Positions 1 to 64,000 of a stretch of 64,000 nt of DNA are shown here, one piece after another. Each line of letters begins with the position of its first letter. The first letter of the stretch is position 1. The stretch is from Brevibacillus composti (GTDB taxonomy: Bacteria; Bacillota; Bacilli; Brevibacillales; Brevibacillaceae), in contig NZ_CP066308.1 in NCBI RefSeq assembly GCF_016406105.1, positions 2,515,501-2,579,500 of the forward strand. Direction: 5' to 3'. The translations under genes were made by a program, and so were the position numbers. The notes under the pieces are model-generated. The model saw nothing but the letters and a program-made list of their open reading frames with translations, ran no database searches and was not told where the DNA came from.

Positions 1-351
1 TTCGATGATCAGCCCCACCTGACCGACGAGCAGCTTGTCGATAAACTCGTTGGCGGTCTCGATCTTGGTCATTTGATAATAAGGAATATATTTGTGATAC
101 AAGTGCTCGAATACATCTGCGGGCATATCTCTCTCCCGCAGGTCGTTCAGATCACGCCGAACCTGGGTCACGATATTGTCATTCGCAAATCCGTTGATGT
201 AATACAGGAGAAGCCGCGTCCGTCCCACCGAAAATTCGTGAAGCCCGATGTCAAAATTGACCCCAATCCCGAGCATGTCGTTCAGGTACGTTTTGTTTTC
301 ATCCAGGTTTTCGACGATCAGTCTTTTTTCCTCCGCTTGCTTTACGGCCAT
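1..351 (-). CDS. spoVAF: SpoVAF, GerA-family spore protein (partial, N-terminal part)
   Basis: The 3' end runs off the left edge, so only about the first 117 residues are visible. They begin MAVKQAEEKRLIVENL and continue through a FDIGLHEFSVGRTRLLLYY-type stretch typical of SpoVAF, a homologue of GerAA-type germinant receptor A subunits. The ATG at 351 follows a good Shine-Dalgarno (GGAAAGGAGC). It overlaps the end of spoVAEA by 53 bp, which suggests translational coupling at the distal end of the spoVA operon. Known role of the family: an inner spore-membrane protein linked to the SpoVA channel and to germination efficiency. The membrane-spanning half lies outside the window. Confidence 0.93.
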   Translation of the reverse strand, partial: MAVKQAEEKRLIVENLDENKTYLNDMLGIGVNFDIGLHEFSVGRTRLLLYYINGFANDNIVTQVRRDLNDLRERDMPADVFEHLYHKYIPYYQMTKIETANEFIDKLLVGQVGLIIE

Positions 352-919
352 CGAACCCGCTCCTTTCCAGTATCCATTTCACTGCAGCCAAGGTGATGGG
401 GCAACCTTTCCGCAGGCTGTCCCTTCCCTGCATTTTGCCGATATCGCCGATCCCGATCACATGTGGGACCTGAAGCCGATTCAGAATATCCACCGTGTCG
501 CCATAGATGCGATTTTCCAGATCCGTCTCCGCAAAACCGTCTTTGTCCACGGCTTCTTCGACAATGCGGCCCTGGTTGTCCACGGAAACCTTGACGGTGG
601 CCCCGTTTACCCATTTCGTATTTGACGCGACTGCAATGGCGCCCAGCACTTCGATATCGGGATGTTTCACCACATATTCCATCGCCTGCTCCCCGCGGCC
701 ATGACCGCGGTCGCCGTTGTCGTCAAACATCAGCAGGACGGGATCCTCCGGCGTCATCTTGATCAGCTCCACCATCTGAGGGCCGGAGAGCGGCGTCGGG
801 TTGCCTGCCGATAACGAAATGGAGCGCCCTCCGATTTGTCTGGCGACGGTTTCAACGACCCTCTGCGCGACATGATCCCCGTCCGTGATCAAAATCACCT
901 TTCGCCGCTGATCAGGCAT
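299..919 (-). CDS. spoVAEA: Stage V sporulation protein AE (SpoVAEa)
   Basis: A 206-residue soluble protein, close to the 203 residues of the B. subtilis protein. It carries the family opening KVILITDGDHVAQ and a nucleotide-binding-like LLMFDDNGDRGHGRGEQA segment. The ATG at 919 is preferred because GAAGGTGA lies about 8 nt upstream; an in-frame ATG at 940 has no such site. It follows spoVAEB by 31 bp and overlaps spoVAF. It has no transmembrane segment, unlike the other small SpoVA proteins, and its biochemical role is unknown. Expected to be made in the forespore with the rest of the operon. Confidence 0.93.
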   Translation of the reverse strand: MPDQRRKVILITDGDHVAQRVVETVARQIGGRSISLSAGNPTPLSGPQMVELIKMTPEDPVLLMFDDNGDRGHGRGEQAMEYVVKHPDIEVLGAIAVASNTKWVNGATVKVSVDNQGRIVEEAVDKDGFAETDLENRIYGDTVDILNRLQVPHVIGIGDIGKMQGRDSLRKGCPITLAAVKWILERSGFDGRKASGGKKTDRRKPG

Positions 920-950
920 GCTGCTTTCACCTTCCCCCATCGAATCAGGG

Positions 951-1304
951 TCAACCCTTTGGCTTGAATACGAGTGCCGCCAAAAAGCCAAAGGCGATCG
1001 CCGCGGAGATTCCCGCACTCGTCACTTCAAAGATCCCCGTGACGATTCCGATCAAGCCGTGCTGTTCCGCTTCCTGCATCGCTCCGTGATAGAGGGAGTG
1101 GCCGAAGCTGGTAATCGGCACCGTCGCACCGGCACCGGCAAAGTCAATGAACTTGTCGTAAACGCCGAGAAAATCGAGAGCGACCCCGGCTACGACGAGG
1201 GTGCTCATCACATGGGCCGGCGTCATCTTGCCTATGTCCAGCAGCAGTTGGCCAATGACGCAGATGAGTCCGCCAACCACAAAGGCGATCAGATATTCCA
1301 TCAT
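951..1304 (-). CDS. spoVAEB: Stage V sporulation protein AE (SpoVAEb), membrane subunit
   Basis: A 117-residue polytopic membrane protein homologous to SpoVAC. It has the family motif [14 protein letters not shown], then [12 protein letters not shown] and the conserved C-terminus LVFKPKG. The start is the first of two ATGs (1304) with a strong GGAAGGAGGTG site. Its ATG overlaps the spoVAD stop in an ATGA arrangement (4 bp). With SpoVAC it is thought to form the channel that moves Ca-dipicolinate into the forespore and out again at germination. Confidence 0.95.
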
Positions 1305-2329
1305 GCCACACCTCCTTCCAGTGAGACAGCGTGGGCGATACAGGGGATTGAATTGCCCTGCTGGTAACTGACTGGGCTCAAGAGCGCTCCTGTTGCACAC
1401 ACCAAAGCTTTTTTCAGCACACCTTTGTTCAACTGGTCCACGATCTGGCTATACGTCACTACGGCGCTGCTGGCACAGCCGCTCCCGCCCGCAAAGACGT
1501 CCTGATCCGGCGAATAGACCATCAGCCCGCAATCGTTGTACACCCCGTCCAGATCGTACCCGTCCCGCTTCATCAAATCTTTGAGGATCGGGAATCCGAC
1601 GGCCGCCAAATCTCCCGTGACGATCAAGTCATAGTCATCCGGCCGCCGTTTCGTGTCGGCGAAATGCGTTTGCAGCGTGGCAGCCGCAGCCGGCGCCATG
1701 GCCGATCCCATATCAAACGGATCCTTAATCCCCATGTCGACGACTTTTCCCATCGTGGCATACGTGATGCGCGGCCCCTTCCCTCCGGTCCCGACGACCG
1801 CTGCGCCTGCTCCTGTGACTGTCCATTGCGCAGAGGGCGGCTTCTGTCCACCGTACTCCGTCGGGTAGCGAAATTGACGTTCGGCCGTGGCATTGTGACT
1901 GCTGCATGCTGCAATTGCTTTTTTCGCATAGCCCGCGTTCACCAAGGCAGCCGCATTGGCCAATGTGAGCATGGAGGTGGAGCAGGCGCCGTACATGCCC
2001 ATCAGCGGGATGGCCAGCTTTTCAGCGGCAAAGCTGGTCGTGATGTTCTGGCTCAACAGGTCTCCGGCAAAGAAAACATCAATCTCCGCTCCTGTCAGTT
2101 GCGCCTTCTGCAGGGCGATCGACACGGCGTCCTGCATCAATTGCCGTTCGGCATTCTCCCAGGAATCCTGACCGCAGTAAAGATCGTCGTACACCTGATC
2201 AAACATGCTGCCAAGCGGACCTTGTCCCTCTTTTGGCCCGACTGCTGTCGCCGTGGCCAGAATGCGGACATCGTTCGGAAAAAGCCAGGTCTGTCTCCCT
2301 ACCCGAAAAGCACCCGATTGATTGCTCAT
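1301..2329 (-). CDS. spoVAD: Stage V sporulation protein AD (thiolase-fold, DPA-binding)
   Basis: A 342-residue protein of the thiolase/ketoacyl-synthase fold. It has a Cys in the usual nucleophile region ([15 protein letters not shown]), [15 protein letters not shown] and a glycine-rich CASSAVV stretch. In B. subtilis this protein binds dipicolinic acid on the outer face of the inner spore membrane. The ATG at about 2329 follows TGAGGGGAAC; an upstream in-frame ATG at 2359 lies inside spoVAC and lacks a site. The gap to spoVAC is 11 bp and the overlap with spoVAEB is 4 bp. Confidence 0.96.
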
Positions 2330-2340
2330 GTATGTTCCCC

Positions 2341-2820
2341 TCACATCATCATGTTCCATAGCGTTTTGATGAGGCCGGCGATGAAGGCGGCGACCACACC
2401 AAATACGATGACGGAGCCGGCCAGCTTGAACATGTTGCCGCCTACGCCCAGCACGAAACCTTCGCTCCGATGCTCGATCGCGGCAGAGGCGATCGAATTG
2501 GCAAAGCCCGTGACCGGAACGGCGGAGCCGGCGCCGGCGTATTGGCCAATATTGTCATACACGCCGAGGCCCGTCAGCAGGATGGCGATAAAAATGAGCG
2601 TCGCAACGGTAGGATTGCTGGCCGTTTTCTCCGTAAAACCAAAGAAGTGAATATACATGTTTTGCAGGGCCTGACCGAGCAGGCAGATCGTCCCGCCCAC
2701 CCAAAACGCGCGGACTGAGTTGAGCAGCACATTGCGCTTGGGCTGGTACTTGGCCGCATGCTGTTTATAGAGCTGCTGTGTCATCTGTTTGGAACCATTC
2801 GACTTCGTTTTTGTTGCCAT
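2341..2820 (-). CDS. spoVAC: Stage V sporulation protein AC, membrane channel subunit
   Basis: A 159-residue protein with a basic N-terminal tail (about 45 residues rich in K, Q and S) followed by hydrophobic helices. The family motif QYAGAGSAVPVTGFANSIAS is present, equivalent to the one in SpoVAEb. In B. subtilis SpoVAC acts as a mechanosensitive channel for DPA release. The start at 2820 is set by GGAGGGGG 8 nt upstream. The 104 bp gap to spoVAB is the longest inside this operon; no convincing promoter was seen in it. Confidence 0.95.
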   Translation of the reverse strand: MATKTKSNGSKQMTQQLYKQHAAKYQPKRNVLLNSVRAFWVGGTICLLGQALQNMYIHFFGFTEKTASNPTVATLIFIAILLTGLGVYDNIGQYAGAGSAVPVTGFANSIASAAIEHRSEGFVLGVGGNMFKLAGSVIVFGVVAAFIAGLIKTLWNMMM

Positions 2821-2924
2821 CTGGTAAGCCCCCTCCGCTTTCATCTCGCCAGTCTGTGCACATATCCCTATCTTGTCTGCCTCTTCCTTTTTCTATGAAT
2901 GGATCAATTTTCCAGAGCATCTAG

Positions 2925-3344
2925 CTAAAGGCCGAGCCACCACTGCAGCAAAGAACCGACGATCTTGCCCAGCACCATCGCCATCAAAAGCAGAATCAAC
3001 CGGGAATCCATGCCGAGGCGTTTGGCCAGAATCGGAAAGACGTTGAGCGCCTCGGTCAAGCCAGCCGCCAGCGTTCCCACGAATATACCGGCGAACAGGC
3101 CAAAGACGGAAGCCGCAAAACGGGGCATGCCGGCGCTCCACTGAAAAAAGTCGGCGAGCGTAAAAAGCAGCGCGCCGCTCACTAGCGCCCATTCAAATGA
3201 GCGAATAAATCGATGGGCATTCGTGAGCTGCGTCAAGCGGGGAATAATATCCAAGACGGTGATAAACGCGACAAACCCGCTGCCTACAGCGAGCCCTCCC
3301 CCCAGTCCAATGACGATCAGCAGAATGGGCTGCCAAACGCTCAT
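2925..3344 (-). CDS. spoVAB: Stage V sporulation protein AB, membrane protein
   Basis: A 139-residue, highly hydrophobic protein with about four membrane segments and a Gly-rich first helix (LLIVIGLGGGLAVGSGFVA), typical of SpoVAB. Its ATG overlaps the spoVAA stop by 4 bp (ATGA). It belongs to the forespore inner-membrane SpoVA complex needed for dipicolinate uptake. The individual molecular role in the family is not established. Confidence 0.94.
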   Translation of the reverse strand: MSVWQPILLIVIGLGGGLAVGSGFVAFITVLDIIPRLTQLTNAHRFIRSFEWALVSGALLFTLADFFQWSAGMPRFAASVFGLFAGIFVGTLAAGLTEALNVFPILAKRLGMDSRLILLLMAMVLGKIVGSLLQWWLGL

Positions 3345-3955
3345 GGCTTGGTTCGTTCGTTCTCCTGGTTTTCATGCTGAATGTAGTATTGATCGAGGTT
3401 TTGTTGATACAAAAACAGCTCAACTTCGAGTGGACTGGGTTCCTCGTTGATTCGCTTCTGAAAGATGTGGTTAAAAAACAGGATCATTCCCAAACCGATC
3501 CCGAAGGAATAGGGAATTTGGAGCCAGAGGGGCTGCTTGCTCTTCTGACCGGTAATCAAGGAATAAATCCGCTGATGTACCTGCGGCATGCTCACATCCG
3601 TATGGAAATTCATGATCGCCAGGCCCGCGCCGACAAAGAGCAGGACCCATACCATCGCTACCAGCAGAAGACTAGCTTTTTTGCGAGGATTCATCACTTC
3701 CACGATGATGTGCGCGGACCCCTGCACCTCCAAAGCCGCTTCCGGGTACACGCGGCGAATCTGTTTGATGACCTGCATAATATCGATAATGATGAGATTG
3801 CCGTCTGACGGTTTTACCTGATAGACAGGCATGCGCGCCAGCGCCTCCTCGCGCCTGCCGTCCCAGAAAAGCTGACAGATGTCCCCCAGCGTGATGATCG
3901 ACTCCGGTTTGACCGCCAGGCGTTTGCGCAGCTTGATAAACAACGGCTCGCTCAT
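3341..3955 (-). CDS. spoVAA: Stage V sporulation protein AA, first gene of the spoVA operon
   Basis: A 204-residue protein, matching the usual SpoVAA length of about 206. The N-terminal soluble half (MSEPLFIKLRKRLAVKP...) is followed by two membrane helices (about residues 93-115 and 143-160). The ATG at 3955 follows AAAGGAGGAGG. A longer reading back to 4162 would run through the promoter and the sigF terminator, so it is rejected. The gene opens the spoVAA-AB-AC-AD-AEB-AEA-AF operon and lies directly downstream of a sigma-G-type promoter. Confidence 0.94.
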   Translation of the reverse strand: MSEPLFIKLRKRLAVKPESIITLGDICQLFWDGRREEALARMPVYQVKPSDGNLIIIDIMQVIKQIRRVYPEAALEVQGSAHIIVEVMNPRKKASLLLVAMVWVLLFVGAGLAIMNFHTDVSMPQVHQRIYSLITGQKSKQPLWLQIPYSFGIGLGMILFFNHIFQKRINEEPSPLEVELFLYQQNLDQYYIQHENQENERTKP

Positions 3956-3993
3956 CCGATCCTCCTCCTTTCTGATAACCGCAGTGTACCCGC

Positions 3994-4022
3994 TAGTATG
4001 CTCTTCTATGAACAAGCCATGC
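3994..4022 (-). promoter_or_regulatory. Sigma-G promoter of the spoVA operon
   Basis: On the minus strand a -35 GCATG (4022-4018), a 17 bp spacer and a -10 CATACTA (4000-3994) match the sigma-G consensus GHATR-N17/18-CATNHTA at every fixed base. It lies about 40 bp upstream of the spoVAA start. Sigma-G control of spoVA is established in B. subtilis; the assignment here is by pattern. Confidence 0.75.
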
Positions 4023-4132
4023 ACCCGATATACCGTATCACGCGGCCGTAGTGAGAGGAAGCACGTTACCATGCGAGGCTCCGCAAAGTCGCTACGCATA
4101 GGAACGCGCTTCCTTCGGTACAGGCCCGTTCC

Positions 4133-4172
4133 ACGAAAAAAGACCAGAGAGCTATTGCTCAATCTGGTCTTT
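4133..4172 (-). terminator. Rho-independent terminator overlapping the end of sigF
   Basis: The arms AAAGACCAGA (4172-4163) and TCTGGTCTTT (4147-4138) form a perfect 10 bp stem, followed by TTTTTTCG on the minus strand. The first arm lies inside the last sigF codons and the sigF stop codon is in the loop. It separates the spoIIA and spoVA transcripts. Confidence 0.85.
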
Positions 4173-4907
4173 GATCGTTTGCAGAATCCTTTTTTCCAGC
4201 CTTGACACCTGCACCTGAGAGATTCCCAATCGCTCCGCCACTTCAGACTGCGTCTGATCTTTGTAGTAGCGGAGATATACGATGAGCTGCTCCCTCTCGG
4301 TCAGTCGGCTGATGGCATCCTTCAGCGCAATTTTATCAAACCACTTGCTGACGCTTTCGTCTGCGATCTGATCGATCAGGGTGATCGGATCGCCGTCATT
4401 TTCAAACACGGTCTCATGAATGGACGATGGCGTGCGGCTCGCCTCTTGGGCAAACACAACTTCCTCGGGAGATATGCCTACGGCTTCGGCTACTTCTGAA
4501 ATCGTAGGAGCCCGTCCGAACTGCTTGTACAGCTCGTCCTTTGTCCGTCTCACCCGGTTGGCCGTTTCCTTCAGGGAGCGACTTACCTTAACTGTACCAT
4601 CATCGCGCAAAAATCGCTGGATCTCCCCGATGATCATCGGCACAGCATAGGTGGAGAACTTTACATCATAATTCAGGTCAAATTTGTCCACGGCTTTCAA
4701 AAGCCCGATGCACCCGATCTGAAACAGGTCGTCGGCTTCGTAGCCCCGGTTAATAAAACGCTGAACCACTGACCACACCAGCCGAATATTGCTGTTCACG
4801 AGCGTCTCGCGCGCTTGCGCGTCCCCGCTCTGGCTCAGGGAGATCAGTTCTTTCACTTGCTCATTGGTAAGAAACGGCTGACTGGCGTTTTTGATATCGG
4901 CACCCAT
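4152..4907 (-). CDS. sigF: RNA polymerase sigma-F factor
   Basis: A 251-residue sigma-70-family factor with region 2 (RLVWSVVQRFINRGYEADDLFQIG), region 3 and a region 4 helix-turn-helix (QSEVAERLGISQVQVSRLEKRI). It is the first forespore-specific sigma factor, held inactive by SpoIIAB. The ATG at 4907 has AGGAG 8 nt upstream; a GTG at 4913 would sit only 2 nt from that site. It is the last gene of the dacF-spoIIAA-spoIIAB-sigF operon, 11 bp after spoIIAB. Confidence 0.97.
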   Translation of the reverse strand: MGADIKNASQPFLTNEQVKELISLSQSGDAQARETLVNSNIRLVWSVVQRFINRGYEADDLFQIGCIGLLKAVDKFDLNYDVKFSTYAVPMIIGEIQRFLRDDGTVKVSRSLKETANRVRRTKDELYKQFGRAPTISEVAEAVGISPEEVVFAQEASRTPSSIHETVFENDGDPITLIDQIADESVSKWFDKIALKDAISRLTEREQLIVYLRYYKDQTQSEVAERLGISQVQVSRLEKRILQTIKDQIEQ

Positions 4908-4918
4908 AGGCACTGCTC

Positions 4919-5365
4919 CTAATTTTGTAATGCTTTGGCAAAAGAAAGGCTTTTTGTCAGGCGGACGGTCGTCCCTTTCCCGACAGCAGTTGCCACTTCA
5001 AGCGAGTCCATGAAATTTTCCATGATGGTAAAGCCCATGCCCGATCGCTCCAACTCCGGCTTACTCGTATAGAGCGGCTGCATTGCCTGATCGACGTCTT
5101 CGATCCCTTTGCCCTCGTCTTCCACGATCAGTTCCACGACATTGTCCTCAATCTTGACGGTGATGCGGACGATCCCCTCCGGATTTTCATCGTAGCCATG
5201 AATGATCGAATTGGTGACGGCCTCCGATACGACCGTCTTGATCTCCTCCATCTCCTCCACGGAGACATCCAGCTGAGAGATGAACGAAGCTACTGCCACA
5301 CGGGCAAATGCTTCATTTTGACTGAGCGCAGCAAACGATACACTCATGTAATTGCGCTGTGCCAT
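4919..5365 (-). CDS. spoIIAB: Anti-sigma-F factor and serine kinase SpoIIAB
   Basis: A 148-residue GHKL-family ATPase. The N box ([12 protein letters not shown]), G1 box ([10 protein letters not shown]) and G2 box ([13 protein letters not shown]) are all present, as expected for the protein that binds sigma-F or phosphorylates SpoIIAA. An overlapping GTG (5368) is followed directly by the ATG at 5365; the ATG is chosen for its spacing from GGGGGTGG. The start overlaps the spoIIAA stop region, so the two are translationally coupled. Confidence 0.97.
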
Positions 5366-5367
5366 CA

Positions 5368-5718
5368 CTACGCCACCCCCAGAATATGAAGTGCTTCCGC
5401 TTCGTTCTCACGAAACTTGATCACTTTGAACAAGCCTGACATTTCGAAGATCCGGTAGATGGTCGGATTGATCGAACAAACGACCATTTCACCGGAACGC
5501 GCCGAAATCTGCTTGTAGCGTCCGAGGATGACACCGATCCCAGAACTGTCCATAAAAGCCAGATCGGCCAGGCTGAGCACGATGTGTCGTATGGATGATT
5601 GGCGCAGCAATTGATCGACTTTTGCGCGCAATTCCTCTGCTGTATGATGGTCAAGTTCGCCTTGCAAACGGACGACCAGGACATCTTGCTTGGTCTCCAT
5701 GCTGATGCGTAAACTCAT
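5368..5718 (-). CDS. spoIIAA: Anti-anti-sigma factor SpoIIAA
   Basis: A 116-residue STAS-domain protein. The phosphorylated serine lies in [15 protein letters not shown] (Ser58), the same position as in B. subtilis. When dephosphorylated by SpoIIE it displaces sigma-F from SpoIIAB. First gene of the minimal spoIIA operon; the 147 bp upstream gap to dacF contains a candidate sigma-H promoter, so it can be read both from there and from dacF. Confidence 0.97.
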
Positions 5719-5752
5719 GGCTGATACACTCCTTCATCCCGTAGTACCCTCT

Positions 5753-5794
5753 CTCTTCTTTCTCCTTCTATCCATTTCCTGCCAGGCGACAAAA
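5753..5794 (-). promoter_or_regulatory. Candidate sigma-H promoter and 0A-like box upstream of spoIIAA
   Basis: On the minus strand GCAGGAAAT (5782-5774) fits the sigma-H -35 consensus RNAGGAWWW exactly. After 12 bp, AAAGAAGAG (5761-5753) fits the -10 RNNGAATWW at 7 of 9 positions. Just upstream, TTTTGTCGCC (5794-5785) resembles a Spo0A box with two mismatches. In B. subtilis the spoIIA operon is driven by sigma-H and Spo0A~P from this location. The -10 and the box are imperfect, so this is a candidate only. Confidence 0.45.
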
Positions 5795-5865
5795 GAACAA
5801 AAAAATCGAGCGGCCACATGATACAATTCGAGGCGACTCGATTCTTTTCGCGTTCTCGCTGTCTG

Positions 5866-7053
5866 TCAATAAGGGATCAAAACACTTCTCGTTGTTCGCT
5901 TGAGAATCTGCCACATGCCTGCCTTTTCCACCGTTTGTTCCGGATAGAGATCGACGCGGTTCACTTCCTTGCCGTCTTTCGTCCGGATAAAGATATGTCC
6001 GATGACCTCGTTTTTGTCCAAAGGCGCGTCCACGCTCGGCTTCAACACGACTTCGCGCTCATACTGCTCCGCCGACTCGCCCCGCTTCATCAAGAGGCTG
6101 ACCGAATGCGGCGTAATGGCGTTTACCTGCGGCTGCATTCCTTTGTCGACTGTCAATGCCTGTACGGTTTCCCCTTTTTTGTACAGGGGGGCTACTTGAT
6201 AATGAGCAAAGGCGTAATTAAACAGAGTGGAGATTTCTGCATTTCTCGTCTTGGTATCCGGTTCACCCATCACCACGGCGATGACCCGCATGTTGTTTCG
6301 TTTGGCTGTCGCGGTCAGACAGTATTTGGCTTCACCGGTATAGCCGGTCTTCAATCCGTCGACGCCCTCGTAAAAGCGGACCAGCCGATTGGTGTTGACC
6401 AGCCAAAAGGGATTGGCGGTTTCCTTGCGCAAATAATCCTGATAAATTCCTGTATACTTGGTGATCTGTTCATGCTTCAAAAGTTCTCGCGACATGATGG
6501 CGATATCCATAGCAGAGGTGACATGTCCAGGTGCGGGCAATCCATTTGAGTTGACGAAATGCGTCTGCTTCATCCCGAGCTGTTTGGCGCGCTCATTCAT
6601 TTTGGCGACAAACGCTTCTTCAGTGCCTGCGAGATGCTCGGCCATCGCGACGGAGGCATCATTGCCTGAGGCGATCGCGATCCCCTTCACCATGTCCTCG
6701 ACGGTCATCTCTTCACCGGGCTGGAGAAAAATCTGAGAGCCGCCCATCGAGGCAGCCCGTTCGCTGGTGCGAACTTTGTCCGTCAGCTTGATCTCTCCGC
6801 GATCCAGCGCCTCCATGATGAGCAAAAGCGTCATGACTTTGGTAATACTAGCAGGAGGCAGCTTCTCGTACGCGTTTTTTTCAAACAAGACTGTCCCCGT
6901 ATCCGCTTCCATCAGGATGGCGGAAGTGGCGTGCGGCGCGAAGTTCATCAGCCCATCCTTGGCTGGCGCTTTCTCCTTCGCCGCGACTCCGATCGGAGAA
7001 AAGAACGCAACACATAAGATGAAGCATAGGCTCAGATGCAGACTCCTTTTCAT
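5866..7053 (-). CDS. dacF: D-alanyl-D-alanine carboxypeptidase DacF (penicillin-binding protein)
   Basis: A 395-residue precursor with an N-terminal signal sequence (MKRSLHLSLCFILCVAFF) and the serine peptidase S11 motifs: SITK (Ser69-Lys72), SGN (129-131) and KTG (235-237). It trims stem peptides in peptidoglycan; the DacF type works in the forespore and affects cortex cross-linking. The C-terminal domain of about 110 residues (PBP5-like) is present. It sits upstream of spoIIAA in the conserved order and has a sigma-F promoter just upstream. Confidence 0.95.
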   Translation of the reverse strand: MKRSLHLSLCFILCVAFFSPIGVAAKEKAPAKDGLMNFAPHATSAILMEADTGTVLFEKNAYEKLPPASITKVMTLLLIMEALDRGEIKLTDKVRTSERAASMGGSQIFLQPGEEMTVEDMVKGIAIASGNDASVAMAEHLAGTEEAFVAKMNERAKQLGMKQTHFVNSNGLPAPGHVTSAMDIAIMSRELLKHEQITKYTGIYQDYLRKETANPFWLVNTNRLVRFYEGVDGLKTGYTGEAKYCLTATAKRNNMRVIAVVMGEPDTKTRNAEISTLFNYAFAHYQVAPLYKKGETVQALTVDKGMQPQVNAITPHSVSLLMKRGESAEQYEREVVLKPSVDAPLDKNEVIGHIFIRTKDGKEVNRVDLYPEQTVEKAGMWQILKRTTRSVLIPY

Positions 7054-7081
7054 AGCAAACTCTTCCCTCCATTCATGTCTC

Positions 7082-7112
7082 TATTCTGACCATCTGCAAA
7101 GGAAAATATTCA
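7082..7112 (-). promoter_or_regulatory. Sigma-F promoter of dacF
   Basis: On the minus strand a -35 TGAATA (7112-7107), a 15 bp spacer and a -10 GGTCAGAATA (7091-7082) fit the sigma-F consensus WGHATA-N15-GGHDANAHTR at nearly every position. It lies 29 bp upstream of the dacF ATG. Sigma-F control of dacF is known in B. subtilis. Confidence 0.75.
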
Positions 7113-7117
7113 CAACG

Positions 7118-7146
7118 AAAAAACTCCCCTCTTTTCAGAAGGGAGT
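7118..7146 (-). terminator. Terminator downstream of the chemoreceptor gene
   Basis: On the minus strand ACTCCCTTCTGAAAAGAGGG continues as GAGT followed by TTTTTT, a stem-loop with a U tract 15 nt after the chemoreceptor stop codon. It also insulates dacF from upstream transcription. Confidence 0.8.
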
Positions 7147-7160
7147 CATGCGTGCATAGC

Positions 7161-9260
7161 TTAAATGACAAATTTCCTGACATTTTCAGCCAGCTCGTCG
7201 GCCAGCTGCTTCAGCTCTTCTACGTTGTCGCTGATGCGGGCGATGGCGTGAAGCTGCTCATCCACCGTCGTGACGACCCCGCCCAGCGATTGGTTGATCT
7301 CATCCGATACTGCCGACAGGCGTTGCATCGAGGAAGTGACGACCTGGTTGCCCGCGGCCATCTCCTCTGACGCGGCGGACATGGACTCGCTCTGCTCCGC
7401 GGCTGACTGAATATCGGCGACGATGTGCTGGAACGCGGTCCCGACGGTTTCCACGGACTGGAGTCCCGAACTGACCATCGCGACGATATCGTCCATATGC
7501 TTGCTCATGTCCATCGCCTCGTCATTAATCGAGTGGGCAATCGAGGCGATCCGCTCAGAGAAGGAGCTGCTCTCCTCTGCCAACTTTCGCACCTCGCTGG
7601 CGACGACGGAAAATCCGCGTCCGGCATCTCCCGCTCTGGCTGCTTCGATGGCGGCATTCAGAGCCAGCAGATTCGTCTGGGAGGCAATGCTGCTGATCAT
7701 CTCCACGATGCTTGTGATCTGTCTGGCCCGCTCCCGCAGACCGTGCATCTGTTCGGCTGTCCGCTCCACTTCTCCTGTCGCCTGCCGAACCGTGGTAATC
7801 ACATTTTTCACCAGTTTCATGCCGTCCTGCGCCCGCTCAAAGGTGCTGGAAGTTGCGCGAGTCGTCGCTTCGGCGGCGACTGCTACCTGCTCGACCCCCT
7901 GCGATATTTCGGAGACCGTCGTCGCAGCAGCGAGGACCTCGCGCGTTTGTTGCGACACCCGCTCGGAAATCATCGAGATATTCTCGGTGATCGAGTGGAT
8001 CGCCCCGGTGTTTTGCTGGGCGGACAGATTCAGTTCCTCCGCCGCCGTATGGAGCCGGTTCGCCTGTCCCTGGACGTGAGCGACCAGCTTGCGCAGCTCC
8101 GTCGCCATTTCGTTCATCTTTTGGCCGACCAGGGCCAGCTCGTCCCTTCCTTTCACCTCAACACGGACATCAAAGTGGCCGGAACCGATTTTCTCCATGT
8201 CCCGTGCAATCGCGAGCAGGGATTTGCGAATCCGCATGGCAAACCACCAGATCGACCAGGCGGCGAGCACGATGATCGGTATGCTGATCAGTGCAAACGT
8301 ATATCCCATGCCACTCAGTGCGCCGTAAACCTCCGACGAAGCGGTCGTCAGCACGAGGCTCCAGCCGAGGGAGGGGATGGGGGCAAGCGCCGCAAACGAG
8401 TTGACCCCGTCGGCTTCATACTCTAGGCTCTGACTTTGGTGCGTGTTGACCAGTTCCAACAGATCGGCGTAATCCCGATTTTCTGCCAGAGACAGCTGGT
8501 TATTCTGCGCCGGATCTTTATGGGCGACGACCAATCCATCCGGGCGCACGATAAAGGCATGTCCATTTTGCATAAAGGGAATTTCAGCCGTCTTGTTCAG
8601 GAGCGGGTCGATTTGAAAACCGACGATCAAGATGCGGGAGGTATCCTCATTCTTCTCCCCGATCGGGGTCGCCAGATAGATAAAGCTCCGCTCCGTGCCC
8701 AGCTCTACCTCTTCGTCCGAGAAAACAGGCCCCTTGGCAGAGAGCGCTTGCTGCATGTATTGTTTTTGTTTAAAATCAATTTCATTTTTCCCCGTCAGGG
8801 AGAAGATCGAATTCCCTGTATTTGAATCAACCAGATAAACCTTGGACACTTCCTTATGGGATTGCCGCAGGAGCCTGAATTGTTCCATGATCAACGGCTC
8901 CAGTTCCGTGGTCATCACTCTTTTCGAGGCGGTTTCCAGCGAACTGGCCTTCACATCTTCAATCCAGTCTTCCATGCTGCCTGCATATTGTTCGGCCAGC
9001 ATTTTTGCCTGACTGGAGGTAATCCCGATGAGGGTATTCTTCGAAAACGAGAGTGCTATGTATTGCAGGGCACCAATAATGATAATGACGAGAATAATAC
9101 CAAAGGCAATCATCTTTTTTGCCAGGGACCCCTGCAGATTCCGGGTAATGAAATCTGCTGCCCGTGAGAGCGTACGCGGTGCTGATTGATCCTTTTGGCC
9201 AAACCGAGGCAATCGGATTCTCCGCATGAAAATACCCCCTATGTCTGATATCTTCCTCAT
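7161..9260 (-). CDS. Methyl-accepting chemotaxis protein with Cache sensor domain
   Basis: A 699-residue chemoreceptor: a basic cytoplasmic start, TM1 (around residues 50-75, [20 protein letters not shown]), an extracellular region of about 250 residues of dCache type ([17 protein letters not shown]), TM2 ([19 protein letters not shown]), a HAMP domain and a long cytoplasmic coiled coil. The signalling tip is canonical ([18 protein letters not shown]). The start at 9260 has GGAGG 7 nt upstream; an internal ATG at 9227 behind GGGGG would give 688 residues. Cache receptors commonly bind amino acids or carboxylates. Location next to the oligopeptide transporter suggests, but does not show, sensing of peptides or amino acids. 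Confidence 0.93.
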
Positions 9261-9346
9261 GAAAAAGCCTCCGTAAATATACAGGGAACAATGAATGAAC
9301 CCCATCCATTCGCGGAGGCCAATAAATCTCACGTCTGGAAAGAACA

Positions 9347-9374
9347 GGGTTCCCCTTAATCCAGGGAATCCCGT
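9347..9374 (-). terminator. Weak terminator-like hairpin after oppF
   Basis: On the minus strand GGGATTCCC, then a 9 nt loop, then GGGAACCC followed by TGTTCTTTCC lies just past the oppF stop. The stem has a bulge and the U run is interrupted, so read-through into the chemoreceptor gene is possible. Confidence 0.4.
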
Positions 9375-9382
9375 CTGAACAT

Positions 9383-10342
9383 CTAGTTGTATAAATGGCA
9401 GGCAGCGAAATGGCCAGGCTCCACTTCTTTCCAAACTGGTTCGGCAGCAGCGCACTCCGGCATCGCTTTCGGGCAGCGCGTCCGGAAATGGCAACCGCTC
9501 GGTGGATTCATCGGGCTTGGGACGTCCCCTTGTAAAACGATACGCTCACGCTTGCGCTCCACTTCCGGGTCCGGAATCGGAATCGCCGAGAGAAGAGCCT
9601 GTGTATAGGGATGAAGCGGTTTTTCGTACAGCTTGTCACTGTCTGCGAGTTCTACCATTTTTCCGAGATACATCACGGCGACACGGTCCGAGATGTATTT
9701 CACCATGGACAGGTCATGGGCGATGAACATGTAAGTCAGACCCATTTTCTCCTGGAGCTGCTCCAGCAGGTTTACGACCTGCGCCTGTACGGATACGTCC
9801 AGAGCGGAAATCGGCTCGTCACACACGATGAATTTCGGTTCGACGGCCAATGCGCGGGCAATCCCGATCCGCTGGCGCTGTCCGCCGGAAAACTCGTGCG
9901 GGAAGCGGTTCATATGCTCCGGATTCAGGCTGACAAGAGAGAGCAGCTCTTGGATCCGCTCTTTTCGCTTCTGACCTGTCGCGAGGCCGTGAATATCCAG
10001 CGCTTCGCCGATGATATCGCCGACGGTCATCCGCGGGTTCAGGGACGCATACGGGTCCTGGAAGATCATCTGCATGTTGCGGCGCATGGCTTTCATTTCC
10101 TGATTGTTCAGCTTCATGATGCTTTTGCCTTCAAACAGGACGTCTCCCGCTGTCGGTTCGTAAAGACGGAGCAGGGTACGGCCGGCTGTGGATTTGCCAC
10201 AACCGGACTCACCTACGACACCCAGTGTTTCGCCGCGTTTGATTTCAAAGGAAATATCGTTGACAGCCTTCAAGGTATTGTCGCCAATCTTGAAGAACTT
10301 TTTCAGGTTGCGAACTTCTAACAAAGTATCACGATTATCCAC
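9383..10342 (-). CDS. oppF: Oligopeptide ABC transporter ATP-binding protein OppF
   Basis: A 319-residue ABC ATPase with Walker [10 protein letters not shown], signature [14 protein letters not shown], Walker [13 protein letters not shown] and the oligopeptide/dipeptide C-terminal extension with its CHFRTRCP cysteine motif (Fe-S type seen in OppD/F and DppD/F). It starts at GTG with GGAGG 7 nt upstream. Last gene of oppABCDF; with OppD it powers import through OppB/OppC. Confidence 0.95.
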
Positions 10343-10357
10343 TAGTTTCCCTCCTCC

Positions 10358-11356
10358 TTACGATCTTGCCCGATTCTGAGCCAGGGGATGTTGCAGCCAG
10401 CAAGCCGCACGTTGGGTAGAGCTGATCTCGCTCAATTCCGGATCGTACTCCTGGCATACACGCATCGCGGATTCACAGCGAGCCGTAAAGCCGCAGCCGG
10501 CCGGCGGACGCAGCAAGTCCGGAGGTGTGCCAAAGATCGGTGTAAGCGGTTCGTCACGGTTCAAGTCGAGACGAGGAACAGAACGCAGCAAGCCTTTGGT
10601 GTATGGATGCTGTGGATTGTAGAAGATGTCGTCAACCGTACCGGTCTCGATCACTTTCCCTGCGTACATGACGATGACGCGGTCGCACATCTCGGCGACG
10701 ACACCCAGGTCATGCGTAATCAGGATGATCGACGTGCCGGTTTTTTTCTGCAGTTCTTTCATCAGGTCCAGGATTTGCGCCTGAATTGTCACGTCCAAAG
10801 CCGTCGTCGGTTCGTCCGCGATCAAAAGCTGCGGATTGCAAGCCAGCGCGATCGCAATCATGGCCCGCTGGCGCATCCCGCCGGAGAACTCGTGCGGATA
10901 CTGATCCACGCGTTTTTCCGGCTGCGGAATGCCGACCATGGTCAACAGTTCGATGGCGCGATTGCGTGCCTGGGCACGGGTCATTTTTTGGTGCTTGACC
11001 AAACCTTCGATAATCTGGTTCCCGATCGTCAGGGTCGGGTTGAGAGAGGTCATCGGGTCCTGGAAGATCATGCCGATCTCTTTCCCCCGAATCGCTTCCA
11101 TTTCCTTATTGCTTTTATTGACAAGATTCTCGCCGTTAAAGAGAATCTCCCCTTGTTTGATTTCGCCCGGAGGCATCGGGATCAGCTTCATCAGCGACTG
11201 CGCGGTCACAGATTTGCCGCACCCGGACTCTCCCACAATCGCGACGGCCTCTCCCCGTTTTACGTAAAAGTTGACGCCTCGCACGGCTTTGACTTCTCCC
11301 GCGTACGTGTGGAAGGAGACGTGCAGGTCATTGACTTCGAGAATGCGTTCATCCAT
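10358..11356 (-). CDS. oppD: Oligopeptide ABC transporter ATP-binding protein OppD
   Basis: A 332-residue ABC ATPase. Walker A is GESGCGKSV, the signature [14 protein letters not shown], Walker [13 protein letters not shown], and the C-terminal extension contains CGFTARC. It starts at an ATG behind GGAGGG. The 15 bp gaps to oppF and oppC show a single operon. Partner ATPase of OppF. Confidence 0.95.
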
Positions 11357-11370
11357 GTCTGTGATCCCTC

Positions 11371-12285
11371 CTATTTCCGCAGGCGCGGGTCTACGGCGTC
11401 ACGCAGACCGTCACCGAGCAAGTTAAATGCCAACATCGTAATCGAGATGAACAGAGCCGGGAACATCAATCGCCACGGATAATACTTCATGGCCGACAAG
11501 CCTTCGTTGGACATCGTCCCCCACGATGCTACCGGAGCGGATACCCCAAGACCGATAAAGGAGAGGAAGGACTCGGCAAAAATCGCAGTCGGAACGGTCA
11601 AGCTCAATGTAACGATAATCGGACCCAGCGAGTTCGGAATCAGGTGCTTGAAGATCAGGCGGTTGTTGTCGGCGCCGAGCGAGCGAGCCGCCAGGACGAA
11701 TTCCTGCGCTTTCAGCTGAAGAATCTGTCCCCGGACAATCCGCGCCATCCCGATCCAGCCGGTAATCGTCAGCGCGATAATGATCGTCCCGACACCGGGC
11801 TCTAAGACAACCATGAGCAAAATTACCACGAGCAAGTACGGAATCGCGTACAAAATGTCAGCGATACGCATCATGATCTCATCGATTCTGCCACCGTAGA
11901 ATCCTGCCAGACCGCCCCAAATCACGCCAATGATCAGGTCGATAAAGGCTGCGGCAAATCCGACTTCCAAAGAAATGCGGGCACCGTACCATACGCGGAC
12001 GAATACGTCGCGCCCCAAATCATCGGTCCCAAACCAATGTTCGGCGGACGGTTTCTTGTTCTTCCCAGCCAGGTCCGTCGTATAATAGTCATTGGAACTG
12101 AAGATCGGAATAAAAATCGCACAAGCGACCAAGATCAAAATAAACACCAGGGAAGCCATCGCTACTTTATTCATCTTCAAGCGGCGCCATACATCTGCCC
12201 AGAAGGAGAGGCTTGGACGCTTGATGCTTTCGGCTTGTTTGAGGTCTACCGCAATGGGCTCAAAATGCTCTTTCGTCAGTTGCAT
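11371..12285 (-). CDS. oppC: Oligopeptide ABC transporter permease OppC
   Basis: A 304-residue permease. A cytoplasmic N-terminal segment precedes TM1 (MASLVFILILVACAIFIP). The EAA loop (AARSLGADNNRLIFKHLIPN) and the family C-terminus GDGLRDAVDPRLRK are present. The ATG at 12285 lies behind AAGGAG and is 6 bp from the end of oppB. Works with OppB to form the membrane channel. Confidence 0.95.
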   Translation of the reverse strand: MQLTKEHFEPIAVDLKQAESIKRPSLSFWADVWRRLKMNKVAMASLVFILILVACAIFIPIFSSNDYYTTDLAGKNKKPSAEHWFGTDDLGRDVFVRVWYGARISLEVGFAAAFIDLIIGVIWGGLAGFYGGRIDEIMMRIADILYAIPYLLVVILLMVVLEPGVGTIIIALTITGWIGMARIVRGQILQLKAQEFVLAARSLGADNNRLIFKHLIPNSLGPIIVTLSLTVPTAIFAESFLSFIGLGVSAPVASWGTMSNEGLSAMKYYPWRLMFPALFISITMLAFNLLGDGLRDAVDPRLRK

Positions 12286-12291
12286 CTCACA

Positions 12292-13224
12292 TTACTCCTT
12301 TCCTGTATCACTTAACTTGATCCGCGGGTCAACCAGTGTATAGGCGATGTCTACAAGCAGAACGCTCACGACCAGGATAATCGAGTAGAATACCGTGGTT
12401 CCCATGATAACGGTGTAGTCGCGGTTCGTAATGGAGATGACGAATTCGCGTCCAAGACCAGGGATACCGAAGATTCTTTCGATTACGAAAGCCCCCGTCA
12501 GAATGTTCGCCAGAAGCGGCCCCAGATAAGTAATGACAGGCAGAAGCGCGTTGCGGATGGCGTGTTTCACAGTAATCGTAAATGTATTTAATCCCTTGGC
12601 TTTCGCCGTCTTGATGTAATCCTGCCCCATGACCTCCAGCATATTGGAGCGCGTCAGCCGGGCAATGAAGGCGATAGGCATTGCGGCTAGTGCTAAGGAA
12701 GGCAATACGGTATATTCAAAACCTTCCCACTTTGCAATGGGAAAGAGCCCCCATTTGATCGCAAAGAAATATTGATAAAATGATGCCAAAATAAATCCGG
12801 GGACAGACAGGCCAAGAACCGCAATCAACATGGCCAAGTAGTCCTGCCATTTATTATGCCTCAATGCGGCAATGACCCCCAGAATAATTCCGCCGAAGAC
12901 CGCCAGCAGCAGGGCTTGCAATCCCAAGTGGGCAGATACAGGGAAACCGCGATTGATCATGTCGTTAACAGTTGAAGATTTTTCCGCGAACGAAGGTCCC
13001 AAATCCCATTTGATCACGCCGATCAAATAGTCGAGGTACTGTTCATGCAGCGGCAGATTCAATTTGTATTTGGCTTCCAGTGCAGCTCGGATTTCATCTG
13101 GAACGTTCTTTTCCGAAGTAAAAGGACCGCCCGGCACCGCTTTCATAATGAAGAAGGTGGCCGTTACGATCAAGAAAAGCGAGAGAATCATAAAAATGAT
13201 ACGCTTACCTAGATAACGGATCAA
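12292..13224 (-). CDS. oppB: Oligopeptide ABC transporter permease OppB
   Basis: A 310-residue permease with TM1 (RIIFMILSLFLIVTATFFIM), the OppB motif VPGGPF and the EAA loop (KTAKAKGLNTFTITVKHAIRN). No ATG is near the conserved N-terminus. The best start is TTG at 13224, 8 nt after GGGGGG, giving the family length of about 311; a neighbouring TTG at 13227 is too close to that site. A 255 bp gap with a large hairpin separates it from oppA. Confidence 0.92.
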   Translation of the reverse strand: MIRYLGKRIIFMILSLFLIVTATFFIMKAVPGGPFTSEKNVPDEIRAALEAKYKLNLPLHEQYLDYLIGVIKWDLGPSFAEKSSTVNDMINRGFPVSAHLGLQALLLAVFGGIILGVIAALRHNKWQDYLAMLIAVLGLSVPGFILASFYQYFFAIKWGLFPIAKWEGFEYTVLPSLALAAMPIAFIARLTRSNMLEVMGQDYIKTAKAKGLNTFTITVKHAIRNALLPVITYLGPLLANILTGAFVIERIFGIPGLGREFVISITNRDYTVIMGTTVFYSIILVVSVLLVDIAYTLVDPRIKLSDTGKE

Positions 13225-13404
13225 CAAACTTACCCCCCTGTGTTTTTTTGCTTCACGTCCCATTTTTACACTGCTTCTGCGGCTGGAACAGTGCAAAAAT
13301 CGACAGTGTAAATTCCCCAATATTCGAATCTCTTGCAGTTTCTTTTCTCTATCTGTGTTTGTGTTCGGCATGATATGATGCCGTATATCGGAACGGTCGG
13401 CATA

Positions 13405-13439
13405 AGATAAGGTATATGGTTCGTCCATATACCTTATCT
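13405..13439 (-). promoter_or_regulatory. Perfect 15 bp hairpin between oppA and oppB
   Basis: The arms 13439-13425 and 13419-13405 (AGATAAGGTATATGG and its exact complement) enclose a 5 nt loop, 40 nt after the oppA stop. No U tract follows, so it is more likely an mRNA 3'-end stabiliser or processing barrier than a terminator. Such elements commonly raise binding-protein levels above permease levels in ABC operons. Confidence 0.7.
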
Positions 13440-13479
13440 CTGCAAACCGATTTCCTTTACGCCTCTTTGGAACAGCAGA

Positions 13480-15129
13480 TTACTCTACCGAAGCCCACTT
13501 CCAGTCCACATCGCCCAAGCCGCCGATTACGACGCCTTTGACATTTTCCTTCTGTACCCAAGAGTTGGTGTAGAAGTAGATGGGAGCGACAGGCATTTCG
13601 TCCATGAGGATGGTTTCTGCTTCCAGCAGGATTTGCTTCCGTTTCGCCGGATCCGGCTCGGTGGCGGATTGGTTCAACAGTTCCTTGAACTTCGGATGCT
13701 CCCAACGCGTATCGTTGTTTCCGCCATCCTTGTCCTTGTACATTTCAAGGAAGTTGATCGGGTCGTTAAAGTCACCCAGCCAACCCAAACGTCCTATCTG
13801 GTAGTTCCCCTGGTGCATGTCTTCGAGGTAGACTTTCCATTCCTTGTTTTCCAGCTTTACTTCAACGCCAAGGTTTTTCTTCCACTGGTCCTGGATCGCA
13901 GCCGCGATCTTTTGGTGGGCCTCAGAAGTATTGTAGGACAGGGTGATCGGAGGCAGCTTGGTAATGCCCAGCTCCTTCATTCCCTCGTCAAGCAGTTTCT
14001 TTGCTGTCTCTACGTCATTGTCCTTGAAGAAGCCGTCAGGTTTCAGCGCCATGGATGGCGGTACGGCACCCATAGCAGGAAGTTGGCCAGTTTGCAGGAT
14101 ATTGTCAATCAGGGACTGTCTGTCGATAGAGTACGCGAACGCTTTGCGGATCTTCACGTTGTTAAACGGCGGCTTTTCGGTGTTGAACTTGTACCAGTAG
14201 GTACCCGCGATGGCTTGGGTCGTGATCTTCTTCTGCTCTTTCAGAGCCGGAATGGCGTCCGTAGGCAGAGAGCTTGTCGGCGATCCTGCCCAGTCAATCT
14301 CGCCGTTTTCAAACATGGACAGCTCGGTGTTCTCGTCTTCTACCATAGCAAACTCGATGCGATCCAATTTAACCGTATCTTTGTCCCAGTAATTTTCGTT
14401 TTTAACGAGCACGAGCTTGCTCTTATGTTCCCACGTTTCCATCTTGAACGGACCGTTACCCATGTGGGTGCTAGCTTCTGCCGCCCATTTCGGATTGGAC
14501 TCAACCAGCTTTTTGTTGACCGGGAAATAGGTCGGGAAGGCGGTCAGCTCCAGGAAGAAGGGCGTCGGGTTTTCCAGCTTTACTTCCAGTGTCTTGTCGT
14601 CGAGTGCCTTAACACCGACGTCATCGCGGCTGGCGGTGCCTTTGTTGAAGGCTTCCCCATTTTTTACATAGTACAGTTGGTACGCATAGTTGGAAGCTGT
14701 GTTTGGATCGAGTGCGCGCTTCCAGGCGTATTCAAAGTCGTGTGCCGTTACAGGCTCTCCATTTGCCCATTTGGTGTCCTTCAGTTTAAACGTATAGGTG
14801 AGCATATCTTCGGAAAGCTCATAGCTTTCAGCTACTGACATGACTGGCTGCTGGCTCGCATCTACGCGGGTGAGACCGTCGAAGGTAGCGCGGATAATCG
14901 CAGCCGATGTCGTATCCTCAGAGATTCCCGGGTCTGCAGTCGGTGGCTCGGAGTGAAGATTGAGCTTCAATACTTGCGGCTTTTTCTCCGCAGGCGCTGC
15001 AGGTTGTTGACCCGTGGTGCCTTCAGCAGGCTTCGGATCGGTGGTAGCCTGTTGGCCGCCTGCGCAACCAGCCAAGGCTGCACCTAAAACTGCTACAGAA
15101 CTGACAAGAGCAAACACGTTCTTTTTCAA
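13480..15129 (-). CDS. oppA: Oligopeptide-binding lipoprotein OppA
   Basis: A 549-residue solute-binding protein of family 5. A lipoprotein signal ends in the lipobox LGAALAGC, followed by a Gly/Thr/Pro linker and the binding domain with ANGEPVTAHDFEYAWKRALD. There is no good ATG: TTG at 15129, 8 nt after GGGGG and followed by KKN, gives the normal signal peptide. First gene of oppABCDF; captures peptides at the outer face of the membrane. Confidence 0.94.
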   Translation of the reverse strand: MKKNVFALVSSVAVLGAALAGCAGGQQATTDPKPAEGTTGQQPAAPAEKKPQVLKLNLHSEPPTADPGISEDTTSAAIIRATFDGLTRVDASQQPVMSVAESYELSEDMLTYTFKLKDTKWANGEPVTAHDFEYAWKRALDPNTASNYAYQLYYVKNGEAFNKGTASRDDVGVKALDDKTLEVKLENPTPFFLELTAFPTYFPVNKKLVESNPKWAAEASTHMGNGPFKMETWEHKSKLVLVKNENYWDKDTVKLDRIEFAMVEDENTELSMFENGEIDWAGSPTSSLPTDAIPALKEQKKITTQAIAGTYWYKFNTEKPPFNNVKIRKAFAYSIDRQSLIDNILQTGQLPAMGAVPPSMALKPDGFFKDNDVETAKKLLDEGMKELGITKLPPITLSYNTSEAHQKIAAAIQDQWKKNLGVEVKLENKEWKVYLEDMHQGNYQIGRLGWLGDFNDPINFLEMYKDKDGGNNDTRWEHPKFKELLNQSATEPDPAKRKQILLEAETILMDEMPVAPIYFYTNSWVQKENVKGVVIGGLGDVDWKWASVE

Positions 15130-15252
15130 CGCAATAACCCCCAATGTCATTGTCTTCTTTTCTGTCTCTCTTTTGTATGTTTTCTGAAAATTTAAAACGT
15201 GATGCAACGAAAAAACCGGGGCTCTTTTTCCTCGGATTACCAGCTCCTTTCA

Positions 15253-15720
15253 TCATATGGCCACATCTTCATCACGAACGAATGAGAAGGAGTCTTTGTA
15301 CTGCTTTAGCTCCAGCGACACATCGGCCGCCAGAATCCCTTCACATTGTGAGAGTCGTTCGTTGACGAAAGTGATCAATTCATCGTTATTATGGAAACAC
15401 GCCTGAATGATCAAGTCGTGCTTACCGCTAAATGCACCCACAAATCGGACCTCAGGAAACTTGCTCAATTCCTCGGCCACGCTGTTTTGCAGCCCGAGCT
15501 TGGTCGTCAATCCGATGATCGCCTGTACGTGAAGGCCCAATTTCTCCGGGTCGGGGTGAATGACAAATTGAAACACTCCATCTTGTAACAGGCGGGTAAT
15601 GCGCGATCGGATGGTCCCTTCGCTCAAGCCAAGTTGATGGGCAATTTCTGTGTAAGCCCTTCTTCCATCCTCTTGGAGGATTTGCAAGATCTGCATATCA
15701 ACATGGTCCAGCTTTTTCAT
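15253..15720 (-). CDS. Lrp/AsnC family transcriptional regulator
   Basis: A 155-residue protein with an N-terminal winged helix-turn-helix (LDHVDMQILQILQEDGR ... LGLSEGTIRSRI) and a C-terminal RAM ligand-binding domain (VGAFSGKHDLIIQA). Members sense amino acids and bind DNA as octamers. It lies 123 bp upstream of oppA on the same strand, so peptide uptake is a plausible target. Not assignable to a specific characterised Lrp paralogue from sequence alone. Confidence 0.92.
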   Translation of the reverse strand: MKKLDHVDMQILQILQEDGRRAYTEIAHQLGLSEGTIRSRITRLLQDGVFQFVIHPDPEKLGLHVQAIIGLTTKLGLQNSVAEELSKFPEVRFVGAFSGKHDLIIQACFHNNDELITFVNERLSQCEGILAADVSLELKQYKDSFSFVRDEDVAI

Positions 15721-15797
15721 AAATACGATTTTTAAAGAACCTCCATCAGTTTTTTACGATATTCGCAAAAATCTTAAACATATTGCCTGTCACAATA

Positions 15798-15826
15798 AAC
15801 ATAATCTGAATTGGTAGCGGTGTCAA
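15798..15826 (-). promoter_or_regulatory. Sigma-A promoter of the Lrp/AsnC gene
   Basis: A -35 TTGACA (15826-15821), a 17 bp spacer and a -10 TATGTT (15803-15798) lie about 75 bp upstream of the start codon. The -35 is perfect and the -10 matches 4 of 6. Confidence 0.5.
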
Positions 15827-16156
15827 CGAAATTTGACTTGTAGAATTATAAAATATTATAAAGTGAATCCGAACAATAAATTTAATTTTAACAATTACAT
15901 TAGGGTTCTATCCTACTATTGAACCGTAAATCAGTTGATTAATCAATAAAAATTTATCGAGAAAGTCAAATTTTGTCCGATTTTCTGCCCTTTCTGCCCC
16001 GTCTGGCCTGCGTTTTGCAAACCTTCCCTCGTTTTGATTTTGCAAATCCTGTCCGTCTTTTTCGTTCACAATATTCAGTAACCGACTATTCTAAATTTTA
16101 TACCCGGCTAACGCCGGACAGTACGCCCGACGTTGTCATTTTACAAAAAACCTATT
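15827..16156. other. AT-rich intergenic stretch without a recognisable gene
   Basis: The stretch between the pdp stop and the Lrp-gene promoter is AT-rich in its first 130 bp, then pyrimidine-rich on the plus strand. It holds a short CCGGC/GCCGG hairpin near 16107-16120 without a U tract. Short open frames here lack ribosome binding sites. I see no RNA gene or riboswitch. Confidence 0.4.
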
Positions 16157-17464
16157 CTACTCTACTATCGTTTTGTAAATTAATGGCTGGTCCATTGCAG
16201 CTTCGGCGCTGTATGTATACGCTCCTGCCAGCTCCCTTGCAGCCTGCTGCAGCAGATGATCGTCATTGGCGTAGATCGTAGCCAGAACCTCCCCGGCCCG
16301 CACCTTTTCCCCCCGCTTTTTCGCGAGAACGATGCCAACAGCCAAATCGATCGGCATCTCCTTGGTCAATCTGCCCGCTCCCAGCAGGACAGAGGCATGC
16401 CCCACCGTCTCTGCGTCAATGGCGGCAATATAGCCGTCCTGTGCTGCTTTGATCTCCAGCGACAAAGAAGCGGACGGCAGGCGAGACGGATCGTAGACGT
16501 CCTCCCTGCTGCCTCCCTGCGCTTCGACCATCTGCGCCAGTTTCTCCACCGCCTGCCCTGTCCGGATGATCTCCTCCAGACGCGCGCGGCCCTCCTCCAC
16601 ATCGGTGACCAGCTCGCCCAGTACGAGCATATGGGCTCCGATCGACAGCGCCAGCTCGGTCAGATCGCGAGGTCCCCTGCCTGCCAGGGTCTCGATCGCC
16701 TCTTGCACTTCCAGCGCATTGCCCACAGCGTACCCGAGCGGTTGGTCCATGTCGCTGATGACGGCAACCGTTTTCCTGCCTACCTGTTTGCCGATCTGGA
16801 CCATGGCGGTCGCGAGCGTCTCCGCCTGTTCCAAGGTCTTCATGAAAGCGCCGCTGCCAACTTTTACGTCCAGCAGGATCGCATCCGCGCCGGCTGCAAT
16901 TTTCTTGGACATGATCGAGCTGGCGATCAGCGGAACGGCTTCCACCGTAGCGGTTACGTCCCGGAGGGCGTACAGTTTTTTATCCGCCGGCGTCAGGTTG
17001 CCCGACTGGCCGATGACCGATACGCCGATCTCCTGTACTTGCCTTAGAAACTGCTCCCGGCTGCGTTCTACCTGAAAGCCGGAAAAAGACTCCAGCTTGT
17101 CAATCGTTCCTCCCGAATAGCCCAATCCTCTGCCGGACATTTTGGCCACAGGGATTCCGGCGGCAGCCACCAGCGGCGCCACTACCAGCGTGGTTTTGTC
17201 GCCCACTCCCCCCGTGCTGTGCTTATCTACCTTGATCCCCGGCAGGGAAGACAGGTCCAGCTGCTCCCCCGAGGCGGCCATCGCCAGCGTCAAATCCCCT
17301 GTCTCGCGCGGAGTCATGCCGCGCAGCAGAACCGCCATCGCCCAGGCCGACATCTGATAATCCGGGATGCTCCCGTCCGTATATCCCGTGACGAGAAATT
17401 GAATCTCTTCTGTGGTCAGGTCATGACCGTCTCTTTTTTTTGCGATGATATCCACCATGCGCAT
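16157..17464 (-). CDS. pdp: Pyrimidine-nucleoside phosphorylase
   Basis: A 435-residue enzyme that splits uridine, thymidine and deoxyuridine to base plus (deoxy)ribose-1-phosphate. The thymidine/pyrimidine phosphorylase signature SGRGLGYSGGTIDKLE is at about 110-125 and the phosphate-binding KVDKHSTGGVGDK is upstream of it. Length and C-terminal alpha/beta domain are normal. The ATG at 17464 follows GAGGTGA. Third gene of drm-pupG-pdp; its ribose-1-phosphate product is the substrate for Drm. Confidence 0.96.
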   Translation of the reverse strand: MRMVDIIAKKRDGHDLTTEEIQFLVTGYTDGSIPDYQMSAWAMAVLLRGMTPRETGDLTLAMAASGEQLDLSSLPGIKVDKHSTGGVGDKTTLVVAPLVAAAGIPVAKMSGRGLGYSGGTIDKLESFSGFQVERSREQFLRQVQEIGVSVIGQSGNLTPADKKLYALRDVTATVEAVPLIASSIMSKKIAAGADAILLDVKVGSGAFMKTLEQAETLATAMVQIGKQVGRKTVAVISDMDQPLGYAVGNALEVQEAIETLAGRGPRDLTELALSIGAHMLVLGELVTDVEEGRARLEEIIRTGQAVEKLAQMVEAQGGSREDVYDPSRLPSASLSLEIKAAQDGYIAAIDAETVGHASVLLGAGRLTKEMPIDLAVGIVLAKKRGEKVRAGEVLATIYANDDHLLQQAARELAGAYTYSAEAAMDQPLIYKTIVE

Positions 17465-17516
17465 GATCGTTCACCTCATCGGCTATCTTTATCTCGCGGA
17501 ACCGCATTTCATCGCG

Positions 17517-17532
17517 TGAGACTGAAGTCTCA
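17517..17532. repeat. Perfect inverted repeat between pupG and pdp
   Basis: TGAGACTGAAGTCTCA is a 7-2-7 perfect inverted repeat. A related copy (GTCTCACCGCG) follows at about 17549. The region is non-coding (162 bp). It could be an operator or a small mRNA hairpin; there is no U tract. Confidence 0.4.
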
Positions 17533-17626
17533 TCGTATCTGGCCGCACGTCTCACCGCGTCAAAACGCTTTCGTGTGGAAACAAGAAGGGCATGCGCATC
17601 AAACAACATACCCTTCCCAACCAGCT

Positions 17627-18436
17627 TTAGAGCTTTGCGACGATTCCGTTTACCAAAGCCAGGAACTGCGTCTTTACCTTTTCCGTCGTCTCCATGACTT
17701 CTTCATGCGACAACGGCTGCTCCAGAATCCCTGCGGCCATGTTGCTGATGCAGGAGATGCCGAGTACATTCATCCGCATATGTTTGGCTGCGATCACTTC
17801 CGGCACGGTAGACATCCCGACGGCATCTCCGCCCAGCATGCGGAGCATGCGGATTTCCGCAGGCGTCTCATAAGACGGACCCAGGAGGCCGACGTAGATC
17901 CCTTCGCGCAGACGAATGCCCTGCTCCGCCGCTACCTCTTTTGCCACCGCGCGCAGCGCCTTGGAATAGGCTTCCGACATGTCAGGGAAACGCGCTCCCA
18001 GCTCGTCGTCATTCGGCCCGATGAGCGGATTGCGGAATGTCATATTGAGATGATCGGCGATGAGCATCAGATCGCCAGGCTCATAGCTCTCATTGATGCC
18101 TCCAGCCGCATTGGTGACGATGATCGTCTCTACGCCCAGCTGCTTCATGACGCGGATCGGAAAGACAACCGCATCGAGGCCATGGCCTTCGTAGTAATGG
18201 AAGCGCCCCTGCATCGCGACGACTTGTTTGCCCTGCAGCCCTCCGATGACCAGCTGCCCTTTATGCCCAACGACGGTGGATACGGTGAAGCCCGGTATTT
18301 CGTGGTAAGGAATGATCACCGGATTTTCAATCTCGTCCGCGAGCACCCCCAGACCCGAGCCCAAGACCAGGCCGATCGTTGGTTTTTCCGTTAATTTTGG
18401 CTCAATATAACGTACTGCTTCTTGAAATGTAGACAT
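17627..18436 (-). CDS. pupG: Purine-nucleoside phosphorylase (trimeric type)
   Basis: A 269-residue enzyme for phosphorolysis of guanosine and inosine type nucleosides. It carries LVLGSGLGVLAD (phosphate loop), GRFHYYEGH, the purine-site TNAAGGIN and the GMSTVPEVI loop of the trimeric class (not the hexameric DeoD). The ATG at 18436 lies 9 nt after AGAGGAG. It sits 47 bp after drm in the same operon. Confidence 0.96.
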   Translation of the reverse strand: MSTFQEAVRYIEPKLTEKPTIGLVLGSGLGVLADEIENPVIIPYHEIPGFTVSTVVGHKGQLVIGGLQGKQVVAMQGRFHYYEGHGLDAVVFPIRVMKQLGVETIIVTNAAGGINESYEPGDLMLIADHLNMTFRNPLIGPNDDELGARFPDMSEAYSKALRAVAKEVAAEQGIRLREGIYVGLLGPSYETPAEIRMLRMLGGDAVGMSTVPEVIAAKHMRMNVLGISCISNMAAGILEQPLSHEEVMETTEKVKTQFLALVNGIVAKL

Positions 18437-18483
18437 GTTTTTTGCTCCTCTCAATATCGTACTCTTCTTTCCTTCCGTCTTTC

Positions 18484-19659
18484 TTACAGGCTGGACAAAA
18501 AGCTCTCGCCGATCTCCGGCAGCGGCACGCCAAAGTTGTCGGCAATCGTCGCGCCCAGATCGGCAAATGTGCCGCGAACGCCCAAATCCGCTCCGCTCCT
18601 GATCCGCTTGTGATACGCAAGCAGCGGCACGTACTCTCGCGTGTGATCGGTGCCGTGATGGACGGGGTCATTTCCGTGGTCTGCCGTAATGATCAGCAGG
18701 TCATCCTCACGCAGGGCTGCGAGCAGCTCCGGTATGCGGGCATCGAATTCCATCAAGGCCTGGCCGTACCCTTCCGGATCGCGGCGATGGCCAAATTTGG
18801 CATCGAAATCGACCAGATTGACAAAGCTGAGCCCCGTAAAGGATTCCTTCATCGTGCCCAACAGCTGGTCCACGCCGTCCATGTTGTCCTGCGTCCGGAT
18901 CGCTCTGGTTACGCCTTCATCCGCATAGATATCGCTGATTTTCCCGATCGCGATCGAGGCCAGGCCTGCATCCTGCAGGCGGTTCATCACCGTCGGCGCA
19001 AAGGGCTTGACGGAGTAATCATGGCGATTGGCTGTGCGTACGAAATGGCCGGGCTCTCCGATAAACGGGCGTGCGATCACGCGGGTGACGGCGAACTCAT
19101 CGCGGAGTGTCAGCTCCCGGGCGATCTCGCAGATGCGGTACAACTCCTCCAGCGGAACGACTTCCTCATGGGCGGCGACTTGAAAGACGCTGTCTGCCGA
19201 TGTGTAGACGATGACATCGCCTGTCCGCATATGCTCTTCGCCCAGCTCATCCAGGATGCCGGTGCCGGATGCGACCTTGTTCCCCAGAACCTTGCGCCCG
19301 ATCCGCTGTTCAAACTCCTGGATCAATGCAGCCGGAAACCCGTCCGGATAAGTGCGAAACGGCGTTGAGACGTGCAGACCCATGATCTCCCAGTGTCCGG
19401 TCGTGGTATCCTTGCCGATCGATATTTCTTTCATCTTGCCATAGTGAGCCTGCGGTTCGGCTGCAGGCGGTACATTTGCAAGCGGAGCGATATTCCCCAG
19501 TCCCAGCGCTTGCATATGGGGCAGTTGAAAGCCTTTCACCCGCTCCGCGATATGGCCGAGCGTATGTGCGCCTTCATCCTGAAAACGGGCTGCATCCGGC
19601 AATTCACCGATCCCGACACTGTCCATCACGATTAGAAAAACTCTTTGAAAACGTGGCAA
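18484..19659 (-). CDS. drm: Phosphopentomutase
   Basis: A 391-residue alkaline-phosphatase-superfamily metalloenzyme that interconverts ribose-1-phosphate and ribose-5-phosphate. The metal-binding [12 protein letters not shown] and ITADHGNDP motifs and the DTTTGHWE catalytic-threonine segment are all present. The start is TTG behind GGAGGCGG. First gene of the nucleoside salvage operon drm-pupG-pdp, placed after xerD as in B. subtilis. Confidence 0.96.
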
Positions 19660-19723
19660 AAAAACCGCCTCCTACAAAAAATAAAGGTATTGAGTGCTGC
19701 GTTTGCGGCCTTTCATGGTCAAG

Positions 19724-19741
19724 TCGTCAGACGTCTGACGA
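19724..19741. repeat. 18 bp perfect palindrome upstream of drm
   Basis: TCGTCAGACGTCTGACGA is a perfect palindrome with no loop, located 65 bp upstream of the drm start and 16 bp past the xerD stop. The T-rich tract on the coding strand precedes it rather than follows it, so it is not a terminator for xerD. It looks like a dimeric regulator site for the nucleoside operon. Confidence 0.5.
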
Positions 19742-19756
19742 GGAAAAAAAGAGAGA

Positions 19757-20644
19757 CTAGGCTCTCGGGTGTGTTTTTGCATAAATATCCTTAATGCGCG
19801 TCCGGGTGACATGCGTGTAAATCTGCGTCGTGGAGATGTCTGCATGGCCCAGCATTTCCTGGACGGAGCGAAGATCGGCCCCGTTTTCCAACAGGTGCGT
19901 GGCAAAAGAATGGCGCAGCGTATGCGGGGTAATCTCCGTCTTAACATTGGCTTTCAAGCCGTACCGCTTGATGATTTTCCAGAACCCCTGCCGCGTGATT
20001 CTCTTGCCCAGATGGTTCAGGAACAGCGCGGTCTCCCCCGGTTCTTTTACCAGGCGCGGGCGGCCGGCCTGCAGGTAGTGGCGCACCATCTGGATCGCGA
20101 CTGACCCGAGCGGGATGATCCGCTCCTTGGACCCTTTGCCCATGCATTTGACGAATCCCATATCGAGATTGACATCCATGACATTCAGATTCACCAGTTC
20201 GGACACGCGGATACCCGTTGCATACAACAACTCCAGCATCGCCTTGTCGCGCAAACCTGCGGGATGATTCACGGGCGGACTGTCGAGCAGTCGCTCCACT
20301 TCTTCCACCGATAAAACCTTTGGCAGCCTTTTTTCGATTTTGGGCGTTTCCAGATGAATCGACGGATCTTTCTCTATGTATTTGTCACGCACGAGAAATT
20401 GATAAAAGGCCCGAATGGAGGCCATATTGCGGGAGAGAGTGGCGGTAGCCCTGCCCTTTTCCTGCAAGCTCATCAAATACCCGATAATTTGGGTGCGCGT
20501 CGAATCCTCGATCCGCGTCACGCCCTGCTCCTGAAGATAGGAGGTGTAGGCAATCATATCGCGCTGATAGGATTCCAGGGTATTGGGTGACAGCCCCTTC
20601 TCGACAGAAAGAAAATGGATAAACTGATCGATCAACATGTCCAT
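19757..20644 (-). CDS. xerD: Site-specific tyrosine recombinase XerD
   Basis: A 295-residue tyrosine recombinase with an N-terminal SAM-like core-binding domain (residues 1-90) and a catalytic domain. Catalytic residues are seen in ATGIRVSEL (Arg), [17 protein letters not shown] (His, Arg), [16 protein letters not shown] (His, Tyr nucleophile). It resolves chromosome dimers at dif together with XerC. Located between yqzK and drm, the conserved Bacillales position. Confidence 0.97.
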
Positions 20645-20692
20645 GAAGTTGTCCCCTTCAGGTGAAAAGTATCACATATTGCTTTCCACACC

Positions 20693-20710
20693 AAGAGGAA
20701 AAGTCCTCTT
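20693..20710 (+). terminator. Hairpin with T-tract on the plus strand between xerD and yqzK
   Basis: AAGAGGAAAAGTCCTCTT followed by TTTT forms a terminator-like hairpin only when read on the plus strand. No plus-strand gene is nearby. It may stop antisense transcription; on the minus strand it lacks a U tract. Confidence 0.35.
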
Positions 20711-20730
20711 TTTTGGGTGGGAGAAAACCA

Positions 20731-20970
20731 TTATTCTCCTGTCAAATAAAAGAGCTGGAGCCGGGCCATGTACCCGTCCAAATCCTGCGGGGCAGGGCTG
20801 TTGATCAGCTTGACGACTTTGACGGCATTGCCGTTTGGCTCTTTGTACGGATTGCCCGACCACAGCTTGGCGGTCAGGAGAGTGATGATTCCATAAGAGA
20901 TGAGGGTGCAGGTAACGAACAGAAGGAAAAAACGCAATATCTCCATCAGGCGACGTAACGGTATCCGCAT
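20731..20970 (-). CDS. yqzK: DUF4227 family small membrane protein (YqzK-like)
   Basis: A 79-residue protein with one N-terminal membrane helix (RFFLLFVTCTLISYGIITLL) and an extracytoplasmic tail with YKEPNGNAVKV and a C-terminal FYLTGE. Size, topology and position between fur and xerD match YqzK of B. subtilis. Function is unknown in the family. The ATG at 20970 follows AAGGAT. Confidence 0.82.
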   Translation of the reverse strand: MRIPLRRLMEILRFFLLFVTCTLISYGIITLLTAKLWSGNPYKEPNGNAVKVVKLINSPAPQDLDGYMARLQLFYLTGE

Positions 20971-21156
20971 CGCTCTACATCCTTCCCGCTAGCATTCCTT
21001 CTATATATATGCGCCTGTCCGCGGCAGCATTCAAACCCGTACTTGTCCAGAGAGATCATGGCTGCTGCTTATAGGATGCCTCCAAGCGGGGGATTCATGA
21101 GCGAAAAGACCGCGCCGCCGGGAATGTCTGTGCCGCCCATGGTAATAACGGGCAAA

Positions 21157-21191
21157 CAAAAAAACTTCCCCTGATGAAAGAGAAGTTTTTT
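21157..21191 (-). terminator. Terminator of fur
   Basis: Directly after the fur stop, AAAAAACTTCTCTTTCATCA then GGGGAAGTTTTTTTG forms a stem with an A/U-rich base and U tract on the minus strand. Confidence 0.8.
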
Positions 21192-21654
21192 ACTTGAAAT
21201 CATCTACGTTTACCTTGTCGATACAGCGGCTGCAGATGCCGTAAAAGACGAGACGATGGTCGGTAATGTAAAAGTTGTAAACATTCTTTACCTTTTCTTC
21301 GGCTGTCACCAGGAGATCTTCAAAAATCTCATCCACTGTGCCGCAGTTGTTACAAATCAAGTGGTGATGGTGGTATTCCGAATTATCGTCACGAAGGTCG
21401 TAGCGGGCTACGCCGTCTCCAAAGTTCATTTTGTGTATGATCTTGAGCTCGCTGAGCAGCTCGAGTGTACGGTAAACGGTAGCGAGGCCAATCTCGGGCG
21501 CTTTGTCCTTCACCAACAGATAGACATCCTCCGCGCTGAGATGGTCTTCTTCATGCTCCAGCAAAACGCGAACAGTGGCTTCACGCTGTGGCGTCAGTTT
21601 GTAGTTTTGGGAATGAAGTTGCTGCTTGATTTTCTCTAACTTTTCATCCAACAT
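21190..21654 (-). CDS. fur: Ferric uptake regulator Fur
   Basis: A 154-residue Fur-family repressor with a winged helix domain (KLTPQREATVRVLLEHEEDHLSAEDVY broken by a turn, then ATVYRTLELL). The metal-binding HHHH run is at residues 95-98, and the structural zinc site uses CNNC (101-104) and CSRC (141-144). The position next to xerD and spoIIM, and the four cysteines, fit Fur rather than PerR or Zur, though PerR cannot be excluded by motif alone. An upstream Fur-box-like site suggests control by itself or PerR. Confidence 0.9.
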   Translation of the reverse strand: MLDEKLEKIKQQLHSQNYKLTPQREATVRVLLEHEEDHLSAEDVYLLVKDKAPEIGLATVYRTLELLSELKIIHKMNFGDGVARYDLRDDNSEYHHHHLICNNCGTVDEIFEDLLVTAEEKVKNVYNFYITDHRLVFYGICSRCIDKVNVDDFK

Positions 21655-21688
21655 GATTGCCCCTCCCGCTCACATGAAACCTGCTCCT

Positions 21689-21718
21689 ATTATAGTAGAG
21701 GGGCATCGCATAAGTCAA
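21689..21718 (-). promoter_or_regulatory. Sigma-A promoter of fur
   Basis: A -35 TTGACT (21718-21713), 18 bp spacer and perfect -10 TATAAT (21694-21689) lie 35 bp upstream of the fur ATG. Confidence 0.75.
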
Positions 21719-21735
21719 ATACATATGTTCTTATC

Positions 21736-21750
21736 TGAGAATTATTATCG
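21736..21750 (-). promoter_or_regulatory. Fur/PerR-box-like operator upstream of fur
   Basis: TGAGAATTATTATCG matches the 7-1-7 Fur box TGATAATNATTATCA at 12 of 14 positions. It lies 18 bp upstream of the fur -35 and overlaps the spoIIM stop codon. Fur and PerR boxes differ by a few bases, so either regulator could bind. Confidence 0.55.
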
Positions 21751-22374
21751 ATTAAGAACCATCTGCATCAGCTTTGGCGATACGAAGCTCTCAAACAGAG
21801 CAGCGATGGTCAGTACCGCCAGCATCGAGATCACCAGCACGGAATAGCCGACGAAATGAGGCAGGATGACGTCCCGTTTGCTGAGCAGCCTGGTTTTGAT
21901 CAGCCGCAGGGAAAAGGAGATGCCGCTCACGCCTACGATGATCAGCGCGGGGACGACCAGCAAATTTTGCGGCAGCACGCCCATCATCGCAAAGGTCACG
22001 CCCTTCCACTGCAGCTGGGTCACCAGAAAGCCGACGGTGAAACCGACCACCACTCCTTTTAAAAAGAGCAAAAGCAGAATCATCGGCAGGCCGATAATCG
22101 ACAAGCCCAATACCCACATGATGCCGACCGTTTTGGCATAATGGCCAAAGGACTGCTGGAAGTGAGAAGACGGCTCGGGTATGCCCTTTTCCCCCAGGCT
22201 GCTAAAGAAAAACTGGAGGAAGCCAAACAAATCTTCTCTTTGCGAGAGCGGCAGTGAATTGACGATCACTGCGCCGAAAATAATGCCCATGGTAAAGAGC
22301 ACAATCGTAAACCAGTACAGGGACTGATGTTCTTTCGCATATACCTGGATTGTTTGTCCAATTCGCGTCCGCAC
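21745..22374 (-). CDS. spoIIM: Stage II sporulation protein M
   Basis: A 209-residue membrane protein with about five to six helices and the SpoIIM motif LPQNLLVVPALIIVGVSG. With SpoIID and SpoIIP it forms the DMP machine that degrades septal peptidoglycan during engulfment. The start is GTG at 22374 after GGGAGG. Lies between endonuclease Q and fur as in B. subtilis, with its own sigma-E-like promoter upstream. Confidence 0.95.
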   Translation of the reverse strand: MRTRIGQTIQVYAKEHQSLYWFTIVLFTMGIIFGAVIVNSLPLSQREDLFGFLQFFFSSLGEKGIPEPSSHFQQSFGHYAKTVGIMWVLGLSIIGLPMILLLLFLKGVVVGFTVGFLVTQLQWKGVTFAMMGVLPQNLLVVPALIIVGVSGISFSLRLIKTRLLSKRDVILPHFVGYSVLVISMLAVLTIAALFESFVSPKLMQMVLNR

Positions 22375-22408
22375 GACAGCTCGCCTCCCGCAATCCCGAT
22401 TACTCTAC

Positions 22409-22437
22409 AGCCTATGCGGTCGGCAGGACGACTATGC
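22409..22437 (-). promoter_or_regulatory. Candidate sigma-E promoter of spoIIM
   Basis: On the minus strand GCATAGT (22437-22431), a 14 bp spacer and CATAGGCT (22416-22409) match the sigma-E consensus KMATATT / CATACAHT at 6 of 7 and 6 of 8 positions. It overlaps the last codons of the endonuclease Q gene, about 35 bp upstream of the spoIIM start. spoIIM is a sigma-E gene in B. subtilis. Confidence 0.5.
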
Positions 22438-23637
22438 CTTGTCCCGCGGCGAAGCGATAATCTTTCCGTACGTTCCGGCCCCTCCGGCCTTCATCGCGAG
22501 ACGTCCCTCTCTGGCTTGGACGATCAGCTCCGCGACACGCTCCCCCGTGACATGGGCCAGCTCATCGAATGAGGTCCGATGCAGGATGGACATCTCCGTG
22601 CCGAAATGCTGATACAGTTTCTCCTTCAGCTTGGGTCCTACTCCCGGGATGAATTCAAGCGGGACCTGCTCGACATAGGGCGGCCGAAACGGTGGATGAA
22701 TGCCCGGCGGCGCGTCGGCGAGCTGCTCGATCCGGCTGGACACGCCGCGCACGACTCTTTTAAATCCGCACTGCGGGCAGCGCCCCTCCGGATCCGCGGG
22801 CAGAAGCGACTGGCAGGACTGGCAAGCTGTCTGGTGGTACTTGCCCAATTGCGGGTGCAGGCCGTAGTTGATCCGCACCCCTCTGCCTTCCTTGCGCTCA
22901 AGCGCCAGCCGCCACTCCGCAAACGACCGGTCCTTCATCGCCATCCGCTGGTACTCTCTCCCGATATTGGCCAGCGAGTGGGCGTCCGAATTGGTCAAAA
23001 ACGTTTTGTCATGCAACTCTTGCAGCCGATCCGCCATCTCGGTATTGGCGCTCAGCCCCAGCTCGACGGCGGGGATCAGGGCCGGGTCGGCCACCTCTGC
23101 CAGCGAATCAGTGCAGCTCCCGTACAAGCCTTTATGCGGGGTAAAAATATGGGCCGGGACGATGACGCCGTCCCACTCTGCCATGACATTCTGCAGCTCC
23201 CTGAGATGGGTGCGGATTCGCTGGGAGCTGAGCGTCACATTTTTGCAGCGCTGCGCCAGCCAGCCCGTCAGCATGCTCATTTTCTCCAAATCGGGCAGAT
23301 AGCAGAGAAAATGGGCTTCCCCTCTGCCCTCCTCCTTAATCTCCACTTCGCATCCGAGAATCAGCATCGTCTGTTTGTACATCACGCCGCCCATCGGATG
23401 CTCCTCGGCTTCGCCCCGCTGAATCAATCCCCGCAGCTCCTCCTGCACCTCTGGCGAATGGGCATCGATAATCCCGATCATATCCATCCCTTTTCGCTCG
23501 GAAGCCTCCTCCAGAATGCGGGTCAGGGTCATGGAGCGGGAAGCGGTGATTTTTACGGGCTTCCCGCTCAGCGTGCCGCCCACGTGGATATGCATATCAC
23601 AGAAGTATTCCGCCATGCTGCCGTTATTTTTGTCCAT
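22432..23637 (-). CDS. Endonuclease Q family protein (PHP-domain DNA repair nuclease)
   Basis: A 401-residue protein with an N-terminal PHP metallo-hydrolase domain (CDMHIHVGG; GIIDAHSPEV; later LTNSDAHS), a zinc-finger-like CQSCQSLL ... CPQCGF, and a C-terminal helix-hairpin-helix (IPGVGPKLKEKLYQHFG). This architecture and gene position match B. subtilis YqxK, an EndoQ that nicks DNA 5' of deaminated bases. The start at 23637 overlaps nudF by 14 bp; an internal ATG at 23616 is possible. Confidence 0.88.
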   Translation of the reverse strand: MDKNNGSMAEYFCDMHIHVGGTLSGKPVKITASRSMTLTRILEEASERKGMDMIGIIDAHSPEVQEELRGLIQRGEAEEHPMGGVMYKQTMLILGCEVEIKEEGRGEAHFLCYLPDLEKMSMLTGWLAQRCKNVTLSSQRIRTHLRELQNVMAEWDGVIVPAHIFTPHKGLYGSCTDSLAEVADPALIPAVELGLSANTEMADRLQELHDKTFLTNSDAHSLANIGREYQRMAMKDRSFAEWRLALERKEGRGVRINYGLHPQLGKYHQTACQSCQSLLPADPEGRCPQCGFKRVVRGVSSRIEQLADAPPGIHPPFRPPYVEQVPLEFIPGVGPKLKEKLYQHFGTEMSILHRTSFDELAHVTGERVAELIVQAREGRLAMKAGGAGTYGKIIASPRDKA

Positions 23638-24184
23638 GCAGCTTCCGGCTTTCCCAGGCATACAGCGCCACGACTGTCTTGGCATCGCGAATCTCCCCGA
23701 GGCGGTGCAGCTCTTGTGCCTCTTCGAGCGTCAATTCCACCACGTCCACGAATTCATCCTCATCCAACTGCGCCTCCCCTTTTCTGAGTCCGGTCGCGAG
23801 ATAGAGATGCAGCAACTCATCCGCAAATCCCGGCGACGTGTAAAAGGAGCTGAGGTGGGTAAAGCTCTCCGCCTCGTAACCCGTCTCTTCCTTCAGCTCG
23901 CGGATGGCGCAAGCAAGCGGCTCTTCCCCCGGCTCCAGCTTGCCTGCCGGCAGTTCGACGATCTCCCGCTCCAGCGGCTTGCGAAACTGGCGCACAGCGA
24001 TGAGCTTGCCCTCGTCCGTCAAAGCCATGACAGCGACCGCTCCCTGGTGATTGACGATTTCCCGCTTGGCTGTTTTGCCGTTGGGCAAAAGGACTTCATC
24101 CACTTTCAGCTTGACGACTTTCCCTTCGTAGATCGTTTGGCTGGAGATGGTTTTTTCGTAGAGGTGCTCTGTATGTTTCATCAT
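23624..24184 (-). CDS. nudF: ADP-ribose pyrophosphatase (Nudix hydrolase)
   Basis: A 186-residue Nudix enzyme with the box GKLEPGEEPLACAIRELKEE followed by TGYEA. The upstream VRQFRKPLEREIVELPAG is characteristic of the ADP-ribose class. Products are AMP and ribose-5-phosphate. The start is one of two adjacent ATGs (24184 or 24181) after AAAGGGTGA. It overlaps the endonuclease Q gene, and mciZ diverges from it, as in B. subtilis (yqkG). Confidence 0.92.
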   Translation of the reverse strand: MMKHTEHLYEKTISSQTIYEGKVVKLKVDEVLLPNGKTAKREIVNHQGAVAVMALTDEGKLIAVRQFRKPLEREIVELPAGKLEPGEEPLACAIRELKEETGYEAESFTHLSSFYTSPGFADELLHLYLATGLRKGEAQLDEDEFVDVVELTLEEAQELHRLGEIRDAKTVVALYAWESRKLHGQK

Positions 24185-24287
24185 GATCACCCTTTTTCCT
24201 GTAGTGGCTGGTTCTAAAGAAGACCGCCCCGCCATATGCTGGGAGCAAATGACTTGTCCACCCATATTGTATCGGAGGAGATTGCGG

Positions 24288-24428
24288 ATGAAAACCTATG
24301 TCGACGAAAAGCAGCTGCGCATGGTCGGAAAAGTATGGGAAATACGTGCTACTCTCCGTTCCTGGTCAAAAAAAGAGCTAACGCTGCAAGAGTATCTGGC
24401 TCGGCGAACCCGCTCCGGCCGCCGCTGA
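24288..24428 (+). CDS. mciZ: MciZ-like inhibitor of FtsZ assembly
   Basis: A 46-residue protein on the opposite strand to its neighbours. The central VGKVWEIRATLRSW closely resembles the VGKAWEIRAKL core of B. subtilis MciZ (40 residues), which caps FtsZ filaments in the mother cell during sporulation. The ATG has an excellent site (GGAGGAG, 7 nt upstream). Its position beside nudF is the same as in B. subtilis. Its last 80 bp overlap the 3' end of the convergent DUF3866 gene. I found no convincing sigma-E promoter: a CATATTGT at 24263 has a poor -35 and lies too close to the start. Confidence 0.8.
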   Translation: MKTYVDEKQLRMVGKVWEIRATLRSWSKKELTLQEYLARRTRSGRR

Positions 24429-25527
24429 CCGCCGCTCCCGCACTCTTCACTGCGAGCTCTGCAGCCAGAATCGCCGCTTGGAAGGGCGCAGGGTCTTCGC
24501 GCCAGCTCCTGCCCATCGTGGACAGCTGCAAATCGTACAAGCCTTCCAGCTTCTCCAGCTGTGCCTGCGAAGGGGCTGCTCGGCGCAAGAGAATATGGCC
24601 CGCCTGCTTGTGAATCTCTGTCAACTGCGAGGCGATGCGATCGTCGCGCTCATCTCCCCATATCGGTACGGGCATGAGCACAGGGCGAAGCGTAAATTTG
24701 CGCAGCAGCGTCAGGGTGTGGTGGCTAACCCCCCGATGGCGCTCTCGCGTGTCGGAAAAACTGACCCGGGGAATAAAAAAAGGGATGCCGCCAAGCAGGC
24801 TGACTGCATGGATAACTTCTGCCAATTGCATGCCCGAAAAGCCCAGAGGTGTGCCGGTACCCGCTACGCCGGGACCAAGCAGGCAGACGATGATATCCGC
24901 TTTTGCTGTCAGGCGCGCGGCTAAAAGTCCGTTGTATATATTGACGCTTTCCCAGTCTCCCCCCCATGCATGTCCGGTCGTAACCGTACTGCTGACGAGC
25001 CCCTGCGATTTGAGATGGGCCACCTGCTGGCTGAGCCCGATCGGCAGGGAAGCCCCATCCGGCATGACATAGACGATGCGCCACGACGGAGCAGCCTCAC
25101 GGATGGCGCCTGCCACTGTCGGCAGCAAGCTGTGCAGCTCACCGATCAGAACCGGTGTGCCTTCCAGGGAAGCCTGCTCGTCCGTGAACAGGGAGTGATA
25201 GGGACTGTTCTGCTCCTCGACCGCGTCGACCGCCATCTGCCACGGCGAATAGCGCATTTTCATGATATGTCCCCAACTGCTCGGATACAGATCCGCCGCG
25301 CCGTCCGCCAGTATTTTTCCCACGACGATATGATACCCGCCCGTCCCCAGCGAAAGCCGGACGGCGGTTGTGTTCAGCAAAAGTTCATCCCCTGCCGCAT
25401 ACTTCTCCGCGGAGTAGGAGATGGCCTGCCCGAGATGACCGCTGCTGGTCAGCAGCACTTCCACCAGCTGCATCCCCGGCTTTTGTTTGATCACTCTTTG
25501 GACAATTCCTGATTCCAGGCGAAGCAC
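24349..25527 (-). CDS. DUF3866 family protein
   Basis: A 392-residue soluble protein with a short N-terminal beta domain (VLRLESGIVQRVIKQ; SYSAEKYAAGDELLLNTTAV) and a larger alpha/beta region (IVVGKILADGAADLYPSSWG; MKMRYSPWQ; CLLGPGVAGTGTPLGFSG). The DUF3866 family is common in Gram-positives and its function is unknown. The GTG start at 25527 sits 8 nt after AAAGGAGG and agrees with the conserved N-terminus. The gene is convergent with mciZ. Confidence 0.8.
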   Translation of the reverse strand: MLRLESGIVQRVIKQKPGMQLVEVLLTSSGHLGQAISYSAEKYAAGDELLLNTTAVRLSLGTGGYHIVVGKILADGAADLYPSSWGHIMKMRYSPWQMAVDAVEEQNSPYHSLFTDEQASLEGTPVLIGELHSLLPTVAGAIREAAPSWRIVYVMPDGASLPIGLSQQVAHLKSQGLVSSTVTTGHAWGGDWESVNIYNGLLAARLTAKADIIVCLLGPGVAGTGTPLGFSGMQLAEVIHAVSLLGGIPFFIPRVSFSDTRERHRGVSHHTLTLLRKFTLRPVLMPVPIWGDERDDRIASQLTEIHKQAGHILLRRAAPSQAQLEKLEGLYDLQLSTMGRSWREDPAPFQAAILAAELAVKSAGAAVSGGRSGFAEPDTLAALALFLTRNGE

Positions 25528-25681
25528 TGCATCCCCCTCCTTTGCTGTCAGGCTATGCTCGCGCTTCGGCGGGAACATGAACCTGGACCGTGTCTTCGAC
25601 CTTGCCTGTCATCCTTTCAGATAATCGGCCCTCCTGTTTGGCTGGAAGTCCGAACATAGTTAAATTATGGGCATGAATGCC

Positions 25682-25718
25682 AAAAAAGAACCGGCTCCCC
25701 CTAGCGGAGACCGGTTCT
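25682..25718 (-). terminator. Terminator of the YqjE-like peptidase gene
   Basis: On the minus strand the arms AGAACCGG (25718-25711) and CCGGTTCT (25694-25687), extended by GC-rich pairs, are followed by TTTTTTGG. Confidence 0.85.
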
Positions 25719-25753
25719 GCCCGTTTTTCCTCACGTTTTTCCTTCGGTTTTCG

Positions 25754-26869
25754 TTATTCCAGAACTTCAGCGATCACCGCGAGCACCAGCTCAGCGGCCT
25801 TGTTCAACTCTTCGATCGGCATCCGCTCATTTTTGGTGTGGATTTCTTCATACCCGATCGCGAAGTTTACGCTGGGCACGCCGTAGCCGTTGAATACGTT
25901 TCCGTCGCTTCCTCCGCCGCTCGAAACCAGCTCGGGGTTGCGGCCGATGCGCTTCACGGCACCAATCGCCTTTTTCACGACAGGCGTTTCTTCATTGTAT
26001 TTATAGCCGTGATACATAAAGATGACGTCATTCTCGCAGCGTCCGCCCATTTCGGCAGCAGCTTCTTCAAAGGCAGTCGTCATGCTCTTGACCTGCGCTT
26101 CCAGTTTGTCCATGACCAGGCTCCGCGCTTCGGACCAGACTTCCACGTAGTCCGTTACGATATTGTAGGCCTTGCCGCCCTCGAAGCGGCCGATATTGGC
26201 GGTCGTATCCTCGTCGATCCGTCCCAGCTTCATGCGGGAGATGGCTTTGCTCGCGATCGTGATAGCACTGATGCCGTCCTCCGGATTCACGCCGGCGTGA
26301 GCCGCTTTTCCGTGGATGCGCGTAACAATCCGATACTGTCCGGCACCCGCCGTCGTAATCTGGCCGACGGGACCGTCGGAATCGAGGATGAATCCCATTT
26401 CTGCCTTCAGCAGGCTGGCGTCCATGGCGCGCGATCCGACCAGACCCGACTCCTCGCCCACCGTCAGCACGACCTGGATCGTCGAATGCGGCAGATTTTG
26501 CTCTTTTACGGTGCGAATGGCTTCAAAGATAGCAGCGATCCCTGCTTTATCGTCTGCACCGAGAATCGTGGTGCCGTCGGAATAGACGTATCCGTCGCGC
26601 ACCTGTGGTTTCACGCCATTGCCGGGCACGACCGTGTCCATATGGCTGCTGAAAAGGATCGCCGGTCCCTTGGCATTCCCTTCGAGCGTAGCGACCAGAT
26701 TATTGCCGCCATGTCCGGTCTTGGCTGCGGCATCGTCTTCTTCCACCGTAAAGCCCATTTCGATCAGTTTGTCTTTCAGTACCTTGTTAATCTGTGCTTC
26801 GTTTTTGGTTTCGCTGTCGATCTGGACGAGCTCCAAAAACTCGTTCAACAAACGCTCCTGATTGATCAC
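25754..26869 (-). CDS. M20-family tripeptidase-like metallopeptidase (YqjE-like)
   Basis: A 371-residue di-zinc peptidase. The metal ligands lie in SSHMDTVVPG, LGADDKAG and TVGEESGLVGS, with the C-terminal His in FAIGYEEIHT. The dimerisation/lid domain is present (HGKAAHAGVNPEDG). It is related to peptidase T; the B. subtilis counterpart yqjE is likewise next to the propionyl/methylmalonyl-CoA genes. The GTG start at 26869 follows GAGGAGGAG. Substrate unproven. Confidence 0.87.
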   Translation of the reverse strand: MINQERLLNEFLELVQIDSETKNEAQINKVLKDKLIEMGFTVEEDDAAAKTGHGGNNLVATLEGNAKGPAILFSSHMDTVVPGNGVKPQVRDGYVYSDGTTILGADDKAGIAAIFEAIRTVKEQNLPHSTIQVVLTVGEESGLVGSRAMDASLLKAEMGFILDSDGPVGQITTAGAGQYRIVTRIHGKAAHAGVNPEDGISAITIASKAISRMKLGRIDEDTTANIGRFEGGKAYNIVTDYVEVWSEARSLVMDKLEAQVKSMTTAFEEAAAEMGGRCENDVIFMYHGYKYNEETPVVKKAIGAVKRIGRNPELVSSGGGSDGNVFNGYGVPSVNFAIGYEEIHTKNERMPIEELNKAAELVLAVIAEVLE

Positions 26870-26985
26870 GACGACTCCTCCTCAGTAATCTTGGCTGTTT
26901 GCCAAGCATGTTGGCTGCAGCCGGACTTGCGCGATGCTTCGCACCCGTATGTATGGAAAAAACAACCAACCGCGCACGGCTACAG

Positions 26986-27025
26986 AAAACCCCGTAGTCT
27001 GCTGCATGACTGCGGGGCATTTTTC
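26986..27025 (-). terminator. Terminator between the carboxyltransferase and peptidase genes
   Basis: The arms CCCCGCAGTC (27017-27008) and GACTACGGGG (26999-26990) are followed by TTTTC on the minus strand and ATTTTTCC on the plus strand. Confidence 0.75.
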
Positions 27026-27104
27026 CTGCAAGTGACTACATGGTTCAGTATACAGCAAAAAAATTTTTTCCACCATGTCCACTGCTCTCTTTTTTCGCTT
27101 CGAA

Positions 27105-28661
27105 TCAGAGCGGGATGTTTCCGTGCTTTTTGTAGGGGCGCTGCTCCACTTTATTTTTCAGCATCTCCAGAGACAGCTTCAAATATTTGCGGGTCTCCCG
27201 CGGATCGATGACATCATCGACCATGCCGTTTTCCGCTGCCACATAGGGATTGGCGAAGCGCTCGCGGTATTCGGCAATTTTGGCCTGACGGGTGGCGACG
27301 GGGTCCTCGCTTTGTTCGATGTCGCGGGCGAAAATCACATTGGCTGCCCCCTCCGGTCCCATTACGGCGATTTCGGCATTGGGCCAAGCGTACACCACGT
27401 CTGCCCCGATCGCCTTGGAGTTCAGCGCCACATAAGCCCCTCCGTACGCCTTGCGCGTGATGACGGTGATTTTCGGTACAGTCGCTTCCGAGTAGGCATA
27501 CAAAATCTTGGCGCCGTGACGGATAATTCCGCCATGCTCCTGATTGATGCCCGGGAAGAAGCCGGTCACGTCGACAAAGGTGACCAGTGGAATATTGTAG
27601 CAGTCGCAGGTGCGGATAAAGCGGGCCAGCTTGTCGGAGGAATCGATATCCAAGCCCCCGGCCATCACCTTTGGCTGGTTGGCGATCAGCCCTACGCTCT
27701 GTCCGTTGATCCGGCCGTAGCCGACCACAATATTGCGGGCGAAATCCGGCTGGATCTCCAGGAATTCGCCGTCATCGACGATCTTTTCCAGTACTTTTTT
27801 GACGTCGTACACCTTGGTGCCCGCAACCGGGACCAGCTCGATCAATTCTTCCAGCCAATCGCCGTCTTCGCCGCGATACTCTTTCCGCGGCGGCTCTTCC
27901 CGGTTGTTCTGCGGGAGAAAGCTCAGCAGATGGCGCACTTGCTCCAGCACCTCTTCCTCGGTCGCCGCCGTAAAATGGGCATTGCCGCTGATCGCCGAGT
28001 GTACGGAAGCGCCGCCGAGGTCCTCGCTGGAGATTTTCTCGCCTGTCACCGTTTCGATCACCTTCGGACCGGTGATAAACATCTGCGACGTCTTCTCCAC
28101 CATGAACACAAAGTCGGTAATCGCAGGCGAATAGACAGCCCCTCCGGCACACGGTCCCAGGATGACGGAAATTTGCGGAATGACTCCGGAATAGATGGAG
28201 TTGCGGTAGAAAATATGCCCGTAGCCGTCCAGCGAGACCACACCCTCCTGGATGCGGGCGCCGCCGGAATCGTTCAGGCCGATGACAGGTGCGCCATTTT
28301 TGGCTGCCAGGTCCATGATGTTGGCGATTTTTTTGGCGTGCATTTCACCCAGAGCGCCGCCAAAAACGGTGAAGTCCTGGGCGAAGATGTAGACGAGACG
28401 CCCATTGATCTTGCCGTAGCCGGTGACGACACCCTCGCCTGGCGCCTCCAGTTTGTCCATCCCAAAATGGGTGGCCCGGTGTTTGACGAAAGGCTGCAGC
28501 TCGACAAAACTGTCGGGGTCGAGCAAGAGAGAAATGCGTTCACGCGCGGTCAGCTTTCCCCGATTGTGCTGAGCGGCGATCCGTTCGTCTCCTCCGCCCA
28601 TTTCCACGACCCGTTTGCGCTCGTACAGCTGGTCGATTTTTTCGTACATGGCCTCACTCAT
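27105..28661 (-). CDS. Acyl-CoA carboxylase/decarboxylase carboxyltransferase subunit (propionyl/methylmalonyl-CoA type)
   Basis: A 518-residue crotonase-fold carboxyltransferase. Acyl-CoA site features are [17 protein letters not shown] and [12 protein letters not shown]; the carboxybiotin half has [21 protein letters not shown] and KAYGGAYVA. Its neighbours, the methylmalonyl-CoA epimerase domain and mutase, make (S)-methylmalonyl-CoA the likely substrate or product. It could be PccB or the alpha subunit of a decarboxylase (MmdA); B. subtilis YqjD is the nearest known analogue. No biotin carboxylase or biotin carrier gene is visible nearby. The start at 28661 follows AAGGAGGAG and overlaps the upstream gene by 8 bp. 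Confidence 0.92.
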
Positions 28662-29505
28662 GCCCGGACTCCTCCTTGCTTCCTTCTGCCTGGGGATACT
28701 GGCACAGCTCAAACAAGACCCCGCCCGCTGCCTTCGGGTGCAGGAAGGCGATGCTGGCCCCGTGCGCACCTGGCTTGGGTGTCTCATGGATGAGCGGAAT
28801 GCCGTTCTCCTTTAATTGCTGCAGGCGGTCTTCGATATGGTCTACATCGAAAGCGATATGATGAATGCCCTCGCCGCGCTTCTCGATAAATTTGGCGATC
28901 GGACTGTCCGCACTGGCAGGCTCCAGCAGCTCGATGCGGCTCTCGCCGATTTGCAGGAAAGCAATCCGCACCTGCTCGCTCTCCACCTCTTCCGTGCCGA
29001 TCAGCGGCAGACCGAGCTGCTGTGTGTAAAAGGGCAGGGCCGCCTCGAGACTTTTGACAGCGATCCCGATGTGGGCGATTTTGCTGGGAGCCGTCTGCAG
29101 CGTCATCCGCTTCCGCTTCACATGCGCCCGAATGTAATCGGCGGTCACGCGCGTCGGCGTGCCTGGCGTGAACACCTCCGCTATCCCCTGTTCTTTCAGG
29201 AAAGGAATGTCCTCCTGAGGAATCACGCCCCCCCCTACGATCAGGATGTCATCTGCCCCCTGCTCCCGCAGCAGGCGGACGACTTCCGGAAAAAGCTCGT
29301 TATGCGCGCCGGAGAGACAAGAAAGACCGATACAGTCTACATCCTCCTGAATCGCGGCCGCTGCGATCTGGGCCGGCGTCTGGCGCAGGCCGGTGTAGAC
29401 CACTTCCATCCCTTCGTCACGCAGCGCCTGTGCCACGACCAGCGCGCCGCGATCATGTCCGTCGAGGCCGGGTTTTGCCACCAGTACGCGTATCCTTTGT
29501 TCCAT
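28654..29505 (-). CDS. Fusion of methylmalonyl-CoA mutase cobalamin-binding subunit and methylmalonyl-CoA epimerase
   Basis: One continuous 283-residue frame holds two enzymes. Residues 1-135 are a B12-binding domain with DGHDRG (DxHxxG; His17 is the lower cobalt ligand), SCL (SxL) at 62-64 and GGG at 91-93. Residues 142-283 are a vicinal-oxygen-chelate domain with metal ligands expected at His145 (KIAHIGIAV), His215/216 (GIHHIAFD) and Glu266 (GGVLFELCQ), as in methylmalonyl-CoA epimerase. These are usually separate genes. The fusion would place epimerase and mutase cofactor domain on one chain between the large mutase subunit and the carboxyltransferase. Confidence 0.92.
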
Positions 29506-29547
29506 CGTTAGCTCCCCCTTGTCACTTGAACCTTCCTGCTTTTCCGA

Positions 29548-31200
29548 TTAGACAGCCCGATACTCTCCGAAAACGTCGCGCAATACGCCGCAAATTTCAC
29601 CGATGGTCGCATAATTGCGCACACATTCCAGAATCGAGGGCATCAAGTTTTCTGTTCCTTCCGCCGCCGCTCGCAACTGAGCGAGCGTTTGTTCAACCGC
29701 CTGATTATTGCGCTTGGCTCTGAGCGCGTCGAGCCGTTCCTTCTGTTTGCGTCCGAGCGTCGGATCGACGCGAAGCAGCTCCGGCTGGGGCTCATGTTCC
29801 AGCTGGAAGCAGTTCATCCCGACCACTTTTTCCTCGCCGGATTCGATTTTGCGCTGTGTCTCATAGGCTTGCTTATGAATTTCCCGCTGCATGTAGCCTG
29901 CTTCGACTGCGGCGACCGCTCCGCCCAGCTGTTCGATTTTCTCCAGGTATTCCAACGCCTTGGCCTCTACCTGATCCGTCAGGTACTCTACGAAATAAGA
30001 GCCGGCCAGCGGATCTACCGTGTCGGTAACCCCGCTTTCAAAGGCGATGATCTGTTGGGTGCGCAGCGCGATCCGGGCCGATTCCTCGGTCGGCAGGGCA
30101 AGCGCTTCGTCGCGCGAATTGGTGTGCAGGCTTTGTGTGCCGCCCAAGACTGCAGCCAACGCCTGCAGAGTCACCCGTACGATGTTATTGTCGGGCTGCT
30201 GTGCCGTCAGGGTCGAACCGCCGGTCTGCGTATGCACGCGGAACTGCCAGGACTTCGGATTTTTCGCCCCGTATCTCTCCTTCATCAAGCGCGCCCACAT
30301 CCGTCTGGCCGCCCGGAACTTGGCGATCTCTTCGAAAAAGTGATTATGCCCATTGAAGAAAAAGGATAATTGCGGTGCAAACTGATCGATGTCCAGTCCC
30401 GCTTTGAGCGCGGCTTCCACGTAGGCAATGCCGTCGGCAATCGTAAACGCCACTTCCTGCACAGCCGTCGAGCCGGCTTCACGAATGTGGTAGCCGCTGA
30501 TGGAAATGGTATTCCACTTCGGCACATGCTCCGCGCAGTAGGCGAAGATATCTGTTATCAAGCGCATCGAGGGCTTCGGCGGAAAAATATAGGTGCCCCG
30601 TGCGATGTATTCTTTCAAAATGTCATTCTGGATGGTGCCCGATAGCTTTGCTGCTGGCACGCCCTGTTTTTCGCCCACCGCGATGTACATGGCGAGCAGC
30701 ACCGAAGCCGGTGCGTTGATCGTCATGGAAGTGCTGACCTTGTCAAGCGGGATGCCTTCCAGGAGAACCTCCATATCCTCCAGCGAATCAATCGCCACGC
30801 CCACCTTGCCCACTTCTCCCGCAGCCATCGGATCGTCGGAATCGTAGCCGATCTGTGTGGGGAGGTCAAAGGCAACGCTTAATCCCGTCTGCCCCTGCTC
30901 CAATAAATAGCGAAAGCGCTTGTTCGTCTCTTCGGCGGAACCGAAGCCGGCGTATTGCCGCATGGTCCACAGTCTGCCGCGGTACATATTGGGCTGGACG
31001 CCTCGCGTATACGGGTACTGACCGGGAAACCCGATGTTATCCATGTAGTGCTGATCGATGTTGTCCGGCGTATACAATGGATCCACCACGATATCAGACG
31101 AGGTGGCAAACTGCTTTTTTCTTTCGGGCGACTTGGCCAGTCGCTCGTTTAGCTCCTGTTGCCACTTCCGGTACAGTTCGGTACAATCTTTAGTAGTCAC
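29548..31200 (-). CDS. Methylmalonyl-CoA mutase, large (substrate-binding) subunit
   Basis: A 550-residue TIM-barrel acyl-CoA mutase subunit without its own B12 domain, which is supplied by the next gene. Family motifs are [47 protein letters not shown] and [19 protein letters not shown]. The length fits the two-gene mutase type. The GTG start at 31200 lies 7 nt after GAGGTG. Other acyl-CoA mutases (isobutyryl-, ethylmalonyl-) share this fold; the epimerase neighbour argues for methylmalonyl-CoA. Confidence 0.93.
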
Positions 31201-31230
31201 CTGTGGACACCTCGTTTTCGATGGTAATAA

Positions 31231-31259
31231 CGAAGGGGAGGTTATGATTCTCCCTTCGA
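31231..31259 (-). promoter_or_regulatory. Hairpin in the leader of the mutase operon
   Basis: The arms CGAAGGGAG (minus strand from 31259) and CTCCCCTTCG (ending 31231) form a stem with one bulged base around an AATCATAAC loop, upstream of the mutase ribosome binding site. It could be a regulator site or mRNA structure. No terminator follows. Confidence 0.35.
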
Positions 31260-31350
31260 ATAATTCTAGCACAGGGAGTAACACAATATCGTCACAATTT
31301 CGACTTTTCCTGCCGAAAATTTTTAAATTGTTTGATGTAGGAGGGTATTC

Positions 31351-31437
31351 ATGCGTCACCAGTCAACTTTTGCCAAAATATTGATCCTGATTCTGGTCGT
31401 ATCTCTGGTCGTCCCGATGTTCTTCTTTCAATGGTAG
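31351..31437 (+). CDS. 28-residue single-span membrane peptide
   Basis: The ATG at 31351 follows a strong site (TAGGAGGG, 7 nt spacing) and opens a 28-codon frame: a basic start (MRHQSTFAK), a hydrophobic stretch of about 17 residues ([17 protein letters not shown]) and a C-terminal QW. It is followed by a good terminator at 31482-31514. It lies on the opposite strand to both neighbours. Size and layout recall tiny Gram-positive membrane proteins such as Prli42, but I cannot assign it to that family by eye. Confidence 0.6.
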
Positions 31438-31481
31438 ATGTGCGAGAGGTCTGCCAAGTCCGCTCGCGAACGGAATAAATC

Positions 31482-31514
31482 AACCCCCTCCCGAACAGGA
31501 AGGGGGTTGTCTTT
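31482..31514 (+). terminator. Bidirectional terminator between the small peptide and the surface-protein gene
   Basis: AACCCCCTCCCGAACAGGAA followed by GGGGGTT and TGTCTTTTTG on the plus strand. On the minus strand it follows the surface-protein stop within 5 nt and has a weaker U stretch. Confidence 0.75.
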
Positions 31515-31518
31515 TTGT

Positions 31519-33684
31519 TTATTTGTAGACGTAGACGCTGGATGTGCTCGCGTCCCAACCAACCGAGTAGCCCAGATTGTCGGTCACAAAGCGAACCGGA
31601 ATCATCGGCATGCCGTTTTTGAGGACGACTGCGGACGGGAGCGTCACTTCCTGAGAGCCGACTCTCGCCTTGTTGGATCCTACCGTCAGACGGATCACTT
31701 TGCCGCCGCTGGAGATCGTGACGACGTCATTGTTCCAGAACGTGGTGATCGCCAGCGCTTCTTTAAAGAATTGCGCAGGAACCATGGTTGTGTTTCCGTT
31801 TGCCAGGAATGGCGCTTCCTGCATCGGGTAGGTTTTGCCGTGCAGCGTGAACTGGTTGGTATTCAGTTTAAACAGAGCCGCGTTTGTCGGTACGGCTACC
31901 TGGGGCTTCTGCGGAGCTGGTGCCGGCGCAGGTGCAGGTGCCGGAGCAGGAGTTTGGACCGGTTGCGGTACCCCTACGCCCACTGCGCGAGCAAACAGCA
32001 AGCCTTTTTCCTCCGAGCTGAAGACGCTGATGCTGTACGTGTTTTTCGCAGCCGGGTTGACGATGTTGGCGGCAGGAGTGATCACGATATTCGCCCCTGC
32101 GCCTGCCGGGATGTCCTGATTCGGATAGACCAGCACGTTTTGTCCGCGCACAGCGACAAAGCTGGCAGCCGCGCCGTTTACCGATACATTCGCCGGAGCG
32201 ATGTACGCCGGTACTTTGTATCCGACCGGGAATACCACTTCGATGAAGTCACGCTGCTTCACCAGCGGAGCGCCTACTGCCCTGATCGCGATGTTGACGC
32301 CTGTTTGTCCGTTGACAGCCGTATTGGTGAGGCCAATCGTCGCCGTGCTGTTATTGACCGGTACCGTTGTGCCCGGATTGGTGCTCGGTGTCGGAGCGGT
32401 CGGCGCCGGTACGACTGTTCCCGTCCCGCCGATGCGGAAGGATTTGGATGTCGCTGTTTTGCCGTCTACCGTCAGCTTGATCGTGTAGTCTCCCGGCGTC
32501 TTTGGATTGGTGATCCAGGCAGTATGGGCCACATCGATCTTCACCGTCTTGCTTGAAGAGAAGTTGGACGGTGTCGTCAGCGATACCTTGCTGCCGGAGA
32601 AGCCGACTCGCTTCGCCGCTTTTCCATTGATTGTGAAGTCCTGCGGATCCAGATAGCCCGGAATCATTTCAGCAGACGGGAATTCGATAATCACCGTGCT
32701 GTCCGCTTCCAGCTCCGTTTTGCCAAAGTCGGCTTCAAAGCTGTAGCTGGAACGCGCTCCGGCCGAACTGTCGGACAGGCTGACCGTGAAATCACTGCCC
32801 GTCGAAGAGCTGGAAGAAGAACCGGACTTCTTGATGTCAAATTCCTCGGATTCGTAGGTTTCATTTTCCCACTCTACTTCGATGGTGTAATCATTTCCCG
32901 CAGAAGGGTTGGTAATCCCCGCGCTCTTGTAAAACTTCAGCGTCAGCTCTTTGTCTCCGTCCGCTTTGGACGGTACTTTCAGCTCGACGGTTTTGCCGGA
33001 GATGCGCACCTGATCGGGAGAGTATTTATTCAGATCGACATCGTTGGTAGAGATTTTCGAGGGCAGCATGCTGGAGCTCGGGAAAGTGACCGTGATCCAG
33101 TCGCCTTTGGTCAGCTTGTCATCCAGCTTGATCGGGCCGATCTCGTACTGCGTCTCTTTCTTTTCCGTGGTGTCGGTGATGTCGACGGAGTAATCATCGG
33201 AGCTGGCTTTGCCGCTGCCGCTGCTGCTGCCATCGTAAATTTTGACCGAAGCTGACTTCTTGGATTCTTCCGTCGTGCTGATCTCGATCGAATATGTACC
33301 TTTTTTAGACGGGTTGGTGATGCCGTCGAGGATATCAAAAGAAACCTGGTCGCCATCATACAGGTTTTCGTCGATCGTGATGCTGATTTCATTGCCCTTT
33401 GCACTGACGCTTTTGACTTTAAAATCCGCTTCGATGTCGCTTTTGCCGATGTCCGTATCGATATCAAAGTCTTTGGGGAATTTTACATAAATTTTGTCTC
33501 CCCGTTTTAGATCCGCATCCAGATCAAACTCAATGGTGTATTCGCTGTCTTCATCCGTTTCATCATTATCCGCATCAATCGAGATCGAACTGATCGCGCT
33601 TGCAGATTGGGGTGCGACGACAAAAGGAGTCGCTGCCAACGCTGTCGCCAACATTATCGGAAGTACCTTTTTGCTCTTCTCCAT
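31519..33684 (-). CDS. Secreted repetitive surface protein with C-terminal copper-amine-oxidase-N-like domain
   Basis: A 721-residue secreted protein. The signal peptide ends at about residue 30 (VVAPQSASA). Four tandem beta-sandwich-like units of about 115-130 residues follow, each with a V.FP core and closing on ITNPS, ITNPSAG, ITNPKTPG or IVNPAAKN before a Y(T/S)I strand. Acidic and Ser-rich stretches separate units 1-3. An Ala-Pro linker (about 575-595) leads to a C-terminal domain of the copper amine oxidase N-terminal type, common on Bacillales surface proteins. No SLH domain, LPXTG or transmembrane anchor is visible. Function unknown; a cell-wall or spore-surface structural protein is likely. 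The ATG at 33684 follows GGGAGG. Confidence 0.8.
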   Translation of the reverse strand: MEKSKKVLPIMLATALAATPFVVAPQSASAISSISIDADNDETDEDSEYTIEFDLDADLKRGDKIYVKFPKDFDIDTDIGKSDIEADFKVKSVSAKGNEISITIDENLYDGDQVSFDILDGITNPSKKGTYSIEISTTEESKKSASVKIYDGSSSGSGKASSDDYSVDITDTTEKKETQYEIGPIKLDDKLTKGDWITVTFPSSSMLPSKISTNDVDLNKYSPDQVRISGKTVELKVPSKADGDKELTLKFYKSAGITNPSAGNDYTIEVEWENETYESEEFDIKKSGSSSSSSTGSDFTVSLSDSSAGARSSYSFEADFGKTELEADSTVIIEFPSAEMIPGYLDPQDFTINGKAAKRVGFSGSKVSLTTPSNFSSSKTVKIDVAHTAWITNPKTPGDYTIKLTVDGKTATSKSFRIGGTGTVVPAPTAPTPSTNPGTTVPVNNSTATIGLTNTAVNGQTGVNIAIRAVGAPLVKQRDFIEVVFPVGYKVPAYIAPANVSVNGAAASFVAVRGQNVLVYPNQDIPAGAGANIVITPAANIVNPAAKNTYSISVFSSEEKGLLFARAVGVGVPQPVQTPAPAPAPAPAPAPQKPQVAVPTNAALFKLNTNQFTLHGKTYPMQEAPFLANGNTTMVPAQFFKEALAITTFWNNDVVTISSGGKVIRLTVGSNKARVGSQEVTLPSAVVLKNGMPMIPVRFVTDNLGYSVGWDASTSSVYVYK

Positions 33685-33897
33685 GTTCTTCCTCCCATAC
33701 TTCTCTTTAAATCGATCAAAGAATTTTTTGTAGAATGCTATTAGTTTACCATATTTACGAATTAGAGGGAATCTATCGAAATAAATATGGAAAAACCATC
33801 CGCTCCATCTACTATGACGACATAGGTCAGCAAAAGGTTACAAGGGAGATATCCTTTTCTTAAAAATACTTGGCTGCGTCAGGCCTGATCCGCCGTT

Positions 33898-33938
33898 AAA
33901 AAAGCCAGACGCCCCGAAATAACGGGATCATCTGGCTT
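33898..33938 (-). terminator. Terminator of the bkd operon
   Basis: On the minus strand AAGCCAGATGATCCCG pairs with CGGGGCGTCTGGCTT across a short loop, then TTTTAAC, 10 nt after the bkdB stop. Confidence 0.85.
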
Positions 33939-33947
33939 GAACAGCTG

Positions 33948-35339
33948 TCAGTATAGCTTGGTGTCGGGTCCGATCGCTTCCAGTTTTTGTTTGACGCTTT
34001 GGAGAAAACGGCCGCAGACGAGGCCGTCCAGCACGCGATGGTCCAGCGAGAGGCAGAGGTTTACCATTGACCGGATGGCGATCATATCGTCGATCACCAC
34101 GGGTCGTTTGACAATCGATTCGACACTCAGAATCGCGGCCTGCGGCGAATTGATAATCGGCATGGAGAGGACCGAGCCAAAGGAACCGGTGTTGTTCACG
34201 GTAAAGGTGCCGCCGGTCATGTCGTCCACCGTCAGCTTGCCTGCCCGCGTCTTGGCGGCCAGCTCTTCAATGGATTTGGCAATGCCGAAAATCGATTTCT
34301 GGTCGGCATCCTTGATCACCGGCACGTACAGGGCATCCTCTGTCGCTACCGCGATGGAGATATTGATGTTTTTCTTGACGATAATCTGATCCCCCGCCCA
34401 GGTGGAATTGAGGATCGGGTACTCTTTCAGCGCTTCCACGACGGCCTTGATAAAGAAAGGCAGGAAGGTCAAGTTGACGCCTTCTTTTTGCTTGAACGAG
34501 TCTTTCACCTGATTGCGGAAATCTACCAGCCGGGTGACGTCTACCTCTACCATCGTCCAAGCGTGCGGCGCTTCGTGCTTGCTCTGCACCATGCGATTGG
34601 CGATCGTGCGGCGAATCGGGGTGACCGGAATGATCTGGTCGCCCGCGCCGACCGGTATGTCGGCCTTGACACTGGCTGTCGCGGCTGCTGCGGCAGGCTG
34701 CCTAGCAGGTGCGCCGGCAGCCGAATCTTCAGTACGCGTGCTCTCAGCCGGCACGGCAGCTGGAGCCGGAGCCGCTTCCTGGGCGCCCGCGTCGATGATC
34801 GCCTGAATATCCTTGCGCGTCACCCGTCCCTCCATGCCGGTTCCCCGTACACGGGAGAGATCGATTCCATGCTCTTGCGCCAGCCGCATCACCGCGGGCG
34901 AATAGCGCTGCTTTTGACCCTGAGGCTGCGCCAGTTCAGGGGCCGACGCCGTGTCGCTTGCGGCGGTGTGACCCGTTTGGGCACCCGCTGCTGTCGGAGT
35001 CGCATCAGCCTGGGCTGCCGCCGTCTGCGCGGGCTTCGCCTCGGCTGCCGCTGTCCCTTCGCCCGGAGCGGCTCCCGAGACTGCGCCGCCAGCTTGCTCG
35101 CCGCTCTCTTCGATATAAAGAATCAAGGTGCCGACCGCAACCGTCTCTCCCTCAGGCACGACGATCTCCGTCACCCGTCCGGCTACTGTGGAGGGCACTT
35201 CCGCATTTACTTTGTCCGTAGACACTTCGGCGAGCGGGTCGTACTTGGCCACCACATCGCCCACTTTCACCAGCCATTTGGTAATGGTGCCTTCTGTCAC
35301 GCTTTCTCCCAATTGGGGCATTAGCACTTTTGTCGCCAT
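33948..35339 (-). CDS. bkdB: Branched-chain 2-oxoacid dehydrogenase E2 (dihydrolipoyl acyltransferase)
   Basis: A 463-residue E2: lipoyl domain 1-77 with the modified lysine in EVSTDKVNAEV; an Ala/Pro/Glu linker of about 65 residues; an E3-binding domain (YSPAVMRLAQEHGIDLSRV); a second linker; and the acyltransferase domain ending with the catalytic SLDHRVLDG. Only one lipoyl domain is present. Transfers isobutyryl, isovaleryl and 2-methylbutyryl groups to CoA. Last gene of bcd-lpdV-bkdAA-bkdAB-bkdB. Confidence 0.95.
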   Translation of the reverse strand: MATKVLMPQLGESVTEGTITKWLVKVGDVVAKYDPLAEVSTDKVNAEVPSTVAGRVTEIVVPEGETVAVGTLILYIEESGEQAGGAVSGAAPGEGTAAAEAKPAQTAAAQADATPTAAGAQTGHTAASDTASAPELAQPQGQKQRYSPAVMRLAQEHGIDLSRVRGTGMEGRVTRKDIQAIIDAGAQEAAPAPAAVPAESTRTEDSAAGAPARQPAAAAATASVKADIPVGAGDQIIPVTPIRRTIANRMVQSKHEAPHAWTMVEVDVTRLVDFRNQVKDSFKQKEGVNLTFLPFFIKAVVEALKEYPILNSTWAGDQIIVKKNINISIAVATEDALYVPVIKDADQKSIFGIAKSIEELAAKTRAGKLTVDDMTGGTFTVNNTGSFGSVLSMPIINSPQAAILSVESIVKRPVVIDDMIAIRSMVNLCLSLDHRVLDGLVCGRFLQSVKQKLEAIGPDTKLY

Positions 35340-35360
35340 GTTCGATGGTCCTCCTCGGTA

Positions 35361-36344
35361 TTAAAAGTGGGCCAGGTCCCGCATCGCTTCCAGCACCTTG
35401 TCCGGATTCAGCATAAAGAACTTTTCCATCGGCGGACTGTACGGCATGGCAGGTACGTCCGGTCCGCACAGACGTCTGATCGGCGCATCCAGGTCAAACA
35501 GGCAATGTTCGGCGATGATGGCAGCGACCTCGCCGCCGACGCCGCCCTCTTTGTTGTCCTCGTGTACGATCAGGACCTTGCCGGTTTTGGATGCCGCCTC
35601 CACGATCGCTTCCTTGTCGAGCGGATAGAGCGTCCGCAGGTCGAGGATATGGGCGCTGATGCCTTCCTGCGCCAGCTTTTCGGCTGCCTGCAGGGCAAAA
35701 TGCAGCGTCAATCCGTAGGAGATGACGGTGATGTCGGTACCTTCCCGCTTCACGTCCGCTTTGCCGATCGGCAGCACGTAGTCTTCCTCGGGCACTTCGC
35801 CTTTAATCAGGCGGTAGCAGCGCTTGTGCTCGAAAAACAGGACCGGGTCGTTATCGCGGATGGCTGCCTTGAGCAAGCCTTTCGCATCGTAGGGCGTAGA
35901 CGGCGCCACCACTTTGAGTCCAGGCACATTGGTAAACATCGCTTCCACCGATTGCGAGTGGTAGAGCGCGCCGTGGACCCCTCCGCCATAAGGTGCGCGA
36001 ATGGTGATCGGGCAGGTCCAGTCGCCGTTGGAGCGATACCGCATTTTCGCCGCTTCACTTACGATCTGATTGACGGCCGGCATGATAAAATCGGCAAATT
36101 GAATCTCAGCGATGGGACGCATGCCGTATGCCGCCGCACCAATCCCTACGCCGACGATGGCGGATTCGGCAAGCGGCGTATCGATCACCCGTTCTTCGCC
36201 GAACTCTTCAATCAGGCCGAGCGTGGCCCGGAAAACGCCGCCCCGCACGCCGACGTCTTCTCCCAGTACAAACACATTGGAATCGCGGCGCATTTCTTCG
36301 CGCATCGCCATGGTGATCGCATCAATATACGAGATGACTGCCAT
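35361..36344 (-). CDS. bkdAB: Branched-chain 2-oxoacid dehydrogenase E1 beta subunit
   Basis: A 327-residue transketolase-type subunit with GEDVGVRGGVFRAT near the start, ALYHSQSVEAMF in the middle and a C-terminal transketolase domain (VPAMPYSPPMEKFFML). Forms an alpha2-beta2 E1 with BkdAA to decarboxylate branched-chain keto acids with thiamine diphosphate. The operon context (leucine dehydrogenase, bkdR) favours BCKDH over pyruvate or acetoin dehydrogenase. Confidence 0.94.
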   Translation of the reverse strand: MAVISYIDAITMAMREEMRRDSNVFVLGEDVGVRGGVFRATLGLIEEFGEERVIDTPLAESAIVGVGIGAAAYGMRPIAEIQFADFIMPAVNQIVSEAAKMRYRSNGDWTCPITIRAPYGGGVHGALYHSQSVEAMFTNVPGLKVVAPSTPYDAKGLLKAAIRDNDPVLFFEHKRCYRLIKGEVPEEDYVLPIGKADVKREGTDITVISYGLTLHFALQAAEKLAQEGISAHILDLRTLYPLDKEAIVEAASKTGKVLIVHEDNKEGGVGGEVAAIIAEHCLFDLDAPIRRLCGPDVPAMPYSPPMEKFFMLNPDKVLEAMRDLAHF

Positions 36345-36356
36345 TTGGATTCCCCC

Positions 36357-37349
36357 CTATTCCCCGTAAACGTGGGTCAGCGTAGATTCTGGTGTCGGAT
36401 AAGGCGCCTGCTCGGCGTACTCCGTCGCCTCATCCACCTCGTTTTGGACGCGGGCCAGGTACTCCTGTTCCTTGGCGTCATCGAGGAGACCGACCTCTTT
36501 CAGATAGTTGCCAAATAACAGAATCGGATCCTTTTTCTTGGCTTCCTCTACTTCTTCGCGGGAACGGTACGTGCGGTCATCGTCGTCGCTGGAGTGGGGA
36601 ACCAACCGGTACATCACCGCCTCGATCAGCGTAGGACCTTGACCGGAGCGGGCCCGCTCCACCGCTTCCTTCATCACGCGGTACACCTCGATCGGATCAT
36701 TGCCATCCACGCTGATCCCGGGAAATCCGTAACCGATTGCACGGTCTGCGACGCTTTCGCAGGCCAGCTGCTTTTTCAGCGGCACAGAGATGGCGTATTT
36801 GTTGTTTTCACAGAAAAAGATGACGGGCAGCTTATGCACGCCGGCAAAGTTGGCGCCCTCGTGGAAGTCGCCCTGATTGCTGGACCCTTCCCCGAAGGAT
36901 GCGTACACGACGTGGTCCTTGTTCTGCATCTTGCCAGCCAGCGCAATGCCTACAGCATGGGGCACCTGGGTGGTAACGGGACTGGAACCAGTCAGGATGT
37001 TCCACTTTTTCCCGCCGAAATGACCGGGCATCTGCCTGCCGCCGCTGTTCGGGTCCTCTGCCTTCGCAAATGCAGAGAGCATGCAGTCGCGAGCGGTCTG
37101 GCCAAACACCAGCACCAGGCCGAGGTCGCGGTAATAGGGACAGAGATAATCTTTCCCTACTTCCAGAGCAAAGGCTGCGCCTACTTGTGCCGCCTCCTGT
37201 CCCTGGCAGGAGATGACGAACGGCACTTTGCCCGCCCGATTCAACAGCCATTGGCGCTCGTCAATTTTGCGCGCCAGCAGCATGTAATAATACATGTCGA
37301 GTACCTGTGCGTCCGTCAAGCCTACTTCTTCATGCCGTTTGCTTGTCAT
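36357..37349 (-). CDS. bkdAA: Branched-chain 2-oxoacid dehydrogenase E1 alpha subunit
   Basis: A 330-residue ThDP-binding subunit. The thiamine diphosphate/Mg motif reads SFGEGSSNQGDFHEGANFA to FFCENNKYAIS, and the phosphorylation-loop-like YRLVPHSSDDDDRTYRS is present. The start codon at 37349 is ATG with a nearby GGAGGG. It is 12 bp upstream of bkdAB. Confidence 0.95.
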   Translation of the reverse strand: MTSKRHEEVGLTDAQVLDMYYYMLLARKIDERQWLLNRAGKVPFVISCQGQEAAQVGAAFALEVGKDYLCPYYRDLGLVLVFGQTARDCMLSAFAKAEDPNSGGRQMPGHFGGKKWNILTGSSPVTTQVPHAVGIALAGKMQNKDHVVYASFGEGSSNQGDFHEGANFAGVHKLPVIFFCENNKYAISVPLKKQLACESVADRAIGYGFPGISVDGNDPIEVYRVMKEAVERARSGQGPTLIEAVMYRLVPHSSDDDDRTYRSREEVEEAKKKDPILLFGNYLKEVGLLDDAKEQEYLARVQNEVDEATEYAEQAPYPTPESTLTHVYGE

Positions 37350-37376
37350 TATCGGATACCCTCCTTGTCATTTTTG

Positions 37377-38798
37377 CTAGCTGTGTATCGCTTTTCCGTC
37401 TACAGCCAAAGCCGCTTCCATGATCGCCTCCGACAAAGTCGGATGGGGGTGGATCGTCTGGCCGATCTCCCACGGCGTCGCGTCCAGGACTTTTGCCAGA
37501 CCCGCTTCCGAGATCATGTCTGTCACATGCGGACCGATCATGTGGACGCCCAAAAGATCGTTTGTCTTCGCGTCGGCCACGATTTTGACAAAGCCGTCGT
37601 TTTCGCCGTAAACCAGCGCTTTGCCGAGCGGCTTGAAACTGAATTTGCCCACTTTTACGTCAAAGCCTTGCCTGCGTGCCTCCGCCTCCGTCAGCCCGAC
37701 ACCGGCGATCTCGGGGCGGCCGTATATGCACTTCGGCACCTTGTTGTAGTCCAGCGGCTCTACCGGCAGACCGGCCATGTGCTCGACAGCGAGAATTCCT
37801 TCGTGGGAGGCGACGTGGGCGAGCTGGAGGCCGCCGATCACATCCCCGATCGCGTAGATGTGGGATTCGGCAGTCTGATAGTATTGATTGACGCGGATGA
37901 CGCCCTGCTCCACGCGAATCTCTGTCGCTTCCAGACCGAGGTTTTCCACGTTCGCCTGACGGCCGACGGAGACGAGCAGCTTTTCGGCTGTGTAGCTTTG
38001 CACGCCGCTGGAGGTCTCGGCCTGAATGGTCACTTTTCCGTCAGCCTTTTCCCATGTTTCGGGCAGTACCTTGGCTCCGGTCACGATGGATATCTTCCGT
38101 TTTTTCAGTAAACGAGCCATCTCCTTGCTGATCTCTTCATCCTCAGTCGGCAGAATTCGGTCCGCGTACTCCACGACGGTAACCGAAACACCGAAGTCGC
38201 TGAGCATCGATGCCCACTCGATGCCGATGACCCCACCGCCGACGATGATCACCGAAGCGGGCAGCTGCTCCAGCTGGAGCGCCTCATCGCTCGTCATGAC
38301 GTACTCGCCATCGATCGCAAGGCCCGGCAGGGTGCGCGGTCTCGATCCGGTAGCGAGGAGAAGGAAGCGAGGCACCAGCATCTCCTGTTCGCCGCTCGGC
38401 GTCTCGACGCGCACGGCTCCCGCCTGCGGAGAGAAAATGGAGGGCCCCATCACCCGGCCAAACCCTTCGATTACGGTAATATTGCCTTTTTTCATCAGGT
38501 AGTGGATCCCTTTATGCAACTGATCCACGATGCCATCTTTTCGCGACTGCACTTTGGAGAAGTCAAGGCCGATGTTTTCGGCGGTTACGCCGTACTTGTC
38601 CCCCTCTTTGAGCGTGGCAAACACCTCCGCGCTGCGGAGAAGCGCCTTGGAAGGAATGCATCCCCGATGCAGGCAGGTGCCGCCCATCTTTGCTTTTTCG
38701 ACGACGGCTACCTTCATTCCCAGTTGCGAAGCACGGATTGCGGCGACATAGCCGCCTGTCCCTCCTCCCAATACGACGAGATCAAATTCCTGCGACAT
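37377..38798 (-). CDS. lpdV: Dihydrolipoyl dehydrogenase (E3)
   Basis: A 473-residue flavoprotein with an FAD-binding GGGTGGYVAA start, the redox disulfide in GGTCLHRGCIPSK (Cys42/Cys47), an NAD-binding VGGGVIGIEWA and the C-terminal HPHPTLSE active-site His-Glu. It reoxidises E2-bound lipoamide. The start at 38798 follows GAGGGGG. First of the four dehydrogenase-complex genes, 256 bp after bcd. Confidence 0.95.
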   Translation of the reverse strand: MSQEFDLVVLGGGTGGYVAAIRASQLGMKVAVVEKAKMGGTCLHRGCIPSKALLRSAEVFATLKEGDKYGVTAENIGLDFSKVQSRKDGIVDQLHKGIHYLMKKGNITVIEGFGRVMGPSIFSPQAGAVRVETPSGEQEMLVPRFLLLATGSRPRTLPGLAIDGEYVMTSDEALQLEQLPASVIIVGGGVIGIEWASMLSDFGVSVTVVEYADRILPTEDEEISKEMARLLKKRKISIVTGAKVLPETWEKADGKVTIQAETSSGVQSYTAEKLLVSVGRQANVENLGLEATEIRVEQGVIRVNQYYQTAESHIYAIGDVIGGLQLAHVASHEGILAVEHMAGLPVEPLDYNKVPKCIYGRPEIAGVGLTEAEARRQGFDVKVGKFSFKPLGKALVYGENDGFVKIVADAKTNDLLGVHMIGPHVTDMISEAGLAKVLDATPWEIGQTIHPHPTLSEAIMEAALAVDGKAIHS

Positions 38799-38990
38799 AT
38801 TTCTTCCCCCTCTGCTGACCTGGTGGCGAGCTGCAAGCGTGTGTGATGCGTGCAAAAGTAGCGTGTATGCTTCACGGACTTACGATTATGTATGGAACAA
38901 ATCTGTGGCACGTATGCGATCAATGCCGCAGCTTCTATGTATGATGCCTGTGTGAATGCCTGTCTGATGGTGCAAGCCGAAGGCAGCTGC

Positions 38991-39028
38991 CCATCCCCGC
39001 CCGCTCGCGTGAGGCGGTGCGGGGATGG
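38991..39028 (-). other. GC-rich hairpin between bcd and lpdV
   Basis: CCATCCCCGC and GCGGGGATGG (10 bp perfect arms, extended by CCGC/GGCGG pairs) form a very stable hairpin 26 nt past the bcd stop, with no U tract. Likely an attenuating or stabilising element in the bkd transcript. In B. subtilis buk occupies this interval. Confidence 0.6.
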
Positions 39029-39054
39029 AGCAGTCCTTCCGAGCCTCTTGTTTC

Positions 39055-40146
39055 CTAGCGGTTCAATACCGACTTGCCGTTTTGCAAAAAGGTGCTGCGG
39101 GAGCGGGCCACGCTGGCGATCCGCTCTTCCGCCATGCGGTCTGCCGCTTTATAGGAAGGAACGCCATCGCGTTCGGCGATTTCAAACACCTTCAGAATGT
39201 TGTCGTAAATCGTCTCTACCTTTTTCAGCGCGCGCTCGCGATTGTAGCCTTGCAGCTCATCCGCTACGTTGATGACGCCGCCTGCGTTGATGATGTAATC
39301 GGGCGCGTAGATGAGGCCCATCTCATGAATTTTATCGCCATGTCTTTCTTCTTTCAATTGATTGTTGGCCGCACCGGCGATCACTTTTGCCTTCAGCAGC
39401 GGGATGGTGTCGTCGTTGATGATGGCGCCCAGCGCGCAAGGCGAGAAAATGTCGCATTCCACGCCGAAGATCTCATCGACGCTTACGGCTTTGGCACCGA
39501 AATCATTGACGGCGCGATTGACGTTTTCTTCATTGATATCGGTGACGATCAGATGCGCTCCCTCTTCATGCAGATGGCGGCAGAGATTGTAAGCCACATT
39601 GCCCACACCCTGGACGGCGACCACGCGGCCGGACAGGTCATCGCTGCCGTAAGCCAGCTTCGCCGCTGCCTTCATCCCTCTGTACACGCCGTAGGCGGTT
39701 ACCGGCGAGGGATTGCCGCTGGAGCCAAACGCCGGGGAGACACCGGTCACATAGTCGGTTTCCAGATGAATCATATCCATGTCAGCCACGGTAGTGCCAA
39801 CGTCCTCTGCCGTGATGTAGCGTCCGTTCAGCCCTTGAATGTAGCGGCCAAATGCGCGGAACAGCTCCTCGCTCTTGTCTTTGCGCGGATCACCGATAAT
39901 GACGGCTTTGCCTCCGCCGATGTTCAGCCCGGCGCCGGCGTTTTTATAGGTCATGCCGCGAGCCAGACGAAGCACGTCCACGATGGCTTCTTCCTCGGTT
40001 TTGTACGGCCACATGCGGGTCCCGCCCAAAGCAGGTCCCAATGTCGTGTCATGTATGCAGATGATCGCTTTTAGTCCCGAATTCTCGTCCTGGCAAAATA
40101 CAAGCTGCTCGTAATCGTAATTTTGCATGTACTCAAAGATGTTCAT
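39055..40146 (-). CDS. bcd: Leucine (branched-chain amino acid) dehydrogenase
   Basis: A 363-residue Glu/Leu/Phe/Val dehydrogenase. The catalytic lysines lie in [18 protein letters not shown] and [16 protein letters not shown], with the NAD-binding [18 protein letters not shown]. It reversibly deaminates leucine, valine and isoleucine to the keto acids used by the downstream complex. The gene is directly downstream of a sigma-54 promoter. The ATG is behind a GGGAGG site. Confidence 0.96.
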
Positions 40147-40239
40147 GAAGAAACCTCCCTAAATTGTTCGTTTGCGCAATGTCGTGCTGTTAACCTGAGG
40201 CTCCACAATCGGAGATGATCCCAGCCATCCCCATATTCT

Positions 40240-40255
40240 TGCAATTACCGTGCCA
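40240..40255 (-). promoter_or_regulatory. Sigma-54 (SigL) promoter of the bkd operon
   Basis: On the minus strand TGGCACGGTAATTGCA matches the -24/-12 consensus TGGCACN5TTGCA exactly. It lies about 95 bp upstream of the bcd start, between bcd and its sigma-54-dependent activator bkdR. Confidence 0.9.
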
Positions 40256-40269
40256 GAAAAACGAATCTA

Positions 40270-40283
40270 TGAAAGCGCTTTAT
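40270..40283. promoter_or_regulatory. Candidate CcpA cre site upstream of the bkd promoter
   Basis: TGAAAGCGCTTTAT matches 12 of 14 positions of the cre consensus TGWAANCGNTNWCA and is nearly palindromic (AAAGCGCTTT). It lies 15-28 bp upstream of the -24 element, where it could affect activator-polymerase contact. It might instead be a BkdR-binding site. Confidence 0.4.
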
Positions 40284-40369
40284 TTTTCTGCACGTTCCTT
40301 TTTTTGCCTCTTCCTATTGTGCATATTTTTGCATGATCGAGCAATGATTTGCATGCAAAAAATTGCAGT

Positions 40370-42439
40370 TTAGGATTGCTCGTCCGAAAGGCCGTACTTG
40401 TCCAGCTTGTAGTACAAGCTGCGAATCGAGATTCCCAAGCGCTTCGCCGCCAATGTCCGATTTCCCTTGACGGCCGCCAGTTCGCGCAAAATATGAACCC
40501 TCTCTGCTTCGTCCATCGCTTCTTTCAGCGTCTTCCCGGCGCCTGCCGACGGCGTCTCTGAGGGCAGCGAAGCCATCCGGCTGCTTTTTCGTTCCAGCGG
40601 GGGCAAATCCTCCGGCTGGATCACCCGCTCCGACAAGCGCTTCAGGATCATCGCCCGTCCCAGCACATTCTCCAGCTCGCGCACATTGCCCGGCCAATCG
40701 TAGGCGTAGAGCAGCTGGAGCGTACCCTCCGCGATGCCTTCCACATTTCTGCCGTACTCCTGGTTGTATTTGCGTATCAGGTGCAGCGCCAGCGGGTGAA
40801 TGTCTTCCAGGCGCTGGCGGAGCGGCGGGATATAGATCGGCACGACGTGAAGCCGGTAGTAGAGGTCTTCGCGAAACCGCCCGGACTGGATCGCCGATTC
40901 CAGATTGACATGTGTGGCGGCGATCACCCGGACGTCGATCTCCACCGGCTTCGTTCCGCCGACGCGCACGACTTCCCGCTCCTGCAGCACCCGCAGGAGC
41001 TTTACCTGCATGCTCATCGACAGCTCGCCGATCTCGTCGAGAAAAATCGTCCCGCCGCTGGCTTCCTCAAACAAGCCGCGCTTTCCGCCGCGCTTGGCTC
41101 CGGTAAACGCTCCTTCCTCGTAGCCGAACAGTTCGCTCTCCAGCAGGCTTTCGGAGATGGCGGCGCAATTGACGCGGACGAACTGCTTGTAGCGGCGGCT
41201 GCTGGCATTGTGGATCGCGTGGGCAAACAGCTCCTTGCCCGTCCCCGACTCCCCGCGCAAGAGGACGGTCGCCGGCGTCTGGGCCGCGCTCTGTGCTTGT
41301 TCGAGGGCAGCCTTCATCGGATCGCTGAAGCCGATAATGTCCGCGAAGCTGTATTTCGCCTCCAGCTTGCGGATGATGCGATGGGCTTTTTCCAGTTCTT
41401 CGGTCAGCCGCTTGATCTCGGTCACGTCGTGGATCACTCCGACGCTGCCCTTCAACTCCCCGTCTACCATGACAGGAGCCACATTGACAACGACGTCTTT
41501 TCTTTTGGAGCCTAGCTTCATATGTACGCCGCGCACCGGCTTTTTGGTCTGCAGGACCTGCATGTGCATGCTGTCCCCCTCCGAGATGTCCACCGTCGCC
41601 GGCTTTCCAATGACGTCTTCGCGGGTCAGGCCGGTGATCCTCGTATAGGCCGGGTTGATCAAAAGTCCGTTTCCCTTGGCATCGACGACGGAGATCGCTT
41701 CATCGGAGGAGTCGATGATCGCCTGCAGCATGCTTTTCAGTTCCTTGAGATCCGTCACTTCCTCTGCCAGCGCCATGATGTCGGTAATATCGCGGAAAAT
41801 CGCCACGACGCCTGCCACTTCCCCGTGCTCGTCCCTCACCGGCACCCGGTTGGTGATGATGCGCGTCTGGTTCGGCAGGATTTGCTCCTGGTTCAGCTCT
41901 GGCTGTCCTGTCTCTAATACAATATGTAAACGTGTATTGGGTATTCGCTCCGCGACGGGCGTGCCCAACACTTCTTCTGCCCCGATGCCCATCAGCCGCT
42001 CGGCGGCTTTGTTGAACAGGGTAATTATGCCCTGCCTGTTCACCGCGATAATCGCGTCATGCGTGGAATTGAGCATGATTTCCCGCTCGCGGTGGTTTTG
42101 CGTCAACGCGGCGATCAGCTCATCCCGCTCGCGAATCAGCTTCATGATAATCGCTGTAAACGTACCCGGGATCAGCACCGTTTTCTCCTGTTTCAAGCGG
42201 AGAATTTCTTCATAGGCGGCTGGATCTCCGGTGGCCTCCAGAATCACGTCAATATCGGACGACAGATACGGGCGAAAATCGGTCCCCACTTCAATGCCGA
42301 GGGAACGGGCCAAGCGTATACCGGGCGCGTCCTCGCGCGCATCGATGACGGCGACGATGTTCATTCGCTCCATATGGCTGAGCATTTGCAGGAGCGTCGT
42401 CCCTCCCTTGCCCGCTCCGACGATGAGCAGCTTGTGCAT
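40370..42439 (-). CDS. bkdR: Sigma-54-dependent activator BkdR
   Basis: A 689-residue regulator: an N-terminal Rossmann-like region (LLIVGAGKGGTTLLQML), two PAS domains (about 115-225 and 240-350), an AAA+ domain with Walker A RGESGTGKE, the sigma-54-contacting EGAFTGAKRGG and Walker B GTIFLDEIGE, and a Fis-type helix-turn-helix at the end (NRTLAAKRLGISIRSLYYKL). The architecture and position beside bcd match B. subtilis BkdR, which activates the operon in response to isoleucine or valine. Confidence 0.94.
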   Translation of the reverse strand: MHKLLIVGAGKGGTTLLQMLSHMERMNIVAVIDAREDAPGIRLARSLGIEVGTDFRPYLSSDIDVILEATGDPAAYEEILRLKQEKTVLIPGTFTAIIMKLIRERDELIAALTQNHREREIMLNSTHDAIIAVNRQGIITLFNKAAERLMGIGAEEVLGTPVAERIPNTRLHIVLETGQPELNQEQILPNQTRIITNRVPVRDEHGEVAGVVAIFRDITDIMALAEEVTDLKELKSMLQAIIDSSDEAISVVDAKGNGLLINPAYTRITGLTREDVIGKPATVDISEGDSMHMQVLQTKKPVRGVHMKLGSKRKDVVVNVAPVMVDGELKGSVGVIHDVTEIKRLTEELEKAHRIIRKLEAKYSFADIIGFSDPMKAALEQAQSAAQTPATVLLRGESGTGKELFAHAIHNASSRRYKQFVRVNCAAISESLLESELFGYEEGAFTGAKRGGKRGLFEEASGGTIFLDEIGELSMSMQVKLLRVLQEREVVRVGGTKPVEIDVRVIAATHVNLESAIQSGRFREDLYYRLHVVPIYIPPLRQRLEDIHPLALHLIRKYNQEYGRNVEGIAEGTLQLLYAYDWPGNVRELENVLGRAMILKRLSERVIQPEDLPPLERKSSRMASLPSETPSAGAGKTLKEAMDEAERVHILRELAAVKGNRTLAAKRLGISIRSLYYKLDKYGLSDEQS

Positions 42440-42519
42440 GCCTGGTATCCCTCTTTCGTATGATCAAACTGATACCATTGTAACGCAAGCGGGACCTAAT
42501 GGACAGGCAGATGTTCCAT

Positions 42520-42548
42520 TGGACAAGGAGCGGCCCATCCTTTATGAT
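42520..42548 (+). promoter_or_regulatory. Sigma-A promoter of the DUF2627 gene
   Basis: A -35 TGGACA (42520-42525), 17 bp spacer and -10 TATGAT (42543-42548), each 5 of 6 to consensus. The predicted transcription start near 42555 favours the downstream TTG start of the gene. Confidence 0.5.
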
Positions 42549-42583
42549 GGGGAAGTAGCATGATGGAAAGGGGAGAAACACCC

Positions 42584-42841
42584 TTGATCGGTCAGAAACT
42601 GGTTGCCCTGATGATCATGGTGATTCCGGCGCTGATCGCGATGTATGGAATCAAGCTGATCCGAGACGCCTTTTTCTATTCCATCGGGCCTGAGACTCCA
42701 TTTCTCTGGGGGAAACTGCTCTTCGGCATTTTGCTGTTTATCGTGCCGGTACTCTTTATCGCCGGGTTCATCCTGCATCACGACCGCAAAAGAAACCGTG
42801 TCCAGCCCCGTTTTATGAAGCGCGAGCCTGAAGAGGAATAG
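42584..42841 (+). CDS. yqzF: DUF2627 family membrane protein (YqzF-like)
   Basis: An 85-residue protein with two membrane helices (LVALMIMVIPALIAMYGIKL and LLFGILLFIVPVLFIAGFIL) and a basic C-terminal tail (HHDRKRNRVQPRF), as in YqzF of B. subtilis, which also sits beside bkdR. The TTG at 42584 has AAAGGGGAG 8 nt upstream. An ATG at 42560 would leave almost no leader after the predicted promoter, so it is the less likely start. Function unknown. Confidence 0.8.
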   Translation: MIGQKLVALMIMVIPALIAMYGIKLIRDAFFYSIGPETPFLWGKLLFGILLFIVPVLFIAGFILHHDRKRNRVQPRFMKREPEEE

Positions 42842-42881
42842 CATTCGCATGCGCTCTCTGCATACAGGAGCACAAGCGTCA

Positions 42882-42909
42882 CAAAACCGGGAGGATTCCC
42901 GGTTTTTTT
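42882..42909 (+). terminator. Bidirectional terminator between DUF2627 and the MraY-like gene
   Basis: AAAACCGGGAGGATTCCCGG followed by TTTTTTT on the plus strand; on the minus strand it follows the convergent gene within a few bases and ends in TTTTGTG. Confidence 0.85.
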
Positions 42910-43783
42910 ATTTGCCCTCCATCGGCCTGCCCCACTCGTCCAAGCGGTTCAGCCAGCCCACGCGCGCGATCAGCCGCGAGAAGGAGACGAACTCGGACAA
43001 GAGGTGAAGACCTGCAAAGAGCAGCAGCACGACAATCTGCCAAGAAAACGACAGCGAGACGACGAGGGCAAAGCCGGCGACGAACCCGAGGTAATTGGCG
43101 CCGGTATCCCCCAGCATCAGGCGGGCCTTGGCGTCATGGGGAAAGAGAAGCAGCGTGGCCGTGATGACGGGCAGCAGCCAGTGCCAGAGGCCGGCAGGAG
43201 CCGCCCCGACGATCAGGCTCACCGCCGGGACGGCAACCAGCATCCAGAATACTTTCAGCGCCCGACCCGGCCTGACGTCAAAGAGGTTCAGCAGATTGGA
43301 CGAGAGCGCCAGGAGGCCCGCCCCGACGATCATGCCCGGCACATCCGGCTGAAGCTGGCTGCTGATGATCAGCGCAGTTCCCCCGCCCCCGAGCACTTTC
43401 CACATGCCGCTCGTCAGTCTGCGCTCGCTGAGGAGCGTTCCTACATGTCCGCGAAAGCCTTTGGGCTGCTTGTCCGAAGAGCGATCGTCCACCCAGCCGA
43501 AGACAGCCAGGGAAAGCGAGCCCGTCAGCAAAAGCAGCCCAAGCCCCAGCACCTCGCCGCTCCACCGGGACGCATATCCGAAGCCCAGCAGCACGCACTG
43601 GACAAGCGCTGCAGAGGCGGCCAGCAGCAAGCCTCCAGCCGTCACCACCTGCTCTCCCCGGTAATTGGCGCGAACGATCTGCGCATTATACATTTTTTCC
43701 AAAAATCGGTGAAAAAAGCAGCGATGAAACAGAAAAGGCCCTGCCACTCCCAGGACCCAAACGCCCATCAATTTCGGTTCCAC
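42908..43783 (-). CDS. MraY/WecA-like polyprenyl-phosphate sugar-1-phosphate transferase
   Basis: A 291-residue polytopic membrane protein of the glycosyl transferase 4 / MraY superfamily. Conserved sites are the Asp-rich GWVDDRSSDKQPKG, the NLLNLFDVRPGRALK segment (catalytic Asp) and LGDTGANYLGF. Length is short compared with WecA (about 350), with a shorter N-terminus. The GTG at 43783 follows GGGAGG; an ATG at 43801 lies inside the upstream gene. It overlaps the GT2 gene by 16 bp. The sugar nucleotide used cannot be told from sequence. Confidence 0.82.
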   Translation of the reverse strand: MEPKLMGVWVLGVAGPFLFHRCFFHRFLEKMYNAQIVRANYRGEQVVTAGGLLLAASAALVQCVLLGFGYASRWSGEVLGLGLLLLTGSLSLAVFGWVDDRSSDKQPKGFRGHVGTLLSERRLTSGMWKVLGGGGTALIISSQLQPDVPGMIVGAGLLALSSNLLNLFDVRPGRALKVFWMLVAVPAVSLIVGAAPAGLWHWLLPVITATLLLFPHDAKARLMLGDTGANYLGFVAGFALVVSLSFSWQIVVLLLFAGLHLLSEFVSFSRLIARVGWLNRLDEWGRPMEGK

Positions 43784-44457
43784 TGTGCTCCCTCCCACCA
43801 TTTTCTGCCCAGCGCCCGGCCGATCGCCAAGAGTTCTTTGCCGCGGTGCCTGTAGCCGGACAGGTCATTTCCCGTATGCCGATGCGTAAAGGGGACCGGG
43901 ACTTCGATCAGGCGGCCGCCTGCCCGCAGCGCTTCGATGGTGAGGCCCACCTCGATGCCGAAGTCCGGCTCCAGGCGGCCGATCCGCTCCAACAGTTTCC
44001 GGGTCAGCGCCCTCTGGCCGGATAAGGGAGCCTCAGGGGCAAAGCCGGTCAATGCGCGAATCCCTTGCTTTGCCAGCCCTTTTGCCAAACCGAGGCCCAC
44101 CTTGCGCGGCGGCGGCGGCAAGACGGCGATCGCCATGTCATACGCTTCATTCAGCACGGGAGACAGCAGGGCGTCTGCCAGGCCCGCGCTCTCCCGGAGA
44201 TCCCCGTCGAGGAACAGAAGCACTTCGCCGCTGGAATGGCGCCAGCCGGTCTGCAAGGCCTCTCCCTTCCCGCGGTTCACCGGATGCTGCAGGACCTGGT
44301 CTGCGTACTTCGCGGCCAGTGCTGCCGTCTGGTCACTGCTGCCGTCATCCACGACGATCAACTCATCGCAGACGAGCCTCTCCCGCACAGCCTGTAGCGT
44401 CGGCACGATCCAGTCAGCCTCATTGTAAGCGGGGATGATGACACTAACTTTTTTCAC
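43768..44457 (-). CDS. Family 2 glycosyltransferase
   Basis: A 229-residue GT-A enzyme: VSVIIPAYNEADWI at the start, LIVVDDGSSDQT, the DXD-like LFLDGDLRES and a GIEVGLTIEALRAGG acceptor-side segment. There is no membrane domain, unlike dolichol-phosphate mannosyltransferase fusions. It overlaps steB by 14 bp and the MraY-like gene by 16 bp, so its product may act on a lipid-linked sugar made by the latter. Confidence 0.87.
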   Translation of the reverse strand: MKKVSVIIPAYNEADWIVPTLQAVRERLVCDELIVVDDGSSDQTAALAAKYADQVLQHPVNRGKGEALQTGWRHSSGEVLLFLDGDLRESAGLADALLSPVLNEAYDMAIAVLPPPPRKVGLGLAKGLAKQGIRALTGFAPEAPLSGQRALTRKLLERIGRLEPDFGIEVGLTIEALRAGGRLIEVPVPFTHRHTGNDLSGYRHRGKELLAIGRALGRKWWEGAQWNRN

Positions 44458-45001
44458 GCTCTGTTTTCATCTCCGTCAGCATTTTTTGCAACCGATCCAA
44501 GAGCTCCCATTGCTGTGAAAAGGTTTGCGGCAGCTGGTCCAGATGCAGCCAGCGCACCTCCTCCGGCAGCTCATCCAACCAGGCCGGTCTGGCCCCGCCA
44601 AAAGCGAGAAGCGGACCGTCGATTGCCGTGCCGCCCCCCTTGTAGGGGACAAGCTCCAGGCCTGTCCGCTCCAGCAGCTTGCGCAGCGGAGCGACGGGCG
44701 CCTCCGCCTCGTGCCAGACGTATATTCTCTTGCCCTGCATCGCATCGGCATAGCGTACGGCCATCAGATGGGCCGCTTCGGTGTTGTTTTTCTCCATCTC
44801 CGCAAGCAGGCGGTTGATTTGCTGCTTGAGCTCCTGATTGCTTTTAAGCGCCTGGTGATACCTTTTCTCCATCTGGCTGAGCCATTCTTGTTCATTAAAA
44901 GAAAACCACGATTGTCCTGTCATGCCGCCGAGCAGGATCCCGATACCCAGACTGAGAAAAACTGCTGCCAGCGAAATCAGATGGTGACGAAATGGAATCA
45001 T
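44444..45001 (-). CDS. SteB/MctB-like single-span membrane protein
   Basis: A 185-residue protein: one N-terminal helix (HLISLAAVFLSLGIGILLGG, the hallmark of the copper transporter/MctB family), a coiled coil (about 45-85), and an extracytoplasmic alpha/beta domain. In actinobacteria the homologue SteB/MctB pairs with SteA in envelope maintenance and cell separation. Here it immediately follows steA (10 bp). The ATG at 45001 follows AGGAGGG. The copper-transport label used in databases is unlikely to describe this protein. Confidence 0.78.
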   Translation of the reverse strand: MIPFRHHLISLAAVFLSLGIGILLGGMTGQSWFSFNEQEWLSQMEKRYHQALKSNQELKQQINRLLAEMEKNNTEAAHLMAVRYADAMQGKRIYVWHEAEAPVAPLRKLLERTGLELVPYKGGGTAIDGPLLAFGGARPAWLDELPEEVRWLHLDQLPQTFSQQWELLDRLQKMLTEMKTEREKS

Positions 45002-45011
45002 GACTACCCTC

Positions 45012-46172
45012 CTAATAGGCCCAGTTGCTCCATTGCATCCACCACAGCTGCATCGCATGGCGAGCCACCGGATGAACGGAGAGGGCGGCGAGAATCGGGA
45101 CCAGCGTGGCAGCGAGCAACCAGCCCGTCCAATTCCAGGACCAGCGCGGCTTGTACAGCTGGCTCACGCCTTTGGCATCAATCAGTCTGGAGCCGATCTT
45201 GGTCCTGACCAGCAGCGTGCTGGCCATCCCTTTCCTACCTTTTTCGAGAAAATCAATCATCGTGGAGTGCGTCCCGATCGTCACGATCAGTTTTGCCTTT
45301 TCCTCGTAAGCGAGCAGCATGGCGATATCCTCGCTAGTGCCGGGCGCGGCCAACAGCTGATAACGGACTCCCAGCTTTTCGACGCGTTCGCGCCCGGGCG
45401 CGCGGCCATCGGGAAAAGCATGCACAATCACTTCGGCCCCGCTGCATAGGGCCTGATCGGAGATGCTGTCCATATCGCCTACGATCAGATCAGGCAGGTA
45501 GCCGTTTTCCAAGAGGGCGTCCGCCCCGCCGTCCACAGCGATCAGGACGGGCCGATAATCACGTATGTACGTGGAGAGCATGCGCAAATCCTCGCGATAA
45601 TGCTTCCCTCTGACGACCACCACGACATGGCGGTCCGCCATCCGCGTGAGCAGCTGCGGCTTTTCCAGGGGGCGCAGGAACCACTCCTTCTCAGCACTGG
45701 CGTAGGTCAGTGTATTGTCGATGAAAGCGGACAGCACCTCGTCAAGCCGCTCGGTCGCCTCTTGCCAGCGCCTGCCGATCTCCTTGGCGCTCACCCGAAG
45801 CAAGCCGGCCCGCCGCTTCCATCCTTGCTCCGATTGGATCCAGAGCTCATTTTTTCGGACGATGCCCAGCTTGCCGTCCACCTCATCAATCAGGCCCGCA
45901 TCTCTTTCGGTGCACTCGTACAGAGGGATTCCCGCCTCCAGAAGCCGTTTGGCTCCTTCGGCGGGATAGGTGCCGGTCATAAAGGGGGATAAGTTTATCA
46001 CCGCTCTCACACTTGCCTGCAAGAGCGACAGGGCAGCCATTTCATCCATGTCCGCATGATCCAAGACCGCGACCTGAAACGGTTGAAGACGCGCGCACAG
46101 ATTTTTTGTCTTCCGGTCTGCCGCGATTTTTGCGATGTACGATAAACTGCAAGGCCAAGCCTCTTTGCCCAC
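45012..46172 (-). CDS. SteA-like cytokinetic ring/envelope protein (thiamine pyrophosphokinase-like domain)
   Basis: A 386-residue protein with a TPK-like alpha/beta core (LIAVDGGADALLENGYLPDLIVGDMDSISD), a preceding linker domain, and one C-terminal membrane helix (WTGWLLAATLVPILAALSV). The layout is that of SteA, which in Corynebacterium binds SteB and controls peptidoglycan hydrolase activity at division. The GTG start at 46172 is 8 nt after GGAGG. First gene of the steA-steB-GT2-MraY-like operon. Confidence 0.83.
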   Translation of the reverse strand: MGKEAWPCSLSYIAKIAADRKTKNLCARLQPFQVAVLDHADMDEMAALSLLQASVRAVINLSPFMTGTYPAEGAKRLLEAGIPLYECTERDAGLIDEVDGKLGIVRKNELWIQSEQGWKRRAGLLRVSAKEIGRRWQEATERLDEVLSAFIDNTLTYASAEKEWFLRPLEKPQLLTRMADRHVVVVVRGKHYREDLRMLSTYIRDYRPVLIAVDGGADALLENGYLPDLIVGDMDSISDQALCSGAEVIVHAFPDGRAPGRERVEKLGVRYQLLAAPGTSEDIAMLLAYEEKAKLIVTIGTHSTMIDFLEKGRKGMASTLLVRTKIGSRLIDAKGVSQLYKPRWSWNWTGWLLAATLVPILAALSVHPVARHAMQLWWMQWSNWAY

Positions 46173-46239
46173 CTATCCCACCTCCATCCCTAGTATGCTA
46201 AAAATTACCCGTTCCCATGCAAAAAGGGGCGGAAAATGA

Positions 46240-46272
46240 AAAAGAGACCGTACGCTTGCGCACAGTCTCTTT
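46240..46272 (-). terminator. Terminator downstream of the DUF2759-like gene
   Basis: On the minus strand AAAGAGACTGTGCGCAAGCG then TACGGTCTCTTT followed by TTCATTTTCC forms a stem with one mismatch. Confidence 0.85.
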
Positions 46273-46290
46273 GCCTATGTACCGACGGAA

Positions 46291-46467
46291 TTATACACCT
46301 TTGGTTGCGTAGTAGATGATCAAGCCATCTGCAAACAGGAATACAGCCAAAGACACCAAGCCAAATGCAATGGCGAATTTGTTTTTGACGCGAATGGAAC
46401 GGATAACGCCGAGTGCGATCAGAAAAGTGAAGACGAACATGAGAAAATCAAACAGATTCATTTTCAT
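46291..46467 (-). CDS. Small two-span membrane protein, DUF2759-like
   Basis: A 58-residue protein (MKMNLFDFLMFVF...) with two membrane helices separated by a basic loop (IRSIRVKNKFA). Size and loop resemble the DUF2759 (YqgW-type) family. The ATG at 46467 has AAGGAG about 12 nt upstream, a long spacing; the inner ATG at 46461 is less likely. It has its own terminator, so it is probably expressed alone. Function unknown. Confidence 0.6.
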   Translation of the reverse strand: MKMNLFDFLMFVFTFLIALGVIRSIRVKNKFAIAFGLVSLAVFLFADGLIIYYATKGV

Positions 46468-46521
46468 GAACAAACACAACTCCTTTGGAAAAATACAGCG
46501 TACATGAAGATAGCACCTTCA

Positions 46522-47367
46522 TTATATAGAATACCCCAGAGGGATACAAGTCGAATCAGGAATTGTGACAGACGATTTCACAATTCTGCCACGTTCCCTT
46601 TTACGCCCATCCAAAGAGTCCAGCGGTCCTGCTCGCGGATCGGCTGCCCGCCGTCCACTCTCTTTCACGTAAGCGGTGAGCTCCCTAAGTTCGGCATCGC
46701 TCAGCTCATGGAGCAGCGACCGTCCCGTGCGGCTGAGCAAATCGGCCTCCAGTTCCTCCCAGGCGGCATAGGTTTTTCGGACCTCCCACAGCCGCACCGT
46801 CCGGACCTGGCCAAAGCCCGTTTGTTCCATCTGTGTCCGCAGCTCTTTTTCTCGCGGCCGTCTATTTTCCTCGACGTGCAAGAGGCGCGGGAACGCTTCG
46901 AAGAAATACCCGCGCAGGTGATCTGGAGAGCCGGGCAGCGACACATCCTCCATCGTTCTGTTTTGCACGAGGCAGATGCCTCCGGGGACGAGCAGACGAT
47001 ACGCCTCCGCCAGAAAGTCCTGCGGGCTTTGCAAATGATGAACCAGCGCACGGGCAAATACGAGGTCGGCGCTCTCCGCGGGCAGTCCTGTCTGCGTGGC
47101 ATCTGCACAGACATAGACGATCTCCTCGCGATGGGACGTGTTTTCCCGCGCCATCGCCAGCATCGCCTCGGAAAAATCGACGCCGATGACACGCCTTGCG
47201 CCCAGCTCTGCCCACGCCTCTGTGTAGATACCTCCGCCGCAGCCGGCGTCGACGACGGTCAATCCCGCCGGATTTACCAGTTCCCGGATCGCGGACAGCC
47301 AGTCGGCATCCGCCTTGCGGGAGGCGTAGGAACGCCGATTGTCATAGGAATGAAAGTCGATACCCAT
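46522..47367 (-). CDS. Class I SAM-dependent methyltransferase with an apparent C-terminal frameshift
   Basis: The 281-residue reading frame begins MGIDFHSYDNRRSY and has a standard SAM-binding motif (VVDAGCGGGIYTEAWAELG), then ALVHHLQSPQDFLAEAYRLL and RTGRSLLHELSD. After YVKES the frame becomes low-quality Arg-rich sequence. The next frame continues instead as GGQPIREQDRWTLWMGVKGN, a natural family ending, with a stop at 46578-46580. This indicates a 1-nt frameshift near 46655-46675, either real or a sequence error. The start overlaps the VOC gene stop (TGATG). Substrate unknown. Confidence 0.82.
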   Translation of the reverse strand: MGIDFHSYDNRRSYASRKADADWLSAIRELVNPAGLTVVDAGCGGGIYTEAWAELGARRVIGVDFSEAMLAMARENTSHREEIVYVCADATQTGLPAESADLVFARALVHHLQSPQDFLAEAYRLLVPGGICLVQNRTMEDVSLPGSPDHLRGYFFEAFPRLLHVEENRRPREKELRTQMEQTGFGQVRTVRLWEVRKTYAAWEELEADLLSRTGRSLLHELSDAELRELTAYVKESGRRAADPRAGPLDSLDGRKRERGRIVKSSVTIPDSTCIPLGYSI

Positions 47368-47735
47368 CAGAGCACCTCCATGAACTCCAGCCGATTGCCA
47401 AAGGGGTCCTCGGTAAAGAAGCGAACCACGCCCGGTATCTCCTCCCCTTCTTTCACAGTCACGCCCGCATCGGCCAAACGCTTCTTCAACGCGCCGATTC
47501 CTCGTACGAGAAAGGCCGGATGCGCCTTTCTCGCGGGCGCAAACGGCTCTTCCACGCCGATGTGAATCGTTTGCGGTCCGCATTGGAACCACACACCGCC
47601 GCGCTTTCGCAGCGCTTCCGGCTTGGGCACTTCCGTCATGCCCAATATTCCGCTGAAAAAGCGGCGGGCTTCCTCCTCGCAGCCTACTGGCGCGGCCAAT
47701 TGTACGTGGTCAAGTCCCATCCATGCATGCATCAT
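47367..47735 (-). CDS. VOC-family (glyoxalase/bleomycin-resistance-like) protein
   Basis: A 122-residue two-module VOC protein (MGLDHVQLAAPVGCEEEA start; FFTEDPFGNRLEFMEVL end). Candidate metal ligands are His10 and Glu119. The pairing with the downstream methyltransferase by stop-start overlap suggests a shared small-molecule modification role. Substrate not predictable. Confidence 0.82.
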   Translation of the reverse strand: MMHAWMGLDHVQLAAPVGCEEEARRFFSGILGMTEVPKPEALRKRGGVWFQCGPQTIHIGVEEPFAPARKAHPAFLVRGIGALKKRLADAGVTVKEGEEIPGVVRFFTEDPFGNRLEFMEVL

Positions 47736-47742
47736 GCTTTTC

Positions 47743-48567
47743 TCATCCTATCTCCATATCCTTTATGGCTTGCTTTTGGCTTACAACCATCCATTCATCG
47801 ATCTGGTGGGCCACCACTCGTCCGTCCTCCGTGGTCACATTCATGTAGGCGCGAATCGGCTCCGCAGCCTGCAGAAGCATGCGCTCCACCGCCTCCTCCT
47901 GCTCCCGGCTCTCCGCCATTCGCTTCACCCACGGGGAAAAGGCGAACCGCTTTTTTCGCAGCCTCTCCTGTTTTACCTGGAGAGCAGCCGCTTCCAGCAG
48001 TTCCTTCCACGCGGACGGCGAAAGACAGCGGACATGGCTGGGGTCGCGCAGTGCCTCGAAACGGTTGAGAAACTGGCCGATCTCCTCTGCCTGTGGATTT
48101 GCATCGGCGTCGGGCACGACATTATCGATGAGGAGAAACAGTCCCCCCGGACGGAGCACCCGCGCCACCTCTTGGACAAATGCCGCCGGATCCGGGAAAT
48201 GATGGGCCGCGATCCGGCAACAGACGGCGTCAAATGATCCACCCAGGAAAGGCAGCTTCTCGGCGTCGGCCGCGACGTACATAATCTGGTGGATGCCCTC
48301 CGCGAGATGCGCCTCCCTCGCCGCTTCCAGCATCGGTATGGTCAAATCGGTCGCCACTACCTGCCGGCAGTGCGGGGCCAGCGTCTTGGCCACATGGCCA
48401 CCGCCCGTCGCAATATCCAGCACCACCCAATCCGGCCGGGGCTGCAGCCACTCGATCAGGAGCGGCAGATCCTCTCCTTTGGCATGGGTCTCGCTGTTCA
48501 CATACGCGTTGGCGTGCTTGCCAAACTGCTCCTGCACCTTCTGTTTGATCTCGTCCTTTCCATTCAT
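47743..48567 (-). CDS. Class I SAM-dependent methyltransferase (UbiE/YcgJ-like)
   Basis: A 274-residue methyltransferase. SAM motif I is VVLDIATGGGHVAKTLAPH, motif II/III includes DAVCCRIAAHHFPDPAAF and LRPGGLFLLIDNVVPD. The C-terminal third (SPWVKRMAESREQEEA) is typical of the YcgJ group. The ATG at 48567 is 9 nt after AGGAGG. It diverges from a LysR regulator, which may control it. Confidence 0.87.
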   Translation of the reverse strand: MNGKDEIKQKVQEQFGKHANAYVNSETHAKGEDLPLLIEWLQPRPDWVVLDIATGGGHVAKTLAPHCRQVVATDLTIPMLEAAREAHLAEGIHQIMYVAADAEKLPFLGGSFDAVCCRIAAHHFPDPAAFVQEVARVLRPGGLFLLIDNVVPDADANPQAEEIGQFLNRFEALRDPSHVRCLSPSAWKELLEAAALQVKQERLRKKRFAFSPWVKRMAESREQEEAVERMLLQAAEPIRAYMNVTTEDGRVVAHQIDEWMVVSQKQAIKDMEIG

Positions 48568-48679
48568 GTCACGTCCACCTCCTGTTTCTATCATATTCCC
48601 AAATCTATCCTCTTTGTTATAGAATACTGATAACCTGTTATTGAGGAAATCGATAACCATTCGTGAAAGGAGAAGGGCC

Positions 48680-49546
48680 ATGGATCTAAGCAGTCTTGAA
48701 GTCTTCCTGGCAATCGCCCAGCATGGCTCGCTCAACCGGGCCGCGTCCGCACTCTTCCTGGCCCAGTCCACGGTTACGCACCGTCTCAAACAGTTGGAGA
48801 GACAGGTAGGCTCCCCCCTGTTCATCCGTACGAGTACGGGCGTCAGTCTGACCGGCGAAGGGAGAAGGCTATTGCCAGTTGCCGCTGCCATCGTCGAGCA
48901 GATGCGCGACTTTTCCTCTCGACGGCAGGAGCGGCAAGCACTCAATATTGTGGCAGGCAAAGCGTTTGCCGCCTATGAACTTCCCCGCTTGCTCGGCGAG
49001 TATCGAAAAGAACACCCGCATTTTACCTGCTATGTCCGTTCCACGCTGTACGAGGAATCGATCTCATCTGTCCTGACGGGTGCGGCCGATCTTGCTTTTC
49101 TCGGGCATGAGGTATACCATCCCCATATTCATCAAGAGTTTTTGCCCAGTGATCGGGTCCTTCTCGTCACCTCCCCCGACCACCCCTGGGCGACAAACTT
49201 TCCCGGCTTCGGGCAGTGGGGCAGCGAACCCGTCATCGCCTTTGGCAACCATGCCGCCCCCTTTCGCCAGCGCGTCGACCGTTTTCTCGCCAGACAGGGC
49301 GTATTCCCCCATGTGATTATGGAACTGGACAGCTTTGGCGCGGTAATCAAAATGGTTCAGCAGAGACTGGGGGTCACCATGCTTCCCGAGCGCATCATCC
49401 AGGGGGAAGTCGCCGCTGGCAGACTGGCTGCCCGGGACGTAGCGGACGGGCAGTTTACCCGCCCGACCCTAATCGCCTATTTGCACGGAAAAAAAGAGGA
49501 CGAGGCTTTCATGGCCTTCGTCCAGTGGATTATCAAAAGTTATTAA
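48680..49546 (+). CDS. LysR-family transcriptional regulator
   Basis: A 288-residue regulator with an N-terminal helix-turn-helix (MDLSSLEVFLAIAQHGSLNR ... STVTHRLKQLE) and a periplasmic-binding-protein-like effector domain. The ATG at 48680 follows AAGGAG. It is divergent from the methyltransferase gene (112 bp gap), the usual LysR-target layout. Its 3' end overlaps the convergent phosphoesterase gene by 4 bp. Effector unknown. Confidence 0.92.
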   Translation: MDLSSLEVFLAIAQHGSLNRAASALFLAQSTVTHRLKQLERQVGSPLFIRTSTGVSLTGEGRRLLPVAAAIVEQMRDFSSRRQERQALNIVAGKAFAAYELPRLLGEYRKEHPHFTCYVRSTLYEESISSVLTGAADLAFLGHEVYHPHIHQEFLPSDRVLLVTSPDHPWATNFPGFGQWGSEPVIAFGNHAAPFRQRVDRFLARQGVFPHVIMELDSFGAVIKMVQQRLGVTMLPERIIQGEVAAGRLAARDVADGQFTRPTLIAYLHGKKEDEAFMAFVQWIIKSY

Positions 49547-50436
49547 TGTTCGGTGAGCGCTTCGAGAGTCAGCACCGTAATCTCCGGCCTGCAGAAGAAT
49601 CGAACCGGCAGTATCGTCGTTCCAATTCCCCGACTGGTATAGACGGGCATGCCGCGGTCGCCGACATGGTGGAGGCCATGCACGTATTTTCGTCCCATCG
49701 GCGGCACAACCAGATGACCCAGTACCGGCAGCCGGACCTGGCCGCCGTGACTGTGGCCGGAGAGCTGCAGGACAAAGGGATGCTTGGCCGCTTCGTCCGC
49801 GAAGTCCGGCTCATGCACGAGCAAAATCACCTTGCCCTCTTCCGGCACGCCACGGAGGGCAGCTGCCGGGTCCGGCACCCCGTACAAAACATCATCCAGG
49901 CCCGCGATATAAAGCGTGCTGCCCTGCTTCGCAATCGCGGCATTCTCATTCATCAGCACCTGGAATCCGGCATCCAGCCACGCCTGGCGAATGATCACGT
50001 CTTTGCCATAGCGCCAGTCGTGGTTGCCCAGCACAGCGAATTTGCCAAGCGGCGCCTGCATCTGCCGAAGCACGGGAACCGCCTCTGGCAGCAAGGAGGT
50101 GCCTTCGTCGACCAGGTCGCCGGTAAAGCAGATCAGATCGGGACGCTCCTGATCGATGCTGTGTGCGACCTGTTCCAATTCGTTGATCCCGAAATAGTGG
50201 CCCAGATGCAGATCGCTAAAATGAACAATCCGCACGCCCTGCCACTCTGGGGGCAGCCCGGGTATTCCAACGGTGCGGCTTGCGACCTGAAGCCAATGTC
50301 TCTCCAGGCCGTAAGCATACCCCGCCGTCAGCGCTCCGAGACCCAGCGTGCCGAATAATAAGCGAATTCCTTTGCGGAGAAACGCTCGGCGTGAAACCGC
50401 TGGCCGCGAGCTATTCAACCGCGTCTGCCAGCTCAT
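49543..50436 (-). CDS. Tat-exported metallophosphoesterase (YkuE-like)
   Basis: A 297-residue calcineurin-type phosphoesterase with motifs FSDLHLG, FTGDLVDEG, LGNHDWR and SGHSHGGQ. The N-terminus has a twin-arginine signal (SRRAFLRKG followed by LLFGTLGLGALTAGYAYG), as in B. subtilis YkuE, a Tat-secreted cell-wall phosphodiesterase. The start overlaps the end of the carbonic anhydrase gene by 26 bp, implying co-translation. Confidence 0.88.
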   Translation of the reverse strand: MSWQTRLNSSRPAVSRRAFLRKGIRLLFGTLGLGALTAGYAYGLERHWLQVASRTVGIPGLPPEWQGVRIVHFSDLHLGHYFGINELEQVAHSIDQERPDLICFTGDLVDEGTSLLPEAVPVLRQMQAPLGKFAVLGNHDWRYGKDVIIRQAWLDAGFQVLMNENAAIAKQGSTLYIAGLDDVLYGVPDPAAALRGVPEEGKVILLVHEPDFADEAAKHPFVLQLSGHSHGGQVRLPVLGHLVVPPMGRKYVHGLHHVGDRGMPVYTSRGIGTTILPVRFFCRPEITVLTLEALTEH

Positions 50437-50995
50437 ATCCGTTTACCACGCGATCCAGCTTGCCTGTAACCGGATCAATCAACAGGCCGTGAACAGGGAC
50501 ATGAGCAGGCAGCAACGGGTGATTTTTAATCACTTCCACACTGGCTTTCACGCTGTCCTGGACGCAATCGAAGCCGCGGAGCCAGGAGTCTAGTCGAATC
50601 CCGGAATTTTTGATGATATGAAAGGTCTCTTCGGGGATTCCTTTTTGCTTCATTTTGGACATGATGCTATCCGCATTGATCGCACTCATGCCGCAATCAT
50701 AGTGCCCCACCACGACGACTTCCTCTGCGTTCAACTCATAAATAGCCACCAAAATACTCCGCATGATACTGCCGAACGGGTGAGAAACGACGGCCCCCGC
50801 ACTTTTGACATGCTTGAAATCGCCGTTGCGCAAGTTCATTGATTTTGGCAGCAGTTCTTCCAGACGGGTATCCATGCAGGACAGCACCACCAAACGCTTG
50901 TCTGGGAATTTGGTTGTCTGAAACTTTTCATATTCCTTATTGGCGACAAAGTTCCGATTATGCTCCAAAATTTCATCGATGATGTTCAGGGTCAA
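50411..50995 (-). CDS. Beta-class carbonic anhydrase (YtiB-like)
   Basis: A 194-residue beta-carbonic anhydrase with the zinc ligands in LSCMDTRLEELLP (Cys, with the Asp-Arg dyad) and VVVVGHYDCGM (His, Cys), and VVSHPFGSIMRSILVAIYEL between them. Sequence is very close to B. subtilis YtiB. No ATG fits; TTG at 50995, 6 nt after AAAGG, aligns with the family N-terminus, and the GTG at 50998 is an alternative. It interconverts CO2 and bicarbonate in the cytoplasm. Confidence 0.9.
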   Translation of the reverse strand: MTLNIIDEILEHNRNFVANKEYEKFQTTKFPDKRLVVLSCMDTRLEELLPKSMNLRNGDFKHVKSAGAVVSHPFGSIMRSILVAIYELNAEEVVVVGHYDCGMSAINADSIMSKMKQKGIPEETFHIIKNSGIRLDSWLRGFDCVQDSVKASVEVIKNHPLLPAHVPVHGLLIDPVTGKLDRVVNGYELADAVE

Positions 50996-51070
50996 CACCT
51001 GCCTTTGTAAAAGTCCTGTTTTTATTTTACATGTATTTTCCCGAGGTTCAACAGAGGAGTGGGCGGAATG

Positions 51071-51143
51071 AAAAATTGGCTGCCTTTTTTTCGCACGTTT
51101 TCCGAAAAAGACAGCCTTTTGCCTGCTCTTCACTCAGCCAATT
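51071..51143 (-). terminator. Terminator downstream of the DUF1796 gene
   Basis: The arms AATTGGCTG (51143-51135) and CAGCCAATT enclose a second, smaller hairpin and are followed by TTTTCAT on the minus strand. The loop is long, so efficiency is uncertain. Confidence 0.45.
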
Positions 51144-51773
51144 ATGCGCTTATCGTAATGCCTGATAACAAGCCATCCCATACGGGGTTGCTCAGATGCC
51201 ACGGACCGTTCAGCGGCGGCACGGAAACCATACAAACTTTTTCTAGTCCACACTCGCACTCGACGATGTCAGAACCTTCATGAAAACCAATGAGCAGGAT
51301 GCGATGATCCCCCCGGACTATACGCTCCAAAACGCCTGAGAGCCTGGCTGCTTCTGCCGCCGACCCGTTAACCCGGATAAATAATACGGAATCCGCTCTG
51401 CAAATATCTGGTACAGACGGTCGATTCTGCGTTTTAGCTGTTCTGCGAAAAACGGATAGGTAGTAAGTTGATGCCATTGATTGGCTTGGGTTGGGAAATG
51501 ATGGGCAGCCACAATATTGTATCTGATGTCCCGAACGAGAAAATTCTTTTGGTCCGCATCAATTCCTTCCACGCGCAAGTTCTCGAGTTCCATAAATCCG
51601 CTGAATCGGTTTTCCAGGAGGGTCGCAACCGTATCGAGAGAATCCGAGATCATCCAATCGAGCGGTCCGGAAAAGGATCTCAATTCGCAACGCCTAAGAT
51701 GATAGGCAGGCAAGCAGTTACTTCCCAAGGAAATGATCGTATGGTAACTCCTTTTCAGCTCGTTTAATCGCAT
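51142..51773 (-). pseudogene. DUF1796 papain-like cysteine peptidase family gene, frameshifted
   Basis: Two frames together spell one protein. The first (from ATG 51773, behind GAGGGGGG) gives the family start with the likely catalytic cysteine in ISLGSNCLPAYHLRR and FSGPLDWMISD. It continues to RRIDRLYQIFAE at about 51395. The second frame then carries ADSVLFIRVNGSAAEAARL, ILLIGFHEGSD and GPWHLSNPVWDGLL to a stop at 51142. A 1-nt deletion in the run GAGCGGATTCC (about 51388-51400) would explain the switch. Last gene of the glycosyltransferase locus, 21 bp after its neighbour. Proteins of this family often occur in surface-polysaccharide loci; the activity is unproven. Confidence 0.72.
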
Positions 51774-51794
51774 TCGCATCCCCCCTCACTCGTT

Positions 51795-53882
51795 TCATAA
51801 CAGACCCGCAATCCGCATGATCTGTTCGCCTGCCGCTCGATAGTACGCATCTTCATAATGATACGGTTGCAACCCCCAACGGTGATTGGCATCAGATACG
51901 AAACCTTTCCCCCGCAAGTCAAGGGTATGGACTCCCTTCCAGATCCGCGTAAAATGCTGATAATACTCTTCCAGCTCAGTATTATTGGAGGCAATCCATT
52001 CAGGGTATTCAAAAGGCAATACTTCACTCCCGCTTCGGTAGTGCGTCATCCATGGCGCCATGTGCAGGATGATCTTTTCCGGCGGGAGATAATGCTCCAG
52101 CTTGTAGATAAACATCTCGCAGAACCATTTCCAGGTCTGTCTGGTCACGGGGTCAAAGCGCGGGATTAATTGAAACTGATACTTCCCACTCGATTCGATC
52201 CCCGATTCGGCCAGCTCATGTGAACGAGTCACGTAGCTCCCATCCTGAAACAACAGGTCAAAGCGTTCGTCGATAAAGTCGACGATCAACAAATCGACTG
52301 ACTGCGTAGCCAGTACCTCCCAAAGCTTTTTTTGGAAATCAAACAGCACCATACGTTTTTGCCACTCTGATGCCAGATTGATGTCTTGATAAGAGAGCGG
52401 AATCGGCGGGGTCATGAGACTGATCAGGGATGTGCGCGAAAAGACGGGATCGATCTGAAAGTAATGAGCGGGCAGATATTCGAAAATATCACGCGTGACA
52501 CAGCTTCCCAGTATTCCAATTTTGACGCTGGACATTTTCCTCCCCCTTTTCAAAAAGAGGTGGTTCTTTCGTGGAAACGGCTGGATCGTATAAAGGTCAA
52601 CTGGCGAGTAATGGGCGGGAATCGGGATCATCGTCCCCTCATCTGCAACAAGTGTGGCGTGAGGTTGTTCCTTTTTTGCACGGATAGCGGAACGGTAAGC
52701 TGCGACGACACTTTGGACCATTTTTTCCGCTGACCATTTGACGCTTGCCCACCGTTTTGCATTCTTCCTCATTCGGTTGCGCAGCTCCCGGTCCGCGAGA
52801 AGCGCATGTAAATTCTTGAACAAAGACCGGCTGTCTCCTGCTGGCGAGAGAAGACCGTCCTCCTGATCCGTCACCATCTCCGGGATGCCGCCCGCGTCTG
52901 TCGCCACGACAGGCAAGCCGGCCAACTGCGCTTCCATCACCGCAATCGGGAGTGTGTCCTGACGGCTGCTCAATACGAAAATATCGGCTTGTGCCAACAG
53001 TGCAGGAACATCCTCGCGGCTCCCCAACAACTGGACATGCTCGCTCAGTTTCAACTTCTTAAGCTGCGCCTCCAGATACTCGCGTAAATACCCATCGCCT
53101 ACGATCCAGCAGACCCAGTCGCTTCGTTCCTGCTGCAACAAAGACAAGGCATCGAGCAGGTCCTGATGGCCTTTGACGACATCCAGGCGAGCCGGGCAGA
53201 TGAGCACATGTTTCCCTGGCTCACGGGTGACCTCTGCCTTGTTTTTCATCTGCCGGTAAAACACCGAACAATCCAAGCCATATGGGATCACTTCCAGGCG
53301 GGCGGACGGAACCTGATATTCCCGCAGGTGGAGGTCCCGCAGCCATTTTGAGGGAACGATCGTCAGGTCTCCGGCGTTGACCCCAATCTGTTCGCGCGCC
53401 TGGATATACTCCCAGATGTCAGATCCGGGAGCAAGTGTGGAGCCGGTCAAGGTCAAATGCTCGGTAGCAATGCAGCCGTGTACGGATACGACCAGAGGGA
53501 TATGCGGAGGCTTTATGCGCTCAATCGCTCTGGCCGAGATGATGTCGTGAGCGTGGATCACATCGTAGTGGTCCACGCCGATCGACAAGGCGGCCAGTTC
53601 AAAAGCGCAGCGGTTCACTTCTTGTTCCATGACGTACGGATCGATCCCGATCATGCGTTCACGAAGAAGCGGAGTCAGCTTTTCTCTTGCTAACCGGTCG
53701 ATCGGTCCGCGATGGATAATCCGACCTTGTGGAAGCAGATGATATCCGCTCTCATCTTCGTTGCGAGCAAAAATATGAACCTGGTGTCCGACCCGCTCCA
53801 ACTCCCGCTTGAGGGTCCTGATGTGCTGGCAGACACCCCCCACATGCGGAAAGTTCCAGAATGTGGTTAACAGCACCCGCAT
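51795..53882 (-). CDS. GT4 glycosyltransferase fused in frame to a DUF6270 domain
   Basis: A 695-residue frame. Residues 1-400 are a GT-B family 4 glycosyltransferase (MRVLLTTFWNFPHVGGV; GDLTIVPSKWL; CPARLDVVKGHQDLL; the EX7E-type motif AVMEAQLAGLPVVATDAGGI). Residues 401-450 form a linker. Residues 452-695 are a DUF6270 domain opening KIGILGSCVTRDIFEY, an SGNH-like fold with a candidate Ser/Asp/His set (GSCVTRD; late DANHRWGLQPYHYED). Met450 has its own perfect ribosome binding site, so a free DUF6270 protein may also be made. It follows the upstream glycosyltransferase by 12 bp. Confidence 0.85.
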   Translation of the reverse strand: MRVLLTTFWNFPHVGGVCQHIRTLKRELERVGHQVHIFARNEDESGYHLLPQGRIIHRGPIDRLAREKLTPLLRERMIGIDPYVMEQEVNRCAFELAALSIGVDHYDVIHAHDIISARAIERIKPPHIPLVVSVHGCIATEHLTLTGSTLAPGSDIWEYIQAREQIGVNAGDLTIVPSKWLRDLHLREYQVPSARLEVIPYGLDCSVFYRQMKNKAEVTREPGKHVLICPARLDVVKGHQDLLDALSLLQQERSDWVCWIVGDGYLREYLEAQLKKLKLSEHVQLLGSREDVPALLAQADIFVLSSRQDTLPIAVMEAQLAGLPVVATDAGGIPEMVTDQEDGLLSPAGDSRSLFKNLHALLADRELRNRMRKNAKRWASVKWSAEKMVQSVVAAYRSAIRAKKEQPHATLVADEGTMIPIPAHYSPVDLYTIQPFPRKNHLFLKRGRKMSSVKIGILGSCVTRDIFEYLPAHYFQIDPVFSRTSLISLMTPPIPLSYQDINLASEWQKRMVLFDFQKKLWEVLATQSVDLLIVDFIDERFDLLFQDGSYVTRSHELAESGIESSGKYQFQLIPRFDPVTRQTWKWFCEMFIYKLEHYLPPEKIILHMAPWMTHYRSGSEVLPFEYPEWIASNNTELEEYYQHFTRIWKGVHTLDLRGKGFVSDANHRWGLQPYHYEDAYYRAAGEQIMRIAGLL
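52535..52550 (-). promoter_or_regulatory. Internal ribosome binding site and ATG for the DUF6270 domain
   Basis: Inside the long frame, GAAAAGGGGGAGGAAA precedes ATG (52535-52533) at ideal spacing, exactly where a stand-alone DUF6270 protein (246 residues) would begin. This suggests the two domains were separate cistrons or are still translated separately. Confidence 0.6.
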
Positions 53883-53894
53883 GTTGCTCTCTCC

Positions 53895-55319
53895 TTACAA
53901 AGAGCCTTTTTTGGCTGCAAATTCATGCAGGCGCTTCATGATGTAGGGATCAGGAATGGTGTAACCCGGTGGCAGCGCGTTCATGATTTGGCGCCAGACT
54001 TGGGGATCAAGCCGATTGTCATCCCTCTCTTTCCGCCAACTGGGGAAGAGCGAATTCATTCTTTTTGAGCTTTTTACGGACGAGCTTTCTGACATTGGGG
54101 ATCCCTCCTTTGTTTTTTTCCCGATGACAGCCCGGTACATCTGCAGAGTTTCCCGAATCATCCCCTCCATGCTCCACTGCGCCATCCCCCATTTCTTCGC
54201 CTTTTGGCCCAGTTGCTCTCCCCAATCGGGCTTCTCCAGCAGACCCTTCAGTGCGGCGAGCAACTCCTGCCTGTCACCCTTCCGGATAAGGATACCGTTC
54301 TCACCGTTCTCCACCATCTCCGGAATGCCGCCAACATCAGAGACCACGACGGGCTTTCCGGCCAATTGCGCCTCCATGACCGCAAACGGCAAATTATCCT
54401 GCCAACTGGGAAGCACGAAGATGTCGGCAAGGTTAAGCAATGAAGGCACATCGCCGCGCGGCCCCAAAAACAGCACATGGTCCTTGAGATCAAGCTGCCG
54501 CGCAGTAGCTCGCAACTCCTCCTCCATTGGCCCGTCACCGATGATCCAGCAGAGCCAATCGCTCCGCTCTTCTTTGAGGGCCGCCAGCGTGTGGAGCAAG
54601 TCGAGATGTCCCTTGAATCGGGGCAGGCGTGCCACACAAGCGATTACTTTTTTGCCAGCAGGCTTCGGCATCTCGCTCGCTCGGTTCATCTCACCGAAAA
54701 AGCCAGCCAGATCGATGCCATAAGGTATGCGCACCGCCCGGGTTTCGCAGGCGCCGCACTCCTGAATCAAATATTGTTTCAGCCACTCAGTCGGGGCGAT
54801 GATCAAGTCACCGGCTGCCGCTCCCAGTCGCTCCAACTGCTCAGAGTACTGCCAGGAGAGAGAGGCGCTGTTGCCGATATGTCCATAGAAATGCATTTCC
54901 TTGGTAAAGCAGCCGTGAACGGTTGAGAGGAGGCCGACATGCGCAGGTCTTACTCTGGAGAAAGCATACGCAGACAGGACGTCCTGCGCGTGTATCAAAT
55001 CATAGCTGGCAAGCGGCAAGCTGGCCGCAGCCAATTCATAGCTATACCGCTCCAGCTCCGTTTCCCTGACCCAATGTTCTCCTGCAAGTCCGGACCACTC
55101 GTGCAGCGAAGCCACTAGCGGCTCTACAGAATGGCGGAGAGGCTGCTTTTCGATCCTGTACGTACCTCCGGGAGCGTAGTATGAATGGAAGCAGGGATGG
55201 TGGCCGAACAAATCGACTTGGTGGTTTGCTTTTTCCAGTTCATGCTTGAGCTGAAACACATAGGCGGACAGCCCCCCTACATGCGGCAGAGTCCAATAGG
55301 TGGCCAGGAGAATTTTCAT
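53895..55319 (-). CDS. GT4 glycosyltransferase with a 66-residue in-frame C-terminal extension
   Basis: A 474-residue frame. Residues 1-403 are a family 4 glycosyltransferase (MKILLATYWTLPHVGGL; GDLIIAPTEWLKQYL; CVARLPRFKGHLDLL; AVMEAQLAGKPVVVSDVGGI). Residues 409-474 are an extension (MSESSSVKSSKRMNSLFPSW ... PPGYTIPDPYIMKRLHEF) not seen in the sister enzymes. Its Met409 (54095) follows AAAGGAGG at 8 nt, so it looks like a separate small cistron whose upstream stop codon is missing. The ATG at 55319 overlaps the next gene's stop (ATGA). Confidence 0.87.
   Translation of the reverse strand: MKILLATYWTLPHVGGLSAYVFQLKHELEKANHQVDLFGHHPCFHSYYAPGGTYRIEKQPLRHSVEPLVASLHEWSGLAGEHWVRETELERYSYELAAASLPLASYDLIHAQDVLSAYAFSRVRPAHVGLLSTVHGCFTKEMHFYGHIGNSASLSWQYSEQLERLGAAAGDLIIAPTEWLKQYLIQECGACETRAVRIPYGIDLAGFFGEMNRASEMPKPAGKKVIACVARLPRFKGHLDLLHTLAALKEERSDWLCWIIGDGPMEEELRATARQLDLKDHVLFLGPRGDVPSLLNLADIFVLPSWQDNLPFAVMEAQLAGKPVVVSDVGGIPEMVENGENGILIRKGDRQELLAALKGLLEKPDWGEQLGQKAKKWGMAQWSMEGMIRETLQMYRAVIGKKTKEGSPMSESSSVKSSKRMNSLFPSWRKERDDNRLDPQVWRQIMNALPPGYTIPDPYIMKRLHEFAAKKGSL
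54095..54111 (-). promoter_or_regulatory. Internal ribosome binding site and ATG for the 66-residue extension
   Basis: AAAGGAGGGATCCCCA followed by ATG (54095-54093) gives ideal spacing inside the long glycosyltransferase frame, directly after the normal GT4 end (MYRAVIGKKT). Confidence 0.6.
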
Positions 55320-56536
55320 CGAATTCCTCCCCTTCCCGCCTCCCGAAGCCGGAAACACTCTTCGTAAACCTCCAGGATCTTGTCGGTCATCAGATCCAGA
55401 CTCCATCTCTCTCGTCCTTCTCTTTTGGCGTTCTCCCCTAATTTGCGGCGAAGCCAGGGGTCCTCCATTACGGCCCTGATGTTTTCGTAAAGCATATGGC
55501 TGTTGGCGACAGGTGAGACGAGACCAGTGATCTTATCCTTGACGACTTCCGCGATCCCTCCTGCATTGGTTACCACCACCGCTTTGCCTGCGATTTGCGC
55601 CTCCATCGTGGCATAGCTCTGCGTTTCGTAGAGGCTGGCGAGGACAAAAATATCGAGTTGCTGAAGAAGCGCGGAGACGTCGTGCACATCCCCCCAAAAG
55701 ACGATATGGTCTCGGATGCCGAGCTGCTCGGCTTGACTCTCCAGTTCCGATCTCATCGGCCCGTCTCCAATCAGCCACAACTCCCAGTCGCTCCGCTCCT
55801 GCTTTAACTTGCCAAGGGCCTCCAGCAGATAGCGATGTCCTTTTTCCCTGGACAATCGCGCGACGCACCCGAGATAAAACCGGTCGCTATTTTTGACCAG
55901 ACAGGAGTCTAACCGCCTTTGGAAGCATTCCACATCAAAACCGTTATGGATGACGACCAATTGTTCGAGGGGAATACGGAACTTTCGATGCAGATAGTTT
56001 TTGAACCACTTCGATGGCACGATGGTCCTGTCGCTGACCGTTGCCCCGTATTGTTCCTGCATGATGCTGTACGCGCGGGACAGGGGATGGTCAATCCAGC
56101 CAACTTGCTTGTAAGAAAGATGCAAACTTCCATGTATTGTCGTGATCAGGGGGGTATCAGGAGGTTTGACTCGGGACATGGCGATGGAGGAGATAATGTC
56201 ATTGCAGTGAAGGATATCGTAGGATGAAAGGTTAAAGTAACTGGCGGCAAGTTCAAACGTATAGCGCTCCGCCTCCCGTTCAATTATCCACGAACCCAGC
56301 TCCATTTTTTTCTCCGCATAGCTTTTTTCCACATGATTTGCAACCATTCCCTTGAGCGGCTTCAATTGAAGCGCAGCGTCGCGTTCATACAAATAATAAT
56401 GTCTGGACTGGGGTTGACGGGCGAAAAAATCGACTTCATGCCCCTTCCTTCTCAATCCTTTTTGCAGTTGATCGATATAGTTCCACACACCGCTGATACT
56501 TGGCAATTCAAAATAGGATGACAATAAAATTTTGAT
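55316..56536 (-). CDS. GT4 glycosyltransferase with a non-standard start
   Basis: A GT-B family 4 enzyme of about 406 residues, sister to the two downstream (SYFELPSISGVWNYIDQLQ; RTIVPSKWFKNYL; CVARLSREKGHRYLL; ATMEAQIAGKAVVVTNAGGI). The conserved first strand KILL is encoded, but the codon before it is ATC (56536-56534), placed 8 nt after GGAGG where an ATG is expected. The first conventional start is TTG at 56524, which would remove the strand. Either ATC is used, TTG is used with a damaged N-terminus, or the base is a sequence error. First gene of the four-gene locus. Confidence 0.82.
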   Translation of the reverse strand: MKILLSSYFELPSISGVWNYIDQLQKGLRRKGHEVDFFARQPQSRHYYLYERDAALQLKPLKGMVANHVEKSYAEKKMELGSWIIEREAERYTFELAASYFNLSSYDILHCNDIISSIAMSRVKPPDTPLITTIHGSLHLSYKQVGWIDHPLSRAYSIMQEQYGATVSDRTIVPSKWFKNYLHRKFRIPLEQLVVIHNGFDVECFQRRLDSCLVKNSDRFYLGCVARLSREKGHRYLLEALGKLKQERSDWELWLIGDGPMRSELESQAEQLGIRDHIVFWGDVHDVSALLQQLDIFVLASLYETQSYATMEAQIAGKAVVVTNAGGIAEVVKDKITGLVSPVANSHMLYENIRAVMEDPWLRRKLGENAKREGRERWSLDLMTDKILEVYEECFRLREAGRGGIR

Positions 56537-56579
56537 ATGATGCCCCTCCTTTCCGGATAGTCGCGGTTAGACCCTCTGC

Positions 56580-56588
56580 TAGCATATG
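56580..56588 (-). promoter_or_regulatory. Possible sigma-K -10 element upstream of the glycosyltransferase locus
   Basis: CATATGCTA on the minus strand matches the sigma-K -10 CATANNNTA exactly, 44 bp upstream of the first gene. No convincing AC-type -35 is found at 15-17 bp, so the match may be chance. Confidence 0.25.
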
Positions 56589-56643
56589 TCCTCCTCAACG
56601 TGCTTGAAAGGGATAGCTGCCCCCGTTTCCTGAAAATTAATAA

Positions 56644-56676
56644 AAGGCGTTTCGCCCGTAGCGCGAAACGCCTTCC
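56644..56676 (-). terminator. Terminator of spo0A
   Basis: On the minus strand AAGGCGTTTCG pairs with CGAAACGCCTT across a GCGCTACGG loop, followed by TTATTAATTTT, about 30 nt after the spo0A stop. Confidence 0.8.
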
Positions 56677-56704
56677 CCTATGAAATCCTCTATTCCCGGT
56701 TCTT

Positions 56705-57493
56705 TCAACTTATTTTGGCTTCGATCCGCAGCTTGTCCGCCACCATGGCAATAAACTCCGAATTGGTCGGCTTGGCTTTCGTATTGGAAATCGTGTAGCC
56801 GAACAGACTGGAGATCGAATCGAGATTGCCGCGCGACCAGGCCACTTCGATGGCGTGGCGAATGGCTCGTTCTACCCGGCTCGCCGTGGTGTTGAATTTT
56901 TTCGCGATGTCCGGATACAGTACTTTGGTGATGGAGCCGAGCAGCTCTACATCGTTGTACACCATCGTGATCGCTTCGCGCAGGTAGAGATATCCCTTGA
57001 TATGGGCCGGCACGCCGATCTCATGAATAATGCTGGTGATGCTCGCATCGAGATTGCGGCCGCGGATTTGCATGGGGTTTTGCGGCTTGACCGCAGACAC
57101 GTAGGTGCTGGCCGGCTTGCTGCTCGTCATTTGGCGGATGCGCTGGGCGAGAACTTCCATGTCAAAGGGCTTCAGAATGTAGTATGCCGCCCCCAGCTCC
57201 ACTGCTTTCTTGGTGATCTCCTCCTGCCCAAACGCTGTCAGCATAATAATCTTGGGTTGCGGAGACAGTCTCATGGATTGAATTTGTTCCAAAACGGCCA
57301 AACCGTCTAAATGAGGCATGATAATGTCCAAAATCAAAACATCGGGAACGCGTTCCTGGAGTAAGCGAATGACATCATTACCGTTATACGCAACACCGAT
57401 GACATTCATATCGTGCTGGCTGCTAATGTACTCTTCTAACAGGCTCACAAATTCTCGGTTATCATCTGCCAACAACACTTCGATCTTGCTCAA
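56705..57493 (-). CDS. spo0A: Stage 0 sporulation protein A, master response regulator
   Basis: A 262-residue response regulator. The receiver domain (residues 1-125) has the acidic pocket LLADDNREF and the phosphorylated Asp56 in [12 protein letters not shown]. The C-terminal effector domain carries the Spo0A DNA-binding helices ([40 protein letters not shown]) and [19 protein letters not shown]. The TTG at 57493 follows AAGGAGG and aligns with B. subtilis Spo0A. Normally directly downstream of spoIVB, here separated from it by a group II intron. Confidence 0.97.
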
Positions 57494-57600
57494 AAGTCGT
57501 TCCTCCTTACGATCAACGGTCTGATTGGGAAAAAGGTGGAAGTATTCTAAGAAGCGAACATCTCTCTTTTTATGCCCATACCATCTTTTCACTCCAAAAA

Positions 57601-57629
57601 TTATTCGACAAACCGAAGGTCATTCCTGC
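57601..57629 (-). promoter_or_regulatory. Sigma-H promoter (Ps) of spo0A
   Basis: On the minus strand GCAGGAATG (57629-57621), an 11 bp spacer and GTCGAATAA (57609-57601) match the sigma-H consensus RNAGGAWWW / RNNGAATWW at nearly all positions. A Spo0A box overlaps the -10. Confidence 0.8.
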
Positions 57630-57670
57630 CAATGGCGAAAGATTGAATGATTTTTCCGATATTTCGACAA
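57604..57670 (-). promoter_or_regulatory. Two Spo0A (0A) boxes upstream of spo0A
   Basis: TTTGTCGAA at 57612-57604 is a full 0A box that overlaps the sigma-H -10. TTGTCGAAA at 57670-57662 is a second, about 58 bp further upstream. This fits autoregulation of spo0A by Spo0A~P as in B. subtilis. Confidence 0.75.
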
Positions 57671-57700
57671 GCATTCCCATCCTTCATCACAAAAAATCGG

Positions 57701-57771
57701 GTAGGGGGCTACCCATTAGTTGAGTAGCCGACCTCCCACACCACCGTACGTACCGTTCGGTATACGGCGGT
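57701..57771 (-). ncRNA. Domain V and VI of the group II intron
   Basis: Domain V (57771-57740): the arms ACCGCCGTA and TACGGTGGT with an internal bulge and a CC-GAAC-GG tip, including the CGC triad used by class C introns. Domain VI (about 57731-57704): GGCTACTC and GGGTAGCC around a loop with AACTAAT containing the likely branch-point A. The intron ends CCTAC. Confidence 0.75.
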
Positions 57772-57779
57772 TCCTTAGT

Positions 57780-59192
57780 TCACGCAGTCACTTGTCGATA
57801 ATAATCTGAGAAGAAAAGAAATCCGAGGCCTTTAATGGTGTTGTTATCGAGGGCTTTCGCGAGGATGGGGCTATTGGAGATTCTCCAGTAGCTCTTTCTT
57901 GTATTTGCGTATTCCCATGCCTTGAACTTTGGGATTCCAAACGAGATCAGCTTTTCGAATTTTGTCCTTATTCGTTTCCATTGTTTCCAGTAGATCATTC
58001 GAATCCTTCTTCTCATCCATTCATCCGTTGTTTGGAGCAGGTTCTTCATATCCGCAATCTTGAAGTAGTTGACCCATCCCATGATATAGCGTCTGAGCCT
58101 TTCGGCTCTCTCTTCATTTCCCATGCCATTGCTTCTTGCGGTTAGTTCCTTCACTCTTGTTTTCATTTTGGCGATGGATTTGGGATGGATGCGGACTTTC
58201 ACTTGCCCTCGTTGGTTGTAGAATGAGAATCCCAGAAACTTCACTCGAATGGCTAGGTCCACCACGGTTTTCTCCCGATTTACTTTTAGGAACAGCTTCT
58301 TTTCAATGTAGGGGAGAATGTTGGTTAGTGTCCGTTCGGCACTTCGTCTGCTCTTGCAGAAGATGAGTAAATCATCTGCGTATCGCACAAACTTGTGTCC
58401 TCTCTTCTCCAGCTCCTTGTCCAACTCATTCAGCATGATATTACTGAGAATTGGACTCAGATTCCCGCCCTGCGGTACGCCGACTTCTGTTTCCTCAAAC
58501 TTGTGCTTCACGACAACTCCTGCCCGAAGATATTTATGAATTAGTGAAATGACTCGTCCGTCCTTAATCGTTCTTGAGAGTACTTCAATGAGCTTGCTTT
58601 GGTTGACGGTGTCAAAGTATTTCTCTAGATCCATATCCACAACATAGCGGTAGCCTTCCTGAATATATTGCTGGCTGCGCCTTATGGCTTGGTGGGCACT
58701 TCGTTTGGGTCGGAACCCGAAGCTGTTGTCCGAGAACTGTTGCTCATAGATCGGCGTGAGCATTTGTGCAATTGCCTGCTGGATTACTCGATCAACCACC
58801 GTTGGGATGCCCAGGTTTCTTTTCTTTCCGTTCTCTTTTGGGATTTCTACCCTTCGAACGGGATTTGGGCGATATCTGCCCGCCAGGATTTGTTCCTTGA
58901 TGGTTTCACCGTTTTCTTTGAGATATTGTAGAAGTTCATCTACGCCCATCCCGTCGATTCCGTGTGAACCTTTATTCGCTTTGACTCTTTTGAACGCTTC
59001 GTTCAAATTGTCTCTGCTTATGATTTTCTCAAGTAACCTTTCCTTCGACTCGTTTGCGTTGGTGTCGTCGGTTTCAGCTATCCTCTCAGGAACGTGCACT
59101 CCCGCATATCCTTCGTGTTCCGCACTATTCTTTTGCGGTGAGCCTTCCGTTGGAAGTTGGCTGCCCTTATCTCCTGTTTCGGTAACATTCAT
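57780..59192 (-). CDS. ltrA: Group II intron reverse transcriptase/maturase
   Basis: A 470-residue intron-encoded protein: RT domains RT1-7 (GSHGIDGMGVDELLQYL; RNLGIPTVVDRVIQQAIAQM; FGFRPKRSAHQAI; VDMDLEKYFDTVN; GVPQGGNLSPILSNIMLNEL) with the catalytic YADD at 271-274, then a maturase X domain (RLRRYIMGWVNYFKIADMK ... KSYWRISNSPILAKAL). It lacks the H-N-H endonuclease, as class C proteins do. The ATG at 59192 follows AGGAGG. Confidence 0.95.
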   Translation of the reverse strand: MNVTETGDKGSQLPTEGSPQKNSAEHEGYAGVHVPERIAETDDTNANESKERLLEKIISRDNLNEAFKRVKANKGSHGIDGMGVDELLQYLKENGETIKEQILAGRYRPNPVRRVEIPKENGKKRNLGIPTVVDRVIQQAIAQMLTPIYEQQFSDNSFGFRPKRSAHQAIRRSQQYIQEGYRYVVDMDLEKYFDTVNQSKLIEVLSRTIKDGRVISLIHKYLRAGVVVKHKFEETEVGVPQGGNLSPILSNIMLNELDKELEKRGHKFVRYADDLLIFCKSRRSAERTLTNILPYIEKKLFLKVNREKTVVDLAIRVKFLGFSFYNQRGQVKVRIHPKSIAKMKTRVKELTARSNGMGNEERAERLRRYIMGWVNYFKIADMKNLLQTTDEWMRRRIRMIYWKQWKRIRTKFEKLISFGIPKFKAWEYANTRKSYWRISNSPILAKALDNNTIKGLGFLFFSDYYRQVTA

Positions 59193-59596
59193 TGACGACC
59201 ACCTCCTAAGGTTCAGCCCTTCCCTCAAGCCGTCGACTGCTCGAGGTACTATGGCGTCTGCTGACTTCTCATGATAAATCTTGTTTCAACCGTGATTCGA
59301 ATGTCATCTTCTCACGTCCATGAGACCTCCCACGGTAAGACGACTCACTTTCCTCCCATATACCCGCATCATTTACACCGGAATGTCCGTGTAGTGTATT
59401 GGACTTTGCTTTGTCTCGCAAGCTTGTCCCATTCCATATGCCTGATGATGTTCGTGTTCCTCGGGCCGGGATTTTGCCTCCAGCTTCCTTCAGATTCCAC
59501 CTCACGGTGGACACCCTTGCTCTTGGCTAGTGGTTGGCCACTACCAGCCCCCACAGCGGACTTTCACCGCCTAGTTAGTCGCCATGCGTGGCGCAC

Positions 59597-59630
59597 GAGA
59601 AAAACCGCCTCGCCTGACGAGCGAGACGGT
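59597..59630 (-). terminator. Terminator of spoIVB and intron target site
   Basis: On the minus strand ACCGTCTCGC pairs with GCGAGGCGGT around TCGTCAG and is followed by TTTTCTC. The intron begins at the next base. Confidence 0.85.
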
Positions 59631-59634
59631 CCAT

Positions 59635-60969
59635 TTACGCTGCGTGTCCGGCAGTCGGTGTGGACGTCTGTCCCGGACGTACTCCCAGTCCAGCGTCCTG
59701 CAGCATCCATTCGATATAGCAACCGTAGCCGGATGTCGGATCATTGACGAACACGTGGGTAACCGCCCCAACCATTTTTCCATCCTGGATAATCGGACTG
59801 CCGCTCATTCCCTGCACGATCCCGCCTGTCTTCTCCAAGAGCCGCTTGTCCGTAACCTTGATGATCATGCCCTTTGTAGCGGGAAAATGCTGCTTGACGA
59901 CATTCACAATCTCAATGGAGTACTCTTCTACCTTCTGTCCTTCCACCACGGTAAGGATTTTGGCCGGTCCCTCTTTGACCTGTTCGGCCAGCGCGATCGG
60001 AATGGGCTCCGTGTACAAGCTGCGCTTTGGCTCTTCCTTCATTTTGCCAAAGATGCCAAACGGGGAGTTTTTGGTGATATTCCCCAAGACTTCGCTTTCA
60101 TTGTAAAAACGAGCAAATTTCTCTCCCGGATTTCCGCTTTGTCCTTTTTCGATCGATGTTACACTTGCCCGTACGATTTGCCCGTCGCCGACAACGATCG
60201 CTTGTCCTGTATCCACATCGGAAATGACATGGCCCAGCGCTCCGTAGGCCTTGGAATTCGGTTCATAAAAGGTGAGCGTGCCTACACCTGCTGCCGAATC
60301 CCGAATGTACAGGCCCATCCGATACTCCTCGTCCTTTTTGTCTTTGGCGGGTCGCAGGGTCAGATTCAGCTTTTCTTTGCCTCGGACCACCAGGAGCTGC
60401 AATGCTGTCTGTTTTTCACTGGCTTCGCGCACCATCTTTTTTACATCGTTCATGTCATTGATGTACATGTCGTTCATTTTGACAATACTATCACCGACAT
60501 GGACACCCGCTTGTTCCCCGGGGGAGACTTTTTCTTTTCCTGTGTCAACCAGATGGTGACCAACGACAAGCACACCCGCCGTCTGCAATTTGACCCCGAT
60601 GGACTGTCCGCCCGGGATCACGCGCAAATCAGGCAGCACGTTTACCTTGACCGCTTTCAGCGGGATATTGCGCCATTTCACCTGCAGATTGGCCTCTCCC
60701 GCCTTTTTCGGTTCGACCGACACAGGCTTGCTGAGATCAACAGAAACCTCCCTTGCCTCTGTCCCATTGACATTCAGGATATCCGGGTTGCTGTTGACGA
60801 GCGTTCCCATGAGAGGCATCGATACACGCAGTTGCTTCAGGGAGCCTTCCATCAGGCGTAATTCGTGGGGAAAAGAAGACAAGTCGTGGAACGGGGTGGA
60901 ACTCACGACAAAAGCCGTGATCAGGAGAAGGAGACTTCCCATCCATTTTCTTCTGTTGTGACGGTTCAC
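59635..60969 (-). CDS. spoIVB: SpoIVB serine peptidase (signalling protease)
   Basis: A 444-residue S55 peptidase. An N-terminal membrane anchor (MGSLLLLITAFVVSS) is followed by a PDZ domain (about 125-210) and a protease domain with the catalytic His in YGALGHVISD (about 247) and Ser in IVQGMSGSP (about 389). Secreted by the forespore, it triggers pro-sigma-K processing by cleaving SpoIVFA. The GTG at 60969 sits 9 nt after GGAG; an upstream TTG is too close to that site. Sits after recN as in B. subtilis. Confidence 0.96.
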   Translation of the reverse strand: MNRHNRRKWMGSLLLLITAFVVSSTPFHDLSSFPHELRLMEGSLKQLRVSMPLMGTLVNSNPDILNVNGTEAREVSVDLSKPVSVEPKKAGEANLQVKWRNIPLKAVKVNVLPDLRVIPGGQSIGVKLQTAGVLVVGHHLVDTGKEKVSPGEQAGVHVGDSIVKMNDMYINDMNDVKKMVREASEKQTALQLLVVRGKEKLNLTLRPAKDKKDEEYRMGLYIRDSAAGVGTLTFYEPNSKAYGALGHVISDVDTGQAIVVGDGQIVRASVTSIEKGQSGNPGEKFARFYNESEVLGNITKNSPFGIFGKMKEEPKRSLYTEPIPIALAEQVKEGPAKILTVVEGQKVEEYSIEIVNVVKQHFPATKGMIIKVTDKRLLEKTGGIVQGMSGSPIIQDGKMVGAVTHVFVNDPTSGYGCYIEWMLQDAGLGVRPGQTSTPTAGHAA

Positions 60970-61031
60970 CAGCAATCACTCCTACCGTTCCCTACCTACA
61001 CCTACGGAAACACCTCCACCTTGTGTAGTTA

Positions 61032-61062
61032 TACTATTGCCTCCGCTGTTTCGGATTATGTT
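61032..61062 (-). promoter_or_regulatory. Candidate sigma-F/sigma-G promoter of spoIVB
   Basis: On the minus strand AACATA (61062-61057), a 15 bp spacer and GGCAATAGTA (61041-61032) match the sigma-F consensus WGHATA-N15-GGHDANAHTR at 5 of 6 and 9 of 10 positions. spoIVB is a forespore gene in B. subtilis. Confidence 0.55.
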
Positions 61063-61086
61063 AGGAAAATGTATCACGGGTGCAGG

Positions 61087-61115
61087 AAAAAAAGCTGCCA
61101 CATCAAGTGACAGCT
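61087..61115 (-). terminator. Terminator of recN
   Basis: On the minus strand AGCTGTCACTTGATGTGGCA then GCT and TTTTTTT forms a stem with one G-U pair, about 25 nt past the recN stop. Confidence 0.85.
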
Positions 61116-61140
61116 CTTTGCGTGACGCCGCTCAGCTTCT

Positions 61141-62865
61141 CTAGGGAACGGCTTTTCGCTGCCGTCCCAGCAGGATCATTTCCCGCGCGTGCTCTTCGGT
61201 TTTGGCGGTGACCTGTGCCCCGCCCAGCATGCGGGCCAGCTCGATGACCCTCTCTTCGTCCGTCAAGCGGTGGACCACGGTCATCGTCTCATGCTCGCTC
61301 ATCTCTTTTTGGATGAGGTAGTGGGCATCAGCCAGGGAAGCCACTTGCGGCAAGTGGGTGATGCACAGGACCTGGCGCTGCTGGGCCACTCTGGCCAGCT
61401 TCTCCGCGATGGCCTGGGCGGCTCGGCCGCTCACTCCGGTGTCCACTTCATCGAAGATCATCGTCTGGACCTGGTCCGTACCTGCCAGGATCGTTTTGAT
61501 CGCCAGCATGACGCGGGACAGTTCGCCGCCCGAGGCAATCTTGGCCAGCGGTCTCAGCGGCTCGCCCGGATTCGGCGAGATCAGGAACTCGACGGTATCG
61601 ATGCCGTTGGCGTCCACTCGCCAGGTGGTTCCTTCGATGTCGACCCCGTTCTCATCCGGCACTTGCCGCACGTCGATGGCAAAGCGGGCTCTTTCCATAT
61701 GAAGCTCCCGCAGCTGCTGCTCGATCTCCGCCGCCAGCTGTTCCGCACAGCTCTTGCGAATCATCGACAGCTCGGCGGCTTCCACCGCCAGATCTGCAGC
61801 CAGTTCTGCCAGCCTTTTTTCCAGCTGCTGCAAACGATCGTCATAATGGTGCATCTCATCCAGCTCATCCTGGATGGTCGCCGCATATTCGAGGATCTCG
61901 TCCACATTTTTGCCGTATTTCCGTTTTAAGCTCTGAATCAGATCCAGCCTGCGCTCCACTTCCTGCAATTGTTCCGGCTCAAAATCCAGCCGCTCGGACA
62001 GCTGCCGCAGCTGATGCACGGCATCCTCGATCTGGTAGTAGGCGCTCTGTACATTCTCCAGCACCGGCAGCAGTTGCTCCTCATAAGAAGAGATCCGCTC
62101 CAGCTCGCTCATGGCATGTCCCAGCCAATCCAGGCCGCGCTGGTCCCCGTGAAGCGAGCGGTAGGCGTCCTGGATGCCGCTGAAAATTTTCTCGATGTTG
62201 ATCCACTTTTTGCGCTGCAGGCTGAGCTTTTCGTCCTCGCCCGGCGTCAGGGAAGCCGCTTCGATCTCATTCAGCTGATATTGCAAGAGATCGATCCGCT
62301 GGACCAACTCGCGCTCATTGCGAGACATCCGCTCCAAATCCTGCCGGGTCTTGGAGTAGCTGGCGTACAACTGGGCGTACTCTTGCTTGGCCGAACCCAA
62401 GCGGCTCTCTCCGTACGAGTCGAGCCAGTGGATATGCTTGTCGGTTTGCATCAGCATATGCGTGTCATGCTGCCCGTGCACCGTGACCAGCCACGGCCCC
62501 AATTCCCTCAGGATGGCCAGAGTGACCAGCTGGCCGTTGATGCGGATGATGCTTTTTCCCTGACTGGATATGTCGCGCCGAACGAGCAGCGTCCCGTCCT
62601 GCTCCGCCTGTACGCCGAAGCTCTCACAGACGGAAAAAGCCGGATGGCCGGGCGGCAGCTCAAACAGCCCCTCCACTTCGGCCCGCGACTCCCCATAGCG
62701 GACCAGGTCCGAGGAAGCCCGGCCTCCCAGGAGGAGCCCCAGCGCATCGATGATGATCGATTTCCCTGCTCCCGTTTCTCCCGTCAAGATGTTCAATCCT
62801 TTTTGAAAGGAGATCGTGACGGATTTGATAATCGCAAAATTGCGGATGGAAAGCTCCAGTAGCAT
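61141..62865 (-). CDS. recN: DNA repair protein RecN
   Basis: A 574-residue SMC-like ATPase: Walker [15 protein letters not shown] near the start, two long coiled-coil arms (about 155-365) around a central hinge, then the signature [20 protein letters not shown] and Walker [14 protein letters not shown]. It acts at DNA double-strand breaks before RecA loading. Located 16 bp after argR, as in many Bacillales. Confidence 0.97.
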
Positions 62866-62881
62866 ACAATCCCCCCACTCT

Positions 62882-63331
62882 TTACAGCATTTCCCTGAGG
62901 CGTTTGGTTACTTCTTCGGAGTTTTCCTTGGAGCGGCAGATAATCAGGATCGTATTATCGCCGCTGATCGTACCCATGATCTCTTCCCAGGGAAGATTGT
63001 CGATCAGCTCCGCAACCGCATTGGCATGTCCGGAGAGGGTCTTCAGCAGGATAAAATGGTCGGCGTGGTCCATGCTTACAAACGAGTCAACCAGCATGCG
63101 CCGGAGCTTTTGAATTGGATTGAATTTTTGTTCGACAGGAACTGAATACTTGTACCGGCCGTCGGGAAGCGGAACTTTCACCAAATGGAGTTCCTTGATA
63201 TCACGGGAAACGGTCGCCTGCGTCACGTTAAAGCCTGCTGCCCGCAGACGCTCGACCAGTTCATCCTGTGTCTCCACTTCATGACTGCCGATAATTTCAC
63301 GAATCCGGATATGTCGTTGTCCTTTGCTCAT
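62882..63331 (-). CDS. argR: Arginine repressor ArgR (AhrC)
   Basis: A 149-residue hexameric repressor/activator, the same length as B. subtilis AhrC. The N-terminal winged helix contains [16 protein letters not shown]. The C-terminal domain has the arginine-binding [11 protein letters not shown]. The ATG at 63331 follows GGGAG and is preferred to an in-frame start 45 bp upstream inside nadK. It regulates arginine synthesis and breakdown genes, none of which are in this window. Confidence 0.95.
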
Positions 63332-63335
63332 GCGA

Positions 63336-64000
63336 TTACTCCCATTCCCCTTGTAATTTGGTTCGTATCGTCTCAAAAAAGGCGCCTTTTTTCCATTTGA
63401 TCAGCGGTGTCACAAACGGCGATTTGCGGATGAAAATCTGGTCGCCGCCCTCCAGCCTGCACCCAAACTGGCCGTCAATCGACAGCCCCATCTCGTGGTG
63501 GACCGCATCCACCTCGATGCGGATCGTTTGATGGGGGGACAGCACCATCGGCCGCGCCGTCAACGAATGAGGCGCTACCGGGGTCAAGAGCAGCATCTCT
63601 ACATTGGGTGCTACGATCGGTCCGCCCGCCGACAGCGAATAGGCGGTCGAGCCGGTCGGACTGGACACGATGACGCCGTCACCGCTGAAGGTCGCCACAT
63701 AGTTATCATCGAGATAGACCGCGCATTGAATGATGCGGCAAAACGAGCCTTTGGCAATCCCGATGTCATTCATCGCCGTGTAGCGGGCGAGTGTCTTCTG
63801 GTTGCGCACCAGTTCGGCATCCAGCATGGTGCGCTCTTCCAGATAGTATTGGCCGGAAAGCAGCTTGTCTACAGCGTGCGGCAAATCATCCGGGTCTGCT
63901 TCTGAAAGAAAGCCCAAGGTGCCGAGATTGATCCCCAGGATCGGCACGGAGCACCCCGCCAGGCGGCGCGCAATGCCCAGCAGCGTCCCGTCACCGCCCA
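63336..64000 (-). CDS. nadK: NAD kinase (partial, C-terminal part)
   Basis: The 5' end lies beyond the right edge. The visible 221 residues begin with the catalytic [13 protein letters not shown], continue with [15 protein letters not shown], the NAD-binding [11 protein letters not shown]-like segment, and the second conserved motif [22 protein letters not shown]. It phosphorylates NAD to NADP. It is 4 bp upstream of argR, so nadK-argR-recN probably form one transcript. Confidence 0.94.

Follow-up and report, generated by a model that had tools for sequence, protein, structure and literature searches.

Organization of the two glycosyltransferase genes

Two adjacent GT4 glycosyltransferase (GT) genes of Brevibacillus composti each read in frame into a further coding region that keeps its own ribosome-binding site, and the question raised by this locus is how the arrangement arose and whether each gene still yields a free second protein. 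Both genes lie on the minus strand of the window (the whole stretch of DNA that was analysed, 64 000 nucleotides). GT1 (53895–55319) is a frame of 474 residues, open throughout, in which a GT4 glycosyltransferase (residues 1 to about 402, assigned from the ORF, Pfam and structural matches) is followed by a 66-residue partner module; the two parts are fused in the window and are not separate genes with a stop between them. The inner ATG at 54095 lies in frame 0 with no stop ahead of it, and an AAGGAGG Shine–Dalgarno (SD) sequence (54104–54110, minus strand) with a duplex energy of −13.0 is located 8 nt from it. The inner cistron (53895–54095, minus strand) would encode a 66-residue partner protein, identified from the module alignment by its W..LP..YtIPD module. 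The AlphaFold model of GT1 (mean pLDDT 92) shows the GT-B fold of GT4 enzymes, with local pLDDT values of 85–91 in the partner module. The Pfam domains PF00534 and PF13439 were found above cut-off in GT1, GT2 and a third GT4 gene, GT0.

GT2 (51795–53882, minus strand; 695 residues) is, according to its ORF and the Pfam search, a GT4 glycosyltransferase fused in frame to a DUF6270 domain. Its inner ATG at 52535, also in frame 0, corresponds to residue 450 and is preceded by the purine-rich SD GGGGGAGG (52539–52546, minus strand; 3 nt from the ATG) with a duplex energy of −11.8. The putative inner cistron (51795–52535, minus strand) encodes a 246-residue DUF6270 protein, and several free or N-terminal DUF6270 proteins likewise start a few residues ahead of the sequence GSC. 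The domain covers residues 457–676 of GT2 (PF19786; E value of 1.1e-56, 192.7 bits against a cut-off of 27.5), with positions 1–222 of the 222-position profile matched, as expected from the first-pass annotation, which had proposed a complete DUF6270 domain downstream of one of the two inner ATGs.

That annotation was also correct in placing in-frame ATGs at 54095 and 52535 inside the two GT frames with no stops before them. Its description of both SD sequences as ideal holds for 54095; at 52535, GGAGG is only 3 nt from the ATG, and the alternative register, AAGGGGG at 6 nt, contains one mismatch. The inner ATGs were further said to lie exactly where the GT4 fold ends, which agrees with GT1, where structural matches cover residues 1–402 and the inner methionine is residue 409, but not with GT2, where a linker of about 45 residues comes before Met450.

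Frequency of such internal start sites

The background set consisted of the window and twenty 20 kb stretches of the same genome, from which 336 ORFs of at least 150 residues were picked mechanically; these contain 2131 internal in-frame ATGs, with the GT1 and GT2 sites both counted in. The SD energy of GT1 is reached by 13 of these ATGs (roughly four per 100 ORFs) and that of GT2 by 23 (roughly seven per 100 ORFs), while a perfect AAGGAGG at a spacing of 4–11 nt occurs at three, GT1 among them. Each site is therefore rare, in line with the initial view that the same arrangement twice in adjacent genes is unlikely by chance; two such sites in adjacent genes and at domain borders would not be expected to arise in that way. 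The repetition is consistent with two neighbouring gene pairs of one operon.

The partner module in related genomes

The 66-residue product of GT1 had been described as a protein of unknown type. The length is correct, and the type can now be given as a conserved partner module of GT4 enzymes. The module comprises ∼45 residues with the pattern F...W......LP..Y.iPD, often with a variable N-terminal part, and the GT1 tail, the first row of the 46-row alignment, carries the module positions F17, W34, P42, Y45 and P48. We surveyed 78 GT4 loci, a non-random sample drawn from the best 80 by similarity to GT1 in named genomes, which includes near copies (L238/L241, L226/L227 and L257/L277) and three loci from genomes already seen (L235, L236 and L296). 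Of these 78, 50 carry the module in the next gene, and in five by profile, or seven with two further cases recognized by eye, it is fused to the GT. In the remaining 23, which include the two by-eye fusions, neither the GT nor the genes beside it gave a module match that reached the threshold; four of them (L278, L289, L290 and L297) carry it elsewhere in the locus, and in L220, L221, L222 and L290 the contig ends less than 1.5 kb from the GT. Thus, most module-bearing relatives of GT1 among these loci (50 next-gene cases against five to seven fusions) have a stop before the second ATG.

The partner starts of these loci could be measured in 49 cases (all next-gene cases except L229). They lie close to the GT stop, with a median overlap of 4 nt, and have SD energies of −9.0 to −18.0 (median −12.6), although the starts were chosen for the best SD, which biases these values towards low energies. 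The inner ATG of GT1, with its own SD beside the end of the GT, resembles them. In 25 of the 49 the partner start overlaps the GT by at least 4 nt. Free partners of 75 residues or fewer account for 19 of the 49; these are 55–70 residues long and follow GTs of 403–414 residues. In seven loci the small partner is in the same frame as its GT. At the junction, the Paenibacillus ferrarius sequence corresponds to GT1 codon for codon, a TGA taking the place of the AAA of GT1; the codon-by-codon alignment of L238 with GT1 extends to the SD spacing. Free homologues of 65–66 residues directly follow the GTs of G036 (in another frame, its ATG preceding the end of the GT stop by 23 nt; SD energy −17.6) and G035 (SD energy −21.6). 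Fourteen unfused pairs were compared from the G-numbered genomes, a set that takes in the own genome and one GT remnant. Relative to the GT stop, their partner starts range from −27 to +29 nt, with SD energies of −9.0 to −21.8.

A class survey of 398 evenly drawn genomes, in which up to 17 candidates were scored per genome, yielded at least 43 module matches, of which 41 are by our reading in or within about 2 kb of a member of this GT4 family or a remnant of one (one remnant was judged by eye). The matches in G603 and G767 are marginal, with no such GT in the stretch examined. The hosts of these pairs are Bacilli that we take to be mostly spore formers.

The surprise at this locus is the conserved GT4–partner pair, for which the searches that we tried against Pfam, NCBIfam and PDB sequences gave no match. 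The GT1 tail has no Pfam or NCBIfam match. The partners tried against Pfam gave one carboxypeptidase regulatory-like domain, in one protein and outside the module, and otherwise weak matches below cut-off; those tried against NCBIfam gave below-cut-off matches only. The module has no match among PDB sequences, and Foldseek searches with its model returned nothing better than an E value of 2.1. Searching the literature for small partners of spore GTs turned up no mention of this GT4–partner pair in the portions of the papers available to us.

The linker and the DUF6270 domain of GT2

The GT2 linker contains an IPAHYSPVD motif (52596–52622, minus strand), which resembles the VPxxYSLVD C-terminal tails found on the tandem GTb proteins in two relatives. 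Against these two tails the linker scored 12.7 bits, with none of 5000 shuffles as high, and against an 11-row profile including them four of 5000 shuffles were as high. Profiles lacking the GTb tails gave no support (135/960, 388/5000, 258/3000 and 344/3000 shuffles as high), so the motif rests on two relatives.

DUF6270 was found in one of 39 family genomes, namely the own genome, and in none of the 78 loci from the best 80 by similarity to GT1. No direct relatives of GT2 were found by close protein match among the genome contigs, and no GT with a free DUF6270 protein directly behind it was found in the GT4 family. The DUF6270 sequence gave no usable PDB match (best E value of 0.9), and among the papers searched none used the word DUF6270 or DUF1796.

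Origin of the fusions and alternative explanations

We consider it probable that GT1 and GT2 are stop-loss fusions that keep the start sites of former second genes. Each GT4 gene would have been joined in frame to the following gene by stop loss or an equivalent frame change, and the inner ATG and SD would be the inherited start site of the swallowed gene: in GT1 that of a small dedicated partner, encoded immediately downstream in relatives, and in GT2 that of a DUF6270 gene, behind what looks like the short tail of the GT itself. Two independent stop losses had been suggested from the outset, with nested translation as the other option. Stop loss is well supported for GT1, whose second gene is separate in relatives with its own start and SD, and the case is weaker for GT2, for which no pair of a GT and a free DUF6270 gene was found. 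One mRNA would then most likely give rise to the full-length fusion together with some free partner from the intact inner start. Since the start sites are intact, nested translation yielding a free second protein today is plausible from the sequence. The module would most likely keep the GT at or beside its acceptor layer, and the process served is probably the synthesis of glycan on the spore surface.

The phylogeny bears on this reading. A quick tree was computed from 75 of the 78 loci (L235, L236 and L296 were dropped) and 16 GTs chosen earlier, with some fused GTs left out. It groups GT2 with GTb (SH-aLRT 91), and its fused labels need six changes, at least three of them forced by starred branches. 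A careful 26-row tree does not resolve the GT2–GTb grouping, and this unsettled placement slightly lowers our confidence in stop-loss fusion. GT1 has a long branch in both trees, as does GT0 in the quick tree. As the position of GT1 is unsure, it is the wider family, and not a sister gene, that supports its descent from a free pair. An alignment mixing GTs and small partners was set aside because the small rows were misplaced.

Alternatively, the operon may be decaying, in which case both stop losses would be lesions under relaxed selection and the inner starts leftovers without a role; we regard this as a serious contender, with somewhat less than an even chance. GT0 (55316–56524, minus strand), whose stop overlaps the GT1 start as ATGA, has ATC at the position of the family's ATG, behind a strong SD, and its first usual start is TTG at 56524. 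Of the 51 positions with a conservation of at least 96% in 51 relatives, GT0 retains 44, and the start is among the seven that it has lost. On the other side of the pair, the DUF1796 gene (51142–51779, minus strand) is frameshifted, with its first half in one frame and its second half in another, as judged from Pfam and the reading frames. It is because of these two lesions that both decay and assembly error stay rivals. The long branches of GT1 and GT0 and a truncated GT (L074) in the own genome also point towards decay. Nevertheless, GT1 and GT2 keep 49 of the 51 conserved positions each, like relatives, which lose 0–5 (eight of the 51 relatives), and the long intact frames, the complete GT4 and DUF6270 matches and the confident GT1 model all argue against it.

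The fusions could instead be dual-product genes, kept because nested initiation yields tethered and free partner in a fixed proportion, although we think this rather doubtful. Among 18 fused GTs, GT1 alone has a linker ATG preceded by an SD whose energy is −10 or lower, both inner sites of the locus fall within the range of free-partner starts, and many partner starts in relatives already lie inside the GT frame, as noted above. A recent fusion would, however, also be expected to retain the start site. Fifteen of the 18 fused GTs, among them L266, which lies within a free-partner clade, have no linker start of energy −10 or lower; fused G705 and G032 have GTG starts with strong SDs (−15.8 and −12.0, respectively) and in fused G034 an ATG with an energy of −9.7 lies within the module, but the other 14 have nothing comparable. 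Fusion thus does not require a free product.

It is unlikely that one-base homopolymer errors in sequencing or assembly joined frames that are truly separate. An A7 run (54113–54119, minus strand) precedes the SD of GT1 and a T5 run that of GT2. If GT1 were read in either of the other two frames, the end of the first stop beyond the inner ATG would lie 22 or 77 nt downstream of the A of that ATG. The shorter distance is similar to the overlaps of 23–29 nt seen in six relatives. GT2 has, in one other frame, a stop whose end is 14 nt upstream of the inner ATG; the DUF1796 frameshift and the GT0 start also resemble local lesions. A nearby stop in another frame is, however, common by chance, earlier stops are also present in those frames, and an assembly of two contigs that is 99.92% complete suggests that errors are not pervasive. 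Least probable of all is that the GT1 tail has long belonged to the enzyme as a C-terminal domain, with the SD and ATG having arisen by chance in the linker: the same module is fused in other GTs that have no comparable start, but the tail is sized like a whole small partner (Met409 agreeing with the lengths of GTs that precede free small partners) and the GT1 SD has the spacing of L238 and is among the best 13 of the 2131.

Comparison with known systems

The best structural match to GT1 is BshA of B. subtilis (Z score of 36.2, r.m.s.d. of 2.6 over 345 residues), with which GT1 shares 20% identity over that alignment. Unlike GT4 enzymes such as BshA, GT1 has an additional C-terminal module, which in relatives is often a downstream partner gene. 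DUF6270 is matched over its whole profile in GT2, but there it is fused behind a GT4 enzyme, whereas in other settings the domain stands alone or is joined to one of three parts, named by eye: a GT-A type transferase, an esterase-like part or a heparinase-like part. One gene can give a long and a short product through nested in-frame starts, as in CheA. The present genes similarly have an inner ATG with an SD in a long frame; in contrast to CheA, relatives encode the inner part of GT1 as a gene of its own, and the short product is here a predicted one.

One report (PMC2860764) describes spore-associated glycosyl transferases CotSA/YtcC that cluster with CotS/YtaA kinases. A likeness to this arrangement, which concerns gene neighbourhood in one genome and implies no family membership, is seen in G445 (L206), where a GT4–module pair lies near two CotS-family proteins above the NCBIfam cut-off (TIGR02906). 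We tentatively propose a joint reading in which the module, occurring as a small free protein, at the end of lysine/arginine-rich proteins, in arrays of up to five copies and as an enzyme tail, ties the whole GT4 family to a spore-surface workplace; arrays could line up several enzymes, and GT1 would make a tethered and a free form from one gene.

The fusions act as a Rosetta stone: where some species fuse a module to an enzyme and others encode the two side by side, the module very likely works together with that enzyme, and a family of unnamed genes in Bacilli thereby gains a role that can be tested. GT1 and GT2 also offer a natural experiment on whether a start site stays active once the upstream gene has swallowed its gene. 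The 19 small partners, at 55–70 residues, are easily missed by annotation.

Two glycosyltransferase frames with inner start sites

Two neighbouring genes on the minus strand encode GT4 enzymes, GT1 (55319–53895) and GT2 (53882–51795). Both frames run through an inner ATG, at 54095 and 52535 respectively, as the first-pass annotation described, and the finding is real. Behind these starts lie a 66-residue tail in GT1 and a complete DUF6270 domain match in GT2. The Shine–Dalgarno (SD) sequences had both been called ideal; that at 54095 is textbook, whereas that at 52535 is strong with its GGAGG very near the ATG. A 464-kb sample of the same genome gave 2131 internal in-frame ATGs, both sites counted; 13 of these reach the SD duplex energy of the GT1 site and 23 that of the GT2 site. 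Nested translation and two stop losses had been offered as alternatives; both genes are best read as stop-loss fusions in which the original start of the second gene survives, a reading that is firm for GT1 and less so for GT2. The inner starts may also yield free second proteins.

The GT1 tail is a recurring module

The GT1 tail matches no model in Pfam or NCBIfam, and to that extent its description as of unknown type stands, but it contains a module of about 45 residues (F...W......LP..Y.iPD) that recurs in the GT ends and separate partner proteins of relatives. C-termini of related GTs aligned with the tail in a search with GT1. Profile A2, built from these ends and yielding alignment A3, also matches short open frames adjoining GTs and the ends of lysine/arginine-rich proteins whose genes follow GTs that lack a tail. 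The most telling relatives are G036 and G035, in which a GT is followed by a separate module protein of 66 or 65 residues; in G036 the partner begins, out of frame with the GT and behind a very strong SD, at an ATG 23 nt ahead of the last base of the GT stop codon. The tail is no orphan, and this unnamed GT4 partner module is the more general result of our analysis.

A survey of 398 genomes drawn evenly from the class, with up to 17 candidates scored per genome, gave at least 43 module matches at E 0.01 or better in at least 19 genomes. Of these 43, 41 map to a GT of the same family or a remnant, either inside it or no more than about 2 kb away (one remnant by eye only); the two exceptions, in G603 and G767, are marginal matches. 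Two GT remnants were seen in the B. composti genome itself: a C-terminal half with the module and an unrelated-looking N-terminus (L073:5356–6510), and a frame ending after 183 residues (L074:6297–6848).

Named genomes were scanned with the GT family alignment, and the hosts of the resulting loci include Paenibacillus, Cohnella, Bacillus, Lysinibacillus, Sporolactobacillus, Alicyclobacillus and Thermoactinomyces. Of the best 78 loci by similarity, 50 encode the module in the next gene and five have it fused to the GT; no module was found in those of Alicyclobacillus and Thermoactinomyces. The other 23 have no module at threshold in the GT or adjoining gene; two of these (L230 and L231) show a fusion by eye, four carry a module elsewhere in the locus and in several the next gene is lysine-rich with no recognised module. 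The 49 next-gene partners measured begin between −145 and +97 nt relative to the GT stop, all but one of them at −35 to +97, and 25 overlap the GT by at least 4 nt. Their SD energies are −9.0 to −18.0; each start was picked close to the junction for having the best SD, a choice that favours low energies. Nineteen partners have at most 75 residues, nine hold two to five module copies and 14 contain at least 18% lysine plus arginine. At six loci (L244, L252, L253, L260, L262 and L270) the partner, of about 290–315 residues, has a short N-terminal segment and five tandem copies, possibly a scaffold. A separate GT4 branch (L071:5860–7470, L127:10966–12576, L132:9697–11235 and L133:9229–11247) has a different C-terminal part, by eye resembling a carboxypeptidase regulatory-like domain; its genes lie near GTs whose next gene encodes a basic module protein.

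Probable route from gene pair to fusion

The small partner shares the frame of the GT at seven loci (L238, L241, L245, L248, L255, L261 and L265). Stops before the second ATG, the proposed check on relatives, are present in all seven, one in six loci and two in L265. The junction reads AAG TGA TCA AAG GAG GCG GAG GGT ATG in L238 (Paenibacillus ferrarius) and AAA AAA ACA AAG GAG GGA TCC CCA ATG in GT1. GTs with small partners are 403–414 residues long; in GT1 the inner Met comes at residue 409. The fused state requires six changes on a quick tree of 91 GTs, at least three forced by starred branches, and fusion has thus been repeated in the family; the fused L266 sits inside an otherwise free-partner group. 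Of 18 fused GTs, GT1 alone has a linker ATG with an SD energy of −10 or lower, and so is either a recent fusion or one whose inner start is kept in use. G705 and G032 have a linker GTG at this level, and in G034 the module itself contains an ATG at −9.7.

GT2 and DUF6270

DUF6270 is rare, and was found in one of 39 family genomes (B. composti itself), in 14 of 398 class genomes (12 over the cut-off) and in three of 398 phylum genomes, the own genome included each time. Several free or N-terminal DUF6270 domains begin a few residues before GSC (MKIAVLGSC in L097, MKVLIFGSC in L092, MGRIKVAVIGSC in L100 and MTLINVAVLGCC in L098), and the frame at 52535 (MSSVKIGILGSC) does likewise. L094 and L095 have open frames that extend further upstream. 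One DUF6270 gene, in G266, starts in an ATGA overlap with the stop of the frame upstream, which by eye looks like a glycosyltransferase. The GT2 fusion is not unique, since by eye DUF6270 is fused to other enzymes too. One gene, L092:5799–8786, joins it to a long heparinase-like part (by eye) and has an ATGA overlap with the upstream frame.

GT2 groups with the tandem GTs (GTb) of G036/G035 on the quick tree (SH-aLRT 91); a careful tree of 26 rows gives no resolved grouping of the two. The motif IPAHYSPVD in its linker resembles the GTb tails VPxxYSLVD (12.7 bits, 0/5000 shuffles), and profiles without those tails give no support for the motif. Within these limits, GT2 probably, though not certainly, ended shortly after IPAHYSPVD before joining DUF6270.

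Lesions at both ends of the operon

In the upstream GT4 gene, GT0, the codons behind a strong SD read ATC AAA ATT TTA (56510–56560, minus strand), with ATC at the position where relatives have ATG; the first start codon of a usual kind is TTG at 56524, which is poorly placed. Of 51 highly conserved positions GT0 retains 44, its start being among the seven lost, and GT1 and GT2 each keep 49. After GT2, the DUF1796 gene (51142–51779, minus strand) is frameshifted, its halves matching relatives in different frames. DUF1796, presumably a papain-like cysteine peptidase with no role known to us, occurs in 42 of the best 78 GT4 loci as fetched (L220–L297), and as a usual neighbour it marks the operon as a recurring kind of neighbourhood. 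Because these lesions sit at both operon ends, operon decay and assembly error stay as rivals to stop-loss fusion: the ATC start and the frameshift would suit either, and assembly error is opposed by an assembly otherwise 99.92% complete in 2 contigs.

Possible role of the module

That the module is fused to the GT in some species and adjoins it in others argues that the two probably work together. It occurs as a small free protein, after a basic N-terminus or in arrays, a variety that would suit a part for docking or tethering. AlphaFold local confidence for the GT1 module is high, both within the whole protein (pLDDT 85–91) and, over residues 31–60, when modelled alone (88–89); a PDB fold search with the module model gave no convincing match. 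The groups bearing the module are mostly spore formers. Two CotS-family proteins lie near one GT4–module pair (L206) and nucleotide-sugar genes near some pairs. A published account describes CotSA and YtcC as clustered with CotS/YtaA kinases (PMC2860764); together with the host groups and these neighbours, this suggests a link of the module to the spore.

Elsewhere in the window, spo0A and a spoIVB-like gene (by eye), two genes that usually adjoin, are separated by a reverse-transcriptase frame (57780–59228), by eye of the group II intron type.
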